Shown in pieces: positions 1 to 64,000 of a stretch of DNA of 64,000 bases (its first letter is position 1; the number at the start of each line of letters is the position of its first letter). The DNA is from Aliiroseovarius crassostreae. Lineage in GTDB: Bacteria > Pseudomonadota > Alphaproteobacteria > Rhodobacterales > Rhodobacteraceae. The stretch is from positions 1-64,000 of the forward strand of contig NZ_LKBA01000009.1 of NCBI RefSeq assembly GCF_001307765.1, read 5' to 3'. Below the pieces are notes generated by a model, which did not search any database, was not told where the DNA came from, and was given only the letters and a program-made list of their open reading frames with translations. Made by a program: the position numbers and the translations under genes.

Positions 1-629
1 CCGACATCGCGACCAACACGACCGACATCGCGACCAACACGACCAACATCGCGACCAACACGACCAACATCGCGACCAACACGGCCGACATCGCGACCAA
101 CACGGCCGACATCGCGACCAACACGACCAACATCGCGACCAACACGACCAACATCGCGACCAACACGGCAAACATCGGGACCAACACGACCAACATCGGG
201 ACCAACACGGCCAACATCTTGACCAACACGGGTAACATCGCGACCAACACGGCAAACATCTCGACCAACACGGCAAACATCGGGACCAACACGGCCAACA
301 TCTTGACCAACACGGGTAACATCGCGACCAACACGGCAAACATCGCGACCAACACGGGTAACATCGCGACCAACACGGCAAACATCGCGACTAACCGTGG
401 AATAGCCGCAGATGGTATCGCTATTGCTCTTGCTTCTAAGACTCCCACCATCATGCCTGGACAGAACTATGCAGTTACGGCGGCACTAGGTAACTTTGAT
501 TCGTCTACCGCATTCGCTTTAGGTGGTGCTATGAGAATTGGCGATCAAATACAGGCATTCGGCACAATCGGCACTGCATTTGGCTCAGGGGAAATAGGGA
601 CCAGCATGGGCGTTCAGTGGAATTGGTAA
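1..629 (+). CDS. Trimeric autotransporter adhesin (YadA-like), C-terminal part only
   Basis: The frame is open from base 3, so the gene begins upstream of the window; only the last ~208 residues are seen. The first ~130 residues are a stalk of seven-residue units of the form I-x-x-N-T-x-x. In trimeric autotransporters such units place Ile at the a position and Asn at the d position of a parallel trimeric coiled coil. The last ~75 residues look like the YadA membrane anchor: a short helical neck, then four amphipathic beta strands ending in Trp, the usual terminal aromatic for outer-membrane insertion. Three chains together would form one 12-strand barrel and hold the stalk outside the cell. 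An ATG/TTG start inside the repeats is not real. The passenger head is outside the window, so ligand and function are unknown. Confidence 0.85.
   Translation, partial: DIATNTTDIATNTTNIATNTTNIATNTADIATNTADIATNTTNIATNTTNIATNTANIGTNTTNIGTNTANILTNTGNIATNTANISTNTANIGTNTANILTNTGNIATNTANIATNTGNIATNTANIATNRGIAADGIAIALASKTPTIMPGQNYAVTAALGNFDSSTAFALGGAMRIGDQIQAFGTIGTAFGSGEIGTSMGVQWNW
3..395 (+). repeat. 21-bp tandem repeats coding for the adhesin stalk
   Basis: About 18-19 consecutive 21-bp units follow the pattern acatcgcgaccaacacg plus four variable bases. Each codes for seven residues with Ile and Asn-Thr fixed. Variants fall in the last codon (ACC, GCC, GCA, GGT) and in the residue after Ile (GCG, GGG, TTG, TCG). 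There are no unique spacers, so this is not a CRISPR array. The near-identity of neighbouring units would allow stalk length to change by slippage or unequal recombination while keeping frame. Confidence 0.9.
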
Positions 630-654
630 AGACGGTAACGTATAAATAAAAGTG

Positions 655-1146
655 ATGACCTTGATCCGCTTCGTGACATATATTTGCACCCAAACGATTT
701 TTGTTTGGGTGCTTACCGCGGGCCTTTCTTTGGCTCAAGAAAAGGCACCTGCAGAAGCGGGTTGGGGCGTCACTTGTTTAACAGACAGAGTTTGCGAGCT
801 AAAAACCGAGATTGTAAGCGGCGCAACAGTTGCAGCTAGAGTTAGCATCATTCATGTTCGCGGAGAATTCTGGCTTCAATACACCATACCACTTGGAGTG
901 GATCTCAGGCGTGGTATACAATTATCCATAGATGATGGCGAAAGTTTTGAAACGACGATAACCAGCTGCACGGCTTACGGCTGTACTGGGCGTTTAGATT
1001 TAACTCCTGAAATCATCGAAAGTATGCAGCAGGGTAATATCTTAAGAATATTTTTCGTGCGCCCATCTGTTCAAAGGGTTTTCCTAATACCCTTTTCACT
1101 GGTGGGATTCACCGCTGGTTTTGTAGGCCTCACTGAACAGCTGTAA
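655..1146 (+). CDS. IalB-family (invasion-associated locus B) secreted protein
   Basis: The product is 163 residues with an N-terminal signal sequence (hydrophobic core about residues 8-25, cleavage likely after Ser-Leu-Ala). Four cysteines in two pairs (VTC...RVC and TSC...YGC) suggest disulfides in the periplasm or outside. The block GCTGRLDL and the ending IPFSLVGFTAGFVGL match the invasion-associated locus B family (Pfam IalB), known from Bartonella and common in roseobacters, where its role is mostly unknown. A GTG codon at 652 sits directly before the chosen ATG and could also start; no strong ribosome binding site is visible. Base composition is clearly more AT-rich than the metabolic genes further on, as for the adhesin next to it, so the pair may have been acquired together. 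Confidence 0.75.
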   Translation: MTLIRFVTYICTQTIFVWVLTAGLSLAQEKAPAEAGWGVTCLTDRVCELKTEIVSGATVAARVSIIHVRGEFWLQYTIPLGVDLRRGIQLSIDDGESFETTITSCTAYGCTGRLDLTPEIIESMQQGNILRIFFVRPSVQRVFLIPFSLVGFTAGFVGLTEQL

Positions 1147-1147
1147 C

Positions 1148-1463
1148 GGCATCGCCAAGTTGTTTGTCCTATCTGGTTGCCGTAGGTGGTTTTCATGAAA
1201 ATTCCGCCTGATATGCCGCGCCTGAAAGGTTTTCGTTTTCCCCGTGAGATCATCGCCTACGCGGTCTGGGCGTATCACCGCTTCGCCTTGACGGCGGATG
1301 TTGAGGATTTTCCGACCGCGCCGCTGTCAACTCAACGCAGCTTCATACCGCCACGCCCGCACCGATGCTTTCAACCTCTGGGCTGACTACACCGCCGAAA
1401 TGGCGGCATGAGACATGCCTTTGCCTGTCCTTCGCAATCTGCCCTAAACAACTTGGCAATACC
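1148..1463 (+). mobile_element. MITE-like internally deleted IS6-family element, copy 1
   Basis: A 316-bp element is bounded by 18-bp inverted repeats: right end GGTATTGCCAAGTTGTTT (read inward), left end the same with two mismatches. It holds the transposase start (ATG at 1195, MKIPPDMPRLKGFRFPRE...) for about 35-40 codons. This is joined, out of frame, to the transposase C-terminus (...TDAFNLWADYTAEMAA, stop near 1411). The catalytic DDE core is deleted, so it cannot move by itself but could be moved in trans. No flanking target duplication is visible. A closely similar copy lies inverted at 28579-28897, and a shorter piece at 14947. Confidence 0.8.
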
Positions 1464-1559
1464 GTTTCGACTTATTATTGAGACACAATAATGAGGTGAA
1501 ACGCTCGAAACCTACTGATGTTGCGGGCGTTTCGAAATCAACTTGTGTCTCAAGTTAAT

Positions 1560-2040
1560 CTCGAAACGCTTTAGGGGCGGAGCGCGGCGTGATCGTCAGC
1601 CGTGAGACCATCCGCCTATGGGCAACCGGTTTGGGGCGTATTTTGCCGATTGTATCCGTCGCGGACAACCGTGCCCTAACGACAAATGGCACATGGACGA
1701 GGTTTTGATCCCGATCAATGGCGGGAAGCACTGGCGGTGGCGTGCGGTCAACGCCAATGGCGACACACTCGACATTCTGGTTCAGACACGCCGCAACACG
1801 AAGGCCACCAGGCGCTTTCTGCGCAGGCGATTGCTCAATTCGGCCAACCAAGGGCTGTCACCACCGACAAATTGCGCGGCTCCATCGAACCGATCACCCG
1901 CCAGGCACCTGGTGCCGATCACTGGGCCCACAAGGGGCTCAACAACAGGATCAAGGGCAGCCATAGGCCGACGTGGCGGCGAGATAACCGCCTGAGGGGC
2001 TTCGGGCAGGCTGCATTCGGCCAGATGAAAACAGCTTGTC
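1560..2040 (+). pseudogene. IS6-family transposase remnant, frameshifted
   Basis: Two reading frames together resemble the catalytic part of an IS6/IS26-type DDE transposase. One frame (about 1580-1815) gives NDKWHMDEVLIPINGGKHW and then RAVNANGDTLDILVQTRRN, which contains the first catalytic Asp. The other (about 1830-2035) gives AVTTDKLRGS and HWAHKGLNNRIKGSHRPT, which contains the second Asp and the region of the final Glu. A frame change near 1800-1830 and the loss of both termini make it non-functional. It may be the deleted core of the same family as the MITE-like element next to it, but continuity is not shown. Confidence 0.75.
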
Positions 2041-2113
2041 AATGCCCTACCAATAGCTGCAAGCAAGCTATTGAGAAGGAGCGCATTCTTGCCTGCACGA
2101 ATGAAGAAAACCC

Positions 2114-2563
2114 TTATCGCCCTATTCTGCACTCAGCCGGAAAGACCCCTGTGACGGCGATGCAGCCTGCCGTCCAGTCGCGGACATTCATTGGGTCGGT
2201 CCCCTTGCGCGGTCCGCCGTGGATGAAAATGTTGCCACCGGGCGACTTTCCTTGAGCCTGCGCAAAAGCGATGTCTGCCGCGTTGGGATATGAGATGCCA
2301 CTTGACAGGTGAAAGAGGCTGTCCGGGTTGCGCCGATCAATCACGTAGGAACCCTCCGGCGTACAGCCGTCCCCCTCGAACTGCTTGTGGCCTTCAGGGG
2401 CAAAGCCTAATTCGATGGGATAGGTCCACAAGACGTCATCCGCCCCGTCCAGAACCAGAAAGCGCTGTGCCTTATAGATGCGTAGCCGGGTCACTTCGGG
2501 TCCGTTGTACGACCGGAACTTGCTGGCCAGCCTTTTGGGTGGGCGGCCAATCCGCCTACCCAA
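2114..2563 (-). pseudogene. L,D-transpeptidase (YkuD) remnant, truncated at both ends
   Basis: The central part is a clear YkuD domain, from SKFRSYNGPEV (about residue 14) through GFAPEGHKQFEGDG. The active-site motif has His115 (FIHGG) and Cys134 (WTAGC). In relatives the protein starts with a signal peptide or lipoprotein signal and continues ~20 residues past the TAGC motif. Here the N-terminus is only MGRRIGRPPKRLA, encoded inside the hairpin at 2531-2567, and the C-terminus breaks off after VTG into unrelated sequence beside the IS remnant. A periplasmic cross-linking enzyme without an export signal should be inactive, so it is called a pseudogene. An intact paralogue of a different subtype lies at 5437-6102. 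Confidence 0.7.
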
Positions 2564-2567
2564 AAGG
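2531..2567 (-). terminator. Strong hairpin downstream of the metal ATPase gene
   Basis: Two 16-bp arms, CCTTTTGGGTGGGCGG and CCGCCTACCCAAAAGG, pair at 15 of 16 positions around a 5-base loop. The hairpin lies 25 bp after the stop codon of the minus-strand P-type ATPase gene. There is no clear T run, so it may act as a factor-assisted terminator or 3' end protector. It also supplies the false N-terminus of the L,D-transpeptidase remnant. Confidence 0.55.
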
Positions 2568-2591
2568 CGCGTCGTGGAAATCTAGTGTTTG

Positions 2592-4958
2592 TCACTGCTC
2601 GCCCACTGATTTGCCGCCCGACAGCCCGTCCTTGATCCGGTGACCGTTTAAAAGCCGCAGCGCATTGGCGACCACCAACAGGGATACACCCACATCCGCA
2701 GCAATGGCGCCCCACATTGAGGCCATGCCGAACGCGGTCAGCCCGACGAACAGCGCCTTTGTTGTCAGCGAGATGGCGATGTTCTGGTGAATGATCGACA
2801 TGGCGCGGCGGGAATGGCCAATGAGCCACGGCACGCGACCGATATCATCAGTCATCAGCGCGATGTCGGCCGTCTCGATGGCGGCATCCGACCCGACGGC
2901 CCCCATGGCGATACCGTAATGTGCCCGCGCCATGGCAGGGGCATCGTTCACGCCGTCACCGATCATGGCCACCATGTCATGTGTCGCGACCAGCTCTTCG
3001 ATGGCAGCGACCTTGTCTTCGGGCAGCAGTTCGGCGCGCACCTCGTCGATGCCGACCTCGGCCGCCACCGCACGGGCGGTGCGTTCATTGTCGCCGGTCA
3101 GCATGACGATTGTCTTTACACCCTTGGCATGCAGCTCCGCCACGATGCCCTTTGCATCGGGACGGATGCGGTCGCGCAGCTCCAGAATGCCGGTCACGCC
3201 TGTTTCATCCCCGACGGCAACGAGCGTGCTGCCGGCCCCTTCGATCCGGTCACGCAGATCAGCCGGGATGGCACTGCCAAACCCTCTTTCTTCGGCGAAC
3301 CGGTCCGAACCAAGCCAGATGGAGCGCCCGTCGGCGCGCCCTTCCAATCCCCGCCCCGGCACCGTGCGTGTGTCTTCGGCGGCAGACTGGTCAATCCCGT
3401 CAGCTTCGGCACGCGCCAGGATGGCACGGGCCAGCGGATGCGAGGACCGCGCCTCCAGTGCCGCCGCACGCCTCAACAGGTCTTGTGCCGACGCACCACC
3501 CAGCGGGTAGACAGCCGCCACTTCAGGTTCACCCATGGTGATCGTTCCGGTCTTGTCCATCGCCAGCGCGGTGGTGTGCCCTGGCGCTTCGACATAGGCG
3601 CCCCCCTTGATCAGCACACCCGCGCGCGCCGAAGCGGTGAGCGCGGCAACAATCGAGACCGGTGTCGAGATGACAAGCGCACAGGGACAGGCGATGACCA
3701 GAAGCACCAGTGCATTATAGAACCAATAGTCCCAGGTCCCGCCAAGAAGGAGAGGAGGCAGCACCGCAATGGCGATCGCCAGCAGCATGACGATTGGCGT
3801 GTAGATGCGCGCGAATTTGGCAACCCACTGTTCGACCGGCGCGCGGCGCGCATGGGCGTCGCCGACCATGCGGATGATTTTCGCCAGAACCGTGTCCGAT
3901 GCGGCCTTGGTCGCTCGTACCGTCAGTGTGCCTTCGCCGTTGATTGTGCCGGCATAGACGTCATCGCCCGGCTCCTTTGGCACAAGCGCGCTTTCGCCGG
4001 TAATGGGAGCCTGATCGACGGCTCCCGCCCCCGCCACCACTTCACCGTCGAGGGGGATGCGGTCGCCGCCGCGCACAATGAAGCGATCGTTCACGGCGAC
4101 TTCTGCCGCAGGCACATCGATTTCGCTGCCATCTGATCGGATCACCCGAGCTGTTGGCGGCGCCAGATCAAGCAAGGCCGATACCGCGTTGCGGGCCCGC
4201 CCCACACTCCAGCTCTCAAGGTAAAGCGAAAGTGAGAAGAAAAACGCAACCGTCGCGGCCTCGAAGAATTCGCCCAGCCCGATGGCACCCGCCACAGCGA
4301 CCACCATCAACAAGTTCATATCAGGGGAAACCCGTCGCGCAGAAGACCAAGCCTTGGGCGCAACCAGCCAGACCCCGAAGAGAATTGCCACCGCGAATAG
4401 CCCTGATTCCGCGAGAGGCATTGTCGTCTCTCCATGCCCAGCGAACAGCCCGACCGCCCCCCCCATGCCGGTTTCAACGATGTGGTAGAGAAAACCTGCC
4501 GCCCAGAAGAAGCCGCTGAGCGCGGTAAAACGCTTTTGACGTGCGAGATGCGCGGCCTGATCTTCTGCTGCGTTGTCGGCGTCCCACGGTTTTGCGCTCA
4601 TGCCGGTACTCGCGACCAGCTGCAAAACCTCGTTGTCCGAAATCCTGACTGCGGTATCCAGAATCGTCATCCGCCCATTGATAACATCGAACGCCAGATG
4701 CTCAGTCCCGCCGACTTTTGGACCGACCACCCTATTCAGGATTGCCACCTCTTCGGCACAATCCAGACCGGAGACTTGAAAACTTCGCCCATTCGAGGGG
4801 ATGGGTTGTGCCGGTCCCGTGTTGGCTCCAGCACCGCAGCACGCAGCACCTTTTCCATGAGAGTGGGGAGCTACGCTCGTATGTTTGTGATCATCACCAT
4901 GATCGTGACTGCAATCAGAGCTGTGCTCGTGGGTGTGGCGGTGGCCATTGGAAGACAT
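2592..4958 (-). CDS. zntA: Zn/Cd/Pb-exporting P1B-type ATPase
   Basis: This 788-residue pump of the inner membrane would use ATP to export soft divalent metals. The first ~35 residues are His- and Asp-rich, a likely metal sensor or buffer. A heavy-metal-associated domain follows (about 57-125) with a single-Cys GLDCAEE motif instead of CxxC. The transmembrane metal site is CPC at 424-426 and the phosphorylation motif DKTGT is at 468-472. An SSHPLA motif near 506 and GDGVND near 656 complete the P1B signature. CPC with this HMA form is typical of ZntA/CadA (Zn2+, Cd2+, Pb2+) rather than copper pumps. Transcription probably starts from the MerR-type promoter just upstream. No metal regulator gene is next to it. 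ZntA versus CadA naming is a matter of convention. Confidence 0.9.
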   Translation of the reverse strand: MSSNGHRHTHEHSSDCSHDHGDDHKHTSVAPHSHGKGAACCGAGANTGPAQPIPSNGRSFQVSGLDCAEEVAILNRVVGPKVGGTEHLAFDVINGRMTILDTAVRISDNEVLQLVASTGMSAKPWDADNAAEDQAAHLARQKRFTALSGFFWAAGFLYHIVETGMGGAVGLFAGHGETTMPLAESGLFAVAILFGVWLVAPKAWSSARRVSPDMNLLMVVAVAGAIGLGEFFEAATVAFFFSLSLYLESWSVGRARNAVSALLDLAPPTARVIRSDGSEIDVPAAEVAVNDRFIVRGGDRIPLDGEVVAGAGAVDQAPITGESALVPKEPGDDVYAGTINGEGTLTVRATKAASDTVLAKIIRMVGDAHARRAPVEQWVAKFARIYTPIVMLLAIAIAVLPPLLLGGTWDYWFYNALVLLVIACPCALVISTPVSIVAALTASARAGVLIKGGAYVEAPGHTTALAMDKTGTITMGEPEVAAVYPLGGASAQDLLRRAAALEARSSHPLARAILARAEADGIDQSAAEDTRTVPGRGLEGRADGRSIWLGSDRFAEERGFGSAIPADLRDRIEGAGSTLVAVGDETGVTGILELRDRIRPDAKGIVAELHAKGVKTIVMLTGDNERTARAVAAEVGIDEVRAELLPEDKVAAIEELVATHDMVAMIGDGVNDAPAMARAHYGIAMGAVGSDAAIETADIALMTDDIGRVPWLIGHSRRAMSIIHQNIAISLTTKALFVGLTAFGMASMWGAIAADVGVSLLVVANALRLLNGHRIKDGLSGGKSVGEQ

Positions 4959-4991
4959 GGTATTGACCTCGGGATTCGTTCATTCCACATT

Positions 4992-5022
4992 GAGATAGCC
5001 CCTACAGTAACTAGAGCTTCAA
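4992..5022 (-). promoter_or_regulatory. MerR-family operator/promoter of the metal ATPase
   Basis: Read on the minus strand, a -35 box TTGAAG (5022-5017) and a -10 box TATCTC (4997-4992) are separated by 19 bp, the stretched spacing activated by MerR-type proteins. The spacer carries an imperfect dyad, CTCTAGTTACTGTAGGG, very like the CadR/PbrR/ZntR consensus. It ends 33 bp before the ATPase start codon. The architecture predicts induction by Cd, Pb or Zn through a regulator encoded elsewhere. Confidence 0.75.
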
Positions 5023-5127
5023 GAGCTAAAACAAAAACTTGGTCAAGTAAGGACACCGGCCTGCGGAACCTTGAAACGCGTTGCCAAGTCTGAGGACGCG
5101 GCTGACCTGCCAAAGAGTGAGATAGAT

Positions 5128-5397
5128 ATGCTTCAAAAATATGCGGTGATCATGGTTGCAACATTAGCCCTGACTGGCTGTGTGGTACCTCTGAAGGAAG
5201 ACAACGATCCATTCAGGGTCGGGAATATTCCAGAGTCTGTCGCAGCCCTCGCCGCACCCAACCAGGATCTCAACACGGCACAGCTACGTCCCGAAGATAA
5301 TTGCTATTGGTATGCGCATAGTGGGCCGGTGGAAACGACCTTGGTCCCGTTGCGATCAGCAGGCGGCAATCCCATCTGCGTCGCGCGCCAACCCTGA
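5128..5397 (+). CDS. Small predicted lipoprotein of unknown function
   Basis: The product is 89 residues. Starting at the ATG at 5128 gives a textbook lipoprotein signal: short basic N-terminus, hydrophobic core AVIMVATLAL, and the lipobox Leu-Thr-Gly-Cys with Cys18 as the lipidated residue. A longer frame starting at 5071 would add 19 polar residues in front of the signal and is unlikely. The mature part is short and holds two more cysteines (DNCYWY and NPICVAR), which could form one disulfide. No family was recognised. It is divergent from the metal ATPase and shares the intergenic region with its MerR-type promoter, which by itself does not show a role in metal handling. Confidence 0.6.
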   Translation: MLQKYAVIMVATLALTGCVVPLKEDNDPFRVGNIPESVAALAAPNQDLNTAQLRPEDNCYWYAHSGPVETTLVPLRSAGGNPICVARQP

Positions 5398-5436
5398 TTG
5401 GCGCGTCCGAGCGCCGGATTGACAGCGCAGCTTGGA

Positions 5437-6102
5437 TCAACTCTGCGGCGTCACGCTGTCCTCGGCCGAATATAGGAACGCCGTCGAGCCAATCTCCACA
5501 TTCGGATACAGATCGTTTATGTGCGCCATGACCATCCGGACGCAACCGGAACTTGCTCGGCCGCCGATGCTTCGCGGCTGTGGTGTACCGTGGATGCGCA
5601 GATAAGTGTCTCGGTCACCGACATAGAGATAAAGCGCCCGTGACCCGAGCGCGTTCTCAGGTCCGGGTTCCATACCGTCAGCGATGTCGGCGTAGAGCTC
5701 CGGGTCGCGGTTAATCATGTTCTGTGTTGGCTGCCAATGCGGCCACCTGACCTTGCGCTTGATCGTGTAGACACCCGGCTCATAAAGTTTGCCGCGAGCG
5801 ATCGCGACGCCGTAGCGCATCGCAGTGCCGCCTTCCTCGATATGGTAAAGATAGCGCGCCACGGCATCCACATGAATGTCACCGGCCACAAGACCATCTT
5901 TAGCTATAACCCGCTGCGGCAAAAAGCGCGGGTGTAGGCCCCACGGGTTTGATGTGGCTGGGTTATAGCCCGGCGGTGTAACCTGTGCATCCCAAGCAGC
6001 TTTTTCCGCTTCAGTGGGCCAGGTGTCAGCAAGGAGCGGACTCGAGATAGACGCCGAGAACATTGCAGCAGTCGTCTGGATGAAGTGTCGTCTTGTCAGC
6101 AT
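5437..6102 (-). CDS. L,D-transpeptidase (YkuD/ErfK family) with twin-arginine-like signal
   Basis: The protein is 221 residues. Its N-terminus MLTRRHFIQTTAAMFSASIS has a twin-arginine-type signal (TRRHF) with cleavage near residue 25. The YkuD catalytic motif is present: His171 in RIHGTPQ and Cys187 in SGCVRM. Such enzymes make or exchange 3-3 cross-links in peptidoglycan, or attach proteins to it, in the periplasm. The motif NALGSRALYLYVG before the active site is typical of the alphaproteobacterial ErfK/YbiS group. The gene is convergent with the small lipoprotein gene (39-bp gap) and has a 255-bp upstream region. Confidence 0.85.
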   Translation of the reverse strand: MLTRRHFIQTTAAMFSASISSPLLADTWPTEAEKAAWDAQVTPPGYNPATSNPWGLHPRFLPQRVIAKDGLVAGDIHVDAVARYLYHIEEGGTAMRYGVAIARGKLYEPGVYTIKRKVRWPHWQPTQNMINRDPELYADIADGMEPGPENALGSRALYLYVGDRDTYLRIHGTPQPRSIGGRASSGCVRMVMAHINDLYPNVEIGSTAFLYSAEDSVTPQS

Positions 6103-6228
6103 GTACCGTGCTCCGCGCAGTTTCTAATTTGGTGCTGGATCTGTCAGATCGATTTTCTTTATGCTAAAATGTCTAGCAACTAGAGGTTCAAGGGTTAAAT
6201 TTTCACTTTTCATCTAATGGAGTGAAGC

Positions 6229-6305
6229 CCCCGGCTGCCAGCCGGTCCGCTTCAGCGTATTTTTGCTGATCTTCTTCCTCGGAATCTGAAGCCCCGAAGG
6301 GGCTT
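6229..6305. terminator. Two GC-rich hairpins after the GntR gene
   Basis: CCGGCT/AGCCGG (6229-6243) and AAGCCCC/GGGGCTT with a 3-base loop (6289-6305) lie between the GntR gene stop (6358, minus strand) and the L,D-transpeptidase start. They are the only structure in this intergenic stretch and could stop GntR transcription. Neither has a long T run on the minus strand, so the assignment is weak. Confidence 0.35.
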
Positions 6306-6357
6306 TGTCACGTCGCTATATAACAACCTGACAAAGCCGTTCGTGCGAGTTGCCTAT

Positions 6358-7116
6358 TCAGGCTTCGATCACAGAATTCAAATAAATGCGAAGCCGCTTG
6401 GCCGCGTTTGCGAGATGGCGCTCTGCCGCATCGGCCGCCGCCGCTTCGTTCCCTGCCTCCAAAGCGTTGTATATGGCCTCATGCTCCTCTTGAACCGCCT
6501 CCATAAGGTCAGCGTGGTTGGTCTTGGTGTTGCTGCGGGCCTGACGGATGATGTTACGTGCGCTGGATTCCAGGTGCTGGCAAAGCGAGACAAAATGCTG
6601 GTTATGCGTAGCCTCAACGATCGCTTGGTGAAACTGATAATCTTCTTCATCGCCCAAACGATCGCTTGCGATGGCATATTCCATGCCAATCAGTGCCCGC
6701 TTGATCTTTTTCAGATCCTCCGGCGTGCGGCGTTTCGCGGCGATGCGGGTGGCCGCGACTTCAATGGTCACGAGCAGCTCCATCGCCTCTTCGAGCTGAC
6801 CTACGTCAGAGACAGAGAAGGTCTGAAAGCGGAAAGCATTTGTTGCATCGCGCCGTGTCACATAGACGCCGCTTCCCGCGCGCGCGGCGACAAGCCCGTC
6901 GGATTTCAGCTGCGAGAGCGCTTCGCGCACCACCGCACGGCTGACCTTGTATTGCGTGCAAAGGTCACGTTCGGAGGGCAAGCGATCCCCGATCTCCAAG
7001 GCACCTGTCGAGATCTTCATGCCCAGGTCCTGTGCGATCTCGTCTGGCAGATGCCCGCTGCGCAAGGGCGCATTTTTTTGCGGCTGGTCCGCTGTGATTC
7101 GACTGGATTCTGACAT
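6358..7116 (-). CDS. GntR-family regulator, FadR/FCD subfamily
   Basis: The protein has ~252 residues from the ATG at 7116 (MSESSRI); an in-frame ATG at 7191 would add 25 residues and reach into the likely operator zone. The N-terminal winged helix is clear: LEIGDRLPSERDLCTQYKVSRAVVREAL, followed by the wing ARAGSGVYVTRR. The C-terminal helical part (QFHQAIVEATHN with a conserved His) fits the FCD ligand-binding domain, which usually binds a carboxylated metabolite. It is divergent from the LivK-type binding protein gene and its downstream catabolic genes, the usual place for a local repressor released by the transported substrate or a product. The inducer is not predictable from sequence. 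Confidence 0.85.
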   Translation of the reverse strand: MSESSRITADQPQKNAPLRSGHLPDEIAQDLGMKISTGALEIGDRLPSERDLCTQYKVSRAVVREALSQLKSDGLVAARAGSGVYVTRRDATNAFRFQTFSVSDVGQLEEAMELLVTIEVAATRIAAKRRTPEDLKKIKRALIGMEYAIASDRLGDEEDYQFHQAIVEATHNQHFVSLCQHLESSARNIIRQARSNTKTNHADLMEAVQEEHEAIYNALEAGNEAAAADAAERHLANAAKRLRIYLNSVIEA

Positions 7117-7149
7117 TTCTGCTCCCATCTTTCGGACTATGATAGATGA

Positions 7150-7276
7150 CTGGTCTGACAGGTTGAAGGGATTAAGCTCAAATATCTTCAATAATTGCGG
7201 GGCTGAACATCCAATCTCAACAGAAAACTCTACGCGGCAATAATTGGTCTGATCAATTATTGACTGGTAAGACCAT
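7150..7276. promoter_or_regulatory. Candidate GntR operators between gntR and livK-like gene
   Basis: Three sites resemble the FadR-subfamily consensus TGGTnnnACCA: ATTGGTCTGATCAAT (7243-7257), TGGTAAGACCA (7265-7275, a perfect half-site pair) and a degenerate TGGTCTGACAG (7151-7161). They lie between the divergent GntR gene and the binding-protein gene. This fits auto-regulation and control of the catabolic operon. Confidence 0.5.
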
Positions 7277-7349
7277 TTTGTGTCATCACCTGAATGGCTG
7301 ATGGGGGGCCCGGCTCTCCTCGCTATTCAGACATGTCAGGGAGGACATT

Positions 7350-8597
7350 ATGGGATTTCAGGAAATCGCACGCGGAACGGCGGCCATGGTGCTCATCCTG
7401 GGGGCTGCAACAGCAGCGCAGGCAGAGCCTTTGAAACTCGCGCTGGTGGAAACACTGTCTGGGCCTCAGGCCTCGACGGGACTACTCTATCGGGACGCAG
7501 TGAAATATCAGATCGGCAAGATCAACGCAGCAGGCGGTTTCGGCGGCACGCCGATCGAGCTTCTCGAATATGACAATCAGGGTGGCCCGGTGGGGGCTGC
7601 GGACCGTGTGCGCGCGGCGATTTCCGATGGCGCAGACGTGATCCTTCAGGGGTCTTCGTCCGCCGTTGCCGGTCAGGTGACCGAAGATGTGCGCAAACAT
7701 AACCTGCGCAATCCGGGCGACGAGGTTCTTTACATCAACCTCGGCAGCGAGGCGATGGAACTGACCGGTGCCAAGTGCCACTACTATCATTTCCGCACCA
7801 GCCCGAATGCCGCGATCCGCGTCAATACGCTGTTGGACGGGATGAGTGAGGCAGGCGTTCTGGGCAACAAAGTCTATGCGATGAACCAGAATTATTCCTG
7901 GGGCATCGACGTGCAGGACAACACCGCCGCTGCGGCCGACCGCCTTGGGTTCGAGATGGTCGAAAAGACGCTGCACGACGTCAACAAAATCCAGGACTTC
8001 TCGCCCTATGTACAGCGCGTTCAGGCAGCCGGGGCCGACACGGTTATCACCGGCAACTGGTCAAACGATCTGCTTCTTTTGATGAAGGCGGCGGGCAGCG
8101 CGGGTCTTGATGTGCGCTTTGGCACCGCTTTTCTTGATCAGCCCGGCAACATCGGCAACGCCGGTGCGGTGGCCGAGGGTCATTTCCTCTCTGCGTCGTT
8201 CAACCCGGAAGTGAACCCGGAAAAGACCGACGTATTCATGGAAGACTACAAATCCGTCACCGGCCACTATCCCAGCTATGTGGAACCCACCGCCGTGTTT
8301 GGCATGATGCTGCTGCAAGAGGCGCTCAAGCAGGTGGAGCCGACCGAAGACGGTCTGAACGCCTCGGATCTGGCCGCCGCACTTGAAAATGCCTCTGTGG
8401 AAACGCCGATGGGCACCCTCTCGATGCGCGGCGCGGATCACCAGGCCATTCTGCCGATGATCGTGCAAGAGGTCAGCCGCGATGCGAAGCACAAATCCGA
8501 CGGCACCGAATTTGGCTTTGTTCCGGTCAAGGTGATTTCCGCCGCTGATGCGGAACAGCCGGTGCAGGACAGCTGCCAGATGAAACGCCCGGGCTAA
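7350..8597 (+). CDS. LivK-type ABC transporter substrate-binding protein
   Basis: The product is 415 residues with a cleavable signal peptide ending in AQA (about residue 26). The mature protein starts LKLALVETLSGPQAS, the usual opening of the branched-chain amino acid/amide family (HAAT, Peripla_BP_6). Conserved blocks include INAAGGFGG, LLEYDNQGG and YNPQ-like linker regions. Family members bind amino acids, amides, urea or aromatic acids in the periplasm and hand them to LivHM-type permeases. A GGGAGG-like ribosome site precedes the ATG. Downstream the permease and ATPase genes have collapsed to a remnant, so this protein is probably orphaned unless it can dock on another Liv system. The ligand is not predictable here. 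Confidence 0.85.
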   Translation: MGFQEIARGTAAMVLILGAATAAQAEPLKLALVETLSGPQASTGLLYRDAVKYQIGKINAAGGFGGTPIELLEYDNQGGPVGAADRVRAAISDGADVILQGSSSAVAGQVTEDVRKHNLRNPGDEVLYINLGSEAMELTGAKCHYYHFRTSPNAAIRVNTLLDGMSEAGVLGNKVYAMNQNYSWGIDVQDNTAAAADRLGFEMVEKTLHDVNKIQDFSPYVQRVQAAGADTVITGNWSNDLLLLMKAAGSAGLDVRFGTAFLDQPGNIGNAGAVAEGHFLSASFNPEVNPEKTDVFMEDYKSVTGHYPSYVEPTAVFGMMLLQEALKQVEPTEDGLNASDLAAALENASVETPMGTLSMRGADHQAILPMIVQEVSRDAKHKSDGTEFGFVPVKVISAADAEQPVQDSCQMKRPG

Positions 8598-8636
8598 CCC
8601 CGGCCAACACCTAAGCGCACAAAATGCTTGTGGCAG

Positions 8637-8657
8637 TCGGGGCTTTTCAGGCCCCGA
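8637..8657 (+). other. Intergenic stem-loop between binding protein and permease remnant
   Basis: TCGGGGC and GCCCCGA pair around a 7-base loop, 40 bp after the binding-protein stop. Such hairpins between binding-protein and permease genes usually stabilise the upstream message or reduce read-through. Confidence 0.5.
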
Positions 8658-8670
8658 CCATCGAGCCGCT

Positions 8671-8967
8671 ATGCCGATGCTTACGGAGGTCAGTGTGGAC
8701 CAGATACTCTTCGCCTTGCTCAACGGCACCATCTACGGGCTCTTGCTCTTCATGGTTTCCGCCGGTTTGACGCTCATCTTCGGGATGATGGGGGTGCTCA
8801 ACTTTGCGCATGCCTCCTTCTACATGCTTGGCGCATATTTCGCCTATACGCTTGAGCCCCTGACCGGGTTCTGGCTGGCAATCATCTTGGCGCCGATCCT
8901 TGTCGCGGGCACGCCCGACGATTTGAACGCGCGGCCGGAAATCACCGACGAATGGCTGGCTGTGTAG
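8671..8967 (+). pseudogene. livH permease start fused to an ABC-ATPase-like tail by deletion
   Basis: Residues 1-79 match the start of a LivH-type permease (DQILFALLNGTIYG, GLTLIFGMMGVLNFAHASFYMLGAY), with about three membrane segments. From residue ~80 the sequence becomes TPDDLNARPEITDEWLAV and stops. That tail reads like the C-terminus of a LivG/LivF ATPase, which commonly ends in a G-T-P/x-x-x-[LI]-x-x-x-P-x-[VI] stretch. The full transporter would need livH (~300 aa), livM, livG and livF. One in-frame deletion of several kilobases would explain the fusion. A GTG at 8695 preceded by GGAGGT may be the true start. The product is too short to transport anything. Confidence 0.7.
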
Positions 8968-9016
8968 GGGGACATGCGATGCAAGTGATCTCATTTCTGG
9001 TGGAGGTGTCGGTATG

Positions 9017-9754
9017 ATGTTCGATTTCACCAACCGCACGCTGGTTCTGACCGGGGCCACTGGCGGCATCGGCCGCGCCGTGGCCGAGCTGTTTCACGCG
9101 GCAGGCGCAAACCTCGTGCTGGCCGATCTCGATGCTGACGCGCTGGTGCAATTTGCGGCAACGCTGACCGCACCAAAGGGCGGCTCGGTCCAGACCCTCG
9201 CGGTGGATGCTGCCAGTCCCGAAGACGCAGACCGGATCGTTGCGGCCGCGGCCCGGCTTGGTGGGATCGACTTTCTGGTGCCCTGCGCCGGTATCTACAT
9301 GGCCGAGCCTTTCGCCGGGATGACCGACGATCAGTGGCGACGCACATTGTCCATCAACCTCGACGGGGTGTTCTATCTGACCCGCCGGTCGGTCGAGCAC
9401 CTGAAGGCCGGATCGGCCATCGTCAACCTCAGCTCGATGGCGGCCCATCGGGGGGCCAAGACCAACGCACATTACGGCGCCTCAAAGGGCGCGATTGGCG
9501 CCATGACCCGGGCGCTTGCCAACGAACTGGCCCCGAAGACGCGGGCCAATGTGGTTGCTCCCGGCATCATCGACACGCCGATGACGCGTGATCTGATCGC
9601 GACGCGCGGCAATGACACGCTCAAACATACCCCGCTTGGGCGGACCGGGACGGCATCCGAAATCGCCACCGTGATCGCCTTTCTATGCAGTCCGGCGGCA
9701 AGCTTTGTCACTGGCGAAACCCTGCATGTCAACGGCGGGCTTTACATGAGCTGA
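9017..9754 (+). CDS. Short-chain dehydrogenase/reductase
   Basis: The classical SDR protein has ~245 residues. The cofactor motif TGATGGIG is at residues 12-19 and Asp38 follows the second strand (VLADLD), which favours NAD(H). The catalytic Ser is in NLSSMAA (about 140), with Tyr153 and Lys157 in YGASK. The usual NNAG structural motif is changed to PCAG. The start at 9017 was chosen over the ATG at 9014 because the family begins close to the first strand; a GGAGG-type site lies just before. It is the first intact gene after the collapsed Liv transporter and leads into a second SDR and a 2-oxoacid dehydrogenase. Oxidation of a hydroxylated intermediate to a ketone is a reasonable role, but the substrate is unknown. 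Confidence 0.8.
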   Translation: MFDFTNRTLVLTGATGGIGRAVAELFHAAGANLVLADLDADALVQFAATLTAPKGGSVQTLAVDAASPEDADRIVAAAARLGGIDFLVPCAGIYMAEPFAGMTDDQWRRTLSINLDGVFYLTRRSVEHLKAGSAIVNLSSMAAHRGAKTNAHYGASKGAIGAMTRALANELAPKTRANVVAPGIIDTPMTRDLIATRGNDTLKHTPLGRTGTASEIATVIAFLCSPAASFVTGETLHVNGGLYMS

Positions 9755-9833
9755 ACGGCCACGCGCCGCCACGAACACCTGCCTTTCAACCCGACGGCCC
9801 CGCAGGCCGCTCCCAAACCAGAGGAGAACAACC

Positions 9834-10610
9834 ATGACCATCAGGTTCGATTTCACCGGACGCACCGCGCTTGTGACGGGTGCTGCGTCAGGTCTTGGCC
9901 TTGCCATGGGGCGCGCTCTTGCTGGCGCGGGCGCAAATGTCATGTTGTTCGATCTGGACGAAGACGGCGTGCGGGCGGCGGCAGAGGGTCTGAACGCCGA
10001 CCATCCCGGACACGCCAGGGCGCTGGCTGGCTCGGTGACCGACACGGCGGCCATCCATGCGGCCTGTGAGGCGGCGGTGGCCTTTGGTGGCTCGCTTGAT
10101 GTTGTGATGAACAATGCCGGAATTGCCGGTAATGCGCCCTCTCTCGATCTGGACGAGGCGACCTGGCGGCAGACCATCGACGTCAATCTCAGCGGGGCCT
10201 TTTTCGTCGCCCAGGCCGCAGGCCGGGTTATGGCCGCGCAGGGCGGTGGCAGCATCGTCAACACCGCCTCGATGTACGGCGTTGTCGCCGCCCCGGAACG
10301 TGCTGCCTATTGCGCCGCCAAGGCGGGGGTGGTTGCCCTGACCAAGGTTCTGGCCATTGAATGGGCCGACCGCAACATCCGCGTCAACGCAATCGCCCCC
10401 GGCTATGTGCGCACCGCGCTGACCGAAACACTTGGCCGTGAGGGGCGCATTGATCTTGACGCCCTGACCGCGCGCGTCCCCGCAGGGCGACTTGGGACGC
10501 CCGAGGAAATCGCGTCCGCCTCTCTCTTTCTCGCCTCAGAGACCTCCGCCTATGTGACCGGCCAGACACTGGTCGCCGATGGTGGCTGGTCTTCCTACAG
10601 CTATTTGTAA
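9834..10610 (+). CDS. Short-chain dehydrogenase/reductase
   Basis: The SDR has 258 residues. It shows the cofactor motif TGAASGLG (15-22), Asp40 (LFDLD, NAD preference), NNAG (93-96), catalytic Ser146, Tyr159 and Lys163 (YCAAK), and the C-terminal VTGQTLVADGG block. A good ribosome site (AGAGGAGAA) precedes the ATG. It lies 12 bp before the fused E1 gene and is surely co-transcribed. Two SDRs before an acetoin/pyruvate-type E1-E2 pair could convert stereoisomers of one diol or hydroxy acid to the keto compound cleaved by the dehydrogenase. That is inference from context only. Confidence 0.8.
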   Translation: MTIRFDFTGRTALVTGAASGLGLAMGRALAGAGANVMLFDLDEDGVRAAAEGLNADHPGHARALAGSVTDTAAIHAACEAAVAFGGSLDVVMNNAGIAGNAPSLDLDEATWRQTIDVNLSGAFFVAQAAGRVMAAQGGGSIVNTASMYGVVAAPERAAYCAAKAGVVALTKVLAIEWADRNIRVNAIAPGYVRTALTETLGREGRIDLDALTARVPAGRLGTPEEIASASLFLASETSAYVTGQTLVADGGWSSYSYL

Positions 10611-10622
10611 AGGACACCTGAC

Positions 10623-12815
10623 ATGCCAATCTATGACGATCTGACGCCGAAAACCTTCTGGCGTGACATCAAAGCCTCGGACGAGGAACGCAGCGCGCTT
10701 GAACCCACAATCGGGCGCACGATGCTAAGCCAGCTGCACCTGATCCGCGCCTTCGAGGAGAAGGTGCTGGAGCTTGCCGGACAGGGGCTTGTTCACGGGC
10801 CTGCCCACTCCGCAATTGGTCAGGAAGGGGGCGCTGTCGGCTCTGCCATGGCGATGCGCGGCTCTGATCAGGTCAACGGCTCGCACCGGGCGCACCACCA
10901 GTTTCTTGCCAAGGCGCTGGCCTATGCAGCACCCGAGGGGATCGACCCGGAGAAGAGCCTGGGCGAGACGCTGCGCCATCTGTCCAAGCGTACCCTGTCG
11001 GAAATTCTGGGCCTGTCGGAAGGTTTCTGCAAGGGGCGCGGCGGGTCGATGCACCTGCGGTGGGCCGAAAGCGGCAACCTTGGCACCAACGCCATTGTGG
11101 GCGGCGGTGTGCCCATGGCGGCGGGTGCGGCATGGGCGCATAAACAGGCGGGCACGGGCGATGTGGTCTATACCTATTTCGGCGATGGCGCGGTCAATAT
11201 CGGGTCAGTTCTTGAGACGATGAATATCGCCGCCGCGTGGAAGCTGCCGATCTGTTTCTTCATTGAAAACAACCGCTACGCCGTTTCGACACATGTCGAG
11301 GAAGTGACCGCGGAAACCCGCCTGTCGGCGCGCGGTCTGGCCTTCGGCATCCCGGCGCTGCGGGTCGACGGGATGGACACGCTGTCGGTTTATCTGGCCG
11401 CTGAGGAGGCCAACAAGATCATGCGCAAGGGCGAAGGCCCGGTCGTGATCGAGGCCGATGTCTATCGCTATTTCCACCAGAACGGCGCGCTGCCCGGCTC
11501 TGCCTTTGGCTATCGCAGCAAGGAAGAGGAACTCGAATGGCGCGAACGCGATCCGCTGGACGCCATGGCGCGTGACCTGATGGAGCGTCAGATCATCGGC
11601 GCACAAGGTGTCGCGGACCTGCGCGGCCAGTGTCAGGCGATGATGGAGGAGATCGCGGGCGAGCTGATCGAAGACGTCGATGGCAAACGCCGCATCGTGC
11701 CTGCGCTCTGGCCAGAAGAGAGCTTTCGCGATTTCGGTCTGCGGGGCGATCTTTCGGAATTCAACGGCGCGCGGTTTGAAGAGATGGAAGACCACTCCGG
11801 CACGCTCAAGCAGAACGTCAAATTCATTGATGCCGTGGCCGATGTCATGATGCGCCGGATGGAGACGGACGACCGCGTCGTGGTCCTGGGCGAGGACGTT
11901 CACCGTCTGAAAGGCGGCACCAACGGCGCCACCAAGGGCCTGTCGGAAACATTCCCTGATCGCTGCCTCGGCACGCCGATTGCCGAAAACGCCTTTACCG
12001 GACTGGCGGCGGGCATGGCCGCTGACGGGCGGGTGCGTCCGGTGATCGAATTCATGTACCCGGATTTCATGTGGGTGGCGGCAGATCAGGTGTTCAACCA
12101 GATCGGCAAGGCGCGTCATATGTTTGGCGGCGACAGCCCCATGCCGCTGGTTCTGCGCACGAAGGTGGCGATGGGCACAGGCTATGGCTCGCAGCACTCG
12201 ATGGACCCGGCCGGTATCTTTGCGACCGCCCCGGGCTGGCGCATCGTCGCCCCGTCGACGCCTTACGATTATGTCGGGCTGATGAACGCGGCCTTGCAGT
12301 GCGAGGACCCGGTTCTGGTGCTCGAACATGTCGATCTTTATGCCTCCAAGGGCGCGGGGCCAGCGGATGACCTTGATTACATGATCCCGCTGGGCAAGGC
12401 CAAGGTTGTGCGCGAAGGGACCCGCGTGACCGTCCTGACCTATCTGGCCATGGTCGAAAAGACCCGCGAGGTGGTCGAGCGTCTGGGCGTGGATGCCGAG
12501 ATCATCGACCTGCGCAGCCTTGATCGCGCCGGGCTCGACTGGGAGACCATTGAGGCCTCGATCGAAAAGACCGGCAATGTGCTGATCGTGGAACAGGGGG
12601 CGGCGGGCACGTCCTATGGCGGCTGGCTGTCCGATGAGCTTCAACGCCGCTCATTCGATGCGCTCGATCAGCCAATCAAACGGGTGCATGGCGCGGAAGC
12701 CTCCCCCAGCATTTCCAAGGTTCTGGAAGCAGCGGCCTGTGCGCGTGCGCAAGACATCGAAGCGGGCCTGCGCGAGGTCATGGCCGACCAGGGCTTGCCC
12801 CTGGCGGCGGAATAA
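10623..12815 (+). CDS. Fused alpha-beta E1 of a 2-oxoacid/acetoin-type dehydrogenase
   Basis: The 730-residue thiamine-diphosphate enzyme carries both E1 subunits in one chain. The alpha part (about 1-330) holds the ThDP motif, GDG at 187-189 through Asn-Asn at 216-217. The beta part (about 395-725) has the LGEDV start, the PIAENAFTGLAAG core and the transketolase C-terminal domain. In 2-oxoacid dehydrogenase complexes these are normally separate proteins; fused forms exist in catabolic acetoin/pyruvate-like systems. It decarboxylates or cleaves a 2-oxo compound and passes the acyl group to the lipoyl arm of E2, encoded next (21-bp gap). No E3 gene is in the cluster, so a shared lipoamide dehydrogenase is needed. 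The fusion, SDR neighbours and GntR regulator point to substrate-induced catabolism rather than housekeeping pyruvate oxidation. Confidence 0.85.
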   Translation: MPIYDDLTPKTFWRDIKASDEERSALEPTIGRTMLSQLHLIRAFEEKVLELAGQGLVHGPAHSAIGQEGGAVGSAMAMRGSDQVNGSHRAHHQFLAKALAYAAPEGIDPEKSLGETLRHLSKRTLSEILGLSEGFCKGRGGSMHLRWAESGNLGTNAIVGGGVPMAAGAAWAHKQAGTGDVVYTYFGDGAVNIGSVLETMNIAAAWKLPICFFIENNRYAVSTHVEEVTAETRLSARGLAFGIPALRVDGMDTLSVYLAAEEANKIMRKGEGPVVIEADVYRYFHQNGALPGSAFGYRSKEEELEWRERDPLDAMARDLMERQIIGAQGVADLRGQCQAMMEEIAGELIEDVDGKRRIVPALWPEESFRDFGLRGDLSEFNGARFEEMEDHSGTLKQNVKFIDAVADVMMRRMETDDRVVVLGEDVHRLKGGTNGATKGLSETFPDRCLGTPIAENAFTGLAAGMAADGRVRPVIEFMYPDFMWVAADQVFNQIGKARHMFGGDSPMPLVLRTKVAMGTGYGSQHSMDPAGIFATAPGWRIVAPSTPYDYVGLMNAALQCEDPVLVLEHVDLYASKGAGPADDLDYMIPLGKAKVVREGTRVTVLTYLAMVEKTREVVERLGVDAEIIDLRSLDRAGLDWETIEASIEKTGNVLIVEQGAAGTSYGGWLSDELQRRSFDALDQPIKRVHGAEASPSISKVLEAAACARAQDIEAGLREVMADQGLPLAAE

Positions 12816-12836
12816 AGCGAGAGAAGGAGAAAACAC

Positions 12837-14081
12837 ATGCCTAAGGAAATCATACTGCCTTCGCTGTCCGCCGGGATGGAAGACGCGGTGATCGCCACCT
12901 GGCTCAAAGCCGAAGGCGAGGCCGTCACAGCCGGAGAGGCTTTGGCCGAGGTTGAAACCGACAAGGCGACGATGGAGTTCGAGGCCGAAGCCGATGGGGT
13001 CATCGGCAAGATCCTTGTTCCCGCCGGCGCGCGTGCCGATGTGAATGCGGTGATTGCCGTGCTGCTTCTGGACGGGGAAGATGCCAGTGCACTTGATGGC
13101 TATGCACCGGGCGGAACGGCCCCGGCTGCGGGCGTTGAAGTGCAGACCGATGCGCCCAGCACCGAGACCCCCAAAGCGGCCCAGCCTGCAAAAGCCGCGG
13201 TCAGCGCCCCGGCCTCACCGCTTGCCCGCAGGATCGCCGCACAAAAAGGCGTCGATCTTTCCGGGTTGACGGGGTCTGGCCCACGCGGTCGCATTGTGCG
13301 CATCGACGTGGAGCGCGCGGCAGCGGTCGGGACAACCGCCCCCCCCGTTGCGACCCCCGAGCCTGCGACGGCCCCGACCAACCTGGCGGGCATCGGAGAC
13401 TATGAGGCAATCCCGCACACCGGCATGCGCCGCACCATTGCGCGGCGTTTGCTGACGTCGAAAACCACCGTGCCGCATTTCTACCTTGAGGCCGATTGCG
13501 ACATCGAGGCACTGCTGGCGCTGCGCACGCAGATCAACGAAGACCGCGAGAAAGCGGATCGGATTTCAGTCAATGATTTCATCGTCAAGGCGGTGGCAAA
13601 GGCGCTGGCCAAAGTGCCTGCCGCCAATGCAATCTGGACCGAGGATGCGGTTTTGCAACTCAAGTCCATCGACATTTCAGTCGCCGTCGCCACCGAGGGC
13701 GGGCTGATCACGCCGGTTCTACGCGGTGCCGATCAAAAGAGCCTCGGCGCGCTGTCCGCAGAGATGAAGGCGCTGGCCGCCAAGGCGCGCGACGGCCGTC
13801 TCAAACCCGAGGACTATCAGGGCGGCGGCTTCTCGCTCTCCAACCTTGGCATGTACGGGGTCAAGAGTTTCTCGGCGATCATCAACCCGCCGCAAAGCTG
13901 TATTCTGGCCGTCGGGGCCGCCGAACGTCGCCCTGTCGGACGCGGCGATCAGATCGTGCTGGCCCCGGTGATGAGCGTCACCCTATCGGTCGATCATCGC
14001 TCTGTGGACGGAGCTGTGGGGGCCGAATGGCTCGCGGCCTTCAAGGCAGGCATTGAAGCCCCGATGAGCCTGTTGGTGTAA
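12837..14081 (+). CDS. E2 dihydrolipoyl acyltransferase of the same complex
   Basis: The protein is 414 residues. It has one lipoyl domain (1-80) with the modified Lys43 in ETDKATMEF. An Ala/Pro-rich linker follows, then a peripheral-subunit-binding domain (about 120-160, SPLARRIAAQKGVDL and GSGPRGRIVRIDV) and a 2-oxoacid acyltransferase core. The catalytic motif HRSVDG has His387 and Asp391 close to the C-terminus. It transfers the acyl group from lipoate to CoA. AGAAGGAGAA before the ATG is a strong ribosome site. The E1 fusion gene directly upstream and the AroE-like gene 5 bp downstream place it in one operon. Confidence 0.9.
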   Translation: MPKEIILPSLSAGMEDAVIATWLKAEGEAVTAGEALAEVETDKATMEFEAEADGVIGKILVPAGARADVNAVIAVLLLDGEDASALDGYAPGGTAPAAGVEVQTDAPSTETPKAAQPAKAAVSAPASPLARRIAAQKGVDLSGLTGSGPRGRIVRIDVERAAAVGTTAPPVATPEPATAPTNLAGIGDYEAIPHTGMRRTIARRLLTSKTTVPHFYLEADCDIEALLALRTQINEDREKADRISVNDFIVKAVAKALAKVPAANAIWTEDAVLQLKSIDISVAVATEGGLITPVLRGADQKSLGALSAEMKALAAKARDGRLKPEDYQGGGFSLSNLGMYGVKSFSAIINPPQSCILAVGAAERRPVGRGDQIVLAPVMSVTLSVDHRSVDGAVGAEWLAAFKAGIEAPMSLLV

Positions 14082-14086
14082 GCGCA

Positions 14087-14890
14087 ATGATCACAGGACA
14101 TACCAAAACACTGGCGATCCTCGCCGATCCGGTCGCGCATCTTCGCACACCTCAGGCGCTGAATGCGCGATTTGAAGCCGAGGGCGTGGATGCCGTCCTT
14201 GTTCCGTTGGAAGTGCCACCCGAAGCACTGGGCGCGGTGATCAAAGGGCTCGCGGGGGTGCGCAATTTCCCCGGCGCCGTCGTCACCGTGCCACACAAAA
14301 CCGCCGTGCCCGCGCTTTGCGATGCGCTGAGCGACAGGGCGGCGGCGGCGCAAAGCGTCAATGTCATCCGGCGCCGGGCGGACGGGTCGCTTTACGGCGA
14401 TACGCTGGATGGCGAAGGCTTTGCCCGTGGTCTGGAACAGGCGGGCATTCCCGTTCAGGGAAAACGGATCTTTCTGGCGGGTGCCGGCGGCGCCGCGAGC
14501 GCGATTGCCTTTGCGCTGGCCGAACGCGGCATCGCGGCACTGAGTGTCGCCAACCGGTCGTTGGACAAGGCAGAGGCGTTGGTCGCACGGCTGGCCGCAC
14601 ATTTCCCCGATGTGGCGTTCACCACCACCACGGATCCCGCCGGGCATGACATTGCGGTCAACGCCACCTCATTGGGACTGAACCCCGACGATGCCCTGCC
14701 CTTCGATCCGGAAAACCTCAGCCCCGGCACCTTGGTGGCCGAGGTCATCATGCAGCCTGAGATCACGCCGCTTTTGCAGGCCGCCGAGACGCGGGGTCTG
14801 CCAATTCATCCAGGCAATCACATGCTGGAAGGCCAATTGTCAGAGATATTACATTTTCTGACCCGCGAAGACGCGAAAGAGGAGAAATGA
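14087..14890 (+). CDS. Shikimate dehydrogenase-like (AroE family) oxidoreductase
   Basis: The 267-residue protein has the two AroE domains. The substrate domain shows VTVPHK (66-71, Lys71 being the catalytic lysine position), Asn92 and DTLDGEGF (catalytic Asp position 108). The Rossmann domain shows GAGGAAS (132-138) and NRS after the second strand. The Ser-x-Ser pair that holds the shikimate carboxylate in true AroE (near residues 14-16) reads His-Leu-Arg-Thr here. Shikimate may therefore not be the substrate, and a quinate/shikimate-like hydroxy acid is possible. Its place as the last intact gene of a catabolic operon, not near aro genes, supports a catabolic role. Confidence 0.75.
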   Translation: MITGHTKTLAILADPVAHLRTPQALNARFEAEGVDAVLVPLEVPPEALGAVIKGLAGVRNFPGAVVTVPHKTAVPALCDALSDRAAAAQSVNVIRRRADGSLYGDTLDGEGFARGLEQAGIPVQGKRIFLAGAGGAASAIAFALAERGIAALSVANRSLDKAEALVARLAAHFPDVAFTTTTDPAGHDIAVNATSLGLNPDDALPFDPENLSPGTLVAEVIMQPEITPLLQAAETRGLPIHPGNHMLEGQLSEILHFLTREDAKEEK

Positions 14891-14891
14891 C

Positions 14892-14966
14892 ATGAGTGTA
14901 CGTCTGGAAAATCTGCGCGCCACTGGGCTCATACGTGACGCCAATCGGTATTGCCAAGTTGTTTAG
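14892..14966 (+). pseudogene. 5' stump of a gene cut off by an IS fragment
   Basis: The ATG at 14892 overlaps the end of the AroE-like gene and opens MSVRLENLRATGLIRDAN. At 14947 the IS inverted repeat begins and the frame ends in TAG at 14964. The 18 native residues resemble the start of some aldehyde (succinate-semialdehyde-type) dehydrogenases, but this is too short to assign. It shows that the operon once continued past this point. Confidence 0.55.
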
Positions 14967-15059
14967 GGCTGATTGTCAAGGACTGGCAAAGGCATGTCTC
15001 ATGCCACCATTTCGGCGGTGTAGTCAGCCCAGAGGTTGAAAGGTATTGCCAAGTTGTTT
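14947..15059 (-). mobile_element. IS6-family fragment, copy 3, followed by an extra terminal repeat
   Basis: Bases 14947-15041 match the 3' end of the MITE-like elements at 1148 and 28579: terminal repeat GGTATTGCCAAGTTGTTT, then the transposase C-terminal codons on the minus strand. At 15042 the match breaks and another copy of the 18-bp terminal repeat follows in the same direction (15042-15059), leading into sequence that matches neither end of the element. This looks like a nested insertion followed by deletion. Confidence 0.75.
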
Positions 15060-15300
15060 GAATGTGCGATGGCCCGTAAATGCAATGCAGGAATATTCCA
15101 GCTGACTTGCCGCGCCTGAAGGGTCCAACCCGAGGTCAGGGCTGCCCCGTCGCGGGTGAAGGTGATGACGCCAGCTGCGCTCCTCGAGGGTGAATTCGAT
15201 ACCAACCTGCCGAATACGAGTGGTGGCTTACTTCTTAGGAATTTTAATATTAAAAATAAGTAAGTTATGACTGAACTGCCAAACGGCGGCCCGTGGGTGT
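15060..15300. other. Intergenic remnant region without a recognisable gene
   Basis: Between the IS fragment and the hairpin at 15301 no gene was recognised. The minus strand has a short open frame (GVITFTRDGAALTSGWTLQARQ) with no start and no known family, perhaps debris of a lost gene. At 15227-15264 an AT-rich stretch has CTTACTT/AAGTAAG arms around the palindrome ATTTTAATATTAAAAT. This could be a promoter or operator, or simple low-complexity sequence. Confidence 0.4.
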
Positions 15301-15334
15301 TGGACCCCTGGAAATTGCAACTTCCAGGGGTCCA
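15301..15334 (-). terminator. Perfect 13-bp hairpin after the aldehyde dehydrogenase gene
   Basis: TGGACCCCTGGAA and TTCCAGGGGTCCA pair perfectly around an 8-base loop, 8 bp past the stop codon of the minus-strand aldehyde dehydrogenase gene. No T run follows, but position and strength fit transcript ending or 3' protection of the polyamine operon message. Confidence 0.65.
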
Positions 15335-15341
15335 CAAGGCG

Positions 15342-16775
15342 TCAAAAGCTGGTGTATGCGGTCTTGGATGTCGTGAAGAACTCACGCGCGGCGCGTCCCT
15401 GTTCGCGCGAGCCATAGCTCGAGCCTTTGCGGCCGCCGAAGGGCACGTGATAATCCACCCCGGCGGTTGGCAAGTTGACCATTACCATGCCGGCCTGGGA
15501 CCGGGTCTTGAAGTCCTCGGCAAACTTCAGCGAGGTTGTGCAGATACCCGAAGACAGGCCCAAGGGGCTGTCATTCGCGATCGCGACCGCCTCATCATAG
15601 TCAGCGGCCTTCAAAACGCTGACAACCGGGCCGAAAATCTCTTCGCGTACGTGCTGCATCTGGTTTGTGCAGTTCGCGTAAACGGTCGGTTCCATATAGA
15701 AGCCGGGCGTGTCGCGGGTAAGCACCTCGCCACCACACAAGCGTTCGGCGCCCTCGCTATCGGCGATGCTGATGTATTTGAGGTTGGTTTGCAGTTGCCG
15801 GTCGTCCACCGCGGGGCCGATCTGCGAAGCGGGGTCTAGCGCATGTCCCACCTTCAGGGCGCGTGCGGCATCCACCATGCCGGTGACAAGCGCGTCGTGA
15901 ATACCGGGGGTGGCGATGATCCGGGTGTTTGACGTGCAGCGCTGGCCTGTCGACAGGACCGAGCCGCCAATGGCGCAGTCGATGGCGGTTTGCAAATCGG
16001 CGTCATCCATCACGATCAGGGGGCTTTTGCCGCCCATTTCCTGCTGCACCTTGCCGCCGCGTTCGGCCACCCGGGCGCGAATGCCCGCACCGGTGTGTTC
16101 GGAGCCAGTGAAGGAGACCGCCGCCACATCAGGAGAGCACACGATCTCTTCTCCAACAACGCTGCCGCGCCCCATGACCAGGTTGAACACGCCAGCAGGC
16201 AGACCCGCCCGCGACAGGATTTCGGCCAGGGCCCAGCCACAGCCGGGTGTCAGGTCTGCCGGTTTGAACACCACCGTGTTGCCATAGGCCAAGGCCGGAG
16301 CGATTTTCCAGGCGGGAATCGCGATGGGATAGTTCCAGGGCGTGATCAGCCCAACGACGCCCACAGGTTCGTGACGCACCTCGACCCGGACACCGGGGCG
16401 GACCGACGCCATGGACACCCCTTCAATCCGCAAGGCTTCCTGTGCGTAAAACTTGAAGACATGCGCCGCGCGCGTCACCTCGCCGATGCCTTCGGAGAGG
16501 ATCTTGCCCTCCTCCCGCGACAGCAGTTCGCCCAGTTCCTCTTTGCGCGCCAGCAGCTCGACACCGACAGCCTCAAGCGCGTCGGCGCGTGACTGGGGTG
16601 TGGATTGCGCCCAGGCGGGGGCGGCGGCTTTTGCGGCGGCGATCGCCTGACGCGTCTGTTGCGCGCTGGCACGAGCATATTGGCCAATCACATCACTTGT
16701 GTCCGAGGGGTTGATATTCTCAGCCCAATCGGTGCCGGGGACCCAGTCCCCGGCGATAAGATTCAGTTTTCCCAT
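15342..16775 (-). CDS. NAD(P)+-dependent aldehyde dehydrogenase
   Basis: The 477-residue ALDH-superfamily enzyme has Asn148 (PWNYP), general base Glu246 (QEMGGKSP) and nucleophile Cys280 (GQRCTS). A glycine-rich SFTGSEHTG cofactor loop is near 221-229. Overall it looks closest to the semialdehyde dehydrogenase group (alpha-ketoglutaric semialdehyde / YcbD type). It is the last gene of a minus-strand operon after a class III aminotransferase (11-bp gap) and a polyamine-type ABC importer. The likely job is oxidising the aminoaldehyde or semialdehyde made by the transaminase to the acid, giving a transaminase route for putrescine, cadaverine or a similar amine. The exact substrate is inferred. 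Confidence 0.85.
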   Translation of the reverse strand: MGKLNLIAGDWVPGTDWAENINPSDTSDVIGQYARASAQQTRQAIAAAKAAAPAWAQSTPQSRADALEAVGVELLARKEELGELLSREEGKILSEGIGEVTRAAHVFKFYAQEALRIEGVSMASVRPGVRVEVRHEPVGVVGLITPWNYPIAIPAWKIAPALAYGNTVVFKPADLTPGCGWALAEILSRAGLPAGVFNLVMGRGSVVGEEIVCSPDVAAVSFTGSEHTGAGIRARVAERGGKVQQEMGGKSPLIVMDDADLQTAIDCAIGGSVLSTGQRCTSNTRIIATPGIHDALVTGMVDAARALKVGHALDPASQIGPAVDDRQLQTNLKYISIADSEGAERLCGGEVLTRDTPGFYMEPTVYANCTNQMQHVREEIFGPVVSVLKAADYDEAVAIANDSPLGLSSGICTTSLKFAEDFKTRSQAGMVMVNLPTAGVDYHVPFGGRKGSSYGSREQGRAAREFFTTSKTAYTSF

Positions 16776-16786
16776 GGTGCCGTTCC

Positions 16787-18169
16787 TTAGTTTTCTTTGA
16801 CCAGCCGGGTCACGTCGTCGAGCGATTTCTTCACGATGGCGAACAGATCATCGACCTGCTGTTCGGTGGTGATCAGTGGCGGGCAGAAGGCGACCGCATC
16901 GCCCAGGTTGCGCGAAATCGCCCCGTTGCGCAGCATGGCAGCGTTCATCAGCCCGCCCAGGGCGCCGACCGGTCCGGTTACGGATTTTGTCGCCTTGTCG
17001 TTGACCAGTTCCAGCGCCGAGATAAAGCCGACGCCGCGAACCTCGCCAATCAAAGGGTGATCCTGAAGGCTGTCGAGCTTCTTGTGGAACCGTGCCCCCA
17101 TCGTTCGCGCCTTGGCCACCAGGTCACGCTCTTCGATGATCGCGATATTTTCCAGCGCGACCGCCGCACCCAGTGGGTGGCTGCCGCCGGTAAAGCCGTG
17201 CCCCAGCACACCGATCCGCCCGCTTTCTTCGGCGATGGGCGCATAGAAGCGATCGTTCATCATGAACGCGGTAAAGGGCACATAGCTGGAGGTGATCTGT
17301 TTCGACATGATCATCACATCCGGCTTCATCCCAAATGTGTGCGATCCGAACATCTGTCCGGTGCGGCCAAAGCCACAGATCACCTCGTCGGCGACCAGCA
17401 GGATGTCGTATTTGTTCAGCACCGCCTGGATCTTTTCCCAATAGGTCTTGGGGGGAACGACGACACCCCCCGCCCCCATCACAGGCTCGGCAAAGAAGGC
17501 CGCGATGGTCTCGGGGCCTTCGGCCTCGATCATGGCTTCCAAATCGGCGGCACAGCGGCTGGCGAACTCTTCTTCACTCTCACCGTCCTGGCCGTCTTTC
17601 CAGTAGTGCGGGCAGGTCGTGTGCAGCACCCGGTCGATGGGCAGATCGAAAGAGCGATGGTTGGTCGGCAGACCTGTCAGGCTGCCGGCGGCGATGGTGA
17701 CACCGTGATAGCCGCGCAGGCGTGCGATCACCTTCTTGCGTTCGGGCTGGCCCATGGCGTTCGAGCGATACCAGAGCATTTTCAGCACCGTGTCATTCGC
17801 CTCGGAGCCTGAGTTGGTGAAGAAAACCTTGCTCATGGGCACCGGCGCAAGCGAGATCAGCTTTTCTGCCAGATCAATGGCAGGCCCGTGCGATTTGTGA
17901 CCAAAGTTGTGATAGAAGGGCAGTTTCGCCATCTGATCGGCCGCCGCCTTGGCAAGGCGCGGTTCGTTAAAGCCAACCGCAGCGCTCCAGAGGCCGGAGA
18001 GCGCCTCGATATAGCGGGTGCCCTCGCTGTCATAGACATAGATGCCTTCACCGCGCTCGATGATCATCGGGCCGGTCTCGGTATGTGCCGCGGCATTGGT
18101 GTAGCCGTGGAAGTGATAGGCGATGTCGCGGGCCTCGGGGGAATTGGGGAGGAATTGCTTATCGTTCAT
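16787..18169 (-). CDS. Class III (omega) aminotransferase, polyamine-type
   Basis: The PLP enzyme has 460 residues. The Schiff-base lysine is Lys290 (MIMSKQITSSYVP) and the cofactor Asp is in ADEVICGFGRTG (about 260). GSEANDTV (about 121-128) binds phosphate, and the substrate-entry motif YHGVT is near 154. The N-terminus (DIAYHFHGYTN) matches the aspartate aminotransferase family protein group that includes putrescine- and diamine-pyruvate transaminases of pseudomonads (SpuC-like). With the neighbouring importer and aldehyde dehydrogenase it probably removes a terminal amine from an imported polyamine, forming an aminoaldehyde and alanine. Beta-alanine or taurine as substrate cannot be excluded. 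Confidence 0.85.
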   Translation of the reverse strand: MNDKQFLPNSPEARDIAYHFHGYTNAAAHTETGPMIIERGEGIYVYDSEGTRYIEALSGLWSAAVGFNEPRLAKAAADQMAKLPFYHNFGHKSHGPAIDLAEKLISLAPVPMSKVFFTNSGSEANDTVLKMLWYRSNAMGQPERKKVIARLRGYHGVTIAAGSLTGLPTNHRSFDLPIDRVLHTTCPHYWKDGQDGESEEEFASRCAADLEAMIEAEGPETIAAFFAEPVMGAGGVVVPPKTYWEKIQAVLNKYDILLVADEVICGFGRTGQMFGSHTFGMKPDVMIMSKQITSSYVPFTAFMMNDRFYAPIAEESGRIGVLGHGFTGGSHPLGAAVALENIAIIEERDLVAKARTMGARFHKKLDSLQDHPLIGEVRGVGFISALELVNDKATKSVTGPVGALGGLMNAAMLRNGAISRNLGDAVAFCPPLITTEQQVDDLFAIVKKSLDDVTRLVKEN

Positions 18170-18192
18170 AGGGGTGCCTTGTTCGTACAGTG

Positions 18193-18948
18193 TTAGATGT
18201 GCTGACCACCGTTGATCGGGATTTCCGAGCCGGTGACATAGGAGGATTGTGTGCTGGCCAGGAAGTGAACCACCTCTGCCACTTCTTCGGGACGACCGAG
18301 GCGCTTCATCGGAACTTCCCGGTCGACGATCTCTTGTGTGCCGGGCGACAGGATCGCGGTTTCAATCTCACCGGGTGCCACCGAATTGACCCGCACGCCC
18401 GAATGGCCGAACTCATGCGCTAGCTCGCGGGTCAGGGTCGTGAGGCCCGACTTGGACACGGCATAGGCCGCACCGGCGAAGGGGTGGACCTGATGGGCAG
18501 CGATAGAGGAAACGTTGACGACCGATCCTCTGACCTGCCGCAACGGCTCCATCAGTTCCTGGCACAGCATCAGGGGGGCCACCAGGTTGACATGCTGCAC
18601 ATCCAGAAAGGTCTGGATCGGGGTGTTGAGGGCATTCATCCGCCCGCCCGCCGGCCCTTTGGGCGAGATGCCGGCGTTGTTGACCAGGGCATTCAGGCCG
18701 CGACCGCCGATTAAGCGGCGCAGATGTGCGGCGGCATCCAAAATAGACTGACCTTTTGACAGGTCCACCTCGATGTGCCGCACAATTCCATCGGCCCAGG
18801 GGCAGTAATCAGAAAACGGGGTCCGCGCCAGAGTGATGACTTCCCACCCGTTATTGTGAAAATGCCTGACGATCGCATGGCCGATCCCACGGCTTGCGCC
18901 GGTCACGGCGACGATAGGTTTGCGATGATCAGCTTTTATCTCTGCCAT
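18193..18948 (-). CDS. Short-chain dehydrogenase/reductase in the polyamine-type operon
   Basis: The classical SDR is 251 residues, with TGASRGIG (16-23), NNAG (90-93), Ser148, Tyr162 and Lys166 (YAVSK). The C-terminal VTGSEIPINGGQ block is also present. The gene lies 3 bp after the ABC ATPase gene and 23 bp before the aminotransferase, so it is co-transcribed. It might reduce or oxidise a side product of amine breakdown, or recycle a keto acid. Nothing in the sequence fixes the substrate. Confidence 0.8.
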   Translation of the reverse strand: MAEIKADHRKPIVAVTGASRGIGHAIVRHFHNNGWEVITLARTPFSDYCPWADGIVRHIEVDLSKGQSILDAAAHLRRLIGGRGLNALVNNAGISPKGPAGGRMNALNTPIQTFLDVQHVNLVAPLMLCQELMEPLRQVRGSVVNVSSIAAHQVHPFAGAAYAVSKSGLTTLTRELAHEFGHSGVRVNSVAPGEIETAILSPGTQEIVDREVPMKRLGRPEEVAEVVHFLASTQSSYVTGSEIPINGGQHI

Positions 18949-18951
18949 ATC

Positions 18952-20049
18952 CTATGCTCCTATATGCGCGGCGGCGGTTGCAAAGGCGCGGGCATCCTTG
19001 CTGTCAAACGACAGCTGGGCAGGTGTTCCTTTGGCCATGCTGACCAGCGGGTTACCAGCCCGAAGTTGCGTCACAATCTGACTGCCGTCTGTCAGTTCGA
19101 AAATCATCTTCGCGCTGGCGCCGTGATAGATGGTTTCCACCAGCTTTGCCGAAAGAGCATTGGTTGCCGCACCGGTGGCGTTGATGGTCATCCGCTCCGG
19201 GCGCACTGACAACACGGCACTTGTGCCCGATGACACGTCCCCGGCGGCAGTCGCGTGGACCACCTCGCCTGTGGGTAGATGCAATGTGACATCCGTGTCG
19301 CTGCGCTCTGCGATGCTTGCTGGCAGCATGTTGGTCTCGCCGATGAAATCGGCAACGAACTGGTTGGCGGGGCGCTCGTAAAGCGTTGCCGGTTTGTCGA
19401 TTTGCTGGATACGGCCATCTTCGAAGACAGCAATCCGGTCGGACATGGTCAGTGCCTCGTCCTGATCATGGGTCACGAAGACCATGGTGATGCCAAGGTT
19501 TTCGTGAATGTGCTTGATCTCGACCTGCATTTCTTCGCGCAACTTCTTGTCGAGCGCGCCAAGGGGTTCGTCCATCAGGACCAGTTCCGGGTCAAAGACG
19601 AGGGCGCGCGCAACGGCGACACGCTGTTGCTGACCACCCGAAAGCTGCTTTGGGTAACGCGCGCCAAATGATCCCAGCTGAACCAGATCGAGTGCTTTTC
19701 GGGCGCGGTCCTCAATCTCGGATTTGCCAAATTTACGCACACGAAGCGGATAGGCGACATTCTCGGCCACGGTCATATGCGGGAACAGGGCGTAGTTCTG
19801 AAAAACCATGCCGATGTTGCGGTTGAAAGGCGCGACACTATTGAGCGTTTTGCCGTTCAGCCGGATCGTGCCGCGGGTTGGTGGCTCGAACCCCGCCAGC
19901 AACATCAGGGCCGTGCTCTTGCCCGATCCCGAAGGGCCAAGCAGGGTCACAAATTCCCCCTTTGCGATCGAAAGGTTCAGATCCTTGATGACAAGGTTTT
20001 CACCATCATAGGTCTTCTGAATGCCGTCGAATTCTACGAAATTGTCCAT
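18952..20049 (-). CDS. potA: ABC transporter ATPase, spermidine/putrescine (PotA) type
   Basis: From the ATG at 20049 (MDNFVEF) the protein has 365 residues; the longer frame from 20085 overlaps the permease and adds an unlikely basic stretch. It has Walker A GPSGSGKST, the Q-loop NYALFPHMTV, signature LSGGQQQR and Walker B LVLMDEPLGALD. The H-loop reads VFVTHDQDEA. A C-terminal TOBE_2 domain (about 280-365) is the place for regulatory or dimer contacts in PotA/FbpC-like ATPases. It powers the importer formed with the two permeases upstream. The gene starts 4 bp after the stop of the second permease. Confidence 0.85.
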   Translation of the reverse strand: MDNFVEFDGIQKTYDGENLVIKDLNLSIAKGEFVTLLGPSGSGKSTALMLLAGFEPPTRGTIRLNGKTLNSVAPFNRNIGMVFQNYALFPHMTVAENVAYPLRVRKFGKSEIEDRARKALDLVQLGSFGARYPKQLSGGQQQRVAVARALVFDPELVLMDEPLGALDKKLREEMQVEIKHIHENLGITMVFVTHDQDEALTMSDRIAVFEDGRIQQIDKPATLYERPANQFVADFIGETNMLPASIAERSDTDVTLHLPTGEVVHATAAGDVSSGTSAVLSVRPERMTINATGAATNALSAKLVETIYHGASAKMIFELTDGSQIVTQLRAGNPLVSMAKGTPAQLSFDSKDARAFATAAAHIGA

Positions 20050-20053
20050 TTTC

Positions 20054-20866
20054 TTATCCGTTCTTCTGGCCGCGTGCCGCGGCATATTGCGCCAGTGCCA
20101 GGATCGCGATGGAAACGGCGATCATCACGGTGGCCACTGCGGCGATTGTGGGGTCAAGGTTTTCGCGGATGCCCGAGAACATCTGCCGGGGCAGGGTGTA
20201 TTGCTCGGTTCCCGCAATGAAGAGCGCGACGATGACCTCGTCAAACGAGGTGATGAATGCAAAGAGTGCGCCCGACAGGATCCCCGGTGCGATTTGCGGC
20301 ATGATCACAGAGGTAAAGGCGAACCACGGTCGCGCGCCCAGCGAATAGGCCGCCCGCCGCTGGTTCTGGTCGAAACCTTGCAGGGTGGCCGTCACGGTGA
20401 TGACCACGAAGGGTGTGCCAAGGATGCTGTGGGCCAGGATCATGCCGGCAAAGGAATTGGTCAGACCCAGTTTGGTATAAAAGAAGTAAGAGGCCACCCC
20501 GGTGATGATCACCGGCACGATCATGGGCGTCAGCAGGAACGCGGTCATCAGGCCCGGAGCTGGGCAATGGCGTCGTGTCAAGCCGATGGACGCCAGCGTG
20601 CCCAGGGCGGTTGCCACGACCGTCGATGCCGCAGCAATGACCAGACTGTTCTTCAGCACTTCGCCCCAGATCGGGTTTTCCCACAGCACCCGGTACCAGC
20701 GCAGGCTCCAGCGTTCGACCGGATAGCTCAGGATGCTGTCATGGGTGAAGGATAGCGGGATGATGGTGATGATGGGCAGCACCAGAAACCCCAGAATAAG
20801 GACCGAGGTAACGTAGGTGGCCAGCACGGTCAATTTCTCGGCACGGGTCAGGGAAGGATCAAACAT
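20054..20866 (-). CDS. potC: ABC permease, PotC type
   Basis: The 270-residue inner-membrane protein has about six helices. The EAA loop (AAYSLGARPWFAFTSVIMPQIAPGILSG, about 180-207) contacts the ATPase. The sequence order Leu-Pro-x-x-x-x-x-Pro-Leu-Ser near the N-terminus and the FNDE-like ending of helix 5 (ITSFDEVIVALF) are typical of PotC/YdcV. It pairs with the longer PotB-type permease whose stop codon lies 3 bp upstream. Confidence 0.85.
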   Translation of the reverse strand: MFDPSLTRAEKLTVLATYVTSVLILGFLVLPIITIIPLSFTHDSILSYPVERWSLRWYRVLWENPIWGEVLKNSLVIAAASTVVATALGTLASIGLTRRHCPAPGLMTAFLLTPMIVPVIITGVASYFFYTKLGLTNSFAGMILAHSILGTPFVVITVTATLQGFDQNQRRAAYSLGARPWFAFTSVIMPQIAPGILSGALFAFITSFDEVIVALFIAGTEQYTLPRQMFSGIRENLDPTIAAVATVMIAVSIAILALAQYAAARGQKNG

Positions 20867-20869
20867 GGC

Positions 20870-22135
20870 TTACACTCCCATCGACACGCGGCCATTGCCG
20901 GTGATGCGTTGATACAGGGCATAGAGCACCATCGTGACGATCAGCAGGTTCAGCGCCAGCGCCGAGGCCAGCCCCCAGTTGATCGTATTGTTGGTGTAGA
21001 ATGCGATGAAATAGCTGATCATCTGATCCTTCGGGCCACCGACGAGGGCGGGGGTGATATAATATCCGATGGACATGATGAAGACGAGGATCGCCCCTGC
21101 GCTCAGCCCCGGCAGGGTCTGGGGGAAATAGGCGGTGAGGAAGGCATAAACCGGTCGCGCCCCAAGGCTTTTGGCCGCACGCATGTAGTCGCGCGGGATG
21201 GCCTTCATCACGCTGTAAAGCGGCAGAACCAGAAACGGCAGAAGGATGTGAGTGAGTGCGATCAGGACGCCGAAGCGGTTGAAGACCAGCGTCAGCGGCG
21301 CGTCGATCAGGCCGAGGCCCTGAAGCGCAGAGTTGATCGGCCCTTCCTTTTGCAAAACGATGACCCAGGACGCCGTGCGCACCAGCAGTGATGTCCAGAA
21401 GGGAAAGAGCACGCCCAAGAGCATCAGGTTGCGCCATTTCGGGCTTGCCTGCACCAGCGACCAGGCCAGCGGATACCCCAGCACGCAGCAGATCAATGTC
21501 ACGGCGAGGCTGATCAGCAATGTGCGCAGAAAAACATTGACGAAAAGTGCCTGATCGGGATCCACGCGGACCAGATTGCCCTCGATATCACGTTCCAGAT
21601 CCAGCGATTTGAGCAGGTAAAAATCGGTGTTTGGCTGTGCCGAACGACGCATGGCAGCCAGATATTCGGGGTCGGTCCAGCGGTCATCGCGCTCCGCGAA
21701 CCAATCGGCGAATGTGCCCGGTTCCGGGGTTGTGCGGCGGCTGGCGCGGCTGGCGCTTTTCAGCATGGTGGAGAAACCCGGCTGATCCTGATTAAGCCTA
21801 CGCCCCACTTTGCCGGTGGTGCGGGCCTCGTCTGCTTCGCGGATATCCTGAAACAAGGCTTCGTAGAAGGCTTCGTCAAACGGAGCATCCGCGCGCAGGT
21901 GTTCTGCGGAGCGGGGGAAATTATCAGCGTAAGTCGGACTATGCACTGCGCCGGTCAACAATCCGAGAATTGGCAGGGCGAAGAACACGATTACCAATGC
22001 AAGCAGGGGCAGGACCAAAAGCGCGGCAGAACGTGTTTTGCGTCGGTTTGCGCGGGCCAATTCGCGCTTTAGGCCTGATGCCGCCGGCCTGGCCTGAAGG
22101 GATCCCGCGTCGGCGGGGGAAGAAAGAAAGGTCAT
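20870..22135 (-). CDS. potB: ABC permease, PotB type with a large periplasmic insertion
   Basis: The 421-residue permease is longer than the usual ~290 of PotB. The first helix is at about 38-62. An extra hydrophilic stretch (about 65-190, rich in Arg, Asp and Glu) lies between helix 1 and the main bundle and would face the periplasm. The conserved EAA loop MRAAKSLGARPVYAFLTAYFPQTLPG is near 325-350. Extended PotB proteins of this kind occur in Rhizobiales/Rhodobacterales polyamine-like importers and may dock a specific binding protein. It follows the binding-protein gene after a stem-loop. Confidence 0.8.
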   Translation of the reverse strand: MTFLSSPADAGSLQARPAASGLKRELARANRRKTRSAALLVLPLLALVIVFFALPILGLLTGAVHSPTYADNFPRSAEHLRADAPFDEAFYEALFQDIREADEARTTGKVGRRLNQDQPGFSTMLKSASRASRRTTPEPGTFADWFAERDDRWTDPEYLAAMRRSAQPNTDFYLLKSLDLERDIEGNLVRVDPDQALFVNVFLRTLLISLAVTLICCVLGYPLAWSLVQASPKWRNLMLLGVLFPFWTSLLVRTASWVIVLQKEGPINSALQGLGLIDAPLTLVFNRFGVLIALTHILLPFLVLPLYSVMKAIPRDYMRAAKSLGARPVYAFLTAYFPQTLPGLSAGAILVFIMSIGYYITPALVGGPKDQMISYFIAFYTNNTINWGLASALALNLLIVTMVLYALYQRITGNGRVSMGV

Positions 22136-22164
22136 GATTGGGCCTTTGGTTCGACGGGTTTCGT

Positions 22165-22195
22165 GGGCCGGCCTAGGGGAGAGATCAGCCGGCCC
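22165..22195 (-). other. Stem-loop between binding protein and permease genes
   Basis: GGGCCGGC (22165-22172) and GCCGGCCC (22188-22195) form an 8-bp stem with a 15-base loop, in the 79-bp gap after the binding-protein stop. It likely limits read-through so that binding protein is made in excess over the membrane parts. Confidence 0.55.
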
Positions 22196-22214
22196 TTGAG
22201 AGCGGTTTACGGGA

Positions 22215-23258
22215 TTACTGGGAGGCCCAGTTGTTGAACCGCTCGTTCAGCTCTTCGATGTGGTCGATCCAGAAGTCGGTGCTCTGATGCAGCGCATTTC
22301 CCAGATTTTCCGGTGCCGTCGGAAGCTGCGACTTGACCTCGGGTGCCACAGAAGCCCCGGCCGCCGGGTGGATCGTGCCATAGGGGATGGTGTTGGACAG
22401 AACCGCCTGCCGCTCGGGCTGGTTGGTCAGGTTCACAAAATCATAGGCGGCATCCATGTTCTCGGTCCCGCTGACAATCGCCCAGCCATCAAGGTTATAG
22501 ATCTGGCCATCCCACACGGTGGCAAAATCCTGACCTTCCGATACGGCAGTGGAAATGCGGCCATTATAGGCGCTGGTCATGACCACATCGCCCGCAGCCA
22601 GCCATTGCGGCGGCTGGGCACCGGATTCCCACCACTGGATATGGTCCTTGATCTCATCAAGCTTGGCGAAGGCGCGCTCGACACCTTCAGGCGTGGAGAG
22701 CACGTCATAGAGGTCGTCTACGGCAACGCCATCAGCCATGAGTGCGGTTTCCAGCGTGAACTTGGCGGATTTGCGCAACGCACGCTTGCCGGGCCAGCGT
22801 TCGACGTTCCAGAAATCTGCCCAGCTTTGCGGGCCGTCATCGCCCAGTTTGGACGTGTCATAGGCCAGGATCACCGAATAGACGATGGTGCCCACGCCGC
22901 AATCGCCCATAGGCGCGCTGTCGATGAACTGTTCCTTGCCGCCGAGGCGATCCCAGTCGATGCGCTCGATCAGACCCTCGTCACAGGCGTTCTCCAGTTC
23001 GGGCCCTTCCATCTGCACCACATCCCAGGTGATGTCGCCGGTTTCGACCATGGCCTTGATCTTGGCCAGCTCGCCATTATAGGCCTCATCACGCAGCGGG
23101 CCGTGTTCGGCGATATAAGGCTCGAAGTAAGCTTTGCGCTGTGCCTCCTGATAGGCGCCGCCGAAGCTGATGACCGTCAGGTCACGTGCCTGTGCGGCGC
23201 TGGCCGCCATCACTGTTGTCAGGGCAATGCCGCCCATCAGTTTGGTTCCAAGTTTCAT
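22215..23258 (-). CDS. potD: Periplasmic substrate-binding protein, polyamine (PotD/PotF) type
   Basis: The product is 347 residues with a signal peptide ending in AQA (about 24). The mature part opens DLTVISFGGAYQEAQ and contains YNGELAKIKAMVETG and WDVVQMEG, blocks typical of the PotD-like extracellular binding protein family (SBP_bac_8). NLDGWAIVSGTENMDAAYDFVN is also family-typical. It would capture a polyamine or related amine in the periplasm. The ribosome site GGGAGGAAA precedes the ATG. It follows the flavoprotein gene by 24 bp, so one transcript may cover 24497 down to 15342. Confidence 0.85.
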   Translation of the reverse strand: MKLGTKLMGGIALTTVMAASAAQARDLTVISFGGAYQEAQRKAYFEPYIAEHGPLRDEAYNGELAKIKAMVETGDITWDVVQMEGPELENACDEGLIERIDWDRLGGKEQFIDSAPMGDCGVGTIVYSVILAYDTSKLGDDGPQSWADFWNVERWPGKRALRKSAKFTLETALMADGVAVDDLYDVLSTPEGVERAFAKLDEIKDHIQWWESGAQPPQWLAAGDVVMTSAYNGRISTAVSEGQDFATVWDGQIYNLDGWAIVSGTENMDAAYDFVNLTNQPERQAVLSNTIPYGTIHPAAGASVAPEVKSQLPTAPENLGNALHQSTDFWIDHIEELNERFNNWASQ

Positions 23259-23282
23259 ATTTTCCTCCCTTGGATGGTGAAT

Positions 23283-24497
23283 TTATTCTTTGAGTTTTTT
23301 CAGGGCGCGCGCGCCGATCTCCTCTCCGATCGGAAAGGCAGAGGTCGCTGCGGGCGACGGGGCGTTGCAGACATGGATCGAGTGGCGCGTTTCGCGCAGC
23401 AGGAAATCGTCGATCATCTTGCCATCGGCACCGACCGCCTGGGCGCGGATCCCGGGTTCATAGGGTTCAAGGTCTTCGAGCTTCAGATCCGGGCAGTATT
23501 TCTGGCATCGTTTCAGGTAGACGGATTTCAGCAGCGATCCGCTAAGCTCATGAAGGCCAGGCCGCAGGCTGCGCGCCATCAGTTTCCAAAACCCGGGAAA
23601 CGCCAGCGACCGACCCAGATCCGCCCAATCGGGCCGGTTGCCCGCATAGGTTTCCCGACCCAGCGAAAACATCGCATTGGGGCCAACTGTGGAATAGCCG
23701 CCGATCATTTTCGTCAGATGAACGCCAAGAAACGGAAGGGACGGGTCCGGCACAGGATAGATCAGGTGGTTGACCTGTACCTTTGAGCGGTCTGCGACCC
23801 GATAGTATTCGCCGCGAAAAGGGATGATGCGAAAGTCATCCGCAACCCCGGACAGGGCCGCGATACGGTCCGCCTGCAACCCGGCGCAGGCCACCACCAG
23901 ACGTGTTGACAGGGCGCCGCCAGATGTGGTCACCACGGTTTCATCCGTGCGCTCCTCAAGCCCTGTGACGGCCTGACCGAACAGGAAATCCACACCTGAG
24001 CTTTCTAACGTCCTGTGCAGCACCCGGCAAATCTCGCCATAATCAACGATACCGCTGGCTGGGGAAAACAGCGCGCGCACGCCGCGCACCATGGGTTCGC
24101 GCTCGGCAAGCTCTTCGCGGCTCACCGGCTGGACAACCTGCCCGTTCTGGGTGGCGCGGCGTTCCAATTCGTCCAATGCGGGTATTTCTGACGCGTCGGT
24201 CGCAACAATCAGTTTGCCGCAATTCTCATACGCGATCTTATGGGTGTCGCAGAAGTCTTTTGTAGCCTTGGCACCGGCGGTGCATAGCCTGGCCTTGAGG
24301 CTGCCGGGCGCATAATAGATTCCGGCATGAATGACGCCGGAATTATGTCCGGTTTGATGCAGGCCGGGTCCAGGTTCCTTGTCGATGACGACAATTTTCC
24401 GATCCGGTGCGGATTGGTGCAAAAAATGAGCAGTCGCAAGTCCGACGATCCCCGCACCAATAATTGTCACATCGTATGTGTTGCCCGAACTTTGCAT
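23283..24497 (-). CDS. lhgO: L-2-hydroxyglutarate oxidase-like FAD enzyme
   Basis: The 404-residue flavoprotein of the DAO fold has the FAD dinucleotide motif GAGIVGLATA (14-23). LhgO-typical blocks are GHNSGVIHAGIYY (about 49-61), FRGEYYRV, HLIYPVPDPSLPFLGVHLT and the C-terminal GIRAQAV and APSPAATSAFPIG. LhgO oxidises L-2-hydroxyglutarate to 2-oxoglutarate and passes electrons to the quinone pool. Its known catabolic partner is CsiD, which makes L-2-hydroxyglutarate from glutarate in cadaverine/lysine breakdown. No csiD is visible here. As first gene of the amine operon it suggests a five-carbon diamine route or repair of a transaminase side product. Confidence 0.8.
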   Translation of the reverse strand: MQSSGNTYDVTIIGAGIVGLATAHFLHQSAPDRKIVVIDKEPGPGLHQTGHNSGVIHAGIYYAPGSLKARLCTAGAKATKDFCDTHKIAYENCGKLIVATDASEIPALDELERRATQNGQVVQPVSREELAEREPMVRGVRALFSPASGIVDYGEICRVLHRTLESSGVDFLFGQAVTGLEERTDETVVTTSGGALSTRLVVACAGLQADRIAALSGVADDFRIIPFRGEYYRVADRSKVQVNHLIYPVPDPSLPFLGVHLTKMIGGYSTVGPNAMFSLGRETYAGNRPDWADLGRSLAFPGFWKLMARSLRPGLHELSGSLLKSVYLKRCQKYCPDLKLEDLEPYEPGIRAQAVGADGKMIDDFLLRETRHSIHVCNAPSPAATSAFPIGEEIGARALKKLKE

Positions 24498-24615
24498 TGC
24501 CCCCCCTTTGGTTTCTGAATGGAGGGTCTATACCGTGAAAGTTAGGCTATAAATTTCAAATTTGATGACTTAAGTTAAACAAAACGAAACAAACGATCAG
24601 AGTAAAGGTCATTCC
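24498..24615. promoter_or_regulatory. Divergent promoter region of lhgO operon and lysR
   Basis: The 118-bp intergenic region is AT-rich and holds CAAATTTG (24558-24565 region) and other short T-n-A dyads that fit a LysR-type binding site. It would serve both the amine operon (minus) and the LysR gene (plus). No exact operator can be fixed. Confidence 0.4.
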
Positions 24616-25560
24616 ATGCGACAACGCTCGCCCTTTAGCGGCAATCTTTCGGACGTTGATGTGTCCTTGCTGCGCGAGTTCATGGAAATTGTGGCCGCAG
24701 GCGGCATCACAGCGGCCGAGCCGCGCCTGAACAAAAGCAAGTCAGCGATCAGTATCGGATTATCCAAGCTGGAACAGCGGCTTGGGGTGCGCTTGTGCGA
24801 GCGTGGCAGATCGGGGTTTGCGCTGACCGAACAGGGTCGCCTGATCCACACGGCGACAGAACAGCTGATGTCCGAAATCAACCGGTTCTCGGATTTTGTC
24901 GGGTCCGCGTCGCATCGGCTTGAGGGCGAAGTCAGCGTGATGATCGACGACAGTTTCATCTTTGAAATGGAACAGCCCATCGCGTCGACCATCGCCAAGA
25001 TGAACGAACATTATCCTCAACTAGACCTGAAGATCCGGATGACCGCCCCTGATCGCGTTCTGGAATCTGTTCTGGAAGGCAATGCTGACCTTGGATTCAC
25101 CGGGTTAATTCGGAGCAGTGATGCGTTGAACCTCATGCCGATGTTTGAAGAAGAGATGGGGCTTTTCTGTGGTGCCGATCACCCGCTGTTCAACATACCC
25201 GAGGCAGAGTTGTCATATGAGATTTTGCAGCGCTACAGTTTTGTCCGCACCGGCGTCACGCAAACCGAGGAGTTTAGAAACTTCCTGTCTGGCCTCAGTT
25301 TTCAAGCCTCCGCACCAACCATTCTGTCCCGGATCCTGCTGATCCTGTCTTCACGTTATCTGGGATTTGTCCCGCTGGCCTTCGCGGCATTCTGGGAGGG
25401 CAAAGGGTCGATCCGTGAACTCCGGGTTCCCGGAAGCCGGGTCAAGATCGGGTGCTATCTGGTTCACAGGAAGTCGCGCCCCCTTGGTATGGCGGCAGGA
25501 ATATTCAAAGACACTTTGAGCGAAGAGGTTAAGAAACACGTCGCAAGCCTGCCGAAATAG
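24616..25560 (+). CDS. LysR-family transcriptional regulator
   Basis: The protein is 314 residues. The N-terminal winged helix-turn-helix (about 14-75) reads LLREFMEIVAAGGITAAEPRLNKSKSAISIGLSKLEQRLGVRL, with the LysR-type linker helix after it. The effector domain begins near 95 (GEVSVMIDDSFIFEM). The recognition region has Lys-Ser-Lys-Ser in place of the more usual Gln-Pro/Ser-Ala motif. It is divergent from the lhgO-pot-aminotransferase operon, the normal arrangement for a LysR activator of a neighbouring catabolic operon. The inducer is probably the imported amine or a breakdown product. It also resembles regulators found with class III aminotransferases. Confidence 0.85.
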   Translation: MRQRSPFSGNLSDVDVSLLREFMEIVAAGGITAAEPRLNKSKSAISIGLSKLEQRLGVRLCERGRSGFALTEQGRLIHTATEQLMSEINRFSDFVGSASHRLEGEVSVMIDDSFIFEMEQPIASTIAKMNEHYPQLDLKIRMTAPDRVLESVLEGNADLGFTGLIRSSDALNLMPMFEEEMGLFCGADHPLFNIPEAELSYEILQRYSFVRTGVTQTEEFRNFLSGLSFQASAPTILSRILLILSSRYLGFVPLAFAAFWEGKGSIRELRVPGSRVKIGCYLVHRKSRPLGMAAGIFKDTLSEEVKKHVASLPK

Positions 25561-25628
25561 AGACGGCTCTTATTGGGGGAAAGGGGCTTTGGGCCGTAGG
25601 TTTCGTGCCCCTCACAACGCCGCGACCC

Positions 25629-26390
25629 TCATCGCCTAACGCTCTGCCCTTCAAGGTCCGGGGCGTTGGCCTCAAGTGTTTGCAGAAACGCGTTTCGTCC
25701 CTGGTCGATATCTGCGGAGATCCATTTTTCGGCGGCGTCGCTGTCCCGTCTGGCAAGAGCGTCAATCACCTTGTCATGCACATCATCGCCCCGATAGGTT
25801 TCAATCGCGCCTTCGAAATATCGCGACAGCATTGGACCCATCATGACCCAAAGCTGCTCGATATGGCTTACAAGGGTCTCCTCTCGTGACGCCTTATATA
25901 CCCCGAAGTGAAACTCGATATTGCTGCGATAGGCCGCGCCGCGCTGTTCGGGAAGGCGGGAGGATTGATATGTTTCGTTCACCTCTTTCAGGGTCTGGAG
26001 TTCCTGCGGTGATATCCTTTCGGCGGCCAGTCTCGCCGCCAGCTCCTCCAGCGGCGTCCTGACCAGAATGACCGACCGGTAGCGATCCTTGGTCAACTCG
26101 GGGACCTGTGCGAACCGGCCCGATTTGTATTCAAGAGCCCCCTCGCTGACAAGGCGCAGGCAGGCTTCGCGAACGGGGGTAATGGATGTCCCGATCTGAT
26201 CGGCAAGGTCTTGCAGGATCATCCGTTGCCCTGGGGCATACTGCCCTTCCAACAGGCCGGTTCGAAGAACCTGATAGACACGCAACGACAGGCTTCCTTT
26301 AGAGATCTTGTTGGGTGCCGCGCCGGATATACGGTGTGTGCCGGAAGAAGAGGGCGCTTGATCGGGTGTAATAGGGTTTCCAATACTCAA
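25629..26390 (-). CDS. GntR-family regulator, FCD subfamily
   Basis: The protein is 253 residues. The winged helix (about 32-95) reads RVYQVLRTGLLEGQYAPGQRMILQDLADQIGTSITPVREACLRLVSEGAL. The C-terminal FCD domain carries conserved His (EFHFGVYKAS) and Asp/His positions for a metal-bound ligand. An N-terminal Pro/Ser tail of ~28 residues is unusual but common in roseobacter members. It may control the transaminase-VOC pair on the other side of the 423-bp intergenic region. The palindrome at 26492-26510 is a candidate operator. Confidence 0.8.
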   Translation of the reverse strand: MSIGNPITPDQAPSSSGTHRISGAAPNKISKGSLSLRVYQVLRTGLLEGQYAPGQRMILQDLADQIGTSITPVREACLRLVSEGALEYKSGRFAQVPELTKDRYRSVILVRTPLEELAARLAAERISPQELQTLKEVNETYQSSRLPEQRGAAYRSNIEFHFGVYKASREETLVSHIEQLWVMMGPMLSRYFEGAIETYRGDDVHDKVIDALARRDSDAAEKWISADIDQGRNAFLQTLEANAPDLEGQSVRR

Positions 26391-26813
26391 CTGCGGGCCT
26401 CAATGGATTTAATGTAGGTGGCTCATGGGCCCACTACGCTTTCACAGGTCTTTGGCGCAGCACTTTCGGCTTGTCGCGTGACTTCGTTGGTAACTGATAA
26501 ATTATCAGTTTTCTACACCCCAAGGTTTGTCGGGTCGAATAGGGATGCCCGATCCCTTTATCCTGATCTTTCTTTTTTAAGCGCCAGTTCACCCTCACCT
26601 GATGTCCGCGGCCATAAGGTTCAAAGCACTGCTGCTTGCAGAATATTTACAATTTATAAAATATAAAATAAGAGTCCTGCAAAGTAGCGCCGAAAGAAAT
26701 GCAGACTCGCTGTCACGTGGGGGAAAGATGATTGGTAAAAGAATAAAGTCACAGTTTGATGATGCCCCGATGGGGTGTGATGCCACCGATGTCGTAATCG
26801 CCAAGGTGCAATC
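26391..26813. promoter_or_regulatory. Long divergent intergenic region with a palindrome and AT-rich promoter zone
   Basis: At 26492-26510 AACTGATAA and TTATCAGTT form a perfect 9-bp inverted repeat around one base, a good candidate operator about 100 bp upstream of the GntR gene. A second zone, 26636-26670, is strongly AT-rich with a possible promoter: TTGCAG, 17 bp, AAATAT. It would direct transcription of the transaminase gene. A short open frame (26602-26817) lacks any family and overlaps this promoter, so it is not called a gene. Confidence 0.5.
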
Positions 26814-27821
26814 ATGACGTTTTTGACACCCGGGTCCGACCCCGCGCCGCAAGGGCAGGGCATCGCCTATGATGGTACGACATATGTGCCGTTGCAAAAC
26901 GCGGTCATCTCAATGCTGGATCGCGGCTTCGTCAGGTCGGACGCGACATATGATGTGACCCATGTCTGGAATGGCAGGTTCTTTCGCCTGGACGATTACG
27001 TCGAACGTTTCTTCACGTCGATCGCGGCCCTTGGGATGTCCATTGATGAGACCCCGGAGCAGGTCAAAAATGTGCTGCACGAATGCGTTGCCCGCAGCGG
27101 CTTGCGTAATGCTTACGTCCAGATGACCTGCACGCGCGGAGTGCCGCCCTCGGGGTCACGAAACCCGAAAGAGTGCAAGAACCGGTTCACCGCTTTCGCG
27201 CAGCCCTTTGTCTGGATCGCAACCCCCGAGCAGCAGAAAACCGGTGTCCACATGATTGTGGCTTCCAACGAACGGATTTCCTCCAGGGCGGTCGATCTGC
27301 GGATCAAGAACTTTCACTGGCTGGATCTGACCGCAGGCATTCTGGAGGCCTATGAGCGCGAGGCGCTGATTGCGGTCCATCCCGGACCCGATGGCAAGCT
27401 GACGGAAGGTGCCGGCTTCAACCTCTTTGTCGTCAAGAACAACACCCTTTCGACCCCGGATACCAACCTGTTTGAAGGAATGACGCGCCGGACGGTCATT
27501 GAAACGGCGGACCGGTTGCAGCTGAACGTCGAGGTCCGCCCCGTCGATCGGACAGAGCTTGAGACCGCCGACGAAGTCTTCGTGACAAGCACCGCAGGCG
27601 GGATCATGCCGGTCACGAAGATCGACGCACAAGCTGTGGGCGAGGGAACTCCGGGCGCCCTGACCCGCGCCGTGCAGGATCTTTACTGGTGCTTGCACGA
27701 GACACCGGAATTCACGACTGCGGTGCGTTACCCCACCGGGATCGGGACTGAACAGGCCCCAAAAGGCACCGATCAGGATCATGCGCGACAGCCCGCAGAC
27801 CGAGGGGAAAGCAATGAGTAA
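26814..27821 (+). CDS. Fold-type IV transaminase, (R)-amine transaminase-like
   Basis: The 335-residue class IV PLP aminotransferase has catalytic Lys165 (RIKNFHWLD), cofactor Glu198 (LTEGAGFN) and phosphate-binding Thr-rich loops TRRTV and TSTAGGIMPVT (about 259-268). The N-terminal block ATYDVTHVWNGRFFRLDD (44-61) resembles (R)-selective amine:pyruvate transaminases of fungi and bacteria more than branched-chain or D-alanine transaminases as I know them. The C-terminus adds ~30 low-complexity residues. AAGG before the ATG is the ribosome site. The gene overlaps the VOC gene by 8 bp. A D-amino acid or beta-amino acid substrate remains possible. Confidence 0.75.
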   Translation: MTFLTPGSDPAPQGQGIAYDGTTYVPLQNAVISMLDRGFVRSDATYDVTHVWNGRFFRLDDYVERFFTSIAALGMSIDETPEQVKNVLHECVARSGLRNAYVQMTCTRGVPPSGSRNPKECKNRFTAFAQPFVWIATPEQQKTGVHMIVASNERISSRAVDLRIKNFHWLDLTAGILEAYEREALIAVHPGPDGKLTEGAGFNLFVVKNNTLSTPDTNLFEGMTRRTVIETADRLQLNVEVRPVDRTELETADEVFVTSTAGGIMPVTKIDAQAVGEGTPGALTRAVQDLYWCLHETPEFTTAVRYPTGIGTEQAPKGTDQDHARQPADRGESNE

Positions 27822-28350
27822 GACAAAAGTGCCAGGACTTCGCGGGGTCGAGCATATCGGCTTCACCGTACCCGACCTTGATGAGGCCACGCGCTTTTTC
27901 GTCGATGTGCTCGGCTGCGAGCAATTTTATGATCTGGGGCCTTTCAAGTTCGACAACGACTGGATGACACGTCAGCTGAATATCCACCCGCGCACCGTCA
28001 TGAAGAAATTGCGGTTCTTTCGCTGCGGGCATGGGCCGAATTTCGAGGTATTCGAGTATGATGCACCAGACCAGCGCGCCGAACCGCCGAAAAACAGCGA
28101 TGTCGGCGGTCATCATCTGGCCTTTTATTCTGACGATTTCGACGCGACCCTGACTTGGCTGCGCGCCCATGAGGTTGAGATCCTCGGCGATCCGGTCGTG
28201 CGCCATGAGGGGCCATCGGCAGGTCAGACCTGGGTGTATTTCCTGACGCCGTGGGGGATGCAGCTGGAATTGGTCAGTTTCCCGAATGGCAAGGGCTACG
28301 AGGCCGACACAGACCTGCGCCTCTGGAGCCCCGTGAAGCCGGAAGCATAA
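27814..28350 (+). CDS. VOC-superfamily (glyoxalase/dioxygenase fold) protein
   Basis: From the ATG at 27814 (MSKTKVPGLRGVEHIGFTV) the protein has 178 residues; GAGGGGAAA just before it is a strong ribosome site, so the longer frame from 27781 is rejected. The two beta-alpha-beta-beta-beta modules carry probable metal ligands: His in VEHIGF, His in GGHHLAFY and Glu in MQLELVSF. This His-His-Glu set fits Fe(II) or Mn(II) VOC dioxygenases and glyoxalase/epimerase relatives. It is translationally coupled to the transaminase and may act on its keto product. The reaction is not known. Confidence 0.75.
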   Translation: MSKTKVPGLRGVEHIGFTVPDLDEATRFFVDVLGCEQFYDLGPFKFDNDWMTRQLNIHPRTVMKKLRFFRCGHGPNFEVFEYDAPDQRAEPPKNSDVGGHHLAFYSDDFDATLTWLRAHEVEILGDPVVRHEGPSAGQTWVYFLTPWGMQLELVSFPNGKGYEADTDLRLWSPVKPEA

Positions 28351-28351
28351 G

Positions 28352-28578
28352 CCAAAGCACCACTCCGGCGATATCTTTCGCTTGTCCCAGGCGCCCGCTG
28401 GGTATCCTCGGCTCCAGAAGCGTGTGGCGACCAGTAATCTTCAGGGTCTTGGTCATCATTCTGGTTTCGATCTGTCCGGGCAAACCGCATTCACCCGAAC
28501 CTCGGGGGCGATTTCCAATGCAGAGTTTTGGTCAGGCCGATCAACCCGGCCTTTGAAGTGGCATAAAGCGCAATGTCT
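28352..28578 (-). pseudogene. 3' part of an SDR gene, frameshifted and cut by a MITE
   Basis: Reading the minus strand from the IS edge gives DIALYATSKAGLIGLTKTL, with the Tyr-x-x-x-Lys catalytic motif. A frame change follows to ALEIAPEVRVNAVCP, then another to QIETRMMTKTL and RIPSGRLGQAKDIAGVVLWL. All are consecutive blocks of a classical SDR. Two single-base losses restore the order. The 5' half, with the cofactor site, is missing where the IS6-type element begins at 28579. Confidence 0.75.
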
Positions 28579-28897
28579 GGTATTGCCAAGTTGTTTAGGG
28601 CAGATTGCGAAGGACAGGCAAAGGCATGTCTCATGCCGCCATTTCGGCGGTGTAGTCAGCCCAGAGGTTGAAAGCATCGGTGCGGGCGTGGCGGTATGAA
28701 GCTGCGTTGAGTTGACAGCGGCGCGGTCGGAAGATCCTCAACATCCGCCGTACTCAAGGCGAAGCGGTGATACGCCCAGACCGCGTAGGCGATGATCTCA
28801 CGGGGAAGACGAAAGCCCTTAAGGCGCGGCATATCAGGCGGAATTTTCATGAAAACCACCTACAGCAACCAGATAGGACAAACAACTTGGCAATACC
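28579..28897 (-). mobile_element. MITE-like internally deleted IS6-family element, copy 2
   Basis: The 319-bp element has perfect 18-bp inverted ends GGTATTGCCAAGTTGTTT. On the minus strand it encodes the transposase start (MKIPPDMPRLKGFRLPRE) fused to the transposase tail, the same internal deletion as copy 1 at 1148-1463. The high similarity of the two copies suggests they spread recently as a defined unit. No direct flanking duplication is visible (caatgtct on one side, cgcccatg on the other). Confidence 0.85.
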
Positions 28898-29215
28898 CGC
28901 CCATGGACCAGACGGACAGGTGACAGAGCACCCGCCCTGCCCTATGTTGCCGGGGATTCGTTATGGCCTTCAACCAGGTCTCCATCTGGAATTTATCAGT
29001 TGGATCGCAGGAGGATTACAGAAGGGCCTCGGGGGGATTACTGGGAAATCTCGGGGAAATATCTTTGGGATTGCCCTTAATTTTCAGGGCAAAAGGGGTT
29101 GCATACAAATGTATGCTGAAATATATCACCCATAGCTAGCTTCCCCCGGCCCGCCAGATTCTGCTCTGCCCCGGCGTCGAAAGCTGAAACCAAACTCTAA
29201 CGCGTAGGGATCGTC
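28898..29215. promoter_or_regulatory. acnB upstream region with sigma70 promoter and palindrome
   Basis: No gene is recognised in this 318-bp stretch. At 29099-29127 a -35 TTGCAT, a 17-bp spacer and a -10 TATATC form a good promoter for acnB. The -35 box overlaps the inverted repeat GCATACA-AA-TGTATGC (29101-29116), a likely repressor site. The MITE upstream ends about 200 bp before, so it probably does not disturb the promoter. Confidence 0.55.
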
Positions 29216-32005
29216 ATGAGCTTGTATACCGACTATCTGACCGAGATCGAAACCCGTAAGGCCCAAGGCCTGAACCCCAAGCCGATTGACGGTGGTGACC
29301 TGGTTGCCGAGCTGATCGAACAGATCAAGGACACCGGCAACGAACACCGCGAAGACAGCCTCAAGTTCTTCATTTACAACACCCTGCCCGGCACCACCTC
29401 TGCCGCTGGTGTGAAAGCGGCCTTTCTGAAAGAGATCATTCTGGGCACGGCCAGCGTGGCCGAAATCACCCCGGATTTCGCCTTTGAACTGCTGTCGCAC
29501 ATGAAGGGCGGCCCGTCGATTGATGTGCTTCTGGACCTGGCTCTGGGAGAGGATGCCGCCATCGCCGCTCAGGCGGCTGAGGTCATGAAAACGCAGGTCT
29601 TCCTTTACGAAGCAGATACTGACCGTCTGGAAGACGCCTACAAGGCCGGCAATGCCGTGGCCAAGGACATCCTGGAAAGCTATGCCAAGGCTGAGTTCTT
29701 CACCAAGCTGCCCGAGGTGGAAGAAGAGATCAAAGTGGTCACCTATATCGCCGCCGAAGGGGATATTTCGACCGACCTGATGTCGCCGGGCGCCGAGGCG
29801 CATTCGCGCGCTGACCGCGAATTGCACGGCCAGTGTTTCATCACCCCCGAAGCGCAGGACGAGATCCGCGCCCTGCAAAAGGCGCATCCCGATGCGCGCG
29901 TGATGATGATTTCGGAAAAAGGCACCATGGGTGTGGGATCCTCGCGTATGTCCGGGATCAACAACGTGGCGCTGTGGATGGGCAAGCAGGCCAGCCCCTA
30001 TGTGCCGTTTATCAACATCGCCCCGGTTGTGGCCGGCACCAACGGCATCTCGCCGATTTTCCTGACCACTGTTGGCGTGACCGGCGGGATCGGCATCGAC
30101 CTGAAAAACTGGGTCAAGAAGACCGACGCTGATGGCAATGCGGTTCTGGATGAAAACGGCGACCCGGTGCTGGAACAGACCTATTCGGTGGAAACCGGCA
30201 AGGTGCTGACCATCAACACCAAAACCAAGAAACTCTATGATGCGGACGGCACCGAACTGACCGACGTGTCTGCCTCCTTCACCCCGCAGAAGCTCGAATT
30301 CATGAAGGCTGGCGGCTCTTACGCCGTGGTCTTCGGCAAGAAACTGCAGACATTTGCAGCCGAAGCCCTGGGGCAGGAACTGAAATCCGCTTACGCACCG
30401 TCGAAAGAGATTTCGATCGAAGGTCAGGGCCTGACCGCGGTTGAGAAGATCTTCAACCGTAACGCCCGCGGCACCACCCCCGGCAAGACGCTCTATGCCG
30501 GTTCGGATGTGCGGGTGAAGGTGAACGTTGTCGGGTCGCAGGACACCACCGGCCCGATGACCGCGCAGGAACTCGAGGCGATGGCCGCCACCGTGATTTC
30601 CCCGTCGGTTGACGTGGGCTATCAGTCAGGCTGTCACACCGCGTCTGTGTGGGACAAGAAGGCACAGGCCAACATTCCGAAACTGATGCAGTTCATGAAT
30701 GATTTTGGCCTGATCACTGCGCGTGACCCGAAAGGCGTCTATCATTCCATGACCGACGTGATCCATAAGGTGCTGAATGACATCACCGTGGATGACTGGG
30801 ACGTGATCATCGGCGGCGACAGCCACACCCGTATGTCCAAAGGCGTGGCCTTTGGCGCAGATAGCGGCACCGTGGCGCTGGCGCTGGCCACTGGTGAGGC
30901 CGCCATGCCGATCCCGGAATCGGTGAAAGTGACCTTCAAAGGTCAGATGGCCGATCACATGGATTTCCGCGACGTGGTGCACGCCACCCAGGCCCAGATG
31001 CTGCAGCAACATGGCGACAACGTGTTCCAGGGCCGCATCATCGAGGTGCATATCGGCACATTGCTGGCTGACCAGGCCTTCACCTTCACCGACTGGACCG
31101 CCGAGATGAAGGCGAAAGCCTCGATCTGTATCTCGAATGACGAGACGCTGATCGGGTCGCTGGAACTGGCCAAGTCGCGCATCCAGATCATGATCGACAA
31201 GGGCATGGACAATGCAGGCCAGACCCTGCAGGGCCTGATCGACAAAGCGGACAAGCGCATTGCCGAGATCAAGTCGGGCGAAAATCCTGCCCTGACCCCG
31301 GATGACAACGCAAAATACTTTGCCGAAGTTGTGGTGGATCTGGACCAGATCGTTGAGCCGATGATCGCTGACCCGGATGTGAACAACGACGATGTGTCCA
31401 AGCGCTACACCCACGACACGATCCGTCCGATCTCGTATTACAACGCAGAAAAGACCGTGGATCTGGGCTTTGTCGGCTCGTGCATGGTGCACAAGGGCGA
31501 CATCAAGATCGTGGCACAGATGCTGAAGAACCTCGAAAAGATCCATGGCTCTGTCACCTTCAAGGCCCCGCTTGTGGTGGCGGCCCCGACCTACAACATC
31601 ATTGATGAGCTGAAGGAAGAAGGCGACTGGGAGATCTTGCAGAAATATTCGGGCTTCGAGTTTGACGACCTGTTCCCGAAAACCCAGGCACGGACCGAGT
31701 ATGAGAACATTCTCTATCTCGAACGTCCGGGCTGCAGCCTGTGCATGGGCAACCAGGAAAAGGCCGAAAAAGGGGATACGGTGCTGGCCACCTCAACCCG
31801 CCTGTTCCAGGGCCGCGTCGTGGCCGACCTGCCCGAGAAGAAAGGCGAAAGCCTGCTCGCCTCGACCCCGGTTGTGGTCCTGTCCGCCATTCTTGGCCGC
31901 ACCCCGACCCTTGAGGAATACAAGGCCGCCGTGGACGGTATCGACCTGACCAAATTCGCCCCGCCGCAAGACGTGCCCAGCACCGCGAAATCGGTCCATT
32001 TCTAA
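29216..32005 (+). CDS. acnB: Bifunctional aconitate hydratase 2 / 2-methylisocitrate dehydratase
   Basis: The 929-residue enzyme interconverts citrate and isocitrate in the TCA cycle and can act in the 2-methylcitrate cycle. The AcnB order is seen: N-terminal HEAT-like domain (about 1-165, MSLYTDYLTEIETRK), then the swivel domain, then the catalytic domains with SHTRMSKGVAFGADSG. The three 4Fe-4S ligands are Cys756 (GSCMVHKG), Cys840 and Cys843 (CSLCMGN). It is somewhat longer than E. coli AcnB (about 865). The gene stands alone with its own promoter and a strong terminator. This is a core gene, important for judging whether the molecule is a chromosome or chromid. Confidence 0.95.
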   Translation: MSLYTDYLTEIETRKAQGLNPKPIDGGDLVAELIEQIKDTGNEHREDSLKFFIYNTLPGTTSAAGVKAAFLKEIILGTASVAEITPDFAFELLSHMKGGPSIDVLLDLALGEDAAIAAQAAEVMKTQVFLYEADTDRLEDAYKAGNAVAKDILESYAKAEFFTKLPEVEEEIKVVTYIAAEGDISTDLMSPGAEAHSRADRELHGQCFITPEAQDEIRALQKAHPDARVMMISEKGTMGVGSSRMSGINNVALWMGKQASPYVPFINIAPVVAGTNGISPIFLTTVGVTGGIGIDLKNWVKKTDADGNAVLDENGDPVLEQTYSVETGKVLTINTKTKKLYDADGTELTDVSASFTPQKLEFMKAGGSYAVVFGKKLQTFAAEALGQELKSAYAPSKEISIEGQGLTAVEKIFNRNARGTTPGKTLYAGSDVRVKVNVVGSQDTTGPMTAQELEAMAATVISPSVDVGYQSGCHTASVWDKKAQANIPKLMQFMNDFGLITARDPKGVYHSMTDVIHKVLNDITVDDWDVIIGGDSHTRMSKGVAFGADSGTVALALATGEAAMPIPESVKVTFKGQMADHMDFRDVVHATQAQMLQQHGDNVFQGRIIEVHIGTLLADQAFTFTDWTAEMKAKASICISNDETLIGSLELAKSRIQIMIDKGMDNAGQTLQGLIDKADKRIAEIKSGENPALTPDDNAKYFAEVVVDLDQIVEPMIADPDVNNDDVSKRYTHDTIRPISYYNAEKTVDLGFVGSCMVHKGDIKIVAQMLKNLEKIHGSVTFKAPLVVAAPTYNIIDELKEEGDWEILQKYSGFEFDDLFPKTQARTEYENILYLERPGCSLCMGNQEKAEKGDTVLATSTRLFQGRVVADLPEKKGESLLASTPVVVLSAILGRTPTLEEYKAAVDGIDLTKFAPPQDVPSTAKSVHF

Positions 32006-32043
32006 GATCCCGCTCAATATCCCGACGGGACAACAGAACACGG

Positions 32044-32076
32044 CAGGGGGGCGCATGCGTCCCCCTGTTTCATTTT
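32044..32076 (+). terminator. Rho-independent terminator of acnB
   Basis: CAGGGGGGCGC pairs with GCGTCCCCCTG (one G-T pair), followed by the T-rich tract TTTCATTTT. It lies 39 bp after the acnB stop. Confidence 0.75.
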
Positions 32077-32106
32077 ACCTGTTTCATTTCAAATACCCCC
32101 TCTGGG

Positions 32107-32568
32107 TCAGAAGGCTTCGTCCTTGACCGATTGCATCGACACATGGGTCGAGGTGCTGGCCACAAAAGGCAGGCCGGAAATCACCTCTCCCAGAATGGTG
32201 CGATAGGATTGCATGTCGCGCGTGCGCAGCTTCAGCAGATAATCAAACGCCCCGGCAATCATGTGGCACTGTTCGATTTCAGGCGCCGCCTGCACCGCCG
32301 CATTAAACGCGCTCAGCGCCGCTTCGGTTGTATCCGTCAACTCCACCTCGACAAACACGACCTGATCCAGCCCAAGCTTCTCTGGATCCAGCATCGCCTT
32401 GAAGCCGTGGATATACCCCTCAGCCATCAGGCGCTTCATGCGCAGCTGGCACGGTGTCTTGGACAGGCCCACCCGGTTTGCAAGCTCGGTCACCGGCAGG
32501 CGCCCCTCCCCCGACAGAATCTTCAATATTTCCCGGTCATATCGGTCGAGATTCCCATTTTCAGCCAT
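32107..32568 (-). CDS. putR: Lrp/AsnC-family regulator, probable proline-dependent activator PutR
   Basis: The 153-residue protein has an N-terminal helix-turn-helix (about 8-60, YDREILKILSGEGRLPVTELANRVGLSKTPCQLRMKRL) and a C-terminal RAM/AsnC ligand domain (VVFVEVELTD...GAFDYLLKLRT). The recognition helix motif LSKTPC is typical of PutR. It is divergent from putA, where PutR of Rhodobacter and Agrobacterium activates putA in response to proline; this PutA lacks its own DNA-binding domain. The 156-bp gap between the genes holds the shared control region. Confidence 0.85.
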   Translation of the reverse strand: MAENGNLDRYDREILKILSGEGRLPVTELANRVGLSKTPCQLRMKRLMAEGYIHGFKAMLDPEKLGLDQVVFVEVELTDTTEAALSAFNAAVQAAPEIEQCHMIAGAFDYLLKLRTRDMQSYRTILGEVISGLPFVASTSTHVSMQSVKDEAF

Positions 32569-32724
32569 TCTTCATATCCTTTGACCCATTCTGAACGGCA
32601 AAATAGGTCCCTTGGGCCACAAACTCAATCACTTTAGGCATTCTGCCTTTTTGTTCTACGCTACACTTATCCAACCTAGAAACCCCGCCGACCTTTGACA
32701 CGGCCCACTCTCACGAGGACCGCA

Positions 32725-35700
32725 ATGACCAAGCTGACCCATATCCGCTCCACCCTGCGCGCAAATCACCTGCGCGACGAGCGTGCCGTGCTGGCCGACC
32801 TGACCGCCGCCCACCCGTTCAGCGCCGCCGAGCGCGCCATGGCCCGCAATGCCGCCACCCGGCTGGTCGAGGACATTCGCGGCCACAGCGATCCGGGGCT
32901 GATGGAAGTGTTCCTGGCCGAATATGGCCTGTCGACCAGCGAAGGCGTCGCCCTGATGTGCCTGGCCGAGGCGCTGCTGCGCGTGCCCGATGCAGATACG
33001 ATCGACGCGCTGATCGAAGACAAGATCGCCCCCTCGTCCTGGGGCCAGCACCTTGGCCAATCCTCCTCCTCTCTGGTCAATGCCTCGACCTGGGCCCTGA
33101 TGCTGACCGGCAAGGTTTTACAAGAAGGCGAAGGGGTGATTGCCACGCTCAAGGGCGCCGTGAAACGGCTGGGTGAACCGGTGATCCGGGCGGCTGTTGG
33201 CCGCGCGATGAAAGAGATGGGCGCGCAGTTCGTGCTGGGGGAAACCATCAAAGAAGCCGTGAAGCGGGGCAAGAAGAAGGAAAAGGAAGGCTATACCTAT
33301 TCCTATGACATGCTGGGCGAAGCGGCGCTGACCGCCGAAGACGCCAAGGGCTTCCTCACCGCCTATTCCGATGCGATTGCCAATCTGGCCGCGGAATGCC
33401 GCTCAGGTGACATTCGTGAAAATCCGGGCATCTCGATCAAACTGTCCGCCCTGCACCCGCGTTACGAAGTGGGACAGCGCGACCGGGTGATGAGCGAGCT
33501 GGTGCCGGTGACGCTAAAACTGGCCCAACAGGCCAAGGCCGCCGGGATGGGCTTCAATATCGACGCGGAAGAGGCCGACCGGCTGGAACTGTCGATGGAT
33601 GTGATCGAAACCGTGCTGCGCGACCCCTCGCTGGCCGGTTGGGACGGGTTTGGCGTGGTGGTGCAGGCCTATGGCAAACGCGCCGCCCAAGTGATCGACT
33701 GGCTTTATACACTGGCCGAAGATCTGGATCGCAAGATCATGGTGCGCCTGGTGAAAGGGGCCTATTGGGACACCGAGGTAAAACGCGCGCAGGTCGAAGG
33801 GCTGAAGGGCTTCCCGGTCTATACCCGCAAACTTGCCACCGACATCTCTTATATCTGCAACGCCCGCAAGCTGTTGGGGATGACCAACCGGATCTACCCG
33901 CAATTTGCGACCCACAACGCCCACACCGTGGCCGCGATCCTGCAGATGGCCGGCGACAACAGATCGTTTGAATTCCAGCGCCTGCACGGGATGGGCGAAA
34001 GCCTGCACGACATTGTGCTGAAACAAAACGGCACCCGCTGCCGCATCTATGCCCCGGTCGGCGCCCATCGCGACCTCCTGGCCTATCTGGTGCGCCGCCT
34101 GCTTGAAAACGGCGCCAACTCCTCTTTCGTGAACCAGATCGTCGACGAAGACGTGCCCGCCGAAACCGTCGCCGCCGACCCGTTTGAGGCCTATGGCGCA
34201 GGGGGGCAGAACGCCGCGGTCAAAACGCCTGCAAACCTGTTCGGTTCGGAACGGGTCAACTCGAAAGGCTGGGATCTGCATGATGAAGACGACCTGGCCG
34301 ATATTGTGGCCGCCCGCACCCCGTTCAAAACCAAAACCTGGGCCGTGGGCCCGCTGATCGCAGGCGATGTGGAAGGGGACAGCGCGCATAAGGTGATCAA
34401 CCCCGCCAACCCTTCAGACGTGCTGGGCGAGGTCACTCAGGTCTCCGCCAAAGATGTGGAAACCGCGCTGAACGCCGCCGCCCCCTGGGATGCGGATGCC
34501 GCCACCCGCGCCGAGGTGCTGAACCGCGCCGCCGATCTTTACGAAGAACATTTCGGCGAAATCTTTGCCATCCTCATCCGCGAAGCCGGGAAAACGCCGA
34601 TGGATGCCATTGCCGAGCTGCGCGAAGCGGTCGACTTCCTGCGCTATTACGCAGCGCGGGGTCTGGAACAGAAACTGCCCGCCCGCGGGGTGATGGCCTG
34701 CATTTCACCTTGGAACTTCCCACTGGCGATCTTCTCGGGCCAGATTGCCGCAGCCCTGGCAGCAGGCAATGGCGTGCTGGCAAAACCGGCTGAACCCACC
34801 GCCATCATCGCCACCCGCGCCGTGCAGCTGATGCATGAGGCCGGCGTGCCAGTCTCAGCCCTGCAACTCCTGCCCGGTCGCGGATCGGTTGTCGGCGCGC
34901 GCATCACCTCGGATCCGCGCATCAAAGGCGTCTGCTTCACCGGCTCCACCGCCACCGCCCAGACCATCAACCGCGCCATGGCCGAAGGCGTCGCCCCCGG
35001 CGCCCCGCTGATCGCCGAAACCGGCGGGCTGAACGCCATGATCGTCGACAGCACCGCCCTGCCCGAACAGGCGATCAAGGATATCGTGGCCTCAAGTTTC
35101 CAATCCGCCGGCCAGCGCTGCTCAGCCCTGCGGATGCTTTACGTGCAGGAAGATGTGGCCTCCCCGTTCCTCAAGATGCTGTATGGCGCAATGGACGAAC
35201 TGGTGGTCGGCAACCCCTGGAACCTGTCCACCGACACCGGCCCGGTCATCAACGAAGGGGCCCGGCGCGAGATCCAGGACTATATCGAGGCCGCGCGGCG
35301 CGACGGTCGCCTGCTGAAGGAACTCAACACCCCGCAAGACGGCACCTTCATCGCCCCCACCGTTCTGTCCGTCTCCGGCATTGCCGATCTGGAAAAAGAA
35401 GTGTTCGGTCCGGTCATGCATGTGGCCACCTTTAAATCCGATGAGCTCGACGACGTGGTGGCCGCCATCAACGCCACCGGGTTCGGGCTGACCTTCGGGA
35501 TGCACACCCGCATCGACGATCGGGTCGAACAGGTGACCTCGCAGCTGAATGTCGGCAATATGTATATCAACCGCAACCAGATCGGCGCCATCGTGGGATC
35601 TCAACCCTTCGGGGGCGAGGGCCTTTCCGGCACCGGCCCAAAGGCAGGCGGCCCGAACTACGTGCCCCGCTTCACCCAACCCGACAGCCGCACCCTCGCC

Positions 35701-36198
35701 GCCGAGGCAGGATCAACCGTGGATCTGGCCCGCCTGCAGGCCGCAATTGACGCAGCCCCCCGCCCCGCCCGGCGGGCCCTGACCTGCGACGCCCTGCCCG
35801 GCCCAACCGGCGAAAGCAACATGCTGTCCGTCTATGGTCGCGGGCTGTTCCTCTGCACCGGCCCCACATTGGCCGCCGCAAAAGAACAGGCCGAAATTGC
35901 CCGGGCCCATGGCTGCACCAGTGTGATCATTGCCCCCGGCGCCTCGGGCGAACACGCGGTGGACGGAACACTGGATCCCGCAAGCCTCACCGCGCTGACC
36001 GGGATCGACGGCGTGGTGTCCTGGGCAGAAGAGGCGCCCCTGCGCGACATGCGCCGTGCGCTCGCCGCCCGCAGCGGTGCGCTGGTGGCACTGATCACGG
36101 ACGAGGATTTCGGTCCACGCTGCCTGATGGAGCGTCACATCTGTATCGACACCACCGCAGCCGGTGGCAATGCCTCCCTGCTCGCGCAAGCGAGCTAA
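32725..36198 (+). CDS. putA: Bifunctional proline dehydrogenase / P5C dehydrogenase PutA
   Basis: The 1157-residue enzyme oxidises proline to glutamate in two steps, at the inner face of the membrane. The start at 32725 follows GAGGA by a proper distance; an in-frame ATG at 32695 is less likely. The N-terminal alpha domain is followed by the FAD proline dehydrogenase barrel (about 140-470, VRLVKGAYWDTE and RLHGMGESLHD). The aldehyde dehydrogenase domain (about 520-1000) has PWNFP and catalytic Cys799 in SAGQRCSALR. A C-terminal ALDH-like domain (about 1010-1157) follows. There is no ribbon-helix-helix domain, so regulation is by PutR. This is the long bifunctional form seen in many alphaproteobacteria. 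Confidence 0.95.
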   Translation: MTKLTHIRSTLRANHLRDERAVLADLTAAHPFSAAERAMARNAATRLVEDIRGHSDPGLMEVFLAEYGLSTSEGVALMCLAEALLRVPDADTIDALIEDKIAPSSWGQHLGQSSSSLVNASTWALMLTGKVLQEGEGVIATLKGAVKRLGEPVIRAAVGRAMKEMGAQFVLGETIKEAVKRGKKKEKEGYTYSYDMLGEAALTAEDAKGFLTAYSDAIANLAAECRSGDIRENPGISIKLSALHPRYEVGQRDRVMSELVPVTLKLAQQAKAAGMGFNIDAEEADRLELSMDVIETVLRDPSLAGWDGFGVVVQAYGKRAAQVIDWLYTLAEDLDRKIMVRLVKGAYWDTEVKRAQVEGLKGFPVYTRKLATDISYICNARKLLGMTNRIYPQFATHNAHTVAAILQMAGDNRSFEFQRLHGMGESLHDIVLKQNGTRCRIYAPVGAHRDLLAYLVRRLLENGANSSFVNQIVDEDVPAETVAADPFEAYGAGGQNAAVKTPANLFGSERVNSKGWDLHDEDDLADIVAARTPFKTKTWAVGPLIAGDVEGDSAHKVINPANPSDVLGEVTQVSAKDVETALNAAAPWDADAATRAEVLNRAADLYEEHFGEIFAILIREAGKTPMDAIAELREAVDFLRYYAARGLEQKLPARGVMACISPWNFPLAIFSGQIAAALAAGNGVLAKPAEPTAIIATRAVQLMHEAGVPVSALQLLPGRGSVVGARITSDPRIKGVCFTGSTATAQTINRAMAEGVAPGAPLIAETGGLNAMIVDSTALPEQAIKDIVASSFQSAGQRCSALRMLYVQEDVASPFLKMLYGAMDELVVGNPWNLSTDTGPVINEGARREIQDYIEAARRDGRLLKELNTPQDGTFIAPTVLSVSGIADLEKEVFGPVMHVATFKSDELDDVVAAINATGFGLTFGMHTRIDDRVEQVTSQLNVGNMYINRNQIGAIVGSQPFGGEGLSGTGPKAGGPNYVPRFTQPDSRTLAAEAGSTVDLARLQAAIDAAPRPARRALTCDALPGPTGESNMLSVYGRGLFLCTGPTLAAAKEQAEIARAHGCTSVIIAPGASGEHAVDGTLDPASLTALTGIDGVVSWAEEAPLRDMRRALAARSGALVALITDEDFGPRCLMERHICIDTTAAGGNASLLAQAS

Positions 36199-36218
36199 AC
36201 CGTCCACCACATGAAAAA

Positions 36219-36257
36219 CCGGGAGCCCCCCATATGCGGCTCCCGGCCCTCTTTTTC
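36219..36257 (+). terminator. Rho-independent terminator of putA
   Basis: CCGGGAGCC (36219-36227) and GGCTCCCGG (36238-36246) form a perfect 9-bp stem, followed by CCCTCTTTTTCTT. It lies 20 bp after the putA stop and before the convergent hydantoinase gene. Confidence 0.85.
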
Positions 36258-36313
36258 TTGCTGAAAATACCTCGGGGTGAGACCCGCAGGGTCGAGGGGC
36301 AGCGCCCCTCCCG

Positions 36314-38317
36314 TCAAACCGCAATCCGGGGGCGCCCCGAAGCCTCGGCACTCACATCCGCATCCAAAAACACCTCGCGCCCATCAATTGTGGCGGTCCG
36401 GATATTGCGATCTGCCCGGGTGTGGATCCCCTCCGCCCCCGCCGCTTCCGCCTCAGCCTGCGCTTGCACCAACAACAGCTCTTCCACCCGGGCCATGGCC
36501 GCATCAGCGGAAGGGAAATCCTCGGGTCCCTGTTCCAGATGCGCCCGGAACTTGCCTTCGGAGGGGCTTGTCACACTCGCGCTATGGCGAATGGTGATCC
36601 GCCCCACCACCGCGCCAATGGCATTGGCCACATGGGCGTGGCGCGGCAGTTTCATCTCACAGCCCAGCCGCGCGCCAACGGCGGGGTAATAGGTCGGCGC
36701 CGACGCCCCCAGCCCCACCACCGGAAGGTTCAGACCGGTGTCGATGCGCACAAGCCCACGATGCGCGCCCAGCCCACGCTGGGTCAGCACATGGCGGGCC
36801 AGCTCCTCTGGCGACAGGTCAAACCCATCCTCTTCCTGCGCAAAGGCGCTTTCCAGCAGCGCGATCCCGGTCTGGTGTGTCAGCTGATCAATGATCATCC
36901 GCGCCACCTCTTCGGCGGATTGCGTCAGCACCTTGCCCGCCCCGGTGCGCTGGCGGCCAAACAGCACCAGCGCCTTTTCCGCCGCCGCCCGGTCCCAGGC
37001 CGCATTCAGCCCCAGAACATGGCTCGCATCCGAAGGGGTGATGCCCGAAATCTGCACCAGCCCGCGCTCGATCAGGCGGCGCAGCGCCATATATTCCAAC
37101 CGCGAGGAGAGCACCTCCCCCAGCGCGTGAATCTCCTCCCCGATCCGGTCCAGCAGCCCGGTTTCCCGCGTGCTCAACCCGGTGCGCAGCGCCCCTTTCA
37201 CAGGGCGCACGAAACGGGCAAAATGCTCCCCCAGATAAGTGCTTTTCAGCTGTGTATCCAATACCTTATGCACCAAATCAGGGGCTTCTGTGGCAATCAA
37301 GGATACCGGCAGGACGCGACGCGGGCCAAGGGTGATCTGGCCCTCAAGGCCACTTTTCACCAGATGCGCCTCACTGTCTCCGCCCAGGCCGGTGGTGCGC
37401 ATCGCAACCGCTTCGACCATGGTGCGATAGGGGCCAACGCGGGCGCCATCGGGATCAATCGCCGGGCGCCCATCGCGCAGCAGCGCCACATCGGTGGTGG
37501 TGCCGCCAATATCGCTGACCAGCGCCTCGGCCACACCCGTCATCCAACGCGCGCCAACAATGCTCGCCGCCGGACCGGAGAGGATGGTCTCAATCGGGCG
37601 CTCCAGCGCAAACTCCGCCGAAATCAGCGCGCCATCCCCGCGCACAACCATCAAGGGCGCATCCACACCCAGTTCAGCCAGCCGGGCCTGCGCCCGCGTG
37701 ATCAGCCGGTTGATCATGCCGATCAGCCGCGCATTCAACACGGCGGTCAGGGCGCGTTTCGGACCGCCCAGCTTGGCCGACAGGTGGTGCGAGCAGCTGA
37801 CCGGTTTGCCCAGACGGTCTTGAATGATCTCCGCCACCCGCCGCTCATGCCCGGTATTGCGGGTGGCAAATTGCGCGCCGATCGCAAAGGCGGACACCTC
37901 ATCACCATGCGCCTCCAGCCATTCCACCAGCGCCGCCTCATCCAACGGGGCCGCCTCATTGCCGGCATAGTCATGGCCGCCCGCGACCAGCGCAAAAGGA
38001 TCGTCCCCAATCGCCTCGGAAAGCCCGTTGCGCGCCATGTCCTTTTCGTCAAAACCGATCAGGACAAGCCCCACCCGCTCGCCCTGCCCTTCGATCAGGG
38101 CATTGGTGGCCAGCGTGGTCGAAAGCGACGCGAGTGTCACATCTTTGGGCGACACCCCAGCCTCCGCAAACACCGCCTGCGCCGCCAGACCGATTCCCTC
38201 AGCCAGATCGTGGCGCGTGGTCAGGGATTTGGCGGCGGCAATCACCGTCTTTTCATCTTCGATCAGAACCGCATCCGTATAGGTGCCGCCCGTATCCACG
38301 CCCAATGCCAATGCCAT
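36314..38317 (-). CDS. Hydantoinase/oxoprolinase family protein (HyuA-like)
   Basis: The 667-residue protein has the ASKHA-type ATP site of this family: GVDTGGTYTDAVL near the N-terminus (6-18) and SDIGGTTTDVALLRDGR near 275-291. The Hydant_A_N domain (about 4-180) and hydantoinase A domain (about 200-480) are present. HyuA-type proteins open cyclic imides such as hydantoins, N-methylhydantoin or 5-oxoproline with ATP, usually with a HyuB partner. No hyuB is next to it, so the substrate and partner are unclear. The gene is convergent with putA; 5-oxoproline would fit glutamate/proline metabolism, but that is inference. It is divergent from bioB with 174 bp between. Confidence 0.85.
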   Translation of the reverse strand: MALALGVDTGGTYTDAVLIEDEKTVIAAAKSLTTRHDLAEGIGLAAQAVFAEAGVSPKDVTLASLSTTLATNALIEGQGERVGLVLIGFDEKDMARNGLSEAIGDDPFALVAGGHDYAGNEAAPLDEAALVEWLEAHGDEVSAFAIGAQFATRNTGHERRVAEIIQDRLGKPVSCSHHLSAKLGGPKRALTAVLNARLIGMINRLITRAQARLAELGVDAPLMVVRGDGALISAEFALERPIETILSGPAASIVGARWMTGVAEALVSDIGGTTTDVALLRDGRPAIDPDGARVGPYRTMVEAVAMRTTGLGGDSEAHLVKSGLEGQITLGPRRVLPVSLIATEAPDLVHKVLDTQLKSTYLGEHFARFVRPVKGALRTGLSTRETGLLDRIGEEIHALGEVLSSRLEYMALRRLIERGLVQISGITPSDASHVLGLNAAWDRAAAEKALVLFGRQRTGAGKVLTQSAEEVARMIIDQLTHQTGIALLESAFAQEEDGFDLSPEELARHVLTQRGLGAHRGLVRIDTGLNLPVVGLGASAPTYYPAVGARLGCEMKLPRHAHVANAIGAVVGRITIRHSASVTSPSEGKFRAHLEQGPEDFPSADAAMARVEELLLVQAQAEAEAAGAEGIHTRADRNIRTATIDGREVFLDADVSAEASGRPRIAV

Positions 38318-38425
38318 GTCTCTTCTCCTGTTTCGCCCTTCTCACATAGCGCCCCACCCTGCCCCCTGTCAGGCGATTTCCGACCGCAGGAGTCGTTTTT
38401 CACATGTCCCGACACAAAGCACCGC

Positions 38426-38453
38426 TTGCCTTTTCAAAAACTATAGATAATAT
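38426..38453 (+). promoter_or_regulatory. bioB promoter overlapped by a BioR box
   Basis: The -35 TTGCCT (38426-38431), a 16-bp spacer and the -10 TAATAT (38448-38453) form a sigma70 promoter. CTATAGATAA (38441-38450) matches the reverse complement of the BioR consensus TTATCTATAA at 9 of 10 positions and covers the -10 box. Binding of the GntR-type repressor BioR here would block RNA polymerase when biotin is sufficient. Confidence 0.75.
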
Positions 38454-38481
38454 CTCCAACCAAATGTCACCTAACGGGGTT

Positions 38482-38491
38482 TTATCTATAA
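38482..38491 (+). promoter_or_regulatory. Perfect BioR box directly before the bioB start codon
   Basis: TTATCTATAA is an exact BioR consensus. It ends one base before the bioB ATG at 38492 and lies 41 bp after the first box (about four helical turns). The pair could be bound together. It also falls in the place of the ribosome site spacing, so it constrains the bioB leader. Confidence 0.8.
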
Positions 38492-39544
38492 ATGGAAAAC
38501 GGCAAGAAAATCTGGACCCGGGAAGAGGCGCTCGCCCTGCATGACCAACCGCTGATGGACCTGCTGTTTCAGGCCCAGACCGTGCATCGGGCCAATTTCG
38601 ACCCCAACAAGGTGCAGATGTCGCGCCTGCTGTCGATCAAGACCGGCGGCTGCGCCGAAGACTGCTCCTATTGCTCACAATCAGCCCGGAACGGCTCAAA
38701 ACTCACCGCCTCCAAACTGATCGAGGTCGAGCGCGTCCTGTCCGAAGCCCGCAAGGCCAAAGAGGCCGGGGCCACGCGCTATTGCATGGGGGCGGCCTGG
38801 CGCGAACCCAAAGAACGCGACATGGACCAGCTCATCGCCATGGTCGAAGGCGTCAAGGCCATGGGCATGGAAAGCTGCATGACGCTGGGGATGCTCGACG
38901 ATACGCAGGTCATTCGCCTGAAAAATGCAGGCCTGGATTACTACAACCACAATGTCGACACCTCGGAACGGTTTTACCCCGAGGTGATCACCACCCGCAC
39001 CTATGCGGACCGGATCGACACGCTCAATCGGGTGCGCGAAGCGGGGATCAAGGTCTGCTCTGGCGGCATCCTTGGCATGGGCGAGGAAGGACAGGACCGG
39101 GTTGATATGCTGGTGACCCTGGCCAACCTCGAAGAGGCCCCCGACAGCGTGCCGATCAACATGCTGATGCCGCAGGAAAACACCCCGCTGGCAGACCTGA
39201 AACCGATTGATCCGATCGCTTTTGTCCGCGTCATCGCCACCGCCCGCATCATGATGCCGCTCTCACATGTGCGCCTGTCGGCAGGCCGCAGCGACATGAC
39301 GGATGAGATGCAGGCAATGTGTTTCTTCGCCGGGGCCAACTCGATCTTCTGTGGCGACACGCTGCTGACCGCGGACAACCCCGAAGACGACAAGGACATG
39401 GCGCTGTTTGCCCGGCTCGGCCTTAAACCGATGGTCGCGGCCGACCATATGGATTGCGACAAGAAGAAAGCCGCACAGCAGCCCCCGATCCCCAACCTGC
39501 GCCCTTTTGGGGCCAGCACCGCCCCGGTTGAGGCCGCTGAATGA
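38492..39544 (+). CDS. bioB: Biotin synthase
   Basis: The 350-residue radical SAM enzyme inserts sulfur into dethiobiotin, the last step of biotin synthesis. The 4Fe-4S ligands are Cys54, Cys58 and Cys61 (CAEDCSYC). Further conserved blocks are YYNHNVDTS and [12 protein letters not shown], and SAGRSDM holds the 2Fe-2S Arg ligand. [13 protein letters not shown] is also present. It heads the operon bioBFDAGC and is controlled by two BioR boxes. It overlaps bioF by 4 bp. The C-terminus ends in a short Ala/Pro tail after the usual end. Confidence 0.95.
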
Positions 39545-40722
39545 GCGTCACCGCCCGCCTGTCCGGCGCACTTGACGCCCTGTCCACGCGCCATCGCAGG
39601 CGGGCGCTGATCCCGCGCGCAGGGCTGGATTTTGCCTCGAATGACTATCTTGGTCTGGCCGGGTCAGAGCTTTTGCAGGCGGCGGCACGGGACGCATTGT
39701 CGCGCAATGTGCCCCTGGGGTCGGGCGGATCCCGGCTCTTACGGGGCAACCACGCAGAGCATCAGGCGCTTGAGCAGGAGGCCGCGCTGTTTTTCGGCGC
39801 CGAGGCCGCGCTTTTCATGGGCGGCGGGTTTCAGGCCAATCAGGCGATTTTCTCCACCCTTCCCGCGGCGGGCGACCTGATCTTGCATGACGCGCTGGTC
39901 CACGCCTCGGCCCATGAAGGGATGCGGCTGGGCCGGGCTGAGGCGCGCGCATTTGCCCATAATGACCTGTCATCGGCCCGCAGCACACTGGCACGCTGGC
40001 GCGCAGAAGGCGGGGCGAAGCGGGAGCGCGCTCAGGTCTGGATTGCGGTGGAATCGGTTTATTCGATGGAGGGGGACGTGGCCCCGCTGAAGGAGCTGGC
40101 CCGGTTCGCCGCTAAGGAAAACGCAGTACTCGTGGTGGATGAGGCCCATGCCACCGGTGTGTTCGGGGCGCGCGGCGAAGGGCTTGCCCATGGGGCGGCG
40201 GGGCCTCTTGGCGATCACCTGCTCACGCTGCATACCTGTGGCAAGGGGCTGGGGGTATCCGGCGGGCTGATCTGTGGCGCGCGCGTCATGATCGACACGC
40301 TGGTCAACCGCGCGCGGCCCTTCATCTTTGCCACGGCCCCGTCACCTTTTGATGCGGCCCTTGTGCGGGCGGTGCTGGCCGGGCTGGCCGAGCACCCCAC
40401 CCGCGTGCGGGCCGCGCAGGCCCGGATCCGTCATGCCCATGACGAAGCCGCACGAGTGCTGGCCCTGCCTGACCTCTCAAGCCAGATCATCCCGGTGGTG
40501 CTGGGGACCGATCAGGCGGCGATGCGGGCGGCGCAGGATCTGCAAAACCTGGGGTTCGACATTCGCGCCATCCGTCCGCCCACCGTTGCGCGTGGCACCG
40601 CGCGGCTGCGTGTCTCAATCACCGGGAACGTGACCCACCCGCAGATCACGCAGTTGATGGAGGCCATCGCCGCCACCTGCCCCATGGCACCTCCGCACCC
40701 CTCAATGGAGCCCCTCGCATGA
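39541..40722 (+). CDS. bioF: 8-amino-7-oxononanoate synthase
   Basis: The 393-residue PLP enzyme of the alpha-oxoamine synthase family joins pimeloyl-ACP (or CoA) and alanine. The cofactor lysine is Lys235 in [13 protein letters not shown]. The [13 protein letters not shown] and [12 protein letters not shown] blocks (Asp/His pair for the PLP ring) are present. The ATG overlaps bioB (ATGA). The phosphate-binding [11 protein letters not shown] is typical of BioF. It is the second gene of the biotin operon. Confidence 0.93.
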
Positions 40723-41339
40723 AACCGCTTGTCGTGACCGGAACCGATACCGGGGTCGGGAAATCCATCATCGCAGCCGGACTGACCGCAGCCCTTGGCG
40801 CGGCCTATTGGAAGCCGGTGCAATCCGGGTTGGAGGACGAAACCGACAGCGCGCTGGTGGCCCGCCTGACCGGCGTCACCCCGCTGCCCGAAACCTATCG
40901 CCTGCCCCTTCCGGCCTCGCCGCACCTGTCCGCCGAGGCGGCCGGGGTCGAGATCGACCTTGCAGAGCTGGCCCTGCCCGAGATCGACGGGCCTTTGGTG
41001 GTGGAGGGCGCAGGCGGCGTGATGGTGCCGCTGACACGCCGGCATTTCTACCTCGACCTGTTTGCCCGCTGGCAGGCACCGATTGTGCTGGTCGCACGCA
41101 CCCAGCTGGGCACAATCAACCACACCACCCTGTCGCTGCGCGCCCTGCGCGGGGCGGGGTGCCACGTGGTTGGCGTGATTTTCAACGGCCCGCCGGACCC
41201 CGAGGTCGAACAGACCATTTCCGAGATGAATTCCGTCGCCCATCTTGGCCGCCTCGCCCCCCTGGACGAGATCACACCCGACACATTGCGCAGGGGCTTT
41301 GGCGCGATCGACATGCCCACCATCCGGAGCGCGCTATGA
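40719..41339 (+). CDS. bioD: Dethiobiotin synthetase
   Basis: The 206-residue ATP-dependent enzyme forms the ureido ring of dethiobiotin from diaminopelargonate and CO2. The N-terminal P-loop is GTDTGVGKSIIA. KPVQSG (substrate Lys) and VEGAGGVMVPL are family blocks. It overlaps bioF and bioA by ATGA junctions, so translation is coupled along the operon. It is slightly shorter than E. coli BioD (about 225). Confidence 0.93.
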   Translation: MKPLVVTGTDTGVGKSIIAAGLTAALGAAYWKPVQSGLEDETDSALVARLTGVTPLPETYRLPLPASPHLSAEAAGVEIDLAELALPEIDGPLVVEGAGGVMVPLTRRHFYLDLFARWQAPIVLVARTQLGTINHTTLSLRALRGAGCHVVGVIFNGPPDPEVEQTISEMNSVAHLGRLAPLDEITPDTLRRGFGAIDMPTIRSAL

Positions 41340-42634
41340 AAGACACGCTTTCCCCCCGCGCCTTTGACGCCACCCATCTGTGGCACCCCTATACCAACGT
41401 GGCCGATCCCGGCCCAATGCATCTGATCACCGGGGCGGAGGGCATCTGGCTGACCCGGGACGATGGCGGGCAGATGATCGACGCCATGTCCTCTTGGTGG
41501 TGCACCATTCACGGCCACCGCCACAAGCAGATCACCGCGGCGATGAAAGCGCAGATCGACACGCTGCCACATGTGATGTTCGGCGGCCTCACCCATAACC
41601 CGGCGATTGAGCTGGGCCGCAAGCTGGTGGGGCTTCTGCCGGACGGGCTGGACCGGATCTTCTATTGCGACAGCGGGTCCGTGGCGGTGGAAGTGGCCAT
41701 GAAAATGGCGGTGCAATACCAGATCGCCACCGGCCACAGGAACAAGGTGGAATTTGCGACCATCCGCGGCGGCTATCATGGGGATACCTGGAAGGCGATG
41801 AGCGTCTGCGATCCGGTGAACGGGATGCATGGCCTCTTTCACGGCGCGCTGCAGATCCAGCATTTCCTGCCCCGCCCCGCCGTGACCATTGATCAGGACT
41901 GGAGCGACGACCCGGTGACAAACGGCCTCGCGGCCCTGTCAAAACTGCTGATCGACAAGGGCGACCGCATCGCAGCCCTGATTGTCGAACCGGTGGTGCA
42001 GGGCGCTGGCGGAATGTATTTTTACCACCCGCACTACCTGAAAGAGGCAAAAGCCCTCTGTGCTGCCCATGACGTGCTGCTGATTTTCGACGAAATTGCC
42101 ACCGGCTTTGGCCGCACCGGCGCGCTGTTTGCCGCCGAGATGGCCGACACGACGCCGGACATCCTGTGCCTCGGAAAGGCCCTGACCGGCGGGCATATCT
42201 CTTTTGCCGCCACCGTGACCACACAGGACATCGCCTATGGCATCGGCCGATCAGAGGCGGGCGTGTTCATGCATGGGCCGACCTATATGGGCAACCCCCT
42301 TGCCTGTGCAGCCGGGGCGGCCAGCCTGTCGCTGATCGAAACCGGCGCGTGGAAGGCACAAATCGCCGCAATAGAGACACAGATGAAGGCGGAACTCGCC
42401 CCCGCCCGCAGCCTGCCCGGCGTGCGGGACGTGCGGGTTCTGGGGGCAATTGGAGTGATCGAAATGCATACTCCGGTTGACCCGCGCGTGGCCCATGCGG
42501 CCGCCCCCCGAACCGGGGTCTGGCTGCGGCCCTTTGCCCATAACATCTATACCATGCCGCCCTTCATCATCCCCCCCGACGACCTGTCGCGCGTGACCGC
42601 CGCCATGGTCGAGCTTGCAAGGGGGCATGGATGA
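41336..42634 (+). CDS. bioA: Adenosylmethionine-8-amino-7-oxononanoate aminotransferase
   Basis: The class III PLP aminotransferase has 432 residues from the ATG at 41336, which overlaps the bioD stop; a longer upstream frame is only a shadow of bioD. Lys281 (CLGKALTGG) is the PLP lysine. WHPYTNV near the N-terminus and WWCTIHGH are BioA signatures for binding SAM and KAPA. The enzyme uses SAM as amino donor to make 7,8-diaminopelargonate. Confidence 0.94.
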   Translation: MKDTLSPRAFDATHLWHPYTNVADPGPMHLITGAEGIWLTRDDGGQMIDAMSSWWCTIHGHRHKQITAAMKAQIDTLPHVMFGGLTHNPAIELGRKLVGLLPDGLDRIFYCDSGSVAVEVAMKMAVQYQIATGHRNKVEFATIRGGYHGDTWKAMSVCDPVNGMHGLFHGALQIQHFLPRPAVTIDQDWSDDPVTNGLAALSKLLIDKGDRIAALIVEPVVQGAGGMYFYHPHYLKEAKALCAAHDVLLIFDEIATGFGRTGALFAAEMADTTPDILCLGKALTGGHISFAATVTTQDIAYGIGRSEAGVFMHGPTYMGNPLACAAGAASLSLIETGAWKAQIAAIETQMKAELAPARSLPGVRDVRVLGAIGVIEMHTPVDPRVAHAAAPRTGVWLRPFAHNIYTMPPFIIPPDDLSRVTAAMVELARGHG

Positions 42635-43284
42635 ACGCCCGATGGCTAACCCGAACCGGCGCCCCCGCGCTGATTATCCTTTTTGGGGGATGGGCGCTTG
42701 GACCCGAGCCATTTGCGCCACTCACCGGGGGGCAGGCCAGAGATCAAACAGGGGATCAAACAGGGGATCAGGATCTGCTGTTTGTCGATGATTACCGCTG
42801 TCTTGACCTGCCCCCGCCCGACCGCACGGCCTATGAAACCGTCACTGTTCTGGCCTATTCCTTCGGGGTCGCTTCGGCATTGCACTGGCTTGATCAGACC
42901 GGCTTTTCCCCGGATCACCTTGTTGCCGTGAACGGCACCCCCTGCCCCGCGGATCCGCAAAAGGGCATCCGGCCAGAGGTGGTCCGCGCCACGGCCGACG
43001 GGTTGACCGAGGCAAGCTTTGCCCGGTTTTGCCGCCGCGCCGGGATGACCGCCCCGCCACAGATCGACATCGCCCCCCGGCGGGATGAACTTCTCGCGAT
43101 CCTTGCGCGGGGCAATGCCAGACCACGGCATTTCGACAGGATCTGGATCTCGGCCCAGGACCGGATCATCCCCAGCGCCGCCCAACGCCAGGCCTGGGCC
43201 GCGCAGGCAGATCAGATCCGAGAGATCAACGCCCCACATATGCCGTTTGCCCCCGGCCAAACCTGGCAGGGCTGGCTGTCATGA
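42631..43284 (+). CDS. bioG: Pimeloyl-ACP methyl ester carboxylesterase BioG
   Basis: The 217-residue alpha/beta hydrolase is of the BioG (DUF452) type. The serine nucleophile is Ser77 in LAYSFGVASAL. NGTPCPADPQKGI (about 103-115) is a BioG hallmark, and a His near the C-terminus (APHMPF) completes the triad. It frees pimeloyl-ACP from its methyl ester at the end of the BioC-started chain and so replaces BioH. It overlaps bioA by 4 bp and bioC by 4 bp. A 12-bp direct repeat (gatcaaacaggg at 42742 and 42754) adds TGDQ repeats in a surface loop. Confidence 0.85.
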   Translation: MNARWLTRTGAPALIILFGGWALGPEPFAPLTGGQARDQTGDQTGDQDLLFVDDYRCLDLPPPDRTAYETVTVLAYSFGVASALHWLDQTGFSPDHLVAVNGTPCPADPQKGIRPEVVRATADGLTEASFARFCRRAGMTAPPQIDIAPRRDELLAILARGNARPRHFDRIWISAQDRIIPSAAQRQAWAAQADQIREINAPHMPFAPGQTWQGWLS

Positions 43285-44057
43285 ATGCGCTCCCCTCCCC
43301 TTCGGCGCCCCCCTCCGCCCGCGTCGGGCGCAGCTTTGCCCGCAATTTCCAGACCTATCACGCCAATGCCCGCCTGCAGGCCGCCATTGCAACGCTTCTG
43401 GCCCGCCGGTTGCAGCACCATGGCGCACCGTCCCATTTTGCCAGCGGGTTCGAGTTTGGCTGCGGCACCGGGCATTTGACCGGGGCGCTCCGCGCGCGGT
43501 TCACCTTTGGAGAGCTGACCCTGAACGATCTGGTGCCTGAGGCGGCCAAGGTGGCGCGCGCCCATGGGGCCGCGTTCCACCCCGGAGACATCCGTCGCAC
43601 CCCCTGGCCGGACAGGCCCACCCTGATCGCCTCGGCCTCGACCCTGCAATGGATGCGGGATCCGGCGGCACTGGTGGCGCGGGCGGCGGACCAGCTTGCC
43701 CCCGGTGGCTGGCTGGCGCTGTCCGGGTTCGGACCACAGCAATATCGCGAACTGTCCGCATTGGGGTCGGCGGCAGGCGCACCGGGCCTGTGCCACCCCG
43801 AAACACTTGCCGCCCCCCTAGAAGGGTTCAGGATCCATGAAGCACGCGGGCGCTGTCATCGTCTTTGGTTCACCTCTGCGCAGGAGGTGTTGCGTCATTT
43901 GCGGGCAACCGGTGTGAACGGGGCGGCCCGCGCGGTCTGGACCCGGGCGTGTCTGCGCGACTTCTGTGACGGGTATCGGGCCCGGTTCGAGCAGGATGGG
44001 CAGGTCTCGCTGACCTATCACCCGGTCTGGCTGATTGCGCAGAAACCGGCGGCGTGA
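43281..44057 (+). CDS. bioC: Malonyl-ACP O-methyltransferase BioC
   Basis: The 258-residue SAM-dependent methyltransferase has the SAM motif EFGCGTGHLTGAL (about 58-70), NDLVPEA after it, and the BioC-type ASASTLQWM block. It methylates malonyl-ACP so that fatty-acid synthesis enzymes can extend it to pimeloyl-ACP methyl ester, which BioG then hydrolyses. It is last in bioBFDAGC. The N-terminus RSFARNFQTYHANARLQ fits the BioC family. The presence of BioC and BioG together shows a complete pimelate route. Confidence 0.88.
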   Translation: MNALPSPSAPPSARVGRSFARNFQTYHANARLQAAIATLLARRLQHHGAPSHFASGFEFGCGTGHLTGALRARFTFGELTLNDLVPEAAKVARAHGAAFHPGDIRRTPWPDRPTLIASASTLQWMRDPAALVARAADQLAPGGWLALSGFGPQQYRELSALGSAAGAPGLCHPETLAAPLEGFRIHEARGRCHRLWFTSAQEVLRHLRATGVNGAARAVWTRACLRDFCDGYRARFEQDGQVSLTYHPVWLIAQKPAA

Positions 44058-44090
44058 AGAGGGGCGCGCAGGGGCGGAGCCTGCAAGCAA

Positions 44091-44172
44091 AAACTTTAAA
44101 CTTCGCCTCTGCGGCGGTCAGAAACTTTAAACTTTGGCATTTTGACCCGTGTGAAACTTTAAAGTTTCACAC
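44091..44172. repeat. Three helically phased AAACTTTAAA repeats ending in a 24-bp perfect palindrome
   Basis: AAACTTTAAACTT occurs at 44091-44103 and at 44122-44135, and as half of the palindrome at 44154. The spacings are 31 and 32 bp, three turns of the helix. The third site lies in a perfect palindrome whose arms are GTGTGAAACTTT and AAAGTTTCACAC (44149-44172). It sits between the ends of bioC (plus) and the AsnC gene (minus). It may be a bidirectional terminator, but there is no T run and the repeated arrangement looks more like an operator or binding array. Confidence 0.6.
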
Positions 44173-44208
44173 CGGCCGGATGTTCAGCCCCGCGCCGGCC
44201 CACACCCC

Positions 44209-44670
44209 TCACAGCACATCAAGAGAGGTCTTGACCCGATCCATCACCACCGCCGTTTTGAACCGGTTGATATTGCTCTCCTCAAAGAAATAATCCTGGG
44301 TGAAGGCCTCGTATTCCTTGATATCCTTCACCGTGAGGATCAGCACGAAATCCCCCTCACCGGTGGTATAATAACATTGCTGCACAGCGGGGGCATGGCG
44401 CATCTTGCGTTTGAACGCATCCAGCGAGGCGCGGTTCTCACGCTCCATCATCACCTCAACGATAATGGTCATTTCACGGCCAAGTTTTGCGGGCGACAGC
44501 ACGGCGATCTCCTTTTCGATCACACCGCTGGCGCGCAGTTTCTGGAGCCGCTTCTGCACCGCGGGTGGCGACAAACCGACATCCTGTCCAATCGCCTCTG
44601 CGGTCATGCGCGCATTGCCCTGCACAAGGCGCAGGATCGCCAGGTCCTTCTCATCCATTCTGATTTCCAT
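44209..44670 (-). CDS. Lrp/AsnC-family regulator of the diaminopropionate-lyase operon
   Basis: The 153-residue protein (start ATG at 44670; an in-frame GTG at 44673 precedes it) has a helix-turn-helix (about 5-58, LAILRLVQGNARMTAEAIGQDVGLSPPAVQKRLQKLRASGVI) and a RAM ligand domain with GEGDFVLILTV. It is divergent from the M20-dpaL-M24-isomerase operon with a 119-bp gap. AsnC-type regulators also accompany ectoine-use operons. The likely inducer is an amino acid of the pathway, such as a diamino acid. Confidence 0.85.
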   Translation of the reverse strand: MEIRMDEKDLAILRLVQGNARMTAEAIGQDVGLSPPAVQKRLQKLRASGVIEKEIAVLSPAKLGREMTIIVEVMMERENRASLDAFKRKMRHAPAVQQCYYTTGEGDFVLILTVKDIKEYEAFTQDYFFEESNINRFKTAVVMDRVKTSLDVL

Positions 44671-44789
44671 CACAGTTTTGCCAATTTGGTCTGAATTTTA
44701 TCGCATATTGCCGAAATTGATACGCCATACCTCGTCTATTTTGCGGAATTCTGAACCTACCACAGCACGAGGACCCCCACGAGGACCCC
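44671..44789. promoter_or_regulatory. Divergent control region with a duplicated leader
   Basis: The region is AT-rich near the AsnC gene (44685-44720) and ends with two adjacent copies of CACGAGGACCCC (44764-44788 region). Each holds a GAGGA ribosome-binding core, and the second is directly before the M20 ATG. No exact operator can be set. Confidence 0.4.
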
Positions 44790-45935
44790 ATGGACGACTT
44801 CCATCGCCGCCTGACCGCTTTGCGACACGACCTTCACCGGCACCCCGAACTGGGTTTTGAGGAAACCCGGACCAGGCAGGTGATTGCAGACCACCTTCGC
44901 GCCCTTGGGATTGAGGTGGAGGAAGGTGTTGGGATCGTTGGTATTTTGCGCGCGGGACGGGGCAACCGGGCGATTGGGCTGCGCGCTGATATGGACGCGT
45001 TGCCAATCCATGAAACCACGCAACATGACCATGTTTCGACCACACCGGGGAAAATGCATGCCTGCGGCCATGACGGCCATGTCACCATGCTGCTGGGGGC
45101 TGCCGAGCGGCTGGCCCGGACCCCGGATTTCGACGGCACGGTGGTGTTCCTCTTCCAACCGAACGAGGAGCACGGGCTGGGCGCCAAAGCGATGATCGAC
45201 GACGGCCTGCTGACCCGTCACCCGATTGACGAGGTCTATGCCATCCACAATCTTCCCGGCGCGCCACTGGGTCAGATCTCATCCCGGACCGGTCAGATCT
45301 GCGCCAGCGAAAGCCTGTTTGAAATCACCCTCCAGGGTCAGGGCGGTCATGCCTCGATGCCCCATACCGGCGTGGACGCAATCACGGTTGGGGCGGAACT
45401 GGTGCTTGCCTTGCAGACCATCGTGTCGCGCAAACTGGCACCCGGCGCCGGTGCCGTGGTCTCGGTGACCGAGTTCCTGACCGACGGGCAGCGCAATGTC
45501 CTGCCCGGACGGGCCGTTTTGAAAGGCGATGTGCGCGCCCGCCTCCCCGAAGACCGCGAGGCGGTGGCAGGGTTCATGCATCAGATTGCACAGGGCGTTG
45601 CCGCCACACATGGCGTCACGGTGGACGTTCAGTTCAACACCGAATTCATTGAAACCCTTAATGCCGAAGCCCCGACACAGGCGGTCTACCGCGCGGGCGA
45701 GGCCGCGGGCTGTGATGTGGTTCGCAACCGCCCCCCAATGAGCTTTTCCGAGGATTTTGCCCATTTCTCCGCCGCGGTGCCGGGATGTTTCCTGCTCCTG
45801 GGCAATGGCGAAAAGGGGCCGCATGGCCAACCGCTGCACGCCAGCGATTACGATTTCAACGACGCTCTGCTGCCCATTGGGTCAGAGTTCTGGGTGCAGC
45901 TGGTCCGCGACCGTCTGCCCCCCCGCACAGACTGA
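44790..45935 (+). CDS. M20-family amidohydrolase (hippurate hydrolase-like)
   Basis: The 381-residue zinc peptidase-like enzyme has metal motifs HACGHDGHVTML (about 90-101) and NEEHGLGAKAM (about 127-137), and the dimerisation domain begins near GHASMPHTGVDA. It matches the HipO/AbgB/amino-acid N-deacylase group of M20D, which cleave N-acyl amino acids in the cytoplasm. As first gene before diaminopropionate ammonia-lyase it could free a diamino acid from an N-acyl form, the role DoeB plays in ectoine breakdown. The acyl group and substrate are unknown. Confidence 0.85.
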   Translation: MDDFHRRLTALRHDLHRHPELGFEETRTRQVIADHLRALGIEVEEGVGIVGILRAGRGNRAIGLRADMDALPIHETTQHDHVSTTPGKMHACGHDGHVTMLLGAAERLARTPDFDGTVVFLFQPNEEHGLGAKAMIDDGLLTRHPIDEVYAIHNLPGAPLGQISSRTGQICASESLFEITLQGQGGHASMPHTGVDAITVGAELVLALQTIVSRKLAPGAGAVVSVTEFLTDGQRNVLPGRAVLKGDVRARLPEDREAVAGFMHQIAQGVAATHGVTVDVQFNTEFIETLNAEAPTQAVYRAGEAAGCDVVRNRPPMSFSEDFAHFSAAVPGCFLLLGNGEKGPHGQPLHASDYDFNDALLPIGSEFWVQLVRDRLPPRTD

Positions 45936-45946
45936 AAGGACATCTG

Positions 45947-47140
45947 ATGCACAGCGCCTTCTCGACGGCATCCCTCCTCCACACCAAGGGCAATCCGCAG
46001 CCCGCCAAAGCGGCGTTTTCCGTTCTGTCAGAACAGGATTTCGCCGCAAGCTGGGCCGAGATCACCGCCTGGCCGGGCTATGCTCCGACCCCGCTGATCT
46101 CACTTGCCGGGCTTGCGCGCGAAATCAATGTGGGTGCAATCCACTATAAACACGAAGGACCGCGGTTCGGGTTGGGCAGTTTCAAGGCGCTTGGCGGGTC
46201 TTACGCCGCCTTGCGGGTGTTGGCACGTGAACTGTCCGCCCGGCTGGGACAGGAAATCACCCCCGCCGATATCCGCACAGGCCGCTATGCCGACGAGGTG
46301 AAAGACATCACTCTGGTGTCTGCCACTGATGGCAATCACGGCCGGTCGCTGGCCTGGGGGTGTCAGACCGTGGGCGCCCCCTGTCGCATCTATATCCATG
46401 CCGAGGTCAGCGAAGGGCGCGCCGAAGCCATGCGCGCGCTGGGGGCGGACGTGGTGCGCATCAAGGGGGATTACGACGAAAGCGTCCTGCTGGCAAAATC
46501 CGAAGCCGACGAAAACGGCTGGTTCGTGGTCTCGGACACCTCGTGGGAGGGGTATACCGAACCGCCCCGCGATGTGATGGCAGGGTATGGCGTGATGACG
46601 CGCGAGCTCTGCGAGGCCCTCGATCAGGCCCCGACCCATGTGTTTTTACAAGGGGGTGTGGGCGGGCTGGCCGCCTCGGTCGCAGCCGGATTGCGGCAGT
46701 ATTGGGGGCAGGACGCGCCACGCGTGGTGATCGTCGAACCCGAACTGGCGGCCTGCCTGTTTGACAGTGCCAGGGCGGGCAAGGCCACCAATTTTGCCAT
46801 TCAGCACGAAACCATCATGGCCGGACTGTCCTGTGGGGAACCTTCGGAAATGGCATGGGACATCCTTACGGAGGAGGCCAGTGACTTCCTGACCATTCCC
46901 GACAGCATTGTCGCACCAACCGTGCGTCTTCTGGCACGGCCCGAATTTGGGGATGAGGCCATCGAGGCCGGGGAAAGCGCCGTGGCGGGGCTGGCCGCCC
47001 TGATTGCGGCCCGACAGGATCCAGCCCTGTCCGACACACTTGGGCTGGACGCCCATTCGCGGGTGTTGTTTATCGGCTCAGAAGGGGTGACCGACCCGGA
47101 TATTTTTGCAGCCATCATGGACGGGCAGGACAATGTCTGA
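45947..47140 (+). CDS. dpaL: Diaminopropionate ammonia-lyase
   Basis: The PLP enzyme (397 residues) of the tryptophan-synthase-beta fold has PLP Lys80 in RFGLGSFKALGGSYA, and ATDGNHGRSLAWG, the DpaL form of the cofactor Asn motif. The glycine-rich phosphate loop is QGGVGGLAASVA, and CGEPSEMAWDIL is typical of DpaL. The known reaction turns D- or L-2,3-diaminopropionate into pyruvate and two ammonia. The start at 45947 follows AAAGGA. It overlaps the M24 gene. A threonine- or serine-dehydratase role is less likely given these blocks. Confidence 0.85.
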   Translation: MHSAFSTASLLHTKGNPQPAKAAFSVLSEQDFAASWAEITAWPGYAPTPLISLAGLAREINVGAIHYKHEGPRFGLGSFKALGGSYAALRVLARELSARLGQEITPADIRTGRYADEVKDITLVSATDGNHGRSLAWGCQTVGAPCRIYIHAEVSEGRAEAMRALGADVVRIKGDYDESVLLAKSEADENGWFVVSDTSWEGYTEPPRDVMAGYGVMTRELCEALDQAPTHVFLQGGVGGLAASVAAGLRQYWGQDAPRVVIVEPELAACLFDSARAGKATNFAIQHETIMAGLSCGEPSEMAWDILTEEASDFLTIPDSIVAPTVRLLARPEFGDEAIEAGESAVAGLAALIAARQDPALSDTLGLDAHSRVLFIGSEGVTDPDIFAAIMDGQDNV

Positions 47141-48311
47141 TGAATTGACCCGCGGCTTTCCTGAACAGGAGTTTGCCACCCGCACCGCAGCAGCGCAGGC
47201 GCGCATGGCGGAAACCGGACTGGCGGGGATGTTGCTGCTGAGCGAAGCAGAGCTGCGCTATTTCAGCGGGTTTCACACGCTGTTTTGGCAAAGCCCGACC
47301 CGCCCGTGGTTCCTGTTTGTGCCCCTTGAGGGCAAACCGATTGCAATCATCCCCGAAATCGGGGCCGCCCTGATGCGCCAGACCTGGGTTGAGGACATTC
47401 GCACATGGGCCGCCCCGGCCCCGGACGATGACGGGATCAGCCTGCTGACCGACCTTCTGTCGCCCCTTGCCGCACGGGGCGCAACCATCGGTGTGATGAA
47501 GGGCCACGAAACCGCCCTACGTATGCCGCTTGGCGATTACGAGCGGCTGATGGCGCAGCTCCCTGGTCTGCATATCGCCGATTGCACGGCGATTGTGCGC
47601 GGGCTGCGCATGGTGAAATCCGAACGCGAGATTGAAAAGCTCACCCGGATCTGTGCCATCGGGTCACACACATTCGCCGAGGTGCCCATGCTGGCCCATG
47701 AAGGCCAGGCCTTTGAGGACACGTTCCGCGCCTTTCGCCGCGAAGCCCTTTTGCAGGGCGCGGATGATGTGCCCTATCTGGTCGGTGGGGCCGATCAGGG
47801 GGGCTATCATGACGTGATTTCGCCCCCGTCCCGTCGCCCGCTGCAAAAAGGGGACATCATGATGCTGGATACCGGAATGACCTGGGACGGGTATTTCTGC
47901 GATTTTGACCGCAACTGGGCAATTGGTCAGGCGGATGATGCGTCACGCCGCGCCTATGATGTATTGTGGCGGGCCACCGAAGCCGGGATTGCGGCGGCCC
48001 GGCCCGGCGCCACCTGCGCGGATCTGTTTCATGCAATGCAGCGGGTCATTTCCGAACTGGATCAGAGCGGTGCCTCGGATGGCGATGTCGGCCGGTTGGG
48101 TCACGGGTTGGGAATGCAGCTGACCGAATGGCCCTCTCATGTGGCCTGGGACCAGACGGTGATCGAGGAAAACATGGTGCTGACGCTGGAACCCTCGCTG
48201 AGCTATGGCGATGGCCGTATCATGGTGCATGAAGAAAATATCGTAGTGCGGGCGGAGGGGGCCGAGCTGCTCTCTCACCGCGCTGCCCCGGAATTGCCGG
48301 TGATCTCATGA
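47133..48311 (+). CDS. M24-family creatinase/Xaa-Pro peptidase-like hydrolase
   Basis: The protein is 392 residues from the ATG at 47133, overlapping the dpaL stop. The creatinase N-terminal domain (about 15-150) precedes the pita-bread domain. Metal-ligand blocks are MLDTGMTWDGYFCDFDRNWA (two Asp), RLGHGLGMQLTEWP (His), LTLEPSL (Glu) and MVHEENIVV (Glu), so all five ligands are present. Close relatives include ectoine hydrolase DoeA/EutD, creatinase and dipeptidases. In this context hydrolysis of a cyclic amidine, guanidino compound or Xaa-diamino-acid bond is more likely than general peptide digestion. The substrate is unproven. Confidence 0.85.
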   Translation: MSDELTRGFPEQEFATRTAAAQARMAETGLAGMLLLSEAELRYFSGFHTLFWQSPTRPWFLFVPLEGKPIAIIPEIGAALMRQTWVEDIRTWAAPAPDDDGISLLTDLLSPLAARGATIGVMKGHETALRMPLGDYERLMAQLPGLHIADCTAIVRGLRMVKSEREIEKLTRICAIGSHTFAEVPMLAHEGQAFEDTFRAFRREALLQGADDVPYLVGGADQGGYHDVISPPSRRPLQKGDIMMLDTGMTWDGYFCDFDRNWAIGQADDASRRAYDVLWRATEAGIAAARPGATCADLFHAMQRVISELDQSGASDGDVGRLGHGLGMQLTEWPSHVAWDQTVIEENMVLTLEPSLSYGDGRIMVHEENIVVRAEGAELLSHRAAPELPVIS

Positions 48312-49054
48312 AACTTCCATTTGAAACCGACATGGGCATTGGCACCCAAGCCACCCTGGGCACCGTGGTCTTGGAAACGGACGAAACGCTGGAGCCGGAA
48401 TTTGCCCGGATGGTGCCCCGCCCCGGTGTGGCGCTTTACCATACCCGCATTCCGATGGTGGCAGAGATCGCCCCGGACACATTGGCGAAAATGGAGGCAG
48501 ACCTGCCCGCTGCGGTCCGGCTTCTGCCCCCGTCCCTGACATTTGATGTGATCGGCTATGGCTGCACCTCTGCCGCCACCGTGATTGGATCAGAACAGGT
48601 GGCAAAAGCGATCCAGACCGTGTTTCCCGGCGTGTTGGTCACGGATCCCCTTGCCGCCCTGATCGCCGCCGGGCGGAAAATCGGGGCAAGACGGCTTGGG
48701 TTTCTGACACCCTATGTGGCCAATGTCTCCAGCCGGATGCGCGGCAGATTGCAGGATGCCGGATTTGAGATCGCAGGGTTCGGCTCTTTCGAAGAAGGGC
48801 GCGACCCGGTGGTGGCCCGGATCAGCGAGGCCTCCATCCTGAACGCGGCGGTCACGGTTGCCAGAGCGCAACCCTGTGACGCGATCGTCATCTCCTGCAC
48901 CAACCTGCGCTGCCTCGATATTCTGGACGAGATCGAGGCCCGCACCGGGGTAACGGCGCTTTCCAGCAATCAGGCCCTGGCCTGGCACATGCTGCGACTG
49001 GCCGGCGTGCAGGATCCCCAGATCGGGGCGGGCCGACTGTTTCGAGAGTTCTGA
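48308..49054 (+). CDS. Asp/Glu racemase superfamily protein, maleate isomerase/EutA-like
   Basis: The 248-residue protein has two catalytic-type cysteines, Cys86 (GYGCTSAA) and Cys197 (ISCTNLRC), in the positions of maleate isomerase. Arylmalonate decarboxylase has only one. LGTVVLETDETLEPEF and PGVALYHTRI are typical of the EutA group found in ectoine-use operons. It overlaps the M24 gene by 4 bp and is last in the operon. It may racemise or isomerise a pathway acid or amino acid. The exact reaction of EutA-like proteins is not established to my knowledge. Confidence 0.8.
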   Translation: MKLPFETDMGIGTQATLGTVVLETDETLEPEFARMVPRPGVALYHTRIPMVAEIAPDTLAKMEADLPAAVRLLPPSLTFDVIGYGCTSAATVIGSEQVAKAIQTVFPGVLVTDPLAALIAAGRKIGARRLGFLTPYVANVSSRMRGRLQDAGFEIAGFGSFEEGRDPVVARISEASILNAAVTVARAQPCDAIVISCTNLRCLDILDEIEARTGVTALSSNQALAWHMLRLAGVQDPQIGAGRLFREF

Positions 49055-49060
49055 CCGGTA

Positions 49061-49150
49061 TCACATCTCGGCCTGTTTCATCCGCGCCATCAGGTTGGTT
49101 TTCAGCACAAATTGGTGAAACAGCGCCGCTGCCACAATCCAATGCGTCAA
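49061..49150 (-). pseudogene. C-terminal remnant of a cytochrome b561-like gene
   Basis: The minus strand reads VRLTHWIVAAALFHQFVLKT then NLMARMKQAEM and a stop at 49061. A helix with two His followed by [KR]-x-x-L-M-x-R-M is the usual end of cytochrome b561-type membrane haem proteins. No upstream part remains before the GAPDH promoter, so this is debris of a deleted gene. Only ~30 codons support the call. Confidence 0.4.
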
Positions 49151-49224
49151 GCGCACGTTTTGCCCTTGCCCTGCCGCGCACAGTAGCGTTCTCTTTCCCG
49201 GATTACCTCTGCTGCGGAGTCCCC

Positions 49225-50232
49225 ATGTCACCGACACGTAAAATCAGAATTGGCCTGAATGGGTTTGGCCGGATCGGCCGCTCGATCCTGCGCATCCTGC
49301 TGGCAGACCCGAGCGAGTTTGAGGTCGTTTTCATCAACGATATCGAGCCGTTGGATACCTGTGCCTATCTGTTCAAATATGACAGCGTGTTCGGGCCCTG
49401 GGCCGGCACGGTCGAAACCGGGCCGGAAGCGCTGATTGTCAACGGCCAGAGGATCCCGTTTCATGCCCATCCCGACATCAGCGTGATGGACCTGTCGGAT
49501 GTGGATATCGTGTTCGAATGCACCGGCATGGCGGGCAAACGCGCCATGGCCGAGCGAGGTCTGGCAGCGGGGGCCTCTCGGGTGCTGATTTCCGGCCCCT
49601 CGGACGAGGCGGACATGACCGTGGTTCTGGGCGCAAATGATGCGGATATTGCTGACCACAAGATCATCTCAAACGCCTCCTGCACCACCAACGCACTGGC
49701 TCCGCTGCTGGCAGTGATCGACCGGGAGTGGGGGTTGATCGGTGGACACATGACCACGGTGCATTGTTATACCGGAAGCCAGCCAACCGTGGACAAACCC
49801 CGCGCCAACCCGGCGCGTTCGCGGGCCGCCGCCCTGTCAATGGTGCCCACCACCACTTCTGCACATCAGCTGGTCGGAAAAGTTCTGCCCGCGCTTGCAG
49901 GTAAAATTGAAGCCCGCGCCATCCGCGTGCCCACCGCCTCGGTCTCCTGCATTGACCTTGTGGTCGAAGTGGAACACGACATTCCCGAGGGTCTGGCCCG
50001 CGCCCGGCTGAAGGAGATTGCCCAGTCCAGCGCGGTGCTGGGATGGACCGAAGAGCCGCTGGTTTCGTCAGATCTGCGGATGCGCCCGGAAAGCCTGGTG
50101 ATTTCAGGGCCTGAACTGTCGATCAGTCCTGGAGGGCTGCTGCGCGTCTTCGGCTGGTATGACAATGAATGGGGCTTTTCCAACCGAATGCTCGACATGG
50201 CGCGGCGGATGCGGCAGGGTATGGATTGTTGA
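49225..50232 (+). CDS. gap: Glyceraldehyde-3-phosphate dehydrogenase homologue
   Basis: The 335-residue GAPDH has GFGRIGR (13-19), Asp39 after the second strand (NAD preference), catalytic Cys153 in SNASCTTNALAP, and His near 179 (TVHCYTG). The C-terminal WYDNEWGFSNR is conserved. It differs from housekeeping Gap in several places (VFINDIEPL rather than INDLT-D type), so it could be a second isozyme, erythrose-4-phosphate dehydrogenase-like or with another aldehyde-phosphate substrate. No other glycolysis or Calvin-cycle gene is near. It follows the diaminopropionate-lyase operon after 170 bp. Confidence 0.85.
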   Translation: MSPTRKIRIGLNGFGRIGRSILRILLADPSEFEVVFINDIEPLDTCAYLFKYDSVFGPWAGTVETGPEALIVNGQRIPFHAHPDISVMDLSDVDIVFECTGMAGKRAMAERGLAAGASRVLISGPSDEADMTVVLGANDADIADHKIISNASCTTNALAPLLAVIDREWGLIGGHMTTVHCYTGSQPTVDKPRANPARSRAAALSMVPTTTSAHQLVGKVLPALAGKIEARAIRVPTASVSCIDLVVEVEHDIPEGLARARLKEIAQSSAVLGWTEEPLVSSDLRMRPESLVISGPELSISPGGLLRVFGWYDNEWGFSNRMLDMARRMRQGMDC

Positions 50233-50262
50233 CAATCCATCCAACCATCGGGCGAGGATCCC

Positions 50263-50628
50263 ATGACCGGCTATCTCACCACCCATGTTCTTGACACCGC
50301 ACGCGGCTGCCCCGCCGAGGGCATTTCCATCACCCTGTTTCGCCTTATCGGGGATGCGCGGGAAGACATTGCTCAGGCCGTAACCAATTCAGATGGGCGG
50401 ACCCACACGCCGATCCTGCCGCCTGACAGGTTTCAAACGGGTCAATACGAGCTGGTTTTCTCTTGCGGAGCCTATCTGCGCAAATCCGGGCAGGTCGGCG
50501 ACTGGACCGGCGATGATCTGTTATTTCTTGATCAGGTGCCGATCCGTTTCGCCATGTCGCAAGAGGCACATTATCACGTGCCCCTACTGCTCTCCCCATA
50601 CGGCTATTCCACCTATCGGGGCAGCTAA
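50263..50628 (+). CDS. uraH: 5-Hydroxyisourate hydrolase (transthyretin-like)
   Basis: The 121-residue protein starts TGYLTTHVLDTARGCPAEGI, with His8 of the active site, and ends in the diagnostic YGYSTYRGS. The HYHVPLLLSPYGY block carries the second His. It hydrolyses 5-hydroxyisourate to OHCU in urate breakdown. No other urate genes are close; it may be co-transcribed with the GAPDH gene 30 bp upstream, an unusual pair. Confidence 0.9.
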   Translation: MTGYLTTHVLDTARGCPAEGISITLFRLIGDAREDIAQAVTNSDGRTHTPILPPDRFQTGQYELVFSCGAYLRKSGQVGDWTGDDLLFLDQVPIRFAMSQEAHYHVPLLLSPYGYSTYRGS

Positions 50629-50678
50629 GCGTTTCCGGGCAGATCTGGGTCACAACTGCAACCGGAAACGCCTTTTGT

Positions 50679-51224
50679 TCAGCTGCGCGACAACACGCTG
50701 GCGGGACGCGCCCGGAACAGGGCCTGTGTCAGCAAGCCCGCGATCACCGCTTTCACGATATCCCCCGGCACGAAGGGCGCCATGATCGCCGCGGACGCTG
50801 CCACCCCTTTGCCCGTCACAAAGACAAATCCAGCAATGCCAAACGCATAGACCACCACGATGCCGCCAATCATGGCTGCCAGCCCCGCGACCACAGCCAG
50901 GTTGCCTGCGCGCATCTTTTCAACAATCAGACCGATGACAAATGCGCCGATCGGGAAACCCACAAGAAACCCAGCGGTCGGTCCGGCGAACACTCCAAAC
51001 CCGCCACGGCCACCGGCCAGAAGCGGCAAACCGATTGCCACAAGCAGCAAAAACAGCAGCACCGCCAGCGCACCGCGACGGGCCCCCAGCACCGTACCGC
51101 ACAACATCACCCCAAGGCTTTGCGCCGTGATTGGCACCCCGAACCCCAGCGCAATCGGCGGGATCAGCCCCAGCGCGGCAATCAACGCCGCAAACAGCGC
51201 AATCAAAGTCACATTCCGTTCCAT
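50679..51224 (-). CDS. bioY: Biotin ECF transporter S component BioY
   Basis: The membrane protein has ~181 residues from the ATG at 51224, 9 bases after GGAG. About six helices are present, with the BioY blocks GVPITAQSLGVMLCGTVLGARRGALAV and the Gly-rich GGRGGFGVFAGPTAGFLVGFPIGAF. It binds biotin with high affinity. It is last in the order bioM-bioN-bioY, convergent with uraH. BioY can work alone but is faster with BioMN. Confidence 0.92.
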   Translation of the reverse strand: MERNVTLIALFAALIAALGLIPPIALGFGVPITAQSLGVMLCGTVLGARRGALAVLLFLLLVAIGLPLLAGGRGGFGVFAGPTAGFLVGFPIGAFVIGLIVEKMRAGNLAVVAGLAAMIGGIVVVYAFGIAGFVFVTGKGVAASAAIMAPFVPGDIVKAVIAGLLTQALFRARPASVLSRS

Positions 51225-51248
51225 AACCCTCACTCCTTCAGGATCGTA

Positions 51249-51874
51249 TTATTTATTTGTGTCTGACATCTGCATGGCCTGAAACCCACCCCTTGCGCGC
51301 AAGGCATCGGCCACATGATCCGCATCATCCAGCGCCTGCACCGTAAAAGGTAGCACGATACGCCAGCCGGGCCGGCGGGTCGAACGCGCCTGCCACGCCA
51401 TGCGCAACCCCTGCCCTTTCTCAACCAGAACCGGTGTGAAACGGATGACCAGAGCGATTGCGATTTCAAGCGCCTCCGCCCGCAGCCCAACCCGCCGCAA
51501 CGGCCGGGTGATCCAGCGGATCACCGCAATGAAATCCGACAGGCGCGTGGTCATGGTGACAAGATTGGCCAGCCCGACCGCCGTCATCATCCGCAGAACG
51601 ATCACACTGCCCGCCTCGTAATCTGCGGTGACCAGATGCCAGGCCGCCATCAGGGCCACAAACGGCCAGATCACCCGCACCGCGCGCCAGCCCGCTTTGG
51701 CAAATTCCATTCCGGGCAGCGCATAGAGCACCACCATCAGGGCAAAACCCGCCAGCTGCGGTGGGATCGTGCGCGCCGAGAAAAGGGCGACAGTTGCGCC
51801 CCCCAAAAGCGCCAGCTTAACCCCGGCGGGCCAATCATGTGGGGGGTCTTAATTGGCGAGGTCAGCGAGATCAT
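51249..51874 (-). CDS. bioN: Biotin ECF transporter T component BioN, apparent frameshift near the start
   Basis: The frame from about 51836 to 51249 codes for a CbiQ/EcfT-type membrane protein (DWPAGVKLALLGGATVALF at the N-terminus, and the ATPase-contact motif VRFTPVLVEKGQGLRMAWQARS). The expected start ATG (51874, MISLTSPIKTP) overlaps the bioM end but is in another frame. A run of six C (minus strand, 51841-51846) at codon 10-11 separates the two frames, and seven C would join them exactly. So either a base is lost (mutation or error), or slippage or a TTG start at 51806 is used. Size otherwise fits BioN (~200). Confidence 0.75.
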
Positions 51875-52619
51875 TACTCTCTCCTTGCCGCGCCATTTCA
51901 TCCAGATAGGCAGGCAGCAGAGTATCCGGCGCCCCCTGCCCCACCAAACGGCCCTGATCCAGCCAGATCACATCGTCATACCCGGTCAGGTCCTCTGGCG
52001 CATGGGTCACATGCAATAGGTGGCCATCATAGCGGGCAAGACGCCGTGTCAACTGTGCCCGAATGGGCAGGTCCAGACCGGAAAAGGGTTCATCAAGGAT
52101 CAACCATTTCGGGCGCATCGCCAACACTGACATCAGGCACAAAAGTTGCTTTTGCCCCTGTGACAGCTGACTGACATGAGCATCTCGCCAATGTGTTACC
52201 TGATAGTCTGCAAGCCATGTTAGAGCCTGTTTTTCTGCCGCCTCCCTCGTCTCTCCCATCTGGGTCAGACCAAAACACAGCTCTTCCAGAACCGTGGGGA
52301 AAATAATCTGGTGATCCGGATTCTGAAACAGGATCCCAACAGCGGACAACGCCGCTTTGCGATTTTTGGAAGGAGAGATGCCGGCGACCCTGATTTCGCC
52401 CGTATCCGGGTCCAAAAGGCCGGCCACAAGGCGAGACAGCGTGGTTTTCCCGGACCCATTGCGCCCAACAACCCCCACGCGCCGCGCAGAGACCGACAGT
52501 GACACATCCGCCAGGATTGCCTTTCCATCGCGTGCATAAGATACGTCGTCAAACCGTATCCCGTTCATGGGCTGCTGCTGTTGCATGTGTTGCATCGGTC
52601 CCGAAAATCTCCCGGCCAT
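51849..52619 (-). CDS. bioM: Biotin ECF transporter ATPase BioM
   Basis: The ABC ATPase has up to 256 residues. Conserved motifs are Walker A VGRNGSGKTTL, Q-loop FQNPDHQIIF (typical of ECF ATPases), signature LSQGQKQ, Walker B WLILDEPFSGLD and an H-loop His (LHVTHAPED). Several in-frame ATGs exist; MNGIRFDDVSYA at 52568 fits family length best, and no ribosome site clearly decides. It energises BioN/BioY for biotin uptake. No BioR box was seen upstream. Confidence 0.88.
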   Translation of the reverse strand: MAGRFSGPMQHMQQQQPMNGIRFDDVSYARDGKAILADVSLSVSARRVGVVGRNGSGKTTLSRLVAGLLDPDTGEIRVAGISPSKNRKAALSAVGILFQNPDHQIIFPTVLEELCFGLTQMGETREAAEKQALTWLADYQVTHWRDAHVSQLSQGQKQLLCLMSVLAMRPKWLILDEPFSGLDLPIRAQLTRRLARYDGHLLHVTHAPEDLTGYDDVIWLDQGRLVGQGAPDTLLPAYLDEMARQGESNDLADLAN

Positions 52620-52795
52620 CCACCGGATTCGTTCATTGGCAGGGTTTTACGCGCATCGCACCATAAATGCCGCAAGAAAATGCACCAACATCATTTGGGA
52701 AAACCTGGGCTGCGCATCAATCATTGAACACCCCTCAGATTGAGACCCCCCGTAATCAGCCTTGATGCACCAATGGATGAGTAGATCCGGGCAGG

Positions 52796-53461
52796 TTAGA
52801 GACTGTTTTTGGACGAATTCTCCCCTAAAACCACAAGCGACCCGGCGGCGGCCAAGGCATCCTCCCGATCATGGGTCACCATCAGAACAGGCAGGTTTTG
52901 CGACCTCGCCTGCTCAAACACAACTGCGCGGATCTGATGGCGCAAGGTTTCGTCCAGCCCTGAGAACGGCTCATCCAGAAGAAGGGCCCGCGGCCGTGAA
53001 AGCAGGACACGCATCAACGCCACACGTGCACGCTGCCCCCCCGATAGCGTCGCAGGATCGCGGTCTGCAAATCCTTCCAACCCAACTTGTGCCAGTGCGT
53101 GTTCTACCGTGGCCCTGCGCTGTTCACGCCGGCCTCCGGGCGCCAGACCAAACGCCAAGTTCCCGCCGACCGACAGGTGTGGAAACAACAGGGCATCCTG
53201 GAAAAGGATCCCAATCCGGCGCAAATGAGGAGGCCTGTCGGTAATGTCCTCTCCGTTCAATATGATCCTGCCGCGCAGATCAAAAGCCGGAGCCAAGGAT
53301 CCGATCACGGCAGACAGAAGGGTCGATTTCCCAACCCCGGATGGCCCCATGAGCGTCAGCACCTCTCCGGGACTGATATGCCGGTCCAATGACACCAACG
53401 GCGTTTTATTGTGAGTGATTTCGACCCTATTCAGGCTCAATCCCATGGATTTATCCTTCAT
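52796..53461 (-). CDS. ynjD: ABC transporter ATPase, YnjD-like
   Basis: From the ATG at 53461 (MKDKSMGLSLNRVEI) the protein has 221 residues; it overlaps the permease stop by 11 bp. It has Walker A GPSGVGKST, Q-loop FQDALLFPHL, signature LSGGQRARVAL and Walker B ALLLDEPFSGLD. It resembles the single-ATPase units of iron/thiamine/sulfate importers. The neighbours (ynjC, ynjB and ynjF homologues) identify it as the ATPase of the uncharacterised YnjBCD system. Confidence 0.8.
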   Translation of the reverse strand: MKDKSMGLSLNRVEITHNKTPLVSLDRHISPGEVLTLMGPSGVGKSTLLSAVIGSLAPAFDLRGRIILNGEDITDRPPHLRRIGILFQDALLFPHLSVGGNLAFGLAPGGRREQRRATVEHALAQVGLEGFADRDPATLSGGQRARVALMRVLLSRPRALLLDEPFSGLDETLRHQIRAVVFEQARSQNLPVLMVTHDREDALAAAGSLVVLGENSSKNSL

Positions 53462-55151
53462 GTCGCAACCCCAATCTATTGCGCCAGACCAGCGCAGGGA
53501 CCAACAGTGCCAGGGCGAAAGGCGCAAGCGCCACCACGGTCTGCAACAACGCAAACACACCAATCGCGCGACGATCGCCCCCGGATGACAGGGCCAGAGC
53601 TTCAGTTGTCAGGGTTTCCACCCGGCCGCCGCCCATCAGCAGGGTTGGCAGATATTGCCCAACCGAAACCGCCACGCCGACCGCAAGCGCCGTCAGGACT
53701 GGTCCCAACAGCATTGGCAGGCGGATCTGCCAAAACACCCGGTTCGCAGAAGCGCCAAGCGACGCCGCCACCAAAGCCTGCCGCTGATCCCATTGTCGCC
53801 ACGGATCCTGAAGAGAAAGGCGCATGTAAGGCAACACAAAGACCAGATGAGCCAGCAGCACCCCTGCCCTGCCCGTCTCGATCCCAAACGACAGCATCAA
53901 GGTCTGTAAGCCCGGCAGGAACGCGGTTTGCGGCACCAGAAGCGGCAGATACAGAAGCCACATCCCACGGCTGCTCAGACGTTTGCCCTGACGCTCTTCT
54001 GCTTCAAGGCATCCTATGGTCAGAAACAGACCCAAACTCACCACAATTCCGGCAATCAAAGCGGTTTCAAGCGTGGCATTCAGGCTGCCCGTGGCATGTC
54101 GTTGCCAGCTGCGCAGGGTAAACTGGTCCGGCAACAGGTCAGGAAAGGTCCAAAACCCAGCAAATGACCAAACCAACATTCCCAACAGGCCCAGCATGAG
54201 CCACAGAACGACGCTGAACGCCAAGAACAGCCCTCCACCCCGTGCGGCACCATCCACCTCAAACCGAACGCCACGCGCCACCAGAAGGCCACAGAGACCC
54301 GCCAACACCCGTTCCAGCCCCCACCATAGGGCGAGCCCCCCCAGAACCAGCCCAAATTGCAGCAATGCGCCCGCAGCGGCGCGCAATCTGAACGCCAGAT
54401 CGGGGTCCGACATCCAGCGCACAATCTGAACAGAAAGGGTGGACGGCGTGGAAGGCCCAAGGATGACCGCAACGTCAACCACAGACATGGACCATGCCAG
54501 CACAACCAAAACCGGCAGTCGAATCCGTTGATAAATGGCGGGGAACACAGCGATCAGCCAACCTGCGACACGCCCATAGCCCAGGGATTGCGCCACAATC
54601 AGCCGCCGGTCTCCCCCAACCTGGCCCAACGCAGCAATGGACATCAACAACAGGAACGGAACTTCTTTCATCACCATTCCCGCGATCAGCGAAAGCCCCG
54701 CCGGGTCCTGCAGGATCAACAGATCCGGCGGTCGCTCCCACCCGGTCAGACCGGGTGAGATCAGTCGAAACACCCAACCGGATGGCGCAATGAGGAACGC
54801 GAACCCAAAGGCTGCTGCCGCATGCGGCACCGACAGTAATGGCGAGAGCGCGCGTTCAACCCAGGCAAACCATCGGGTGCCCGACCACCCCGCGAGAATC
54901 AGCGCCACAATGAGCAGTGACAAAGCGGCTGCCGCAAAACCGGTGGTCAGAGACAGCCAAACCGATGCCCCCAACCCCGGCCAGGCCAACAGGTCCCGAA
55001 ACGGCTCGGTCGATGGGCCGACATAGCCTGCGGCGGGCAGATGGCCAAAAGCGGGTAGGACCACGCCATAGAGTCCGGCAAAAACCGGGCCAAGCAGCAC
55101 CAGAAGGGTCAAGCCCGGTAAGACAGACAATAGGCTGGCTCGGTTTGACAT
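53451..55151 (-). CDS. ynjC: ABC permease with two fused membrane domains, YnjC-like
   Basis: The 566-residue protein has about 12 helices in two halves, each with an EAA-type loop (RVAGWLIAVFPAIYQRIRLPV near 205 and ASLGASANRVFWQIRLPMLLGP near 475). Such fused permeases occur in FbpB, ThiP and YnjC. The neighbouring YnjB-type binding protein and YnjF-type enzyme favour YnjC. It would form the whole membrane channel with a YnjD dimer. Confidence 0.8.
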   Translation of the reverse strand: MSNRASLLSVLPGLTLLVLLGPVFAGLYGVVLPAFGHLPAAGYVGPSTEPFRDLLAWPGLGASVWLSLTTGFAAAALSLLIVALILAGWSGTRWFAWVERALSPLLSVPHAAAAFGFAFLIAPSGWVFRLISPGLTGWERPPDLLILQDPAGLSLIAGMVMKEVPFLLLMSIAALGQVGGDRRLIVAQSLGYGRVAGWLIAVFPAIYQRIRLPVLVVLAWSMSVVDVAVILGPSTPSTLSVQIVRWMSDPDLAFRLRAAAGALLQFGLVLGGLALWWGLERVLAGLCGLLVARGVRFEVDGAARGGGLFLAFSVVLWLMLGLLGMLVWSFAGFWTFPDLLPDQFTLRSWQRHATGSLNATLETALIAGIVVSLGLFLTIGCLEAEERQGKRLSSRGMWLLYLPLLVPQTAFLPGLQTLMLSFGIETGRAGVLLAHLVFVLPYMRLSLQDPWRQWDQRQALVAASLGASANRVFWQIRLPMLLGPVLTALAVGVAVSVGQYLPTLLMGGGRVETLTTEALALSSGGDRRAIGVFALLQTVVALAPFALALLVPALVWRNRLGLRHEG

Positions 55152-55204
55152 TCACGCTCCCGACTGACGCATATCAGTCCCTAAACAGGCGAATAGAGAC
55201 AATT

Positions 55205-56413
55205 TTACTGCGACACACCGTAACGGGTTTGCCAGTCTTCCGAAATGCGCGTCATCCAGCTCGGATGAGGTTCAGCCTGCGCTTGCCCCAACTCTTCCGG
55301 CGACAAGGTCGCAATCCCCAAATCGAGGTCGGCAAACCGGGCTTTATCAGCATCAGACAACGCTGCAACATCCAGCACCGTGCCATATCCAAGCACATTC
55401 GGATCCTGGGCTCGGGCCTGCGCTTCTGGGCTCAGCAGAAAGTCGGCCAGAACCATGGCCCCTTCCTTGGAACCGGAATTATAGGGAATTGCCACGAAGG
55501 AGGCATTGCCAATGGTACCCTTTTGCAGGACGAATGTGCGGACCGTGTCAGGCAACTCATAGTTTGCAATGGCTGTTGACGCCGCACCTGGGCTGAAGGA
55601 AATCGCCAGATCCAGCTCTCCGTCATTGATCAGCTGGATTTGTCTGGTTCCGTTGGGAGGATACGCCCTGCCCTCGCGCCACAGAACCGGAGTGAGCTCT
55701 TCCAGATATGCCCAAAGCGGTCCGGTTACGTCGGCATAGGTTTCATCCGACATCGGTTGCGACAACAACGTGGGGTCTTCGATCAGGTCAACCAGCATCT
55801 GTTTGAGAAACGTGGTTCCCAGAAAGTCAGGCGGTTGAGGATAGGTAAATCGACCCGGATGCGCTTTTGCCCACTCAAGGATCTGCTTGGCCGACAGCAA
55901 AGGCGCATCGATATCTGCAGTGTCATACATGAACACGACCTGCGCCATCGCCCAAGGACTTTCATATCCTTCAACCGGAACGGTGAAATCGGTGCGTACC
56001 GTTTTGCCCTCAACATCAACATACCGCCAGCCGGGAAGCTGTTCGGCAAAAGGCCCAAACAACAGGTTTGCTTCTTTCATCGAAGCAAAATTCGCACCAT
56101 TGATCCAGATAAGATCAATCGCACCATCATCGTCCTTACCCGCCTGTTTTTCCACAAGCACCCGCGTCACCGCATCCGCCGTATCGGTCAACTTCACATG
56201 TTCAACCGTCACCCCATATGCTTCCTGCACCCGCTGGCCCGCCCAGGCAATAAACGCATTGGTCGTCGGCGATCCGCCCCAGGCATTCCAATAGACAGTT
56301 TGCCCCTCAGCTTTTTGGAGCACGTCACTCCAGTTGCCCGGATCTGTGTCGGCCTGCGCAGAGAACGGGACCAACGCCCCGAAAACGGCTGCCTTCAACA
56401 TTGTTTTGATCAT
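55205..56413 (-). CDS. ynjB: ABC substrate-binding protein, YnjB-like
   Basis: From the ATG at 56413, preceded by GGAGAG, the protein has 402 residues and a signal peptide (MIKTMLKAAVFGALVPFSAQA). The mature start has GQTVYWNAWGGSPTTNAFIAW, the YnjB hallmark, and DLIWINGANF and SFSPGAASTAIA later. It belongs to the iron/thiamine-type binding protein class, but the ligand of YnjB is not known to me. It is second in ynjF-B-C-D. Confidence 0.82.
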   Translation of the reverse strand: MIKTMLKAAVFGALVPFSAQADTDPGNWSDVLQKAEGQTVYWNAWGGSPTTNAFIAWAGQRVQEAYGVTVEHVKLTDTADAVTRVLVEKQAGKDDDGAIDLIWINGANFASMKEANLLFGPFAEQLPGWRYVDVEGKTVRTDFTVPVEGYESPWAMAQVVFMYDTADIDAPLLSAKQILEWAKAHPGRFTYPQPPDFLGTTFLKQMLVDLIEDPTLLSQPMSDETYADVTGPLWAYLEELTPVLWREGRAYPPNGTRQIQLINDGELDLAISFSPGAASTAIANYELPDTVRTFVLQKGTIGNASFVAIPYNSGSKEGAMVLADFLLSPEAQARAQDPNVLGYGTVLDVAALSDADKARFADLDLGIATLSPEELGQAQAEPHPSWMTRISEDWQTRYGVSQ

Positions 56414-56437
56414 GGTCTCTCCATCTTTCATATCAGG

Positions 56438-57082
56438 TCAGAACAGTTTGGACGCGCCAAATACGCGCAACCCGGCCGTGAGGAAGCAAAGGATACCGAA
56501 CCCCCAGGCCAAAACCGGGAAAATTGCTGGGAAGAGGCAAAGAATTGCAAAAAATGCAATAGTTTCAGTGCCTTCTAGAACTCCATTGGAGTAATATAGC
56601 GTTTTCACACCTTGCGCGCGCGTCTCTATGCCAGCTTTGGCCGCCAGAATGGCATATCCAAGAAAGCTGGCGCCATTGGCATAGAAGGACAAAAGCAGAA
56701 AGGCCCCAGCAGAAGCGTTGGTCGCGGGGTCCGCAAGGACAAATGCGAACGGAACAGCCCCGTAAAAAACAAAGTCGCAAACGATGTCGAGATAGCCTCC
56801 AAATGCGGTCGGCCCGCGTGTTCGAGCCACCGCACCGTCAAGCCCATCCGCCAGTCGAGAAAGCAACATGAAGACAAGAGCAACAGAATAGATTTGCGCA
56901 ACGATAAGGCCGGCAGCAATCAGCCCCAACCCAAGCCCAATCAGGGTCACCATATTGGCAGAGATACCCAACGCCGCCACGCCCTGCCCCATTTTATTCA
57001 ACGGAGGATCAATCAGTTTTCGCATGACACGGTCGAGCATCAGTTTCTTGTTCATCTTGTTGGTTTCGGATCTCGTCACCAT
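56438..57082 (-). CDS. ynjF: CDP-alcohol phosphatidyltransferase family protein, YnjF-like
   Basis: The membrane protein has ~214 residues from MVTRSETNKMNKK (other starts at 57121 and 57055 are possible). The CDP-alcohol motif is seen: D-G-L-D-G-A-V-A-R, then G-G-Y-L-D-I-V-C-D, with the Asp ligands for Mg. Such enzymes transfer a phospho-alcohol group from a CDP-linked donor. In E. coli the same family member, ynjF, lies with ynjBCD, as here. Substrate unknown; it might use or make the compound the importer brings in. Confidence 0.8.
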   Translation of the reverse strand: MVTRSETNKMNKKLMLDRVMRKLIDPPLNKMGQGVAALGISANMVTLIGLGLGLIAAGLIVAQIYSVALVFMLLSRLADGLDGAVARTRGPTAFGGYLDIVCDFVFYGAVPFAFVLADPATNASAGAFLLLSFYANGASFLGYAILAAKAGIETRAQGVKTLYYSNGVLEGTETIAFFAILCLFPAIFPVLAWGFGILCFLTAGLRVFGASKLF

Positions 57083-57181
57083 CCGGTCTAGGAGGAATAA
57101 CGCCCTTGGTCCATTGCGCAAACAGAAACGTGAGAACTTGTTAAAACGGCAAGTCCGGTCCCGCGGGCCTGAGACACAGGA

Positions 57182-57200
57182 AGGTTTCGCGGCGAAACCT
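57182..57200. promoter_or_regulatory. parS candidate A (downstream of parB)
   Basis: AGGTTTCG and CGAAACCT form a perfect inverted repeat around CGG, 4 bp after the parB stop. The same GTTTCG-n3-CGAAAC core occurs inside parB and upstream of parA, and nowhere else that I saw in the window. It is the likely ParB binding site (centromere). Confidence 0.75.
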
Positions 57201-57203
57201 CCT

Positions 57204-58301
57204 TCAGTCCGAGAGGAGTGCTGTAAGTTCAGCAGTCAGAGCCTCTATAATGGCTTCGTCCACACCAGCCCCTTCCAACCGAAGAAAAAATCCGCTGGCA
57301 TCTTTGCCGGACTTTATGACCACAGGCTCCCCACGGCGAAGAGCCTTGAACCGATCTTTGGCGGAAACTGCTTTTCGTGAATTTTTCGGACGCCCCCCTC
57401 GAGTACTGTCTTTTGGGCCTTCTTCCGCCGCTTCAATCACCGGCAACAGAGCTGACCATTCCTCCTCAGCAGAGTGCAGCTCTCCATGGGCAAGGCGCTC
57501 ACGCAAGGCTTGAACATGCCCCATGCGCAAGGCACCCGCTAGACGCAGCCCCTGCTTCTCCGTCAGTTCCGACGCAAACAACATCAGGTCACCCATCTCT
57601 TCAAAGACATGTGCAAACGAACGCACCTTCGATCGCTTTGCTTTGGACGCCGACGCAAACAAGGCGGACACTGCGTCCTCAACAGTCTCAAATGCGCCCT
57701 TTTGGGTCGAAATCACGGCAATTCTTCCGCGCTCAAAGTGGCTCAGCTGTGAACGCACCTCGTTTTCTTCGACCATGGCGACAAATGCGTCCGGAACAGT
57801 CTCTATGGGCTTGATTAGAGCCTTAACTGTCTTGAATTGATCCCGCCCGGTTTCAGCAAGGAGATCTTTGACTGCCAGGACACGCCTAAACCCGGAAACA
57901 ACGCCAAAACGGTGAGGGTTGCTTGCGTCGTTCAACTCGTAAAGCTCTACGGGCAGTCGAAGCCCATTGGCCGAAATCGAGGTCTTCAGTTCCTCAAGCT
58001 CAACTGGGTCGATATTCACGCGATCCCTGATCATATCCTCAAGGTCGATCTTACTCAGATCAACCTCTACCATGACAAGACCTCGCCCTCGGGCGACCCG
58101 AAGCTCGTCAGCATCTGCGGCGTCTTTCGCAATTTTTTCCCGCGATGCCGTATCCAGAACGGGGCTTTGACCAGCCGCGTCCGCCGCCACTTGGGCAATC
58201 GGCGCCATGGCACCTTTCATGGGGGTTTCGCGGCGAAACTCTTGCTCCAGCCTATCCAGATCAGCTGCTGAAGGGGCTTGTAGTTTCCGTCGTTTTGCCA
58301 T
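57204..58301 (-). CDS. parB: Partition protein ParB (plasmid type)
   Basis: From the ATG at 58301, after GAGGAGG, the protein has 365 residues. The ParB N-terminal CTP-binding domain (about 75-180) has VSGFRRVLAV and the box ENEVRSQLSHFERG; a helix-turn-helix region follows (about 180-260). The C-terminal part is for dimerisation. ATG comes 1 bp after the parA stop. It binds the parS palindromes, one of which is inside its own gene at 58225. It belongs with plasmid-type RepB/ParB rather than chromosomal ParB/Noc. Confidence 0.88.
   Translation of the reverse strand: MAKRRKLQAPSAADLDRLEQEFRRETPMKGAMAPIAQVAADAAGQSPVLDTASREKIAKDAADADELRVARGRGLVMVEVDLSKIDLEDMIRDRVNIDPVELEELKTSISANGLRLPVELYELNDASNPHRFGVVSGFRRVLAVKDLLAETGRDQFKTVKALIKPIETVPDAFVAMVEENEVRSQLSHFERGRIAVISTQKGAFETVEDAVSALFASASKAKRSKVRSFAHVFEEMGDLMLFASELTEKQGLRLAGALRMGHVQALRERLAHGELHSAEEEWSALLPVIEAAEEGPKDSTRGGRPKNSRKAVSAKDRFKALRRGEPVVIKSGKDASGFFLRLEGAGVDEAIIEALTAELTALLSD
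58225..58239. promoter_or_regulatory. parS candidate B (inside the 5' part of parB)
   Basis: GTTTCG-CGG-CGAAAC is a perfect 15-bp inverted repeat in parB coding sequence. It has the same core as sites A and C. The reading frame absorbs it as ordinary codons. Confidence 0.7.
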
Positions 58302-58302
58302 C

Positions 58303-59700
58303 TCAAACCTCCTCAGCGTCATTCATTTGAAGATCTCGCCACCAGCAACCTAGGATCAGTTCCTTCACCTCGGCCCATGTGCGATCAAAGGTTTCCCGGC
58401 CCCGCACATATGTATCCCGATTAAACTCTCGGTAATCAGCCTCATAAATCCCATTCACTTGCTCACCAGCCTGCCCGACCATCGCCGTAACTTCCTGACG
58501 ATAGGTGGTCATGAAATCCCCGAAATAAGCCTGGATGACATTTGCCAGATCTGTCTGCTGAGCCGCATCAAACCTGGTGATCAGGGCGCGGACCGCATCC
58601 CATTCAAAGCGGACCTCCTCCAGCCCATGCTGACGTCGCATGGCATTTTCTCCCTCTTCGATTGATGCAAAGGTGGAATACAACATGTCAAAAAACCGGC
58701 CCGTAGAGTCGAATTCTAGAAAAGACGCGCCGAGCGGGATCAACAGAATATCGGCGGCCGCCAAGGCATTGATGGTCAGATATCCTAGGGCGGGGGGGGT
58801 ATCCAGGATGATCAGGTCATATTGAGAGAGCAGGTTTTCACTCTCCAGAAAACCAGTCAAGGCGTCCCAAAGCGGCCAGGAGCGCAGTTGCATCCGCCAG
58901 ACCGGCACCTGAAACTCAGCCCAATACAGGTTCAATTGGGCGCCGATCAGATCGATATTTGGCCAATGGGTGCTTTGAATAACGCGCGTGGCGTCAAATT
59001 CCAGCGCCTCCTTGAGTGTCTCGTCAAGTGGTAGGGTAGGGTGCCCGGCAGCGGCACGCACCTTGTTCTCTTCTTCCAAGAACTGGGCATAGTGCTTTGC
59101 CATGAGCGGAAAAGCGGTTTGCCATTCATCCTCAACCTGACCGCCCATGATCGACGTCATCGACCCCTGACTGTCGAGATCAATGACCAGAACCTTATAC
59201 CCGTCCAGCGCTGCGGACATGGCCAGATGCGCCGCGGTTGAGGTCTTTCCAACACCGCCTTTGAAATTCGCAACCGCCAGAACTTTTGCGTCCAATCCTT
59301 CCGGGCGCCATGGGCGGTATTCACGTGTCGACACACCTTCTGCGGCGAAATAATCGCGCAATGTCAGAACGTCGGATAATGTGAACCATTTTGAGCCACC
59401 ATCGCCTTCTCCTTGTGGGAGTGACGGGTTTTGTTTCAGAACTCTTCGAAAATGCGCGGGAGCAACTGGAATGAGGTATTTGCAAACTTCCCAGGTTGAA
59501 AACTTACGTAGCCGTTTTCGGCCATCCGGCGCATAGCCCCGCTTGGCCAAATCATCCCGACCACGCGCGGCAAAGCTGGCAGCCTTTGCAAATCTTGCCG
59601 TGTTAATTGGTTCGGAAAGTTTGCCTGCGGCCTCTTCTGGGTTAATGTTGAAATACGGAGGAGGAGGTGTTTGAGCTGCTCTAGCCATGGCTTTTCCCAT
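58303..59700 (-). CDS. parA: Partition ATPase ParA (plasmid type, with N-terminal DNA-binding domain)
   Basis: The protein has ~465 residues from the ATG at 59700 (MGKAMARAAQ; 59688 is also possible). The N-terminal ~130 residues contain a helix-turn-helix-like part (KFSTWEVCKYLIPVAPAHFRRVLKQ), as in type Ia ParA proteins that repress their own operon. The deviant Walker A KGGVGKTSTAAHLA is at about 147-160, Walker A' LVIDLDSQGS and Walker B LIILDTPPALG follow. It moves replicon copies apart with ParB-parS. parA and parB form one operon with site C in its promoter region. Confidence 0.9.
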   Translation of the reverse strand: MGKAMARAAQTPPPPYFNINPEEAAGKLSEPINTARFAKAASFAARGRDDLAKRGYAPDGRKRLRKFSTWEVCKYLIPVAPAHFRRVLKQNPSLPQGEGDGGSKWFTLSDVLTLRDYFAAEGVSTREYRPWRPEGLDAKVLAVANFKGGVGKTSTAAHLAMSAALDGYKVLVIDLDSQGSMTSIMGGQVEDEWQTAFPLMAKHYAQFLEEENKVRAAAGHPTLPLDETLKEALEFDATRVIQSTHWPNIDLIGAQLNLYWAEFQVPVWRMQLRSWPLWDALTGFLESENLLSQYDLIILDTPPALGYLTINALAAADILLIPLGASFLEFDSTGRFFDMLYSTFASIEEGENAMRRQHGLEEVRFEWDAVRALITRFDAAQQTDLANVIQAYFGDFMTTYRQEVTAMVGQAGEQVNGIYEADYREFNRDTYVRGRETFDRTWAEVKELILGCWWRDLQMNDAEEV

Positions 59701-59779
59701 ATGTGCGCTTTTTCTGCATTTATTGCGTAAACCATATGACATGACGGTTGCAATGAAAACATCCGATTGGAAAGGGAAG

Positions 59780-59796
59780 GGTTTCGTCACGAAACC
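59780..59796. promoter_or_regulatory. parS candidate C (upstream of parA)
   Basis: GGTTTCG-TCA-CGAAACC is a perfect inverted repeat ~80 bp before the parA start. It shares the GTTTCG-n3-CGAAAC core with sites A and B. Its place near the parA promoter suits both partition and autoregulation. Confidence 0.75.
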
Positions 59797-60188
59797 ATAA
59801 ATATTGGCAACAACAATGCTTTATTTTTTTTAAGGTATTTAGAATCTTTCGGGCATAAAACAAACGCAATTCCAAAGGCTTAACTTCATTAGGGGACCTG
59901 CTTACAGGAGTAAAGGAACCCTTTGACAGGATCAGGGGCACCAATACCCGTGTTGGAGAGGTCTGATTCGCAGGGAGAAGGGGCCCTGCCTCCAGTTTCT
60001 GAGGATAACTCACGCTTTTTGTGGATAACTGGGGTAAATGGGCGCGCCGCAGTCCCGTGTATGGGTACCTAAAACTCCCAAAGGTACCTGTTTCCGGTCC
60101 CGCAGAACTTCGCAAAGGAACCCGCTGCCGACTTGTCATAAGGTGCCTATCATGCGATTGTTGGCCAGTTTCAAAGAGGTCGAGCAGA
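59797..60188. other. Replication origin (oriV) with AT-rich stretch, DnaA boxes and degenerate iterons
   Basis: An AT-rich stretch (59797-59890, including an 8-T run) would melt first. Five degenerate repeats with core A-A-G-G-n-n-C-C start near 59894, 59915, 59937, 59960 and 59982, that is every 21-23 bp. A second group with GGTACC or GGAACC cores lies at 60064-60150. A perfect DnaA box TGTGGATAA is at 60020-60028 and a one-mismatch box is at 60000-60008. This is the expected layout for a Rep_3-type, iteron-controlled origin directly before its rep gene. Confidence 0.65.
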
Positions 60189-61379
60189 ATGGACCCGATT
60201 CCCAAAGACCGCCTGACAGGCGCATTACGGCGTGAAAGCGTCAAAAAGAACGTGGCAGCAATCCACGTATCCGGCAAGTTGTCTCTGTTGCAGCGAAAGC
60301 TGTCCAACGTGCTGTTGCTGAATGCCTATGATACGTTGACCTCTCAGGCCTGCCACAGGATTGACGCCCGAACCCTGTGCGCGATGATTGGGTATAACTC
60401 AAACGATTTCGATACTTTGAAAGCGTCGTTGCGCGGATTGGCCGAGACGGTTGCGGAATGGGATATGCTGGACGAAGCGGGGCGGCAGGAATGGGGCGTT
60501 TCGGCGTTGCTGTCCTATGCCAAGCTGAAAGGGGGGGTCTGCGAATATGCCTATTCCCCTGCGTTGGCAGAGAAATTGCATGACCCCAAGGTGTTCGCCC
60601 TCATAAACCTGAATATTCAGCGGCAGTTTACCGGCGGGCATGCGCTGGCGCTTTATGAGAACTGCTTTCGCTTTGTGAATACCGGGTCAACCGGATGGTG
60701 GACGCTGGAGATCTTTCGCCGGCTGATGGGGGTGGATGACAGTGACTATTACAAAAGTTTCAAACACCTGAATGCCAAGATTATCAAACCCGCCGTGGCA
60801 GAGGTGAACAAGGTCAGTGACATCATCGTCACGCCGGAAATCCGCAAGATGGGGCGGGCGGTGACGGACATTCGTTTCCTGATCAAACGCAACCCGCAGC
60901 TGACCATTCTGGATATTGATGACGGCAAGGGGCTGCGCAACACGGCGACCTATGACCGCCTGACCAGGCTTGGTGTGAGTGATCGCCTGGCGCGCCAGTG
61001 GATCGGCCAGCATGGCGATGTTTATGTGTCAGAGAAGATTGATCTGGTCGAGGCGCGGGATGGGGTGAAAAGCCCGGTCAAATACCTGTCGGCCGCAATT
61101 ACCGAGGATTACCAGCCACCGGAAACCGGGCAGGGCAGGGCGGTCACGCCACAAACGCGCGCCCGCGGGGCCCGGATTGGGCGTGTGCTGGAGGTGGCCA
61201 ACAAGCGTTCCCCTACACAAAAAGACGCTGATCGCCGCCTGTTCATGAGCCAATTGTCCGACCCGGATGCGCGGGATGATTTTGAACGGCATGGATGGAC
61301 CTCGGCATTGAATGTCGAGGCGATCTTTGCCTTTTGGGAAGATATGGTGCCTGGCCTGTTCGAGGATCTGAGCAGCTGA
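60189..61379 (+). CDS. rep: Plasmid replication initiator, Rep_3 superfamily
   Basis: From the ATG at 60189 (MDPIPKDRLTGALRRES) the protein has 396 residues; a longer frame from 60021 runs through the DnaA box and iterons and is rejected. The first winged-helix domain starts KKNVAAIHVSGKLSLLQRKL. The second (about 175-265) has GWWTLEIFRRLMGVDDSDYYKSFKHLNAKIIKPAVAEVN, SDIIVTPEI and MGRAVTDIRFLIKR, the diagnostic Rep_3 C-terminal pattern. It binds iterons and opens the origin. Divergent parAB, parS and ori complete a RepB-type roseobacter replicon. Confidence 0.85.
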   Translation: MDPIPKDRLTGALRRESVKKNVAAIHVSGKLSLLQRKLSNVLLLNAYDTLTSQACHRIDARTLCAMIGYNSNDFDTLKASLRGLAETVAEWDMLDEAGRQEWGVSALLSYAKLKGGVCEYAYSPALAEKLHDPKVFALINLNIQRQFTGGHALALYENCFRFVNTGSTGWWTLEIFRRLMGVDDSDYYKSFKHLNAKIIKPAVAEVNKVSDIIVTPEIRKMGRAVTDIRFLIKRNPQLTILDIDDGKGLRNTATYDRLTRLGVSDRLARQWIGQHGDVYVSEKIDLVEARDGVKSPVKYLSAAITEDYQPPETGQGRAVTPQTRARGARIGRVLEVANKRSPTQKDADRRLFMSQLSDPDARDDFERHGWTSALNVEAIFAFWEDMVPGLFEDLSS

Positions 61380-61400
61380 CCGAGATTGGGGGCGCTGCAC

Positions 61401-62390
61401 TCAGGCGGCTGATGCGGTGTAAGAGGATTGTCGCAACGCGCAGGGCGTCACCTCATACACGGTGCGGAACCAGCGGGTCAGGTTTGATGTTGCGCCAAAC
61501 CCCGTGGCAATAGAGATTTCACGCAGCGGCATGCTGGTCAGCGTGATCAGTTGATGCGCCCGTTCAAGCCGCAGGTTTCGATAGACGGCAAGGGGCGTTT
61601 CCCCGGTCAGGTCCATGAAACGGCGCTGCAACTGCCGGGACGAAATATTGTGCCGCTCCGCCAGTTCTTCGATCGCCAAGGGTTGCTCCAGATCCGCCTG
61701 CATCGTGTCCAATGCCGCGCAGATCAGGCGATCACCCCCGGATTTTTGGCGGATCTTCAGGGCAAATTTGCTCTGGCTGCGCTCAAAGCCGGTTTCCAGC
61801 CCGATATAGTCGCCCAGAGCGCCCGCCACATAGTCGCCGTGACGATGGGCAAATTGTTTCAGCAACAGGGTCAGGGCGGCAAAGCTGCTGATGGCGCTGT
61901 CGATGCGGCCGGAAGAGGCGTATTTCATGCCGATATCACCGCAGATCAGGCCTTCCTCTTCCGCGGCGGCGAGGAAATTTGGGTGAATGGCCAAGGGCAG
62001 GTCAGAGGCCTGACCGGACTGGCACAGAAGAAAGATGGCACCGCCAACGAGGACAGAGCGCCCGGAAAGGCGCAGGATCTGTTGGGCGCGGCCACGTTCC
62101 TCGCGCGAAAAGGACCAGCGAGACCGGATATCCCCCAGAAACAGGACGGTCCGGTCGCGCCAGTATAACGGGTCACTTGCGGGGCTGTCGGTAAGCGTAT
62201 GGGTATCGACAACATATAGGCTGTTCGGCGCCAGATCATTGGCCGCCGAAAAAAGGTCGTTGAACATCTGGGCGCTGGCCGCGTTTGCGCGGGCCGGCAG
62301 GATAATGTTCACGTGATGCATGGTCAGGTGGGCCGCGGGGGCGGGCAGGGCGGTCTCATTATCGAGAGCGGCGGGAGAAATCTGGTTCAT
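61401..62390 (-). CDS. AraC-family regulator with amidotransferase-like domain (GlxA type)
   Basis: From the ATG at 62390 (MNQISPAALDNE), after AGGAGA, the protein has 329 residues. The DJ-1/PfpI-like N-terminal domain (about 25-195) precedes a double helix-turn-helix AraC domain (about 225-325, IEELAERHNISSRQLQRRFMDLTGETPLAVYRNLRLERAHQLI). Proteins of this build (GbdR, CdhR, ArgR types) respond to glycine betaine, carnitine or amino acids. It follows gcvP after 71 bp with a hairpin between, so a role in glycine or methylamine metabolism is a fair guess. It is convergent with rep (21-bp gap). Confidence 0.85.
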   Translation of the reverse strand: MNQISPAALDNETALPAPAAHLTMHHVNIILPARANAASAQMFNDLFSAANDLAPNSLYVVDTHTLTDSPASDPLYWRDRTVLFLGDIRSRWSFSREERGRAQQILRLSGRSVLVGGAIFLLCQSGQASDLPLAIHPNFLAAAEEEGLICGDIGMKYASSGRIDSAISSFAALTLLLKQFAHRHGDYVAGALGDYIGLETGFERSQSKFALKIRQKSGGDRLICAALDTMQADLEQPLAIEELAERHNISSRQLQRRFMDLTGETPLAVYRNLRLERAHQLITLTSMPLREISIATGFGATSNLTRWFRTVYEVTPCALRQSSYTASAA

Positions 62391-62414
62391 TTCTGTCTCC
62401 TGCTTGGGGTCAGA

Positions 62415-62436
62415 CCCCGCCAGCGAACTGGCGGGG
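62415..62436 (-). terminator. Hairpin with tetraloop after gcvP
   Basis: CCCCGCCAG and CTGGCGGGG form a perfect 9-bp stem with a 4-base loop (TTCG on the minus strand), 25 bp after the gcvP stop and before the AraC gene. No long T run; it may be a leaky terminator. Confidence 0.6.
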
Positions 62437-62461
62437 CAGAGTGTTTTGGACGTGCCAGGCC

Positions 62462-64000
62462 TTACTCGGCGGCGTCTTCGTAGGCCTCCATCGGGGGGCA
62501 GGTGCACACGAGGTTACGGTCGCCATAAGCGTTGTCCACGCGGTTGACCGGGGACCAGTATTTGTCGACCCCCAGGGACCCGGCCGGGAAACAGGCTTCT
62601 TCGCGGGAATAGGGTCGATCCCAGTCCCCCACCAGATCGCGCACCGTGTGCGGCGCGTTTTTCAGCGGGTTGTTTTCCGCGTCGATCTTGCCGTCGATGA
62701 TGTCCTGCGCCTCACCGCGGATCGAGATCATGGCGTCGCAGAAACGGTCCAGCTCGTCCTTGGGTTCCGACTCGGTTGGTTCCACCATCAGCGTGCCCGC
62801 CACCGGCCAGGACATGGTCGGTGCGTGGAAGCCGCTGTCAACGAGGCGCTTGGCGATGTCGTCCACGGTCACGTGGCCCGCTTCGTCCAGCGGACGGGTG
62901 TCGAGGATGCATTCATGCGCGACCCGGCCCGTTTCCGAGGTGTAAAGGATCGGGTAGCTGTCCTTGAGGCGCGCCGCGATATAGTTGGCGTTCAGGATCG
63001 CCACTTTTGTCGCTTGCGTCAGGCCAGCACCGCCCATCAGCAGCACATAGGCCCAGCTGACCGGCAGGATCGAGGGCGAACCGAAGGGTGCGGCGGAAAC
63101 CGGTCCAATGGCATCGTTCAGCTCTGGGTGGCCGGGCAGATAGGGTTCGAGATGTGCACGCACACCAATCGGACCCATGCCGGGGCCGCCCCCACCATGC
63201 GGAATGCAGAAGGTTTTGTGCAGGTTCAGGTGGCTCACGTCACCGCCGATCTTGCCCGGTTGGGCCAGCCCGACCATGGCGTTCATATTGGCGCCGTCGA
63301 TATAGACCTGACCGCCAAAATCATGGGTGATCTGGCAGACCTCCTGCACGGTTTCTTCAAACACGCCGTGGGTGGACGGGTAGGTGATCATGCAGGCGGC
63401 CAGCTGTTCGGAATGTTCCGCAGCCTTGGCCTTGAAATCCACCACGTCGATATTGCCGTTCTCATCCGCTTTCACCGGCACAACCTTGTAGCCCACCATC
63501 TGAGCGGTGGCCGGGTTGGTGCCGTGGGCCGATGTCGGGATTAGGCACACGTTGCGGTGTCCCTCCCCACGGGCCTCGTGGTAATTGCGGATGGTCATGA
63601 GCCCCGCATATTCGCCCTGGGCGCCTGAGTTCGGCTGCATCGAGATCGCGTCATATCCGGTGATCTGGCACAGCTTGTCGGAAAGATCCTCGATCATTTC
63701 CTTATACCCAAGCGCCTGATCTTCCGGCACAAACGGGTGCAGGTTGGCAAATTCGGGCCAGGTGACCGGGATCATTTCGATCGTGGCATTGAGCTTCATC
63801 GTGCAGGACCCGAGCGGGATCATCGCGCGGTCAAGTGCCAGGTCACGGTCAGCCAGACGGCGCATGTAACGGGTGATCTCGGCCTCGGCCCGGTTCTTGT
63901 GGAAGATCGGGTGGGTCAGATACTCGCTTTCACGCAGCGCATAGTCGGGCAGGCGATAGGCGCGGTTGGCGACACTGTCGTCTTTCTTGTCGATGCCAAA
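62462..64000 (-). CDS. gcvP: Glycine dehydrogenase (decarboxylating) P protein, C-terminal half
   Basis: The frame is open to the window edge, so only ~512 C-terminal residues are seen; a start at 63865 is internal. The PLP lysine motif [21 protein letters not shown] is present, with [13 protein letters not shown] and [13 protein letters not shown] before it. These belong to the second half of the long one-chain GcvP (~950 aa). It decarboxylates glycine and loads the aminomethyl group on the H protein. gcvT and gcvH would be expected upstream, outside the window. Confidence 0.95.

Follow-up and report, generated by a model that had tools for sequence, protein, structure and literature searches.

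Ectoine/5-hydroxyectoine catabolism in Ruegeria pomeroyi is encoded by the cluster eutABCDE-asnC-ssd-atf, in which, as outlined in the available accounts (PMC13188858; PMC5924519), an AsnC regulator is combined with an M24 protein, a deacetylase, a PLP enzyme of fold type II, and an EutA-type protein. Two other known routes are also comparable to the locus described here. In the tail of reductive urate degradation, the M20 hydrolase YgeY and the 2,3-diaminopropionate (DAP) ammonia-lyase YgeX convert albizziin via DAP to pyruvate in the outline given in PMC12507026, which is a precedent for pairing an M20 protein with DpaL. In Pseudomonas, DL-ATC is converted to L-cysteine by a racemase, a ring-opening hydrolase, and a carbamoyl hydrolase, according to the summary of that pathway (PMC10821248), which is a precedent for combining a racemase, a ring hydrolase, and a carbamoyl hydrolase. 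The locus shares features with each of these systems and differs from each of them. In comparison to ectoine catabolism, DpaL takes the place of EutB, the operon has no EutC, Atf, or Ssd, and the module also occurs in genomes without EutD. In comparison to the YgeY-YgeX tail as outlined there, the M20 protein belongs to a different subfamily, and M24 and racemase replace hydantoinase and carbamoyltransferase.

The window, which is the whole 64-kb stretch of DNA analyzed, contains an asnC gene divergent from a tight M20-dpaL-M24-racemase operon. All five genes of the original prediction are present and open, and their families were confirmed by Pfam:

44209..44658, minus strand: Lrp/AsnC-family regulator, 149 aa from ATG (Pfam AsnC_trans_reg and HTH_AsnC-type); an alternative GTG start at 44673 would add 5 aa
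44659..44789, no strand: asnC-M20 intergenic region with the divergent promoter/operator, 131 bases
44790..45935, plus strand: M20D amidohydrolase/N-acyl-amino-acid hydrolase (Pfam Peptidase_M20; nearest equivalog DoeB2, below cut-off)
45947..47140, plus strand: DpaL, diaminopropionate ammonia-lyase family, PLP fold type II (Pfam PALP; NF006058); an alternative in-frame start is possible at 45938
47133..48311, plus strand: M24 "Xaa-Pro peptidase family" protein (Pfam Creatinase_N and Peptidase_M24)
48308..49054, plus strand: EutA-like protein of the Asp/Glu-racemase/maleate-isomerase fold (Pfam Amdase; C86, C197)

M20 and dpaL are separated by 11 bases, dpaL and M24 overlap by 8 bases, and M24 and the EutA-like gene overlap by 4 bases. 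The 450-base reading of asnC is annotated likewise in Aliiroseovarius crassostreae, and an alignment of the divergent gaps of relatives established no single conserved site. The window carries Rep3 and ParA-type genes and shares 95-97% DNA identity with an A. crassostreae plasmid over the stretch compared. The operon encodes no transporter, and the closest ABC genes, at 52796-56431, come only after a set of GAPDH, hydroxyisourate hydrolase, and BioY-type genes on the opposite strand. The database records consulted name the module genes peptidase, Asp/Glu racemase, and lyase, and their annotations draw no link between them; a literature search, judged by titles and the beginnings of abstracts, found no paper describing this gene set.

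Neighborhood conservation was surveyed in 248 genomes of the family with a neighbor distance limit of 4 kb. The M24 of the module was present in 125 of them, or in roughly every second genus sampled from the family. Among 126 M24 orthologues, 97 had a DpaL-like gene within 4 kb, 101 had an EutA-like gene, and 115 had at least one of the two, and M24 was found in 119 of the 129 genomes having a DpaL-like gene. The complete core of PLP lyase, M24, and racemase lay within 4 kb in 82 genomes. This co-location is far beyond chance and bears out the predicted conservation. The full set of M20, dpaL, M24, and racemase was present in 10 of 17 related loci (8 of them with asnC) and in 2 of the 40 M24 stretches of a class survey, and 11 of the 17 loci had asnC no more than 3 kb from dpaL. 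M20 was missing from 4 of the 17 and from all 20 loci of a second set, indicating that the module can do without a neighboring deacylase gene in some cases. Five of the 17 had no M24 (L016, L017, L019, L020, and L024), and in the class survey, 23 stretches contained no DpaL-like gene and 19 contained no EutA-like gene. The module thus has a constant core made up of PLP lyase, M24, and racemase, to which M20 and asnC are frequent but optional additions.

The module recurs in rearranged form in other Alphaproteobacteria, Vibrio, and Photobacterium, where its neighbors are Ehu, TRAP, BCCT, or Pot-type transporters. At L056/L096 and in Roseovarius pelagicus, the set is split and inverted and adjoins an Ehu-type transporter; Photobacterium has dpaL, AsnC, and racemase-M20-TRAP-M24, and in Vibrio cortegadensis, dpaL-RidA-PAS is divergent from M24-BCCT-M20. 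Rhizobium and Agrobacterium carry AsnC and dpaL-M24-ABC-carbamoylase-type M20, with no racemase within the stretch. There are also partial versions, such as M24 next to a D-amino-acid dehydrogenase gene in Mesorhizobium japonicum and M24 with ehuBCDA in Bosea (the rest of the module being absent in both), an isolated M20-dpaL pair in Ruegeria THAF33, a solitary dpaL in S. meliloti R14, and, in Shinella and Caballeronia, racemase relatives accompanied by a D-amino-acid dehydrogenase.

The window DpaL exceeded the cut-off of NCBIfam NF006058 (479 bits versus 276) but stayed below that of the stricter equivalog TIGR03528 (319 bits versus 532), which the V. cortegadensis module DpaL passed (565 bits). 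Its PDB matches are 5ygr and 4d9g, and the PLP lysine and both catalytic aspartate positions, corresponding to K77, D120, and D189 in E. coli DpaL, are retained. In a set of 75 DpaL sequences, the lysine was present in 74 (with one gap) and the D189 aspartate in all 75, and the D120 position was Asp in 61 and Ala in 14. Alanine was found in 14 of 14 sequences of at most 41% identity in this set and in 20 of 20 at L195-L214. The Ala-type PLP enzyme belongs to the most frequent form of the module, whose substrate may therefore be a different one. The predicted specificity for DAP is only partly backed, whereas NF006058 and the active-site residues support the DpaL identity. In the 17 DpaL rows of band 2, M24 was nearby in one (G033, with the Ala residue) and a racemase in none.

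The M24 protein had been proposed to be DoeA-like, and this identification with the ectoine hydrolase DoeA/EutD had to be discarded. Its scores against the NCBIfam models PepQ (81.9 bits), DoeA_2 (55.1 bits), and EutD (43.2 bits versus the cut-off of 613 for TIGR02993) were all far from the respective cut-offs, and 30 module M24s and 15 EutD proteins formed separate groups in a tree, with support of 99/99 and 100/100. The five metal-ligand positions were D, D, H, E, and E in all 30 module M24s, which therefore have an intact metal site, whereas the same positions in the 15 EutD proteins were E, P/T, Y, M, and E/D, and the metal ligands were lost. A non-peptidase use of the M24 fold, as proposed here, is known from creatinase and DddP, as their PDB titles reflect. 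Both are among the PDB fold matches of the module M24, DddP being a more distant one (rank 44), and creatinase-like sequences are without part of the metal ligands, whereas the module M24 has all five.

The two cysteines expected for the EutA-like protein, C86 and C197 in the window, were kept in 29 of 29 and 55 of 55 sequences of two sets, and the racemase model matches maleate isomerase. The protein scored 174.9 bits against TIGR02990, below the cut-off of 318 that was reached in only 3 of the 248 genomes. In a tree, 11 EutA-model matches, 3 of which exceed the EutA cut-off, formed their own group with a support of 99/97, and the window racemase was located elsewhere. The M20 protein had DoeB2 (NF038260) as its best-scoring model, yet with 321.8 bits at a cut-off of 550, and passed a generic amidohydrolase model (314.7 bits, cut-off 153.75). 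A role as deacetylase is thus suggested by the nearest equivalog and only partly supported by the score.

In agreement with the original prediction, the locus is an Lrp/AsnC-linked catabolic operon built from the same families as ectoine catabolism, and the Ehu-type transporters adjoining the module in some genomes are a further feature shared with ectoine catabolism. The module tends to co-occur with ectoine genes and sometimes adjoins them, and it could be an accessory of ectoine/5-hydroxyectoine catabolism that replaces EutABC or acts on hydroxy-diaminobutyrate derivatives. At L206 (G141), an operon eutB-eutC-aminotransferase-dpaL-like-M24-EutA-like-Pot-type ABC-creatinase-like is divergent from eutD-argE; EutB, EutC, EutD, ArgE, and PotA each exceed one model cut-off there, with EutB failing TIGR02991 and EutC failing TIGR02992. 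At L147/L220 (G413), whose EutD is 60% identical to that of L206, the neighbors of the module are Pot-type ABC genes together with genes that, judged by their sequences, resemble eutB/C/D/E, asnC, ssd, and atf. EutD (TIGR02993, 1e-60) was found in 104 of 125 genomes with M24 versus 56 of 123 without, raw counts that ignore kinship and genome size, and at least seven genomes have EutD 3.0-8.3 kb from the module M24 (start positions compared, picked by eye). However, the host genome (G000, rated 100% complete) has a best EutD-type match of only 64.2 bits at the cut-off of 613, so that this is not canonical ectoine catabolism, and EutD at 1e-60 is missing in 9 of the 82 genomes having the complete core. 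EutB is moreover a separate PLP enzyme alongside the module in L206, and the Vibrio copy has a strict DAP lyase by model. We consider an ectoine accessory unlikely.

Alternatively, the pathway could handle a sulfur analogue, such as 2-aminothiazoline-4-carboxylate, and end in the beta-elimination of cysteine or another beta-substituted alanine instead of DAP. Such a substrate would fit S. meliloti pSymA, where a racemase related to that of the module adjoins a gene annotated as L-ATC hydrolase and a carbamoylase-type M20, and an Aminobacter plasmid, where racemase-M24-M20 is followed by cystathionine beta-lyase in the position of DpaL. We nevertheless regard it as quite unlikely: in S. meliloti, the racemase clusters with a single module racemase (L164) and is separate from that of the window, no gene is annotated as ATC hydrolase in the module stretches of the named records, and the residues of the window-type DpaL are those of DAP ammonia-lyases. 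The S. meliloti ring hydrolase is not an M24 protein, and the product of the ATC pathway as summarized (PMC10821248) is cysteine, not a DpaL substrate. The name "Xaa-Pro peptidase family protein" given by NCBI and the dipeptidase PepE (4ege) as best PDB relative by sequence and fold would agree with a peptide-utilization operon, in which M24 and M20 would be ordinary dipeptidases and the PLP enzyme would deaminate released serine or threonine. This is very unlikely, as the linked racemase would be left without a role and the position of the second, peptidase histidine is Thr in 29 of 30 module M24s (Thr331 in the window). The first catalytic histidine is present in 6 of 30, including the window copy, whereas both histidines are kept in L102, a second M24 protein of this genome. 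With genes so often together, the outcome favored the original prediction over rare linkage or ordinary dipeptidases, qualified by the optional M20 and asnC. The operon could also form the end of a purine pathway via ureido-DAP, comparable to reductive urate degradation with its YgeX-YgeY pair. The hydroxyisourate hydrolase gene 1.2 kb downstream and a hydantoinase/oxoprolinase-family gene upstream of biotin genes, both also found on the A. crassostreae plasmid, would be in line with this. But hydantoinase, SsnA, and YgfK are all absent from the operon, none of the 17 related stretches showed a hydroxyisourate hydrolase, and the carbamoylase and dihydropyrimidinase partners belong to a different band of DpaL proteins (read from sequence for L075 and annotated for Rhizobium daejeonense). 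We hold this to be the most improbable explanation.

Based on the observed gene set, its conservation, the families, the active-site residues, and the transporter neighbors in relatives, we infer the reactions, their order, and the substrate as follows. The operon very probably encodes one dedicated catabolic pathway, and DAP or a DAP-like beta-substituted alanine is probably its last intermediate. As in the original prediction, an N-acyl, cyclic amidine, or carbamoyl derivative of DAP is hypothesized as substrate. This would be an ectoine-like zwitterion built on DAP, with cyclic amidine/guanidine and N-acyl/N-carbamoyl derivatives as the most likely forms, and its uptake would depend on a transporter of the amino-acid or osmolyte type encoded outside the operon; the narrower choice of a cyclic amidine/guanidine is tentative. 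The racemase would provide the required stereoisomer, M24, as a metal-dependent hydrolase, would open or cleave the amidine or amide, M20 would remove an acyl or carbamoyl group, and DpaL would eliminate ammonia from DAP to yield 2-aminoacrylate and then pyruvate and ammonia, with AsnC/Lrp as a switch that is frequently added to the core. That these four enzymes together convert an ectoine-like or acylated DAP derivative to pyruvate and ammonia has, in our judgment, an even chance of being correct. A more specific reading, which we view as unlikely, is a new pathway that degrades an ectoine relative with a five-membered ring, namely a 2-substituted imidazoline-4-carboxylate (a cyclized acyl-, carbamoyl-, or amidino-DAP), with M24 as a metal-dependent non-peptidase amidine hydrolase, which would to our knowledge be the first of its kind.

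The three-gene core is common in marine relatives, where its genes go by unrelated names. With metal ligands present and the peptidase histidine gone, the M24 active site offers a concrete place to look for new chemistry within a large family named after peptidases. If the modules share a substrate, it would point to a nitrogen-rich compound commonly eaten by marine bacteria, and if the imidazoline reading were true, the presence of M24 in half of the sampled genera would make an imidazoline-type compound a common, unrecognized nitrogen-rich marine solute.

The genes that the original prediction had described, a divergent asnC and a tightly spaced four-gene operon, are all present and intact in the window:

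44209–44658, minus strand: asnC, divergent from the operon
44790–45935, plus strand: M20 (deacylase-like), first gene of the operon
45947–47140, plus strand: dpaL, following M20 after an 11-base gap
47133–48311, plus strand: M24, overlapping dpaL by 8 bases
48308–49054, plus strand: EutA-like racemase gene, overlapping M24 by 4 bases

No operator site common to relatives could be established in the intergenic region between asnC and M20. We located the core genes with tblastn or a six-frame search and called genes outside the core with our own codon-usage caller, which was trained on the window and its relatives and misses genes in some distant loci (L090, L168, and others).

Scanned with DpaL, the genome collection yielded 17 loci, with titles naming Rhodobacteraceae genera or unclassified MAGs. 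The EutA-like gene was found in 16 of them, M20 in 13, M24 in 12, and asnC in 11; 10 loci hold all four enzymes, and 8 hold asnC as well. At least three of these loci recur in another locus set, as judged by contigs of equal length (L017/L061, L019/L063, and L022/L068), and the joint presence of M24 and racemase in 20/20 loci of one further set is by construction, as these genomes were chosen because the module had already been seen. In 248 genomes of the family, for which co-location was compiled from hand-copied tables with EutA and EutD links as lower bounds, 138 DpaL-like rows were split by identity to the window DpaL (≥58%; 43–55%; ≤45% with a shorter frame) into three bands, which are not tree clades; genome G033 was sorted into band 2 though it carries the band-3 residue. 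Band 1, the window type, comprises 20 rows, with M24 within 4 kb in 13 and an EutA-like gene in at least 17. Among the 17 rows of band 2, M24 was that close in one, and an EutA-like gene in none among the matches listed. Band 3 (101 rows; shorter proteins of about 40% identity) had M24 within 4 kb in 83, an EutA-like gene in at least 70, and both in at least 69. Viewed from M24, 97 of 126 rows had a DpaL-like neighbor, at least 101 an EutA-like neighbor, and at least 115 either of the two, which confirms the expected conservation of the neighborhood. These co-location counts therefore define a constant core of PLP lyase, M24, and racemase, to which M20 and asnC are frequent additions in band 1.

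In a survey of the class, M24 orthologues (1e-60) were detected in 48 of 337 Alphaproteobacteria, five of them belonging to the window's own family. Forty stretches taken from the 51 M24 rows, four of them from the own family, contained a DpaL-like gene in 17 cases, an EutA-like gene in 21, and both in 13, and two of them (L152 and L155) repeat the entire operon with asnC and M20-dpaL-M24-racemase. As a DpaL-like gene was absent near M24 in 23/40 stretches, M24 also works in other company than DpaL. Parts of the gene set occur alone in some named records, and rearranged versions were found in the following named plasmid records:

Photobacterium sp. TY1-4: dpaL, AsnC, racemase-M20-TRAP-M24
Vibrio cortegadensis: dpaL-RidA-PAS, divergent from M24-BCCT-M20, no racemase in the stretch
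Rhizobium and Agrobacterium pusense: AsnC, dpaL-M24-ABC-Zn-dependent hydrolase, racemase absent from the stretch; dpaL annotated as two pieces in Rhizobium sp. 32-5/1
Roseovarius pelagicus: ehuCD, substrate-binding protein, asnC, FAD oxidoreductase, racemase, GntR, M20-dpaL-M24

Flanking genes were rejected as a means of naming the substrate, as most loci read differ in their flanks, and the transporter links therefore come from a minority of loci. In L066 (3195–7257), M20 is replaced directly upstream of dpaL-M24-racemase by a branched-chain-type ABC transporter together with a gene that is hydantoin-racemase-like by reading and matched no NCBIfam model. An FAD oxidase with a GcvT-like part adjoins M24 or the racemase in L056 (1232–3688), L153, L142, and L231 (2424–4874, annotated as FAD-dependent oxidoreductase). 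From these neighbors, an N-methylated substrate is possible, although FAD oxidase/GcvT-like genes are common in these bacteria. Beside dpaL, L070 has a second M24 type without metal ligands (6795–7925; TIGR02993, 75 bits), and L063 has a C-terminal fragment similar to it (about 6510–6797) and lacks the usual M24 beside dpaL; both genomes hold an M24 orthologue elsewhere.

M24 had been proposed to resemble the ectoine hydrolase EutD/DoeA; as regards its ancestry, tree and residues rule this out. In a tree of 51 proteins, which included two long single rows of unsure placement, 30 module M24s, 15 EutD, and 4 creatinase-like proteins formed three separate supported groups. The residues D246, D257, H324, E353, and E368 are kept in 30/30 module M24s; at these metal-ligand positions, the corresponding residues are E, P or T, Y, M, and E or D in EutD and N, A, H, E, and D in creatinase-like sequences. 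The other reading, an ordinary dipeptidase, does not fit either, as the peptidase histidine is replaced by Thr331 in the window and by Thr in 29/30 module M24s. At the first histidine position, the window M24 has H, but only 6/30 of the module proteins do, and another M24 of the host genome (L102) retains both histidines. PepE and prolidases head the matches of the predicted fold (mean pLDDT 91.9), among which EutD ranks fifth and creatinase tenth. Because of the tree and the ligand and histidine residues, M24 is placed outside the EutD clade and, judged by these residues, is no ordinary Xaa-Pro peptidase; the simplest inference is that it would be a metal-dependent hydrolase of some other bond.

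The proposed specificity of DpaL for 2,3-diaminopropionate (DAP) held in part: the window protein exceeds the cut-off of NF006058 (479 vs. 276 bits) and keeps the lysine and both aspartates of DAP ammonia-lyase, but misses the stricter TIGR03528 (319 vs. 532). The Vibrio cortegadensis DpaL is above both cut-offs (553.9 and 565.3 bits, respectively). At the alignment positions of the catalytic D120 and D189 of E. coli DpaL, Asp is found at D189 in 75/75 sequences and in 20/20 from L195–L214, and Ala at D120 in 14/14 sequences of ≤41% identity plus the same 20/20. As one band-3 enzyme scores 260 bits with NF006058, below 276, band 3 may not consist of DAP lyases in the strict sense. E. coli YgeX is reported to use both DAP isomers (PMC12507026), and since the same is stated for DAPAL (PMC9414260), BMAA was considered as a candidate substrate. 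D-serine was rejected, both serine isomers being called extremely poor substrates in PMC6393727. Another DpaL band occurs with a carbamoylase-type M20 in L075, L099 (genome G246), and L234 (Rhizobium daejeonense), with nitrilase-like or N-carbamoyl-D-amino-acid hydrolase genes nearby in L075 (by reading) and L234 (by annotation) and dihydropyrimidinase also beside DpaL in L234; these sets are reminiscent of a ureido-DAP route, similar to the final steps of reductive urate degradation.

Both cysteines of the EutA-like protein, part of its original assignment, are present in 55/55 sequences, and its predicted model (pLDDT 94.2) matches maleate isomerase and arylmalonate decarboxylase. In a tree of unknown root, the window protein is outside the EutA group, two module racemases (L155 and Photobacterium) adjoin EutA, and a third (L164) adjoins an S. 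meliloti protein whose gene sits beside a carbamoylase-type M20 and a gene annotated as L-ATC hydrolase, which no NCBIfam model matched. For EutA itself, inversion of a stereocentre of hydroxyectoine has been suggested (PMC5924519). The best model for the window M20 is DoeB2, at 321.8 bits vs. a cut-off of 550; a generic amidohydrolase model precedes DoeB2 in Vibrio (340.8 vs. 313.1 bits) and Photobacterium (320.8 vs. 312.1 bits).

Canonical ectoine catabolism is ruled out as the role of the module in this host, as the host genome has no strong EutD match (best 64.2 bits vs. a cut-off of 613). Within the family, EutD was present in at least 104/125 genomes with M24 and at least 56/123 without, uncorrected for kinship and genome size, and lies 3.0–8.3 kb from the module M24 in at least seven genomes (G024, G036, G055, G082, G129, G141, and G196). 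Two arrangements are of interest here:

L206: eutB, eutC, aminotransferase, dpaL-like, M24, EutA-like, and Pot-type ABC transporter genes one after another; eutD-argE is divergent from them
L056/L096: Ehu-type transporter (EhuA, EhuC, and EhuD over cut-offs; EhuB 177 vs. 191) adjoining FAD oxidase, M24, and racemase

In the literature, carriers encoded within or next to ectoine clusters are described for each of the Ehu-type ABC, TRAP, and BCCT families. The cargo of the Photobacterium TRAP and Vibrio BCCT proteins is not fixed as ectoine-type, since the former matched general TRAP models only and the latter scored 463 vs. a cut-off of 650 for a glycine betaine carrier. In our reading, the ectoine links point to a substrate that resembles ectoine rather than to ectoine itself. 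In a few loci (L167, L199, L206, and L071/L098), creatinase-like and ureohydrolase-like genes, named by reading, suggest a guanidino theme, and none of these neighbors is in the window. A Pot-type ABC transporter and a creatinase-like M24 adjoin the module in the same loci, and the host genome carries a creatinase-like gene elsewhere (L101), 80% identical to that of L206.

The enzymes would most likely act in the order racemase, M24, M20, and DpaL, starting from a putative DAP derivative that is acylated or resembles ectoine and ending with pyruvate and ammonia. For the last two steps, YgeY-YgeX is a precedent, as its conversion of albizziin to pyruvate was tested (PMC12507026); for the first three, the logical precedent is the ATC pathway with racemase, ring hydrolase, and carbamoyl hydrolase (PMC10821248). 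Going by titles and the opening lines of abstracts, no paper listed in our literature searches deals with this set of genes. Several findings speak against a single fixed substrate: D120 is lost in band 3, M20 is optional, the racemase is missing in Vibrio and Rhizobium, and in Aminobacter cystathionine beta-lyase follows racemase-M24-M20. A shared pathway best accounts for the recurrence of the set despite altered order, strand, and transporter.

Aliiroseovarius crassostreae is an oyster pathogen. A plasmid of this species has the identical gene order, with DNA 95–97% identical to the window over the compared stretch; in both, biotin genes lie upstream of the operon, and genes for GAPDH and hydroxyisourate hydrolase lie downstream. 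M24 is found at ≥97.7% identity in eight plasmid records of the species. Between racemase and GAPDH, the plasmid has a whole cytochrome b/b6-domain gene, of which the window retains a 75-base remnant (49061–49135), with about 545 bases absent. Genes for a Rep3 initiator and a ParA-type ATPase at 58303–61379 mark the window as part of a plasmid or chromid, so that the catabolic operon is plasmid-borne here.
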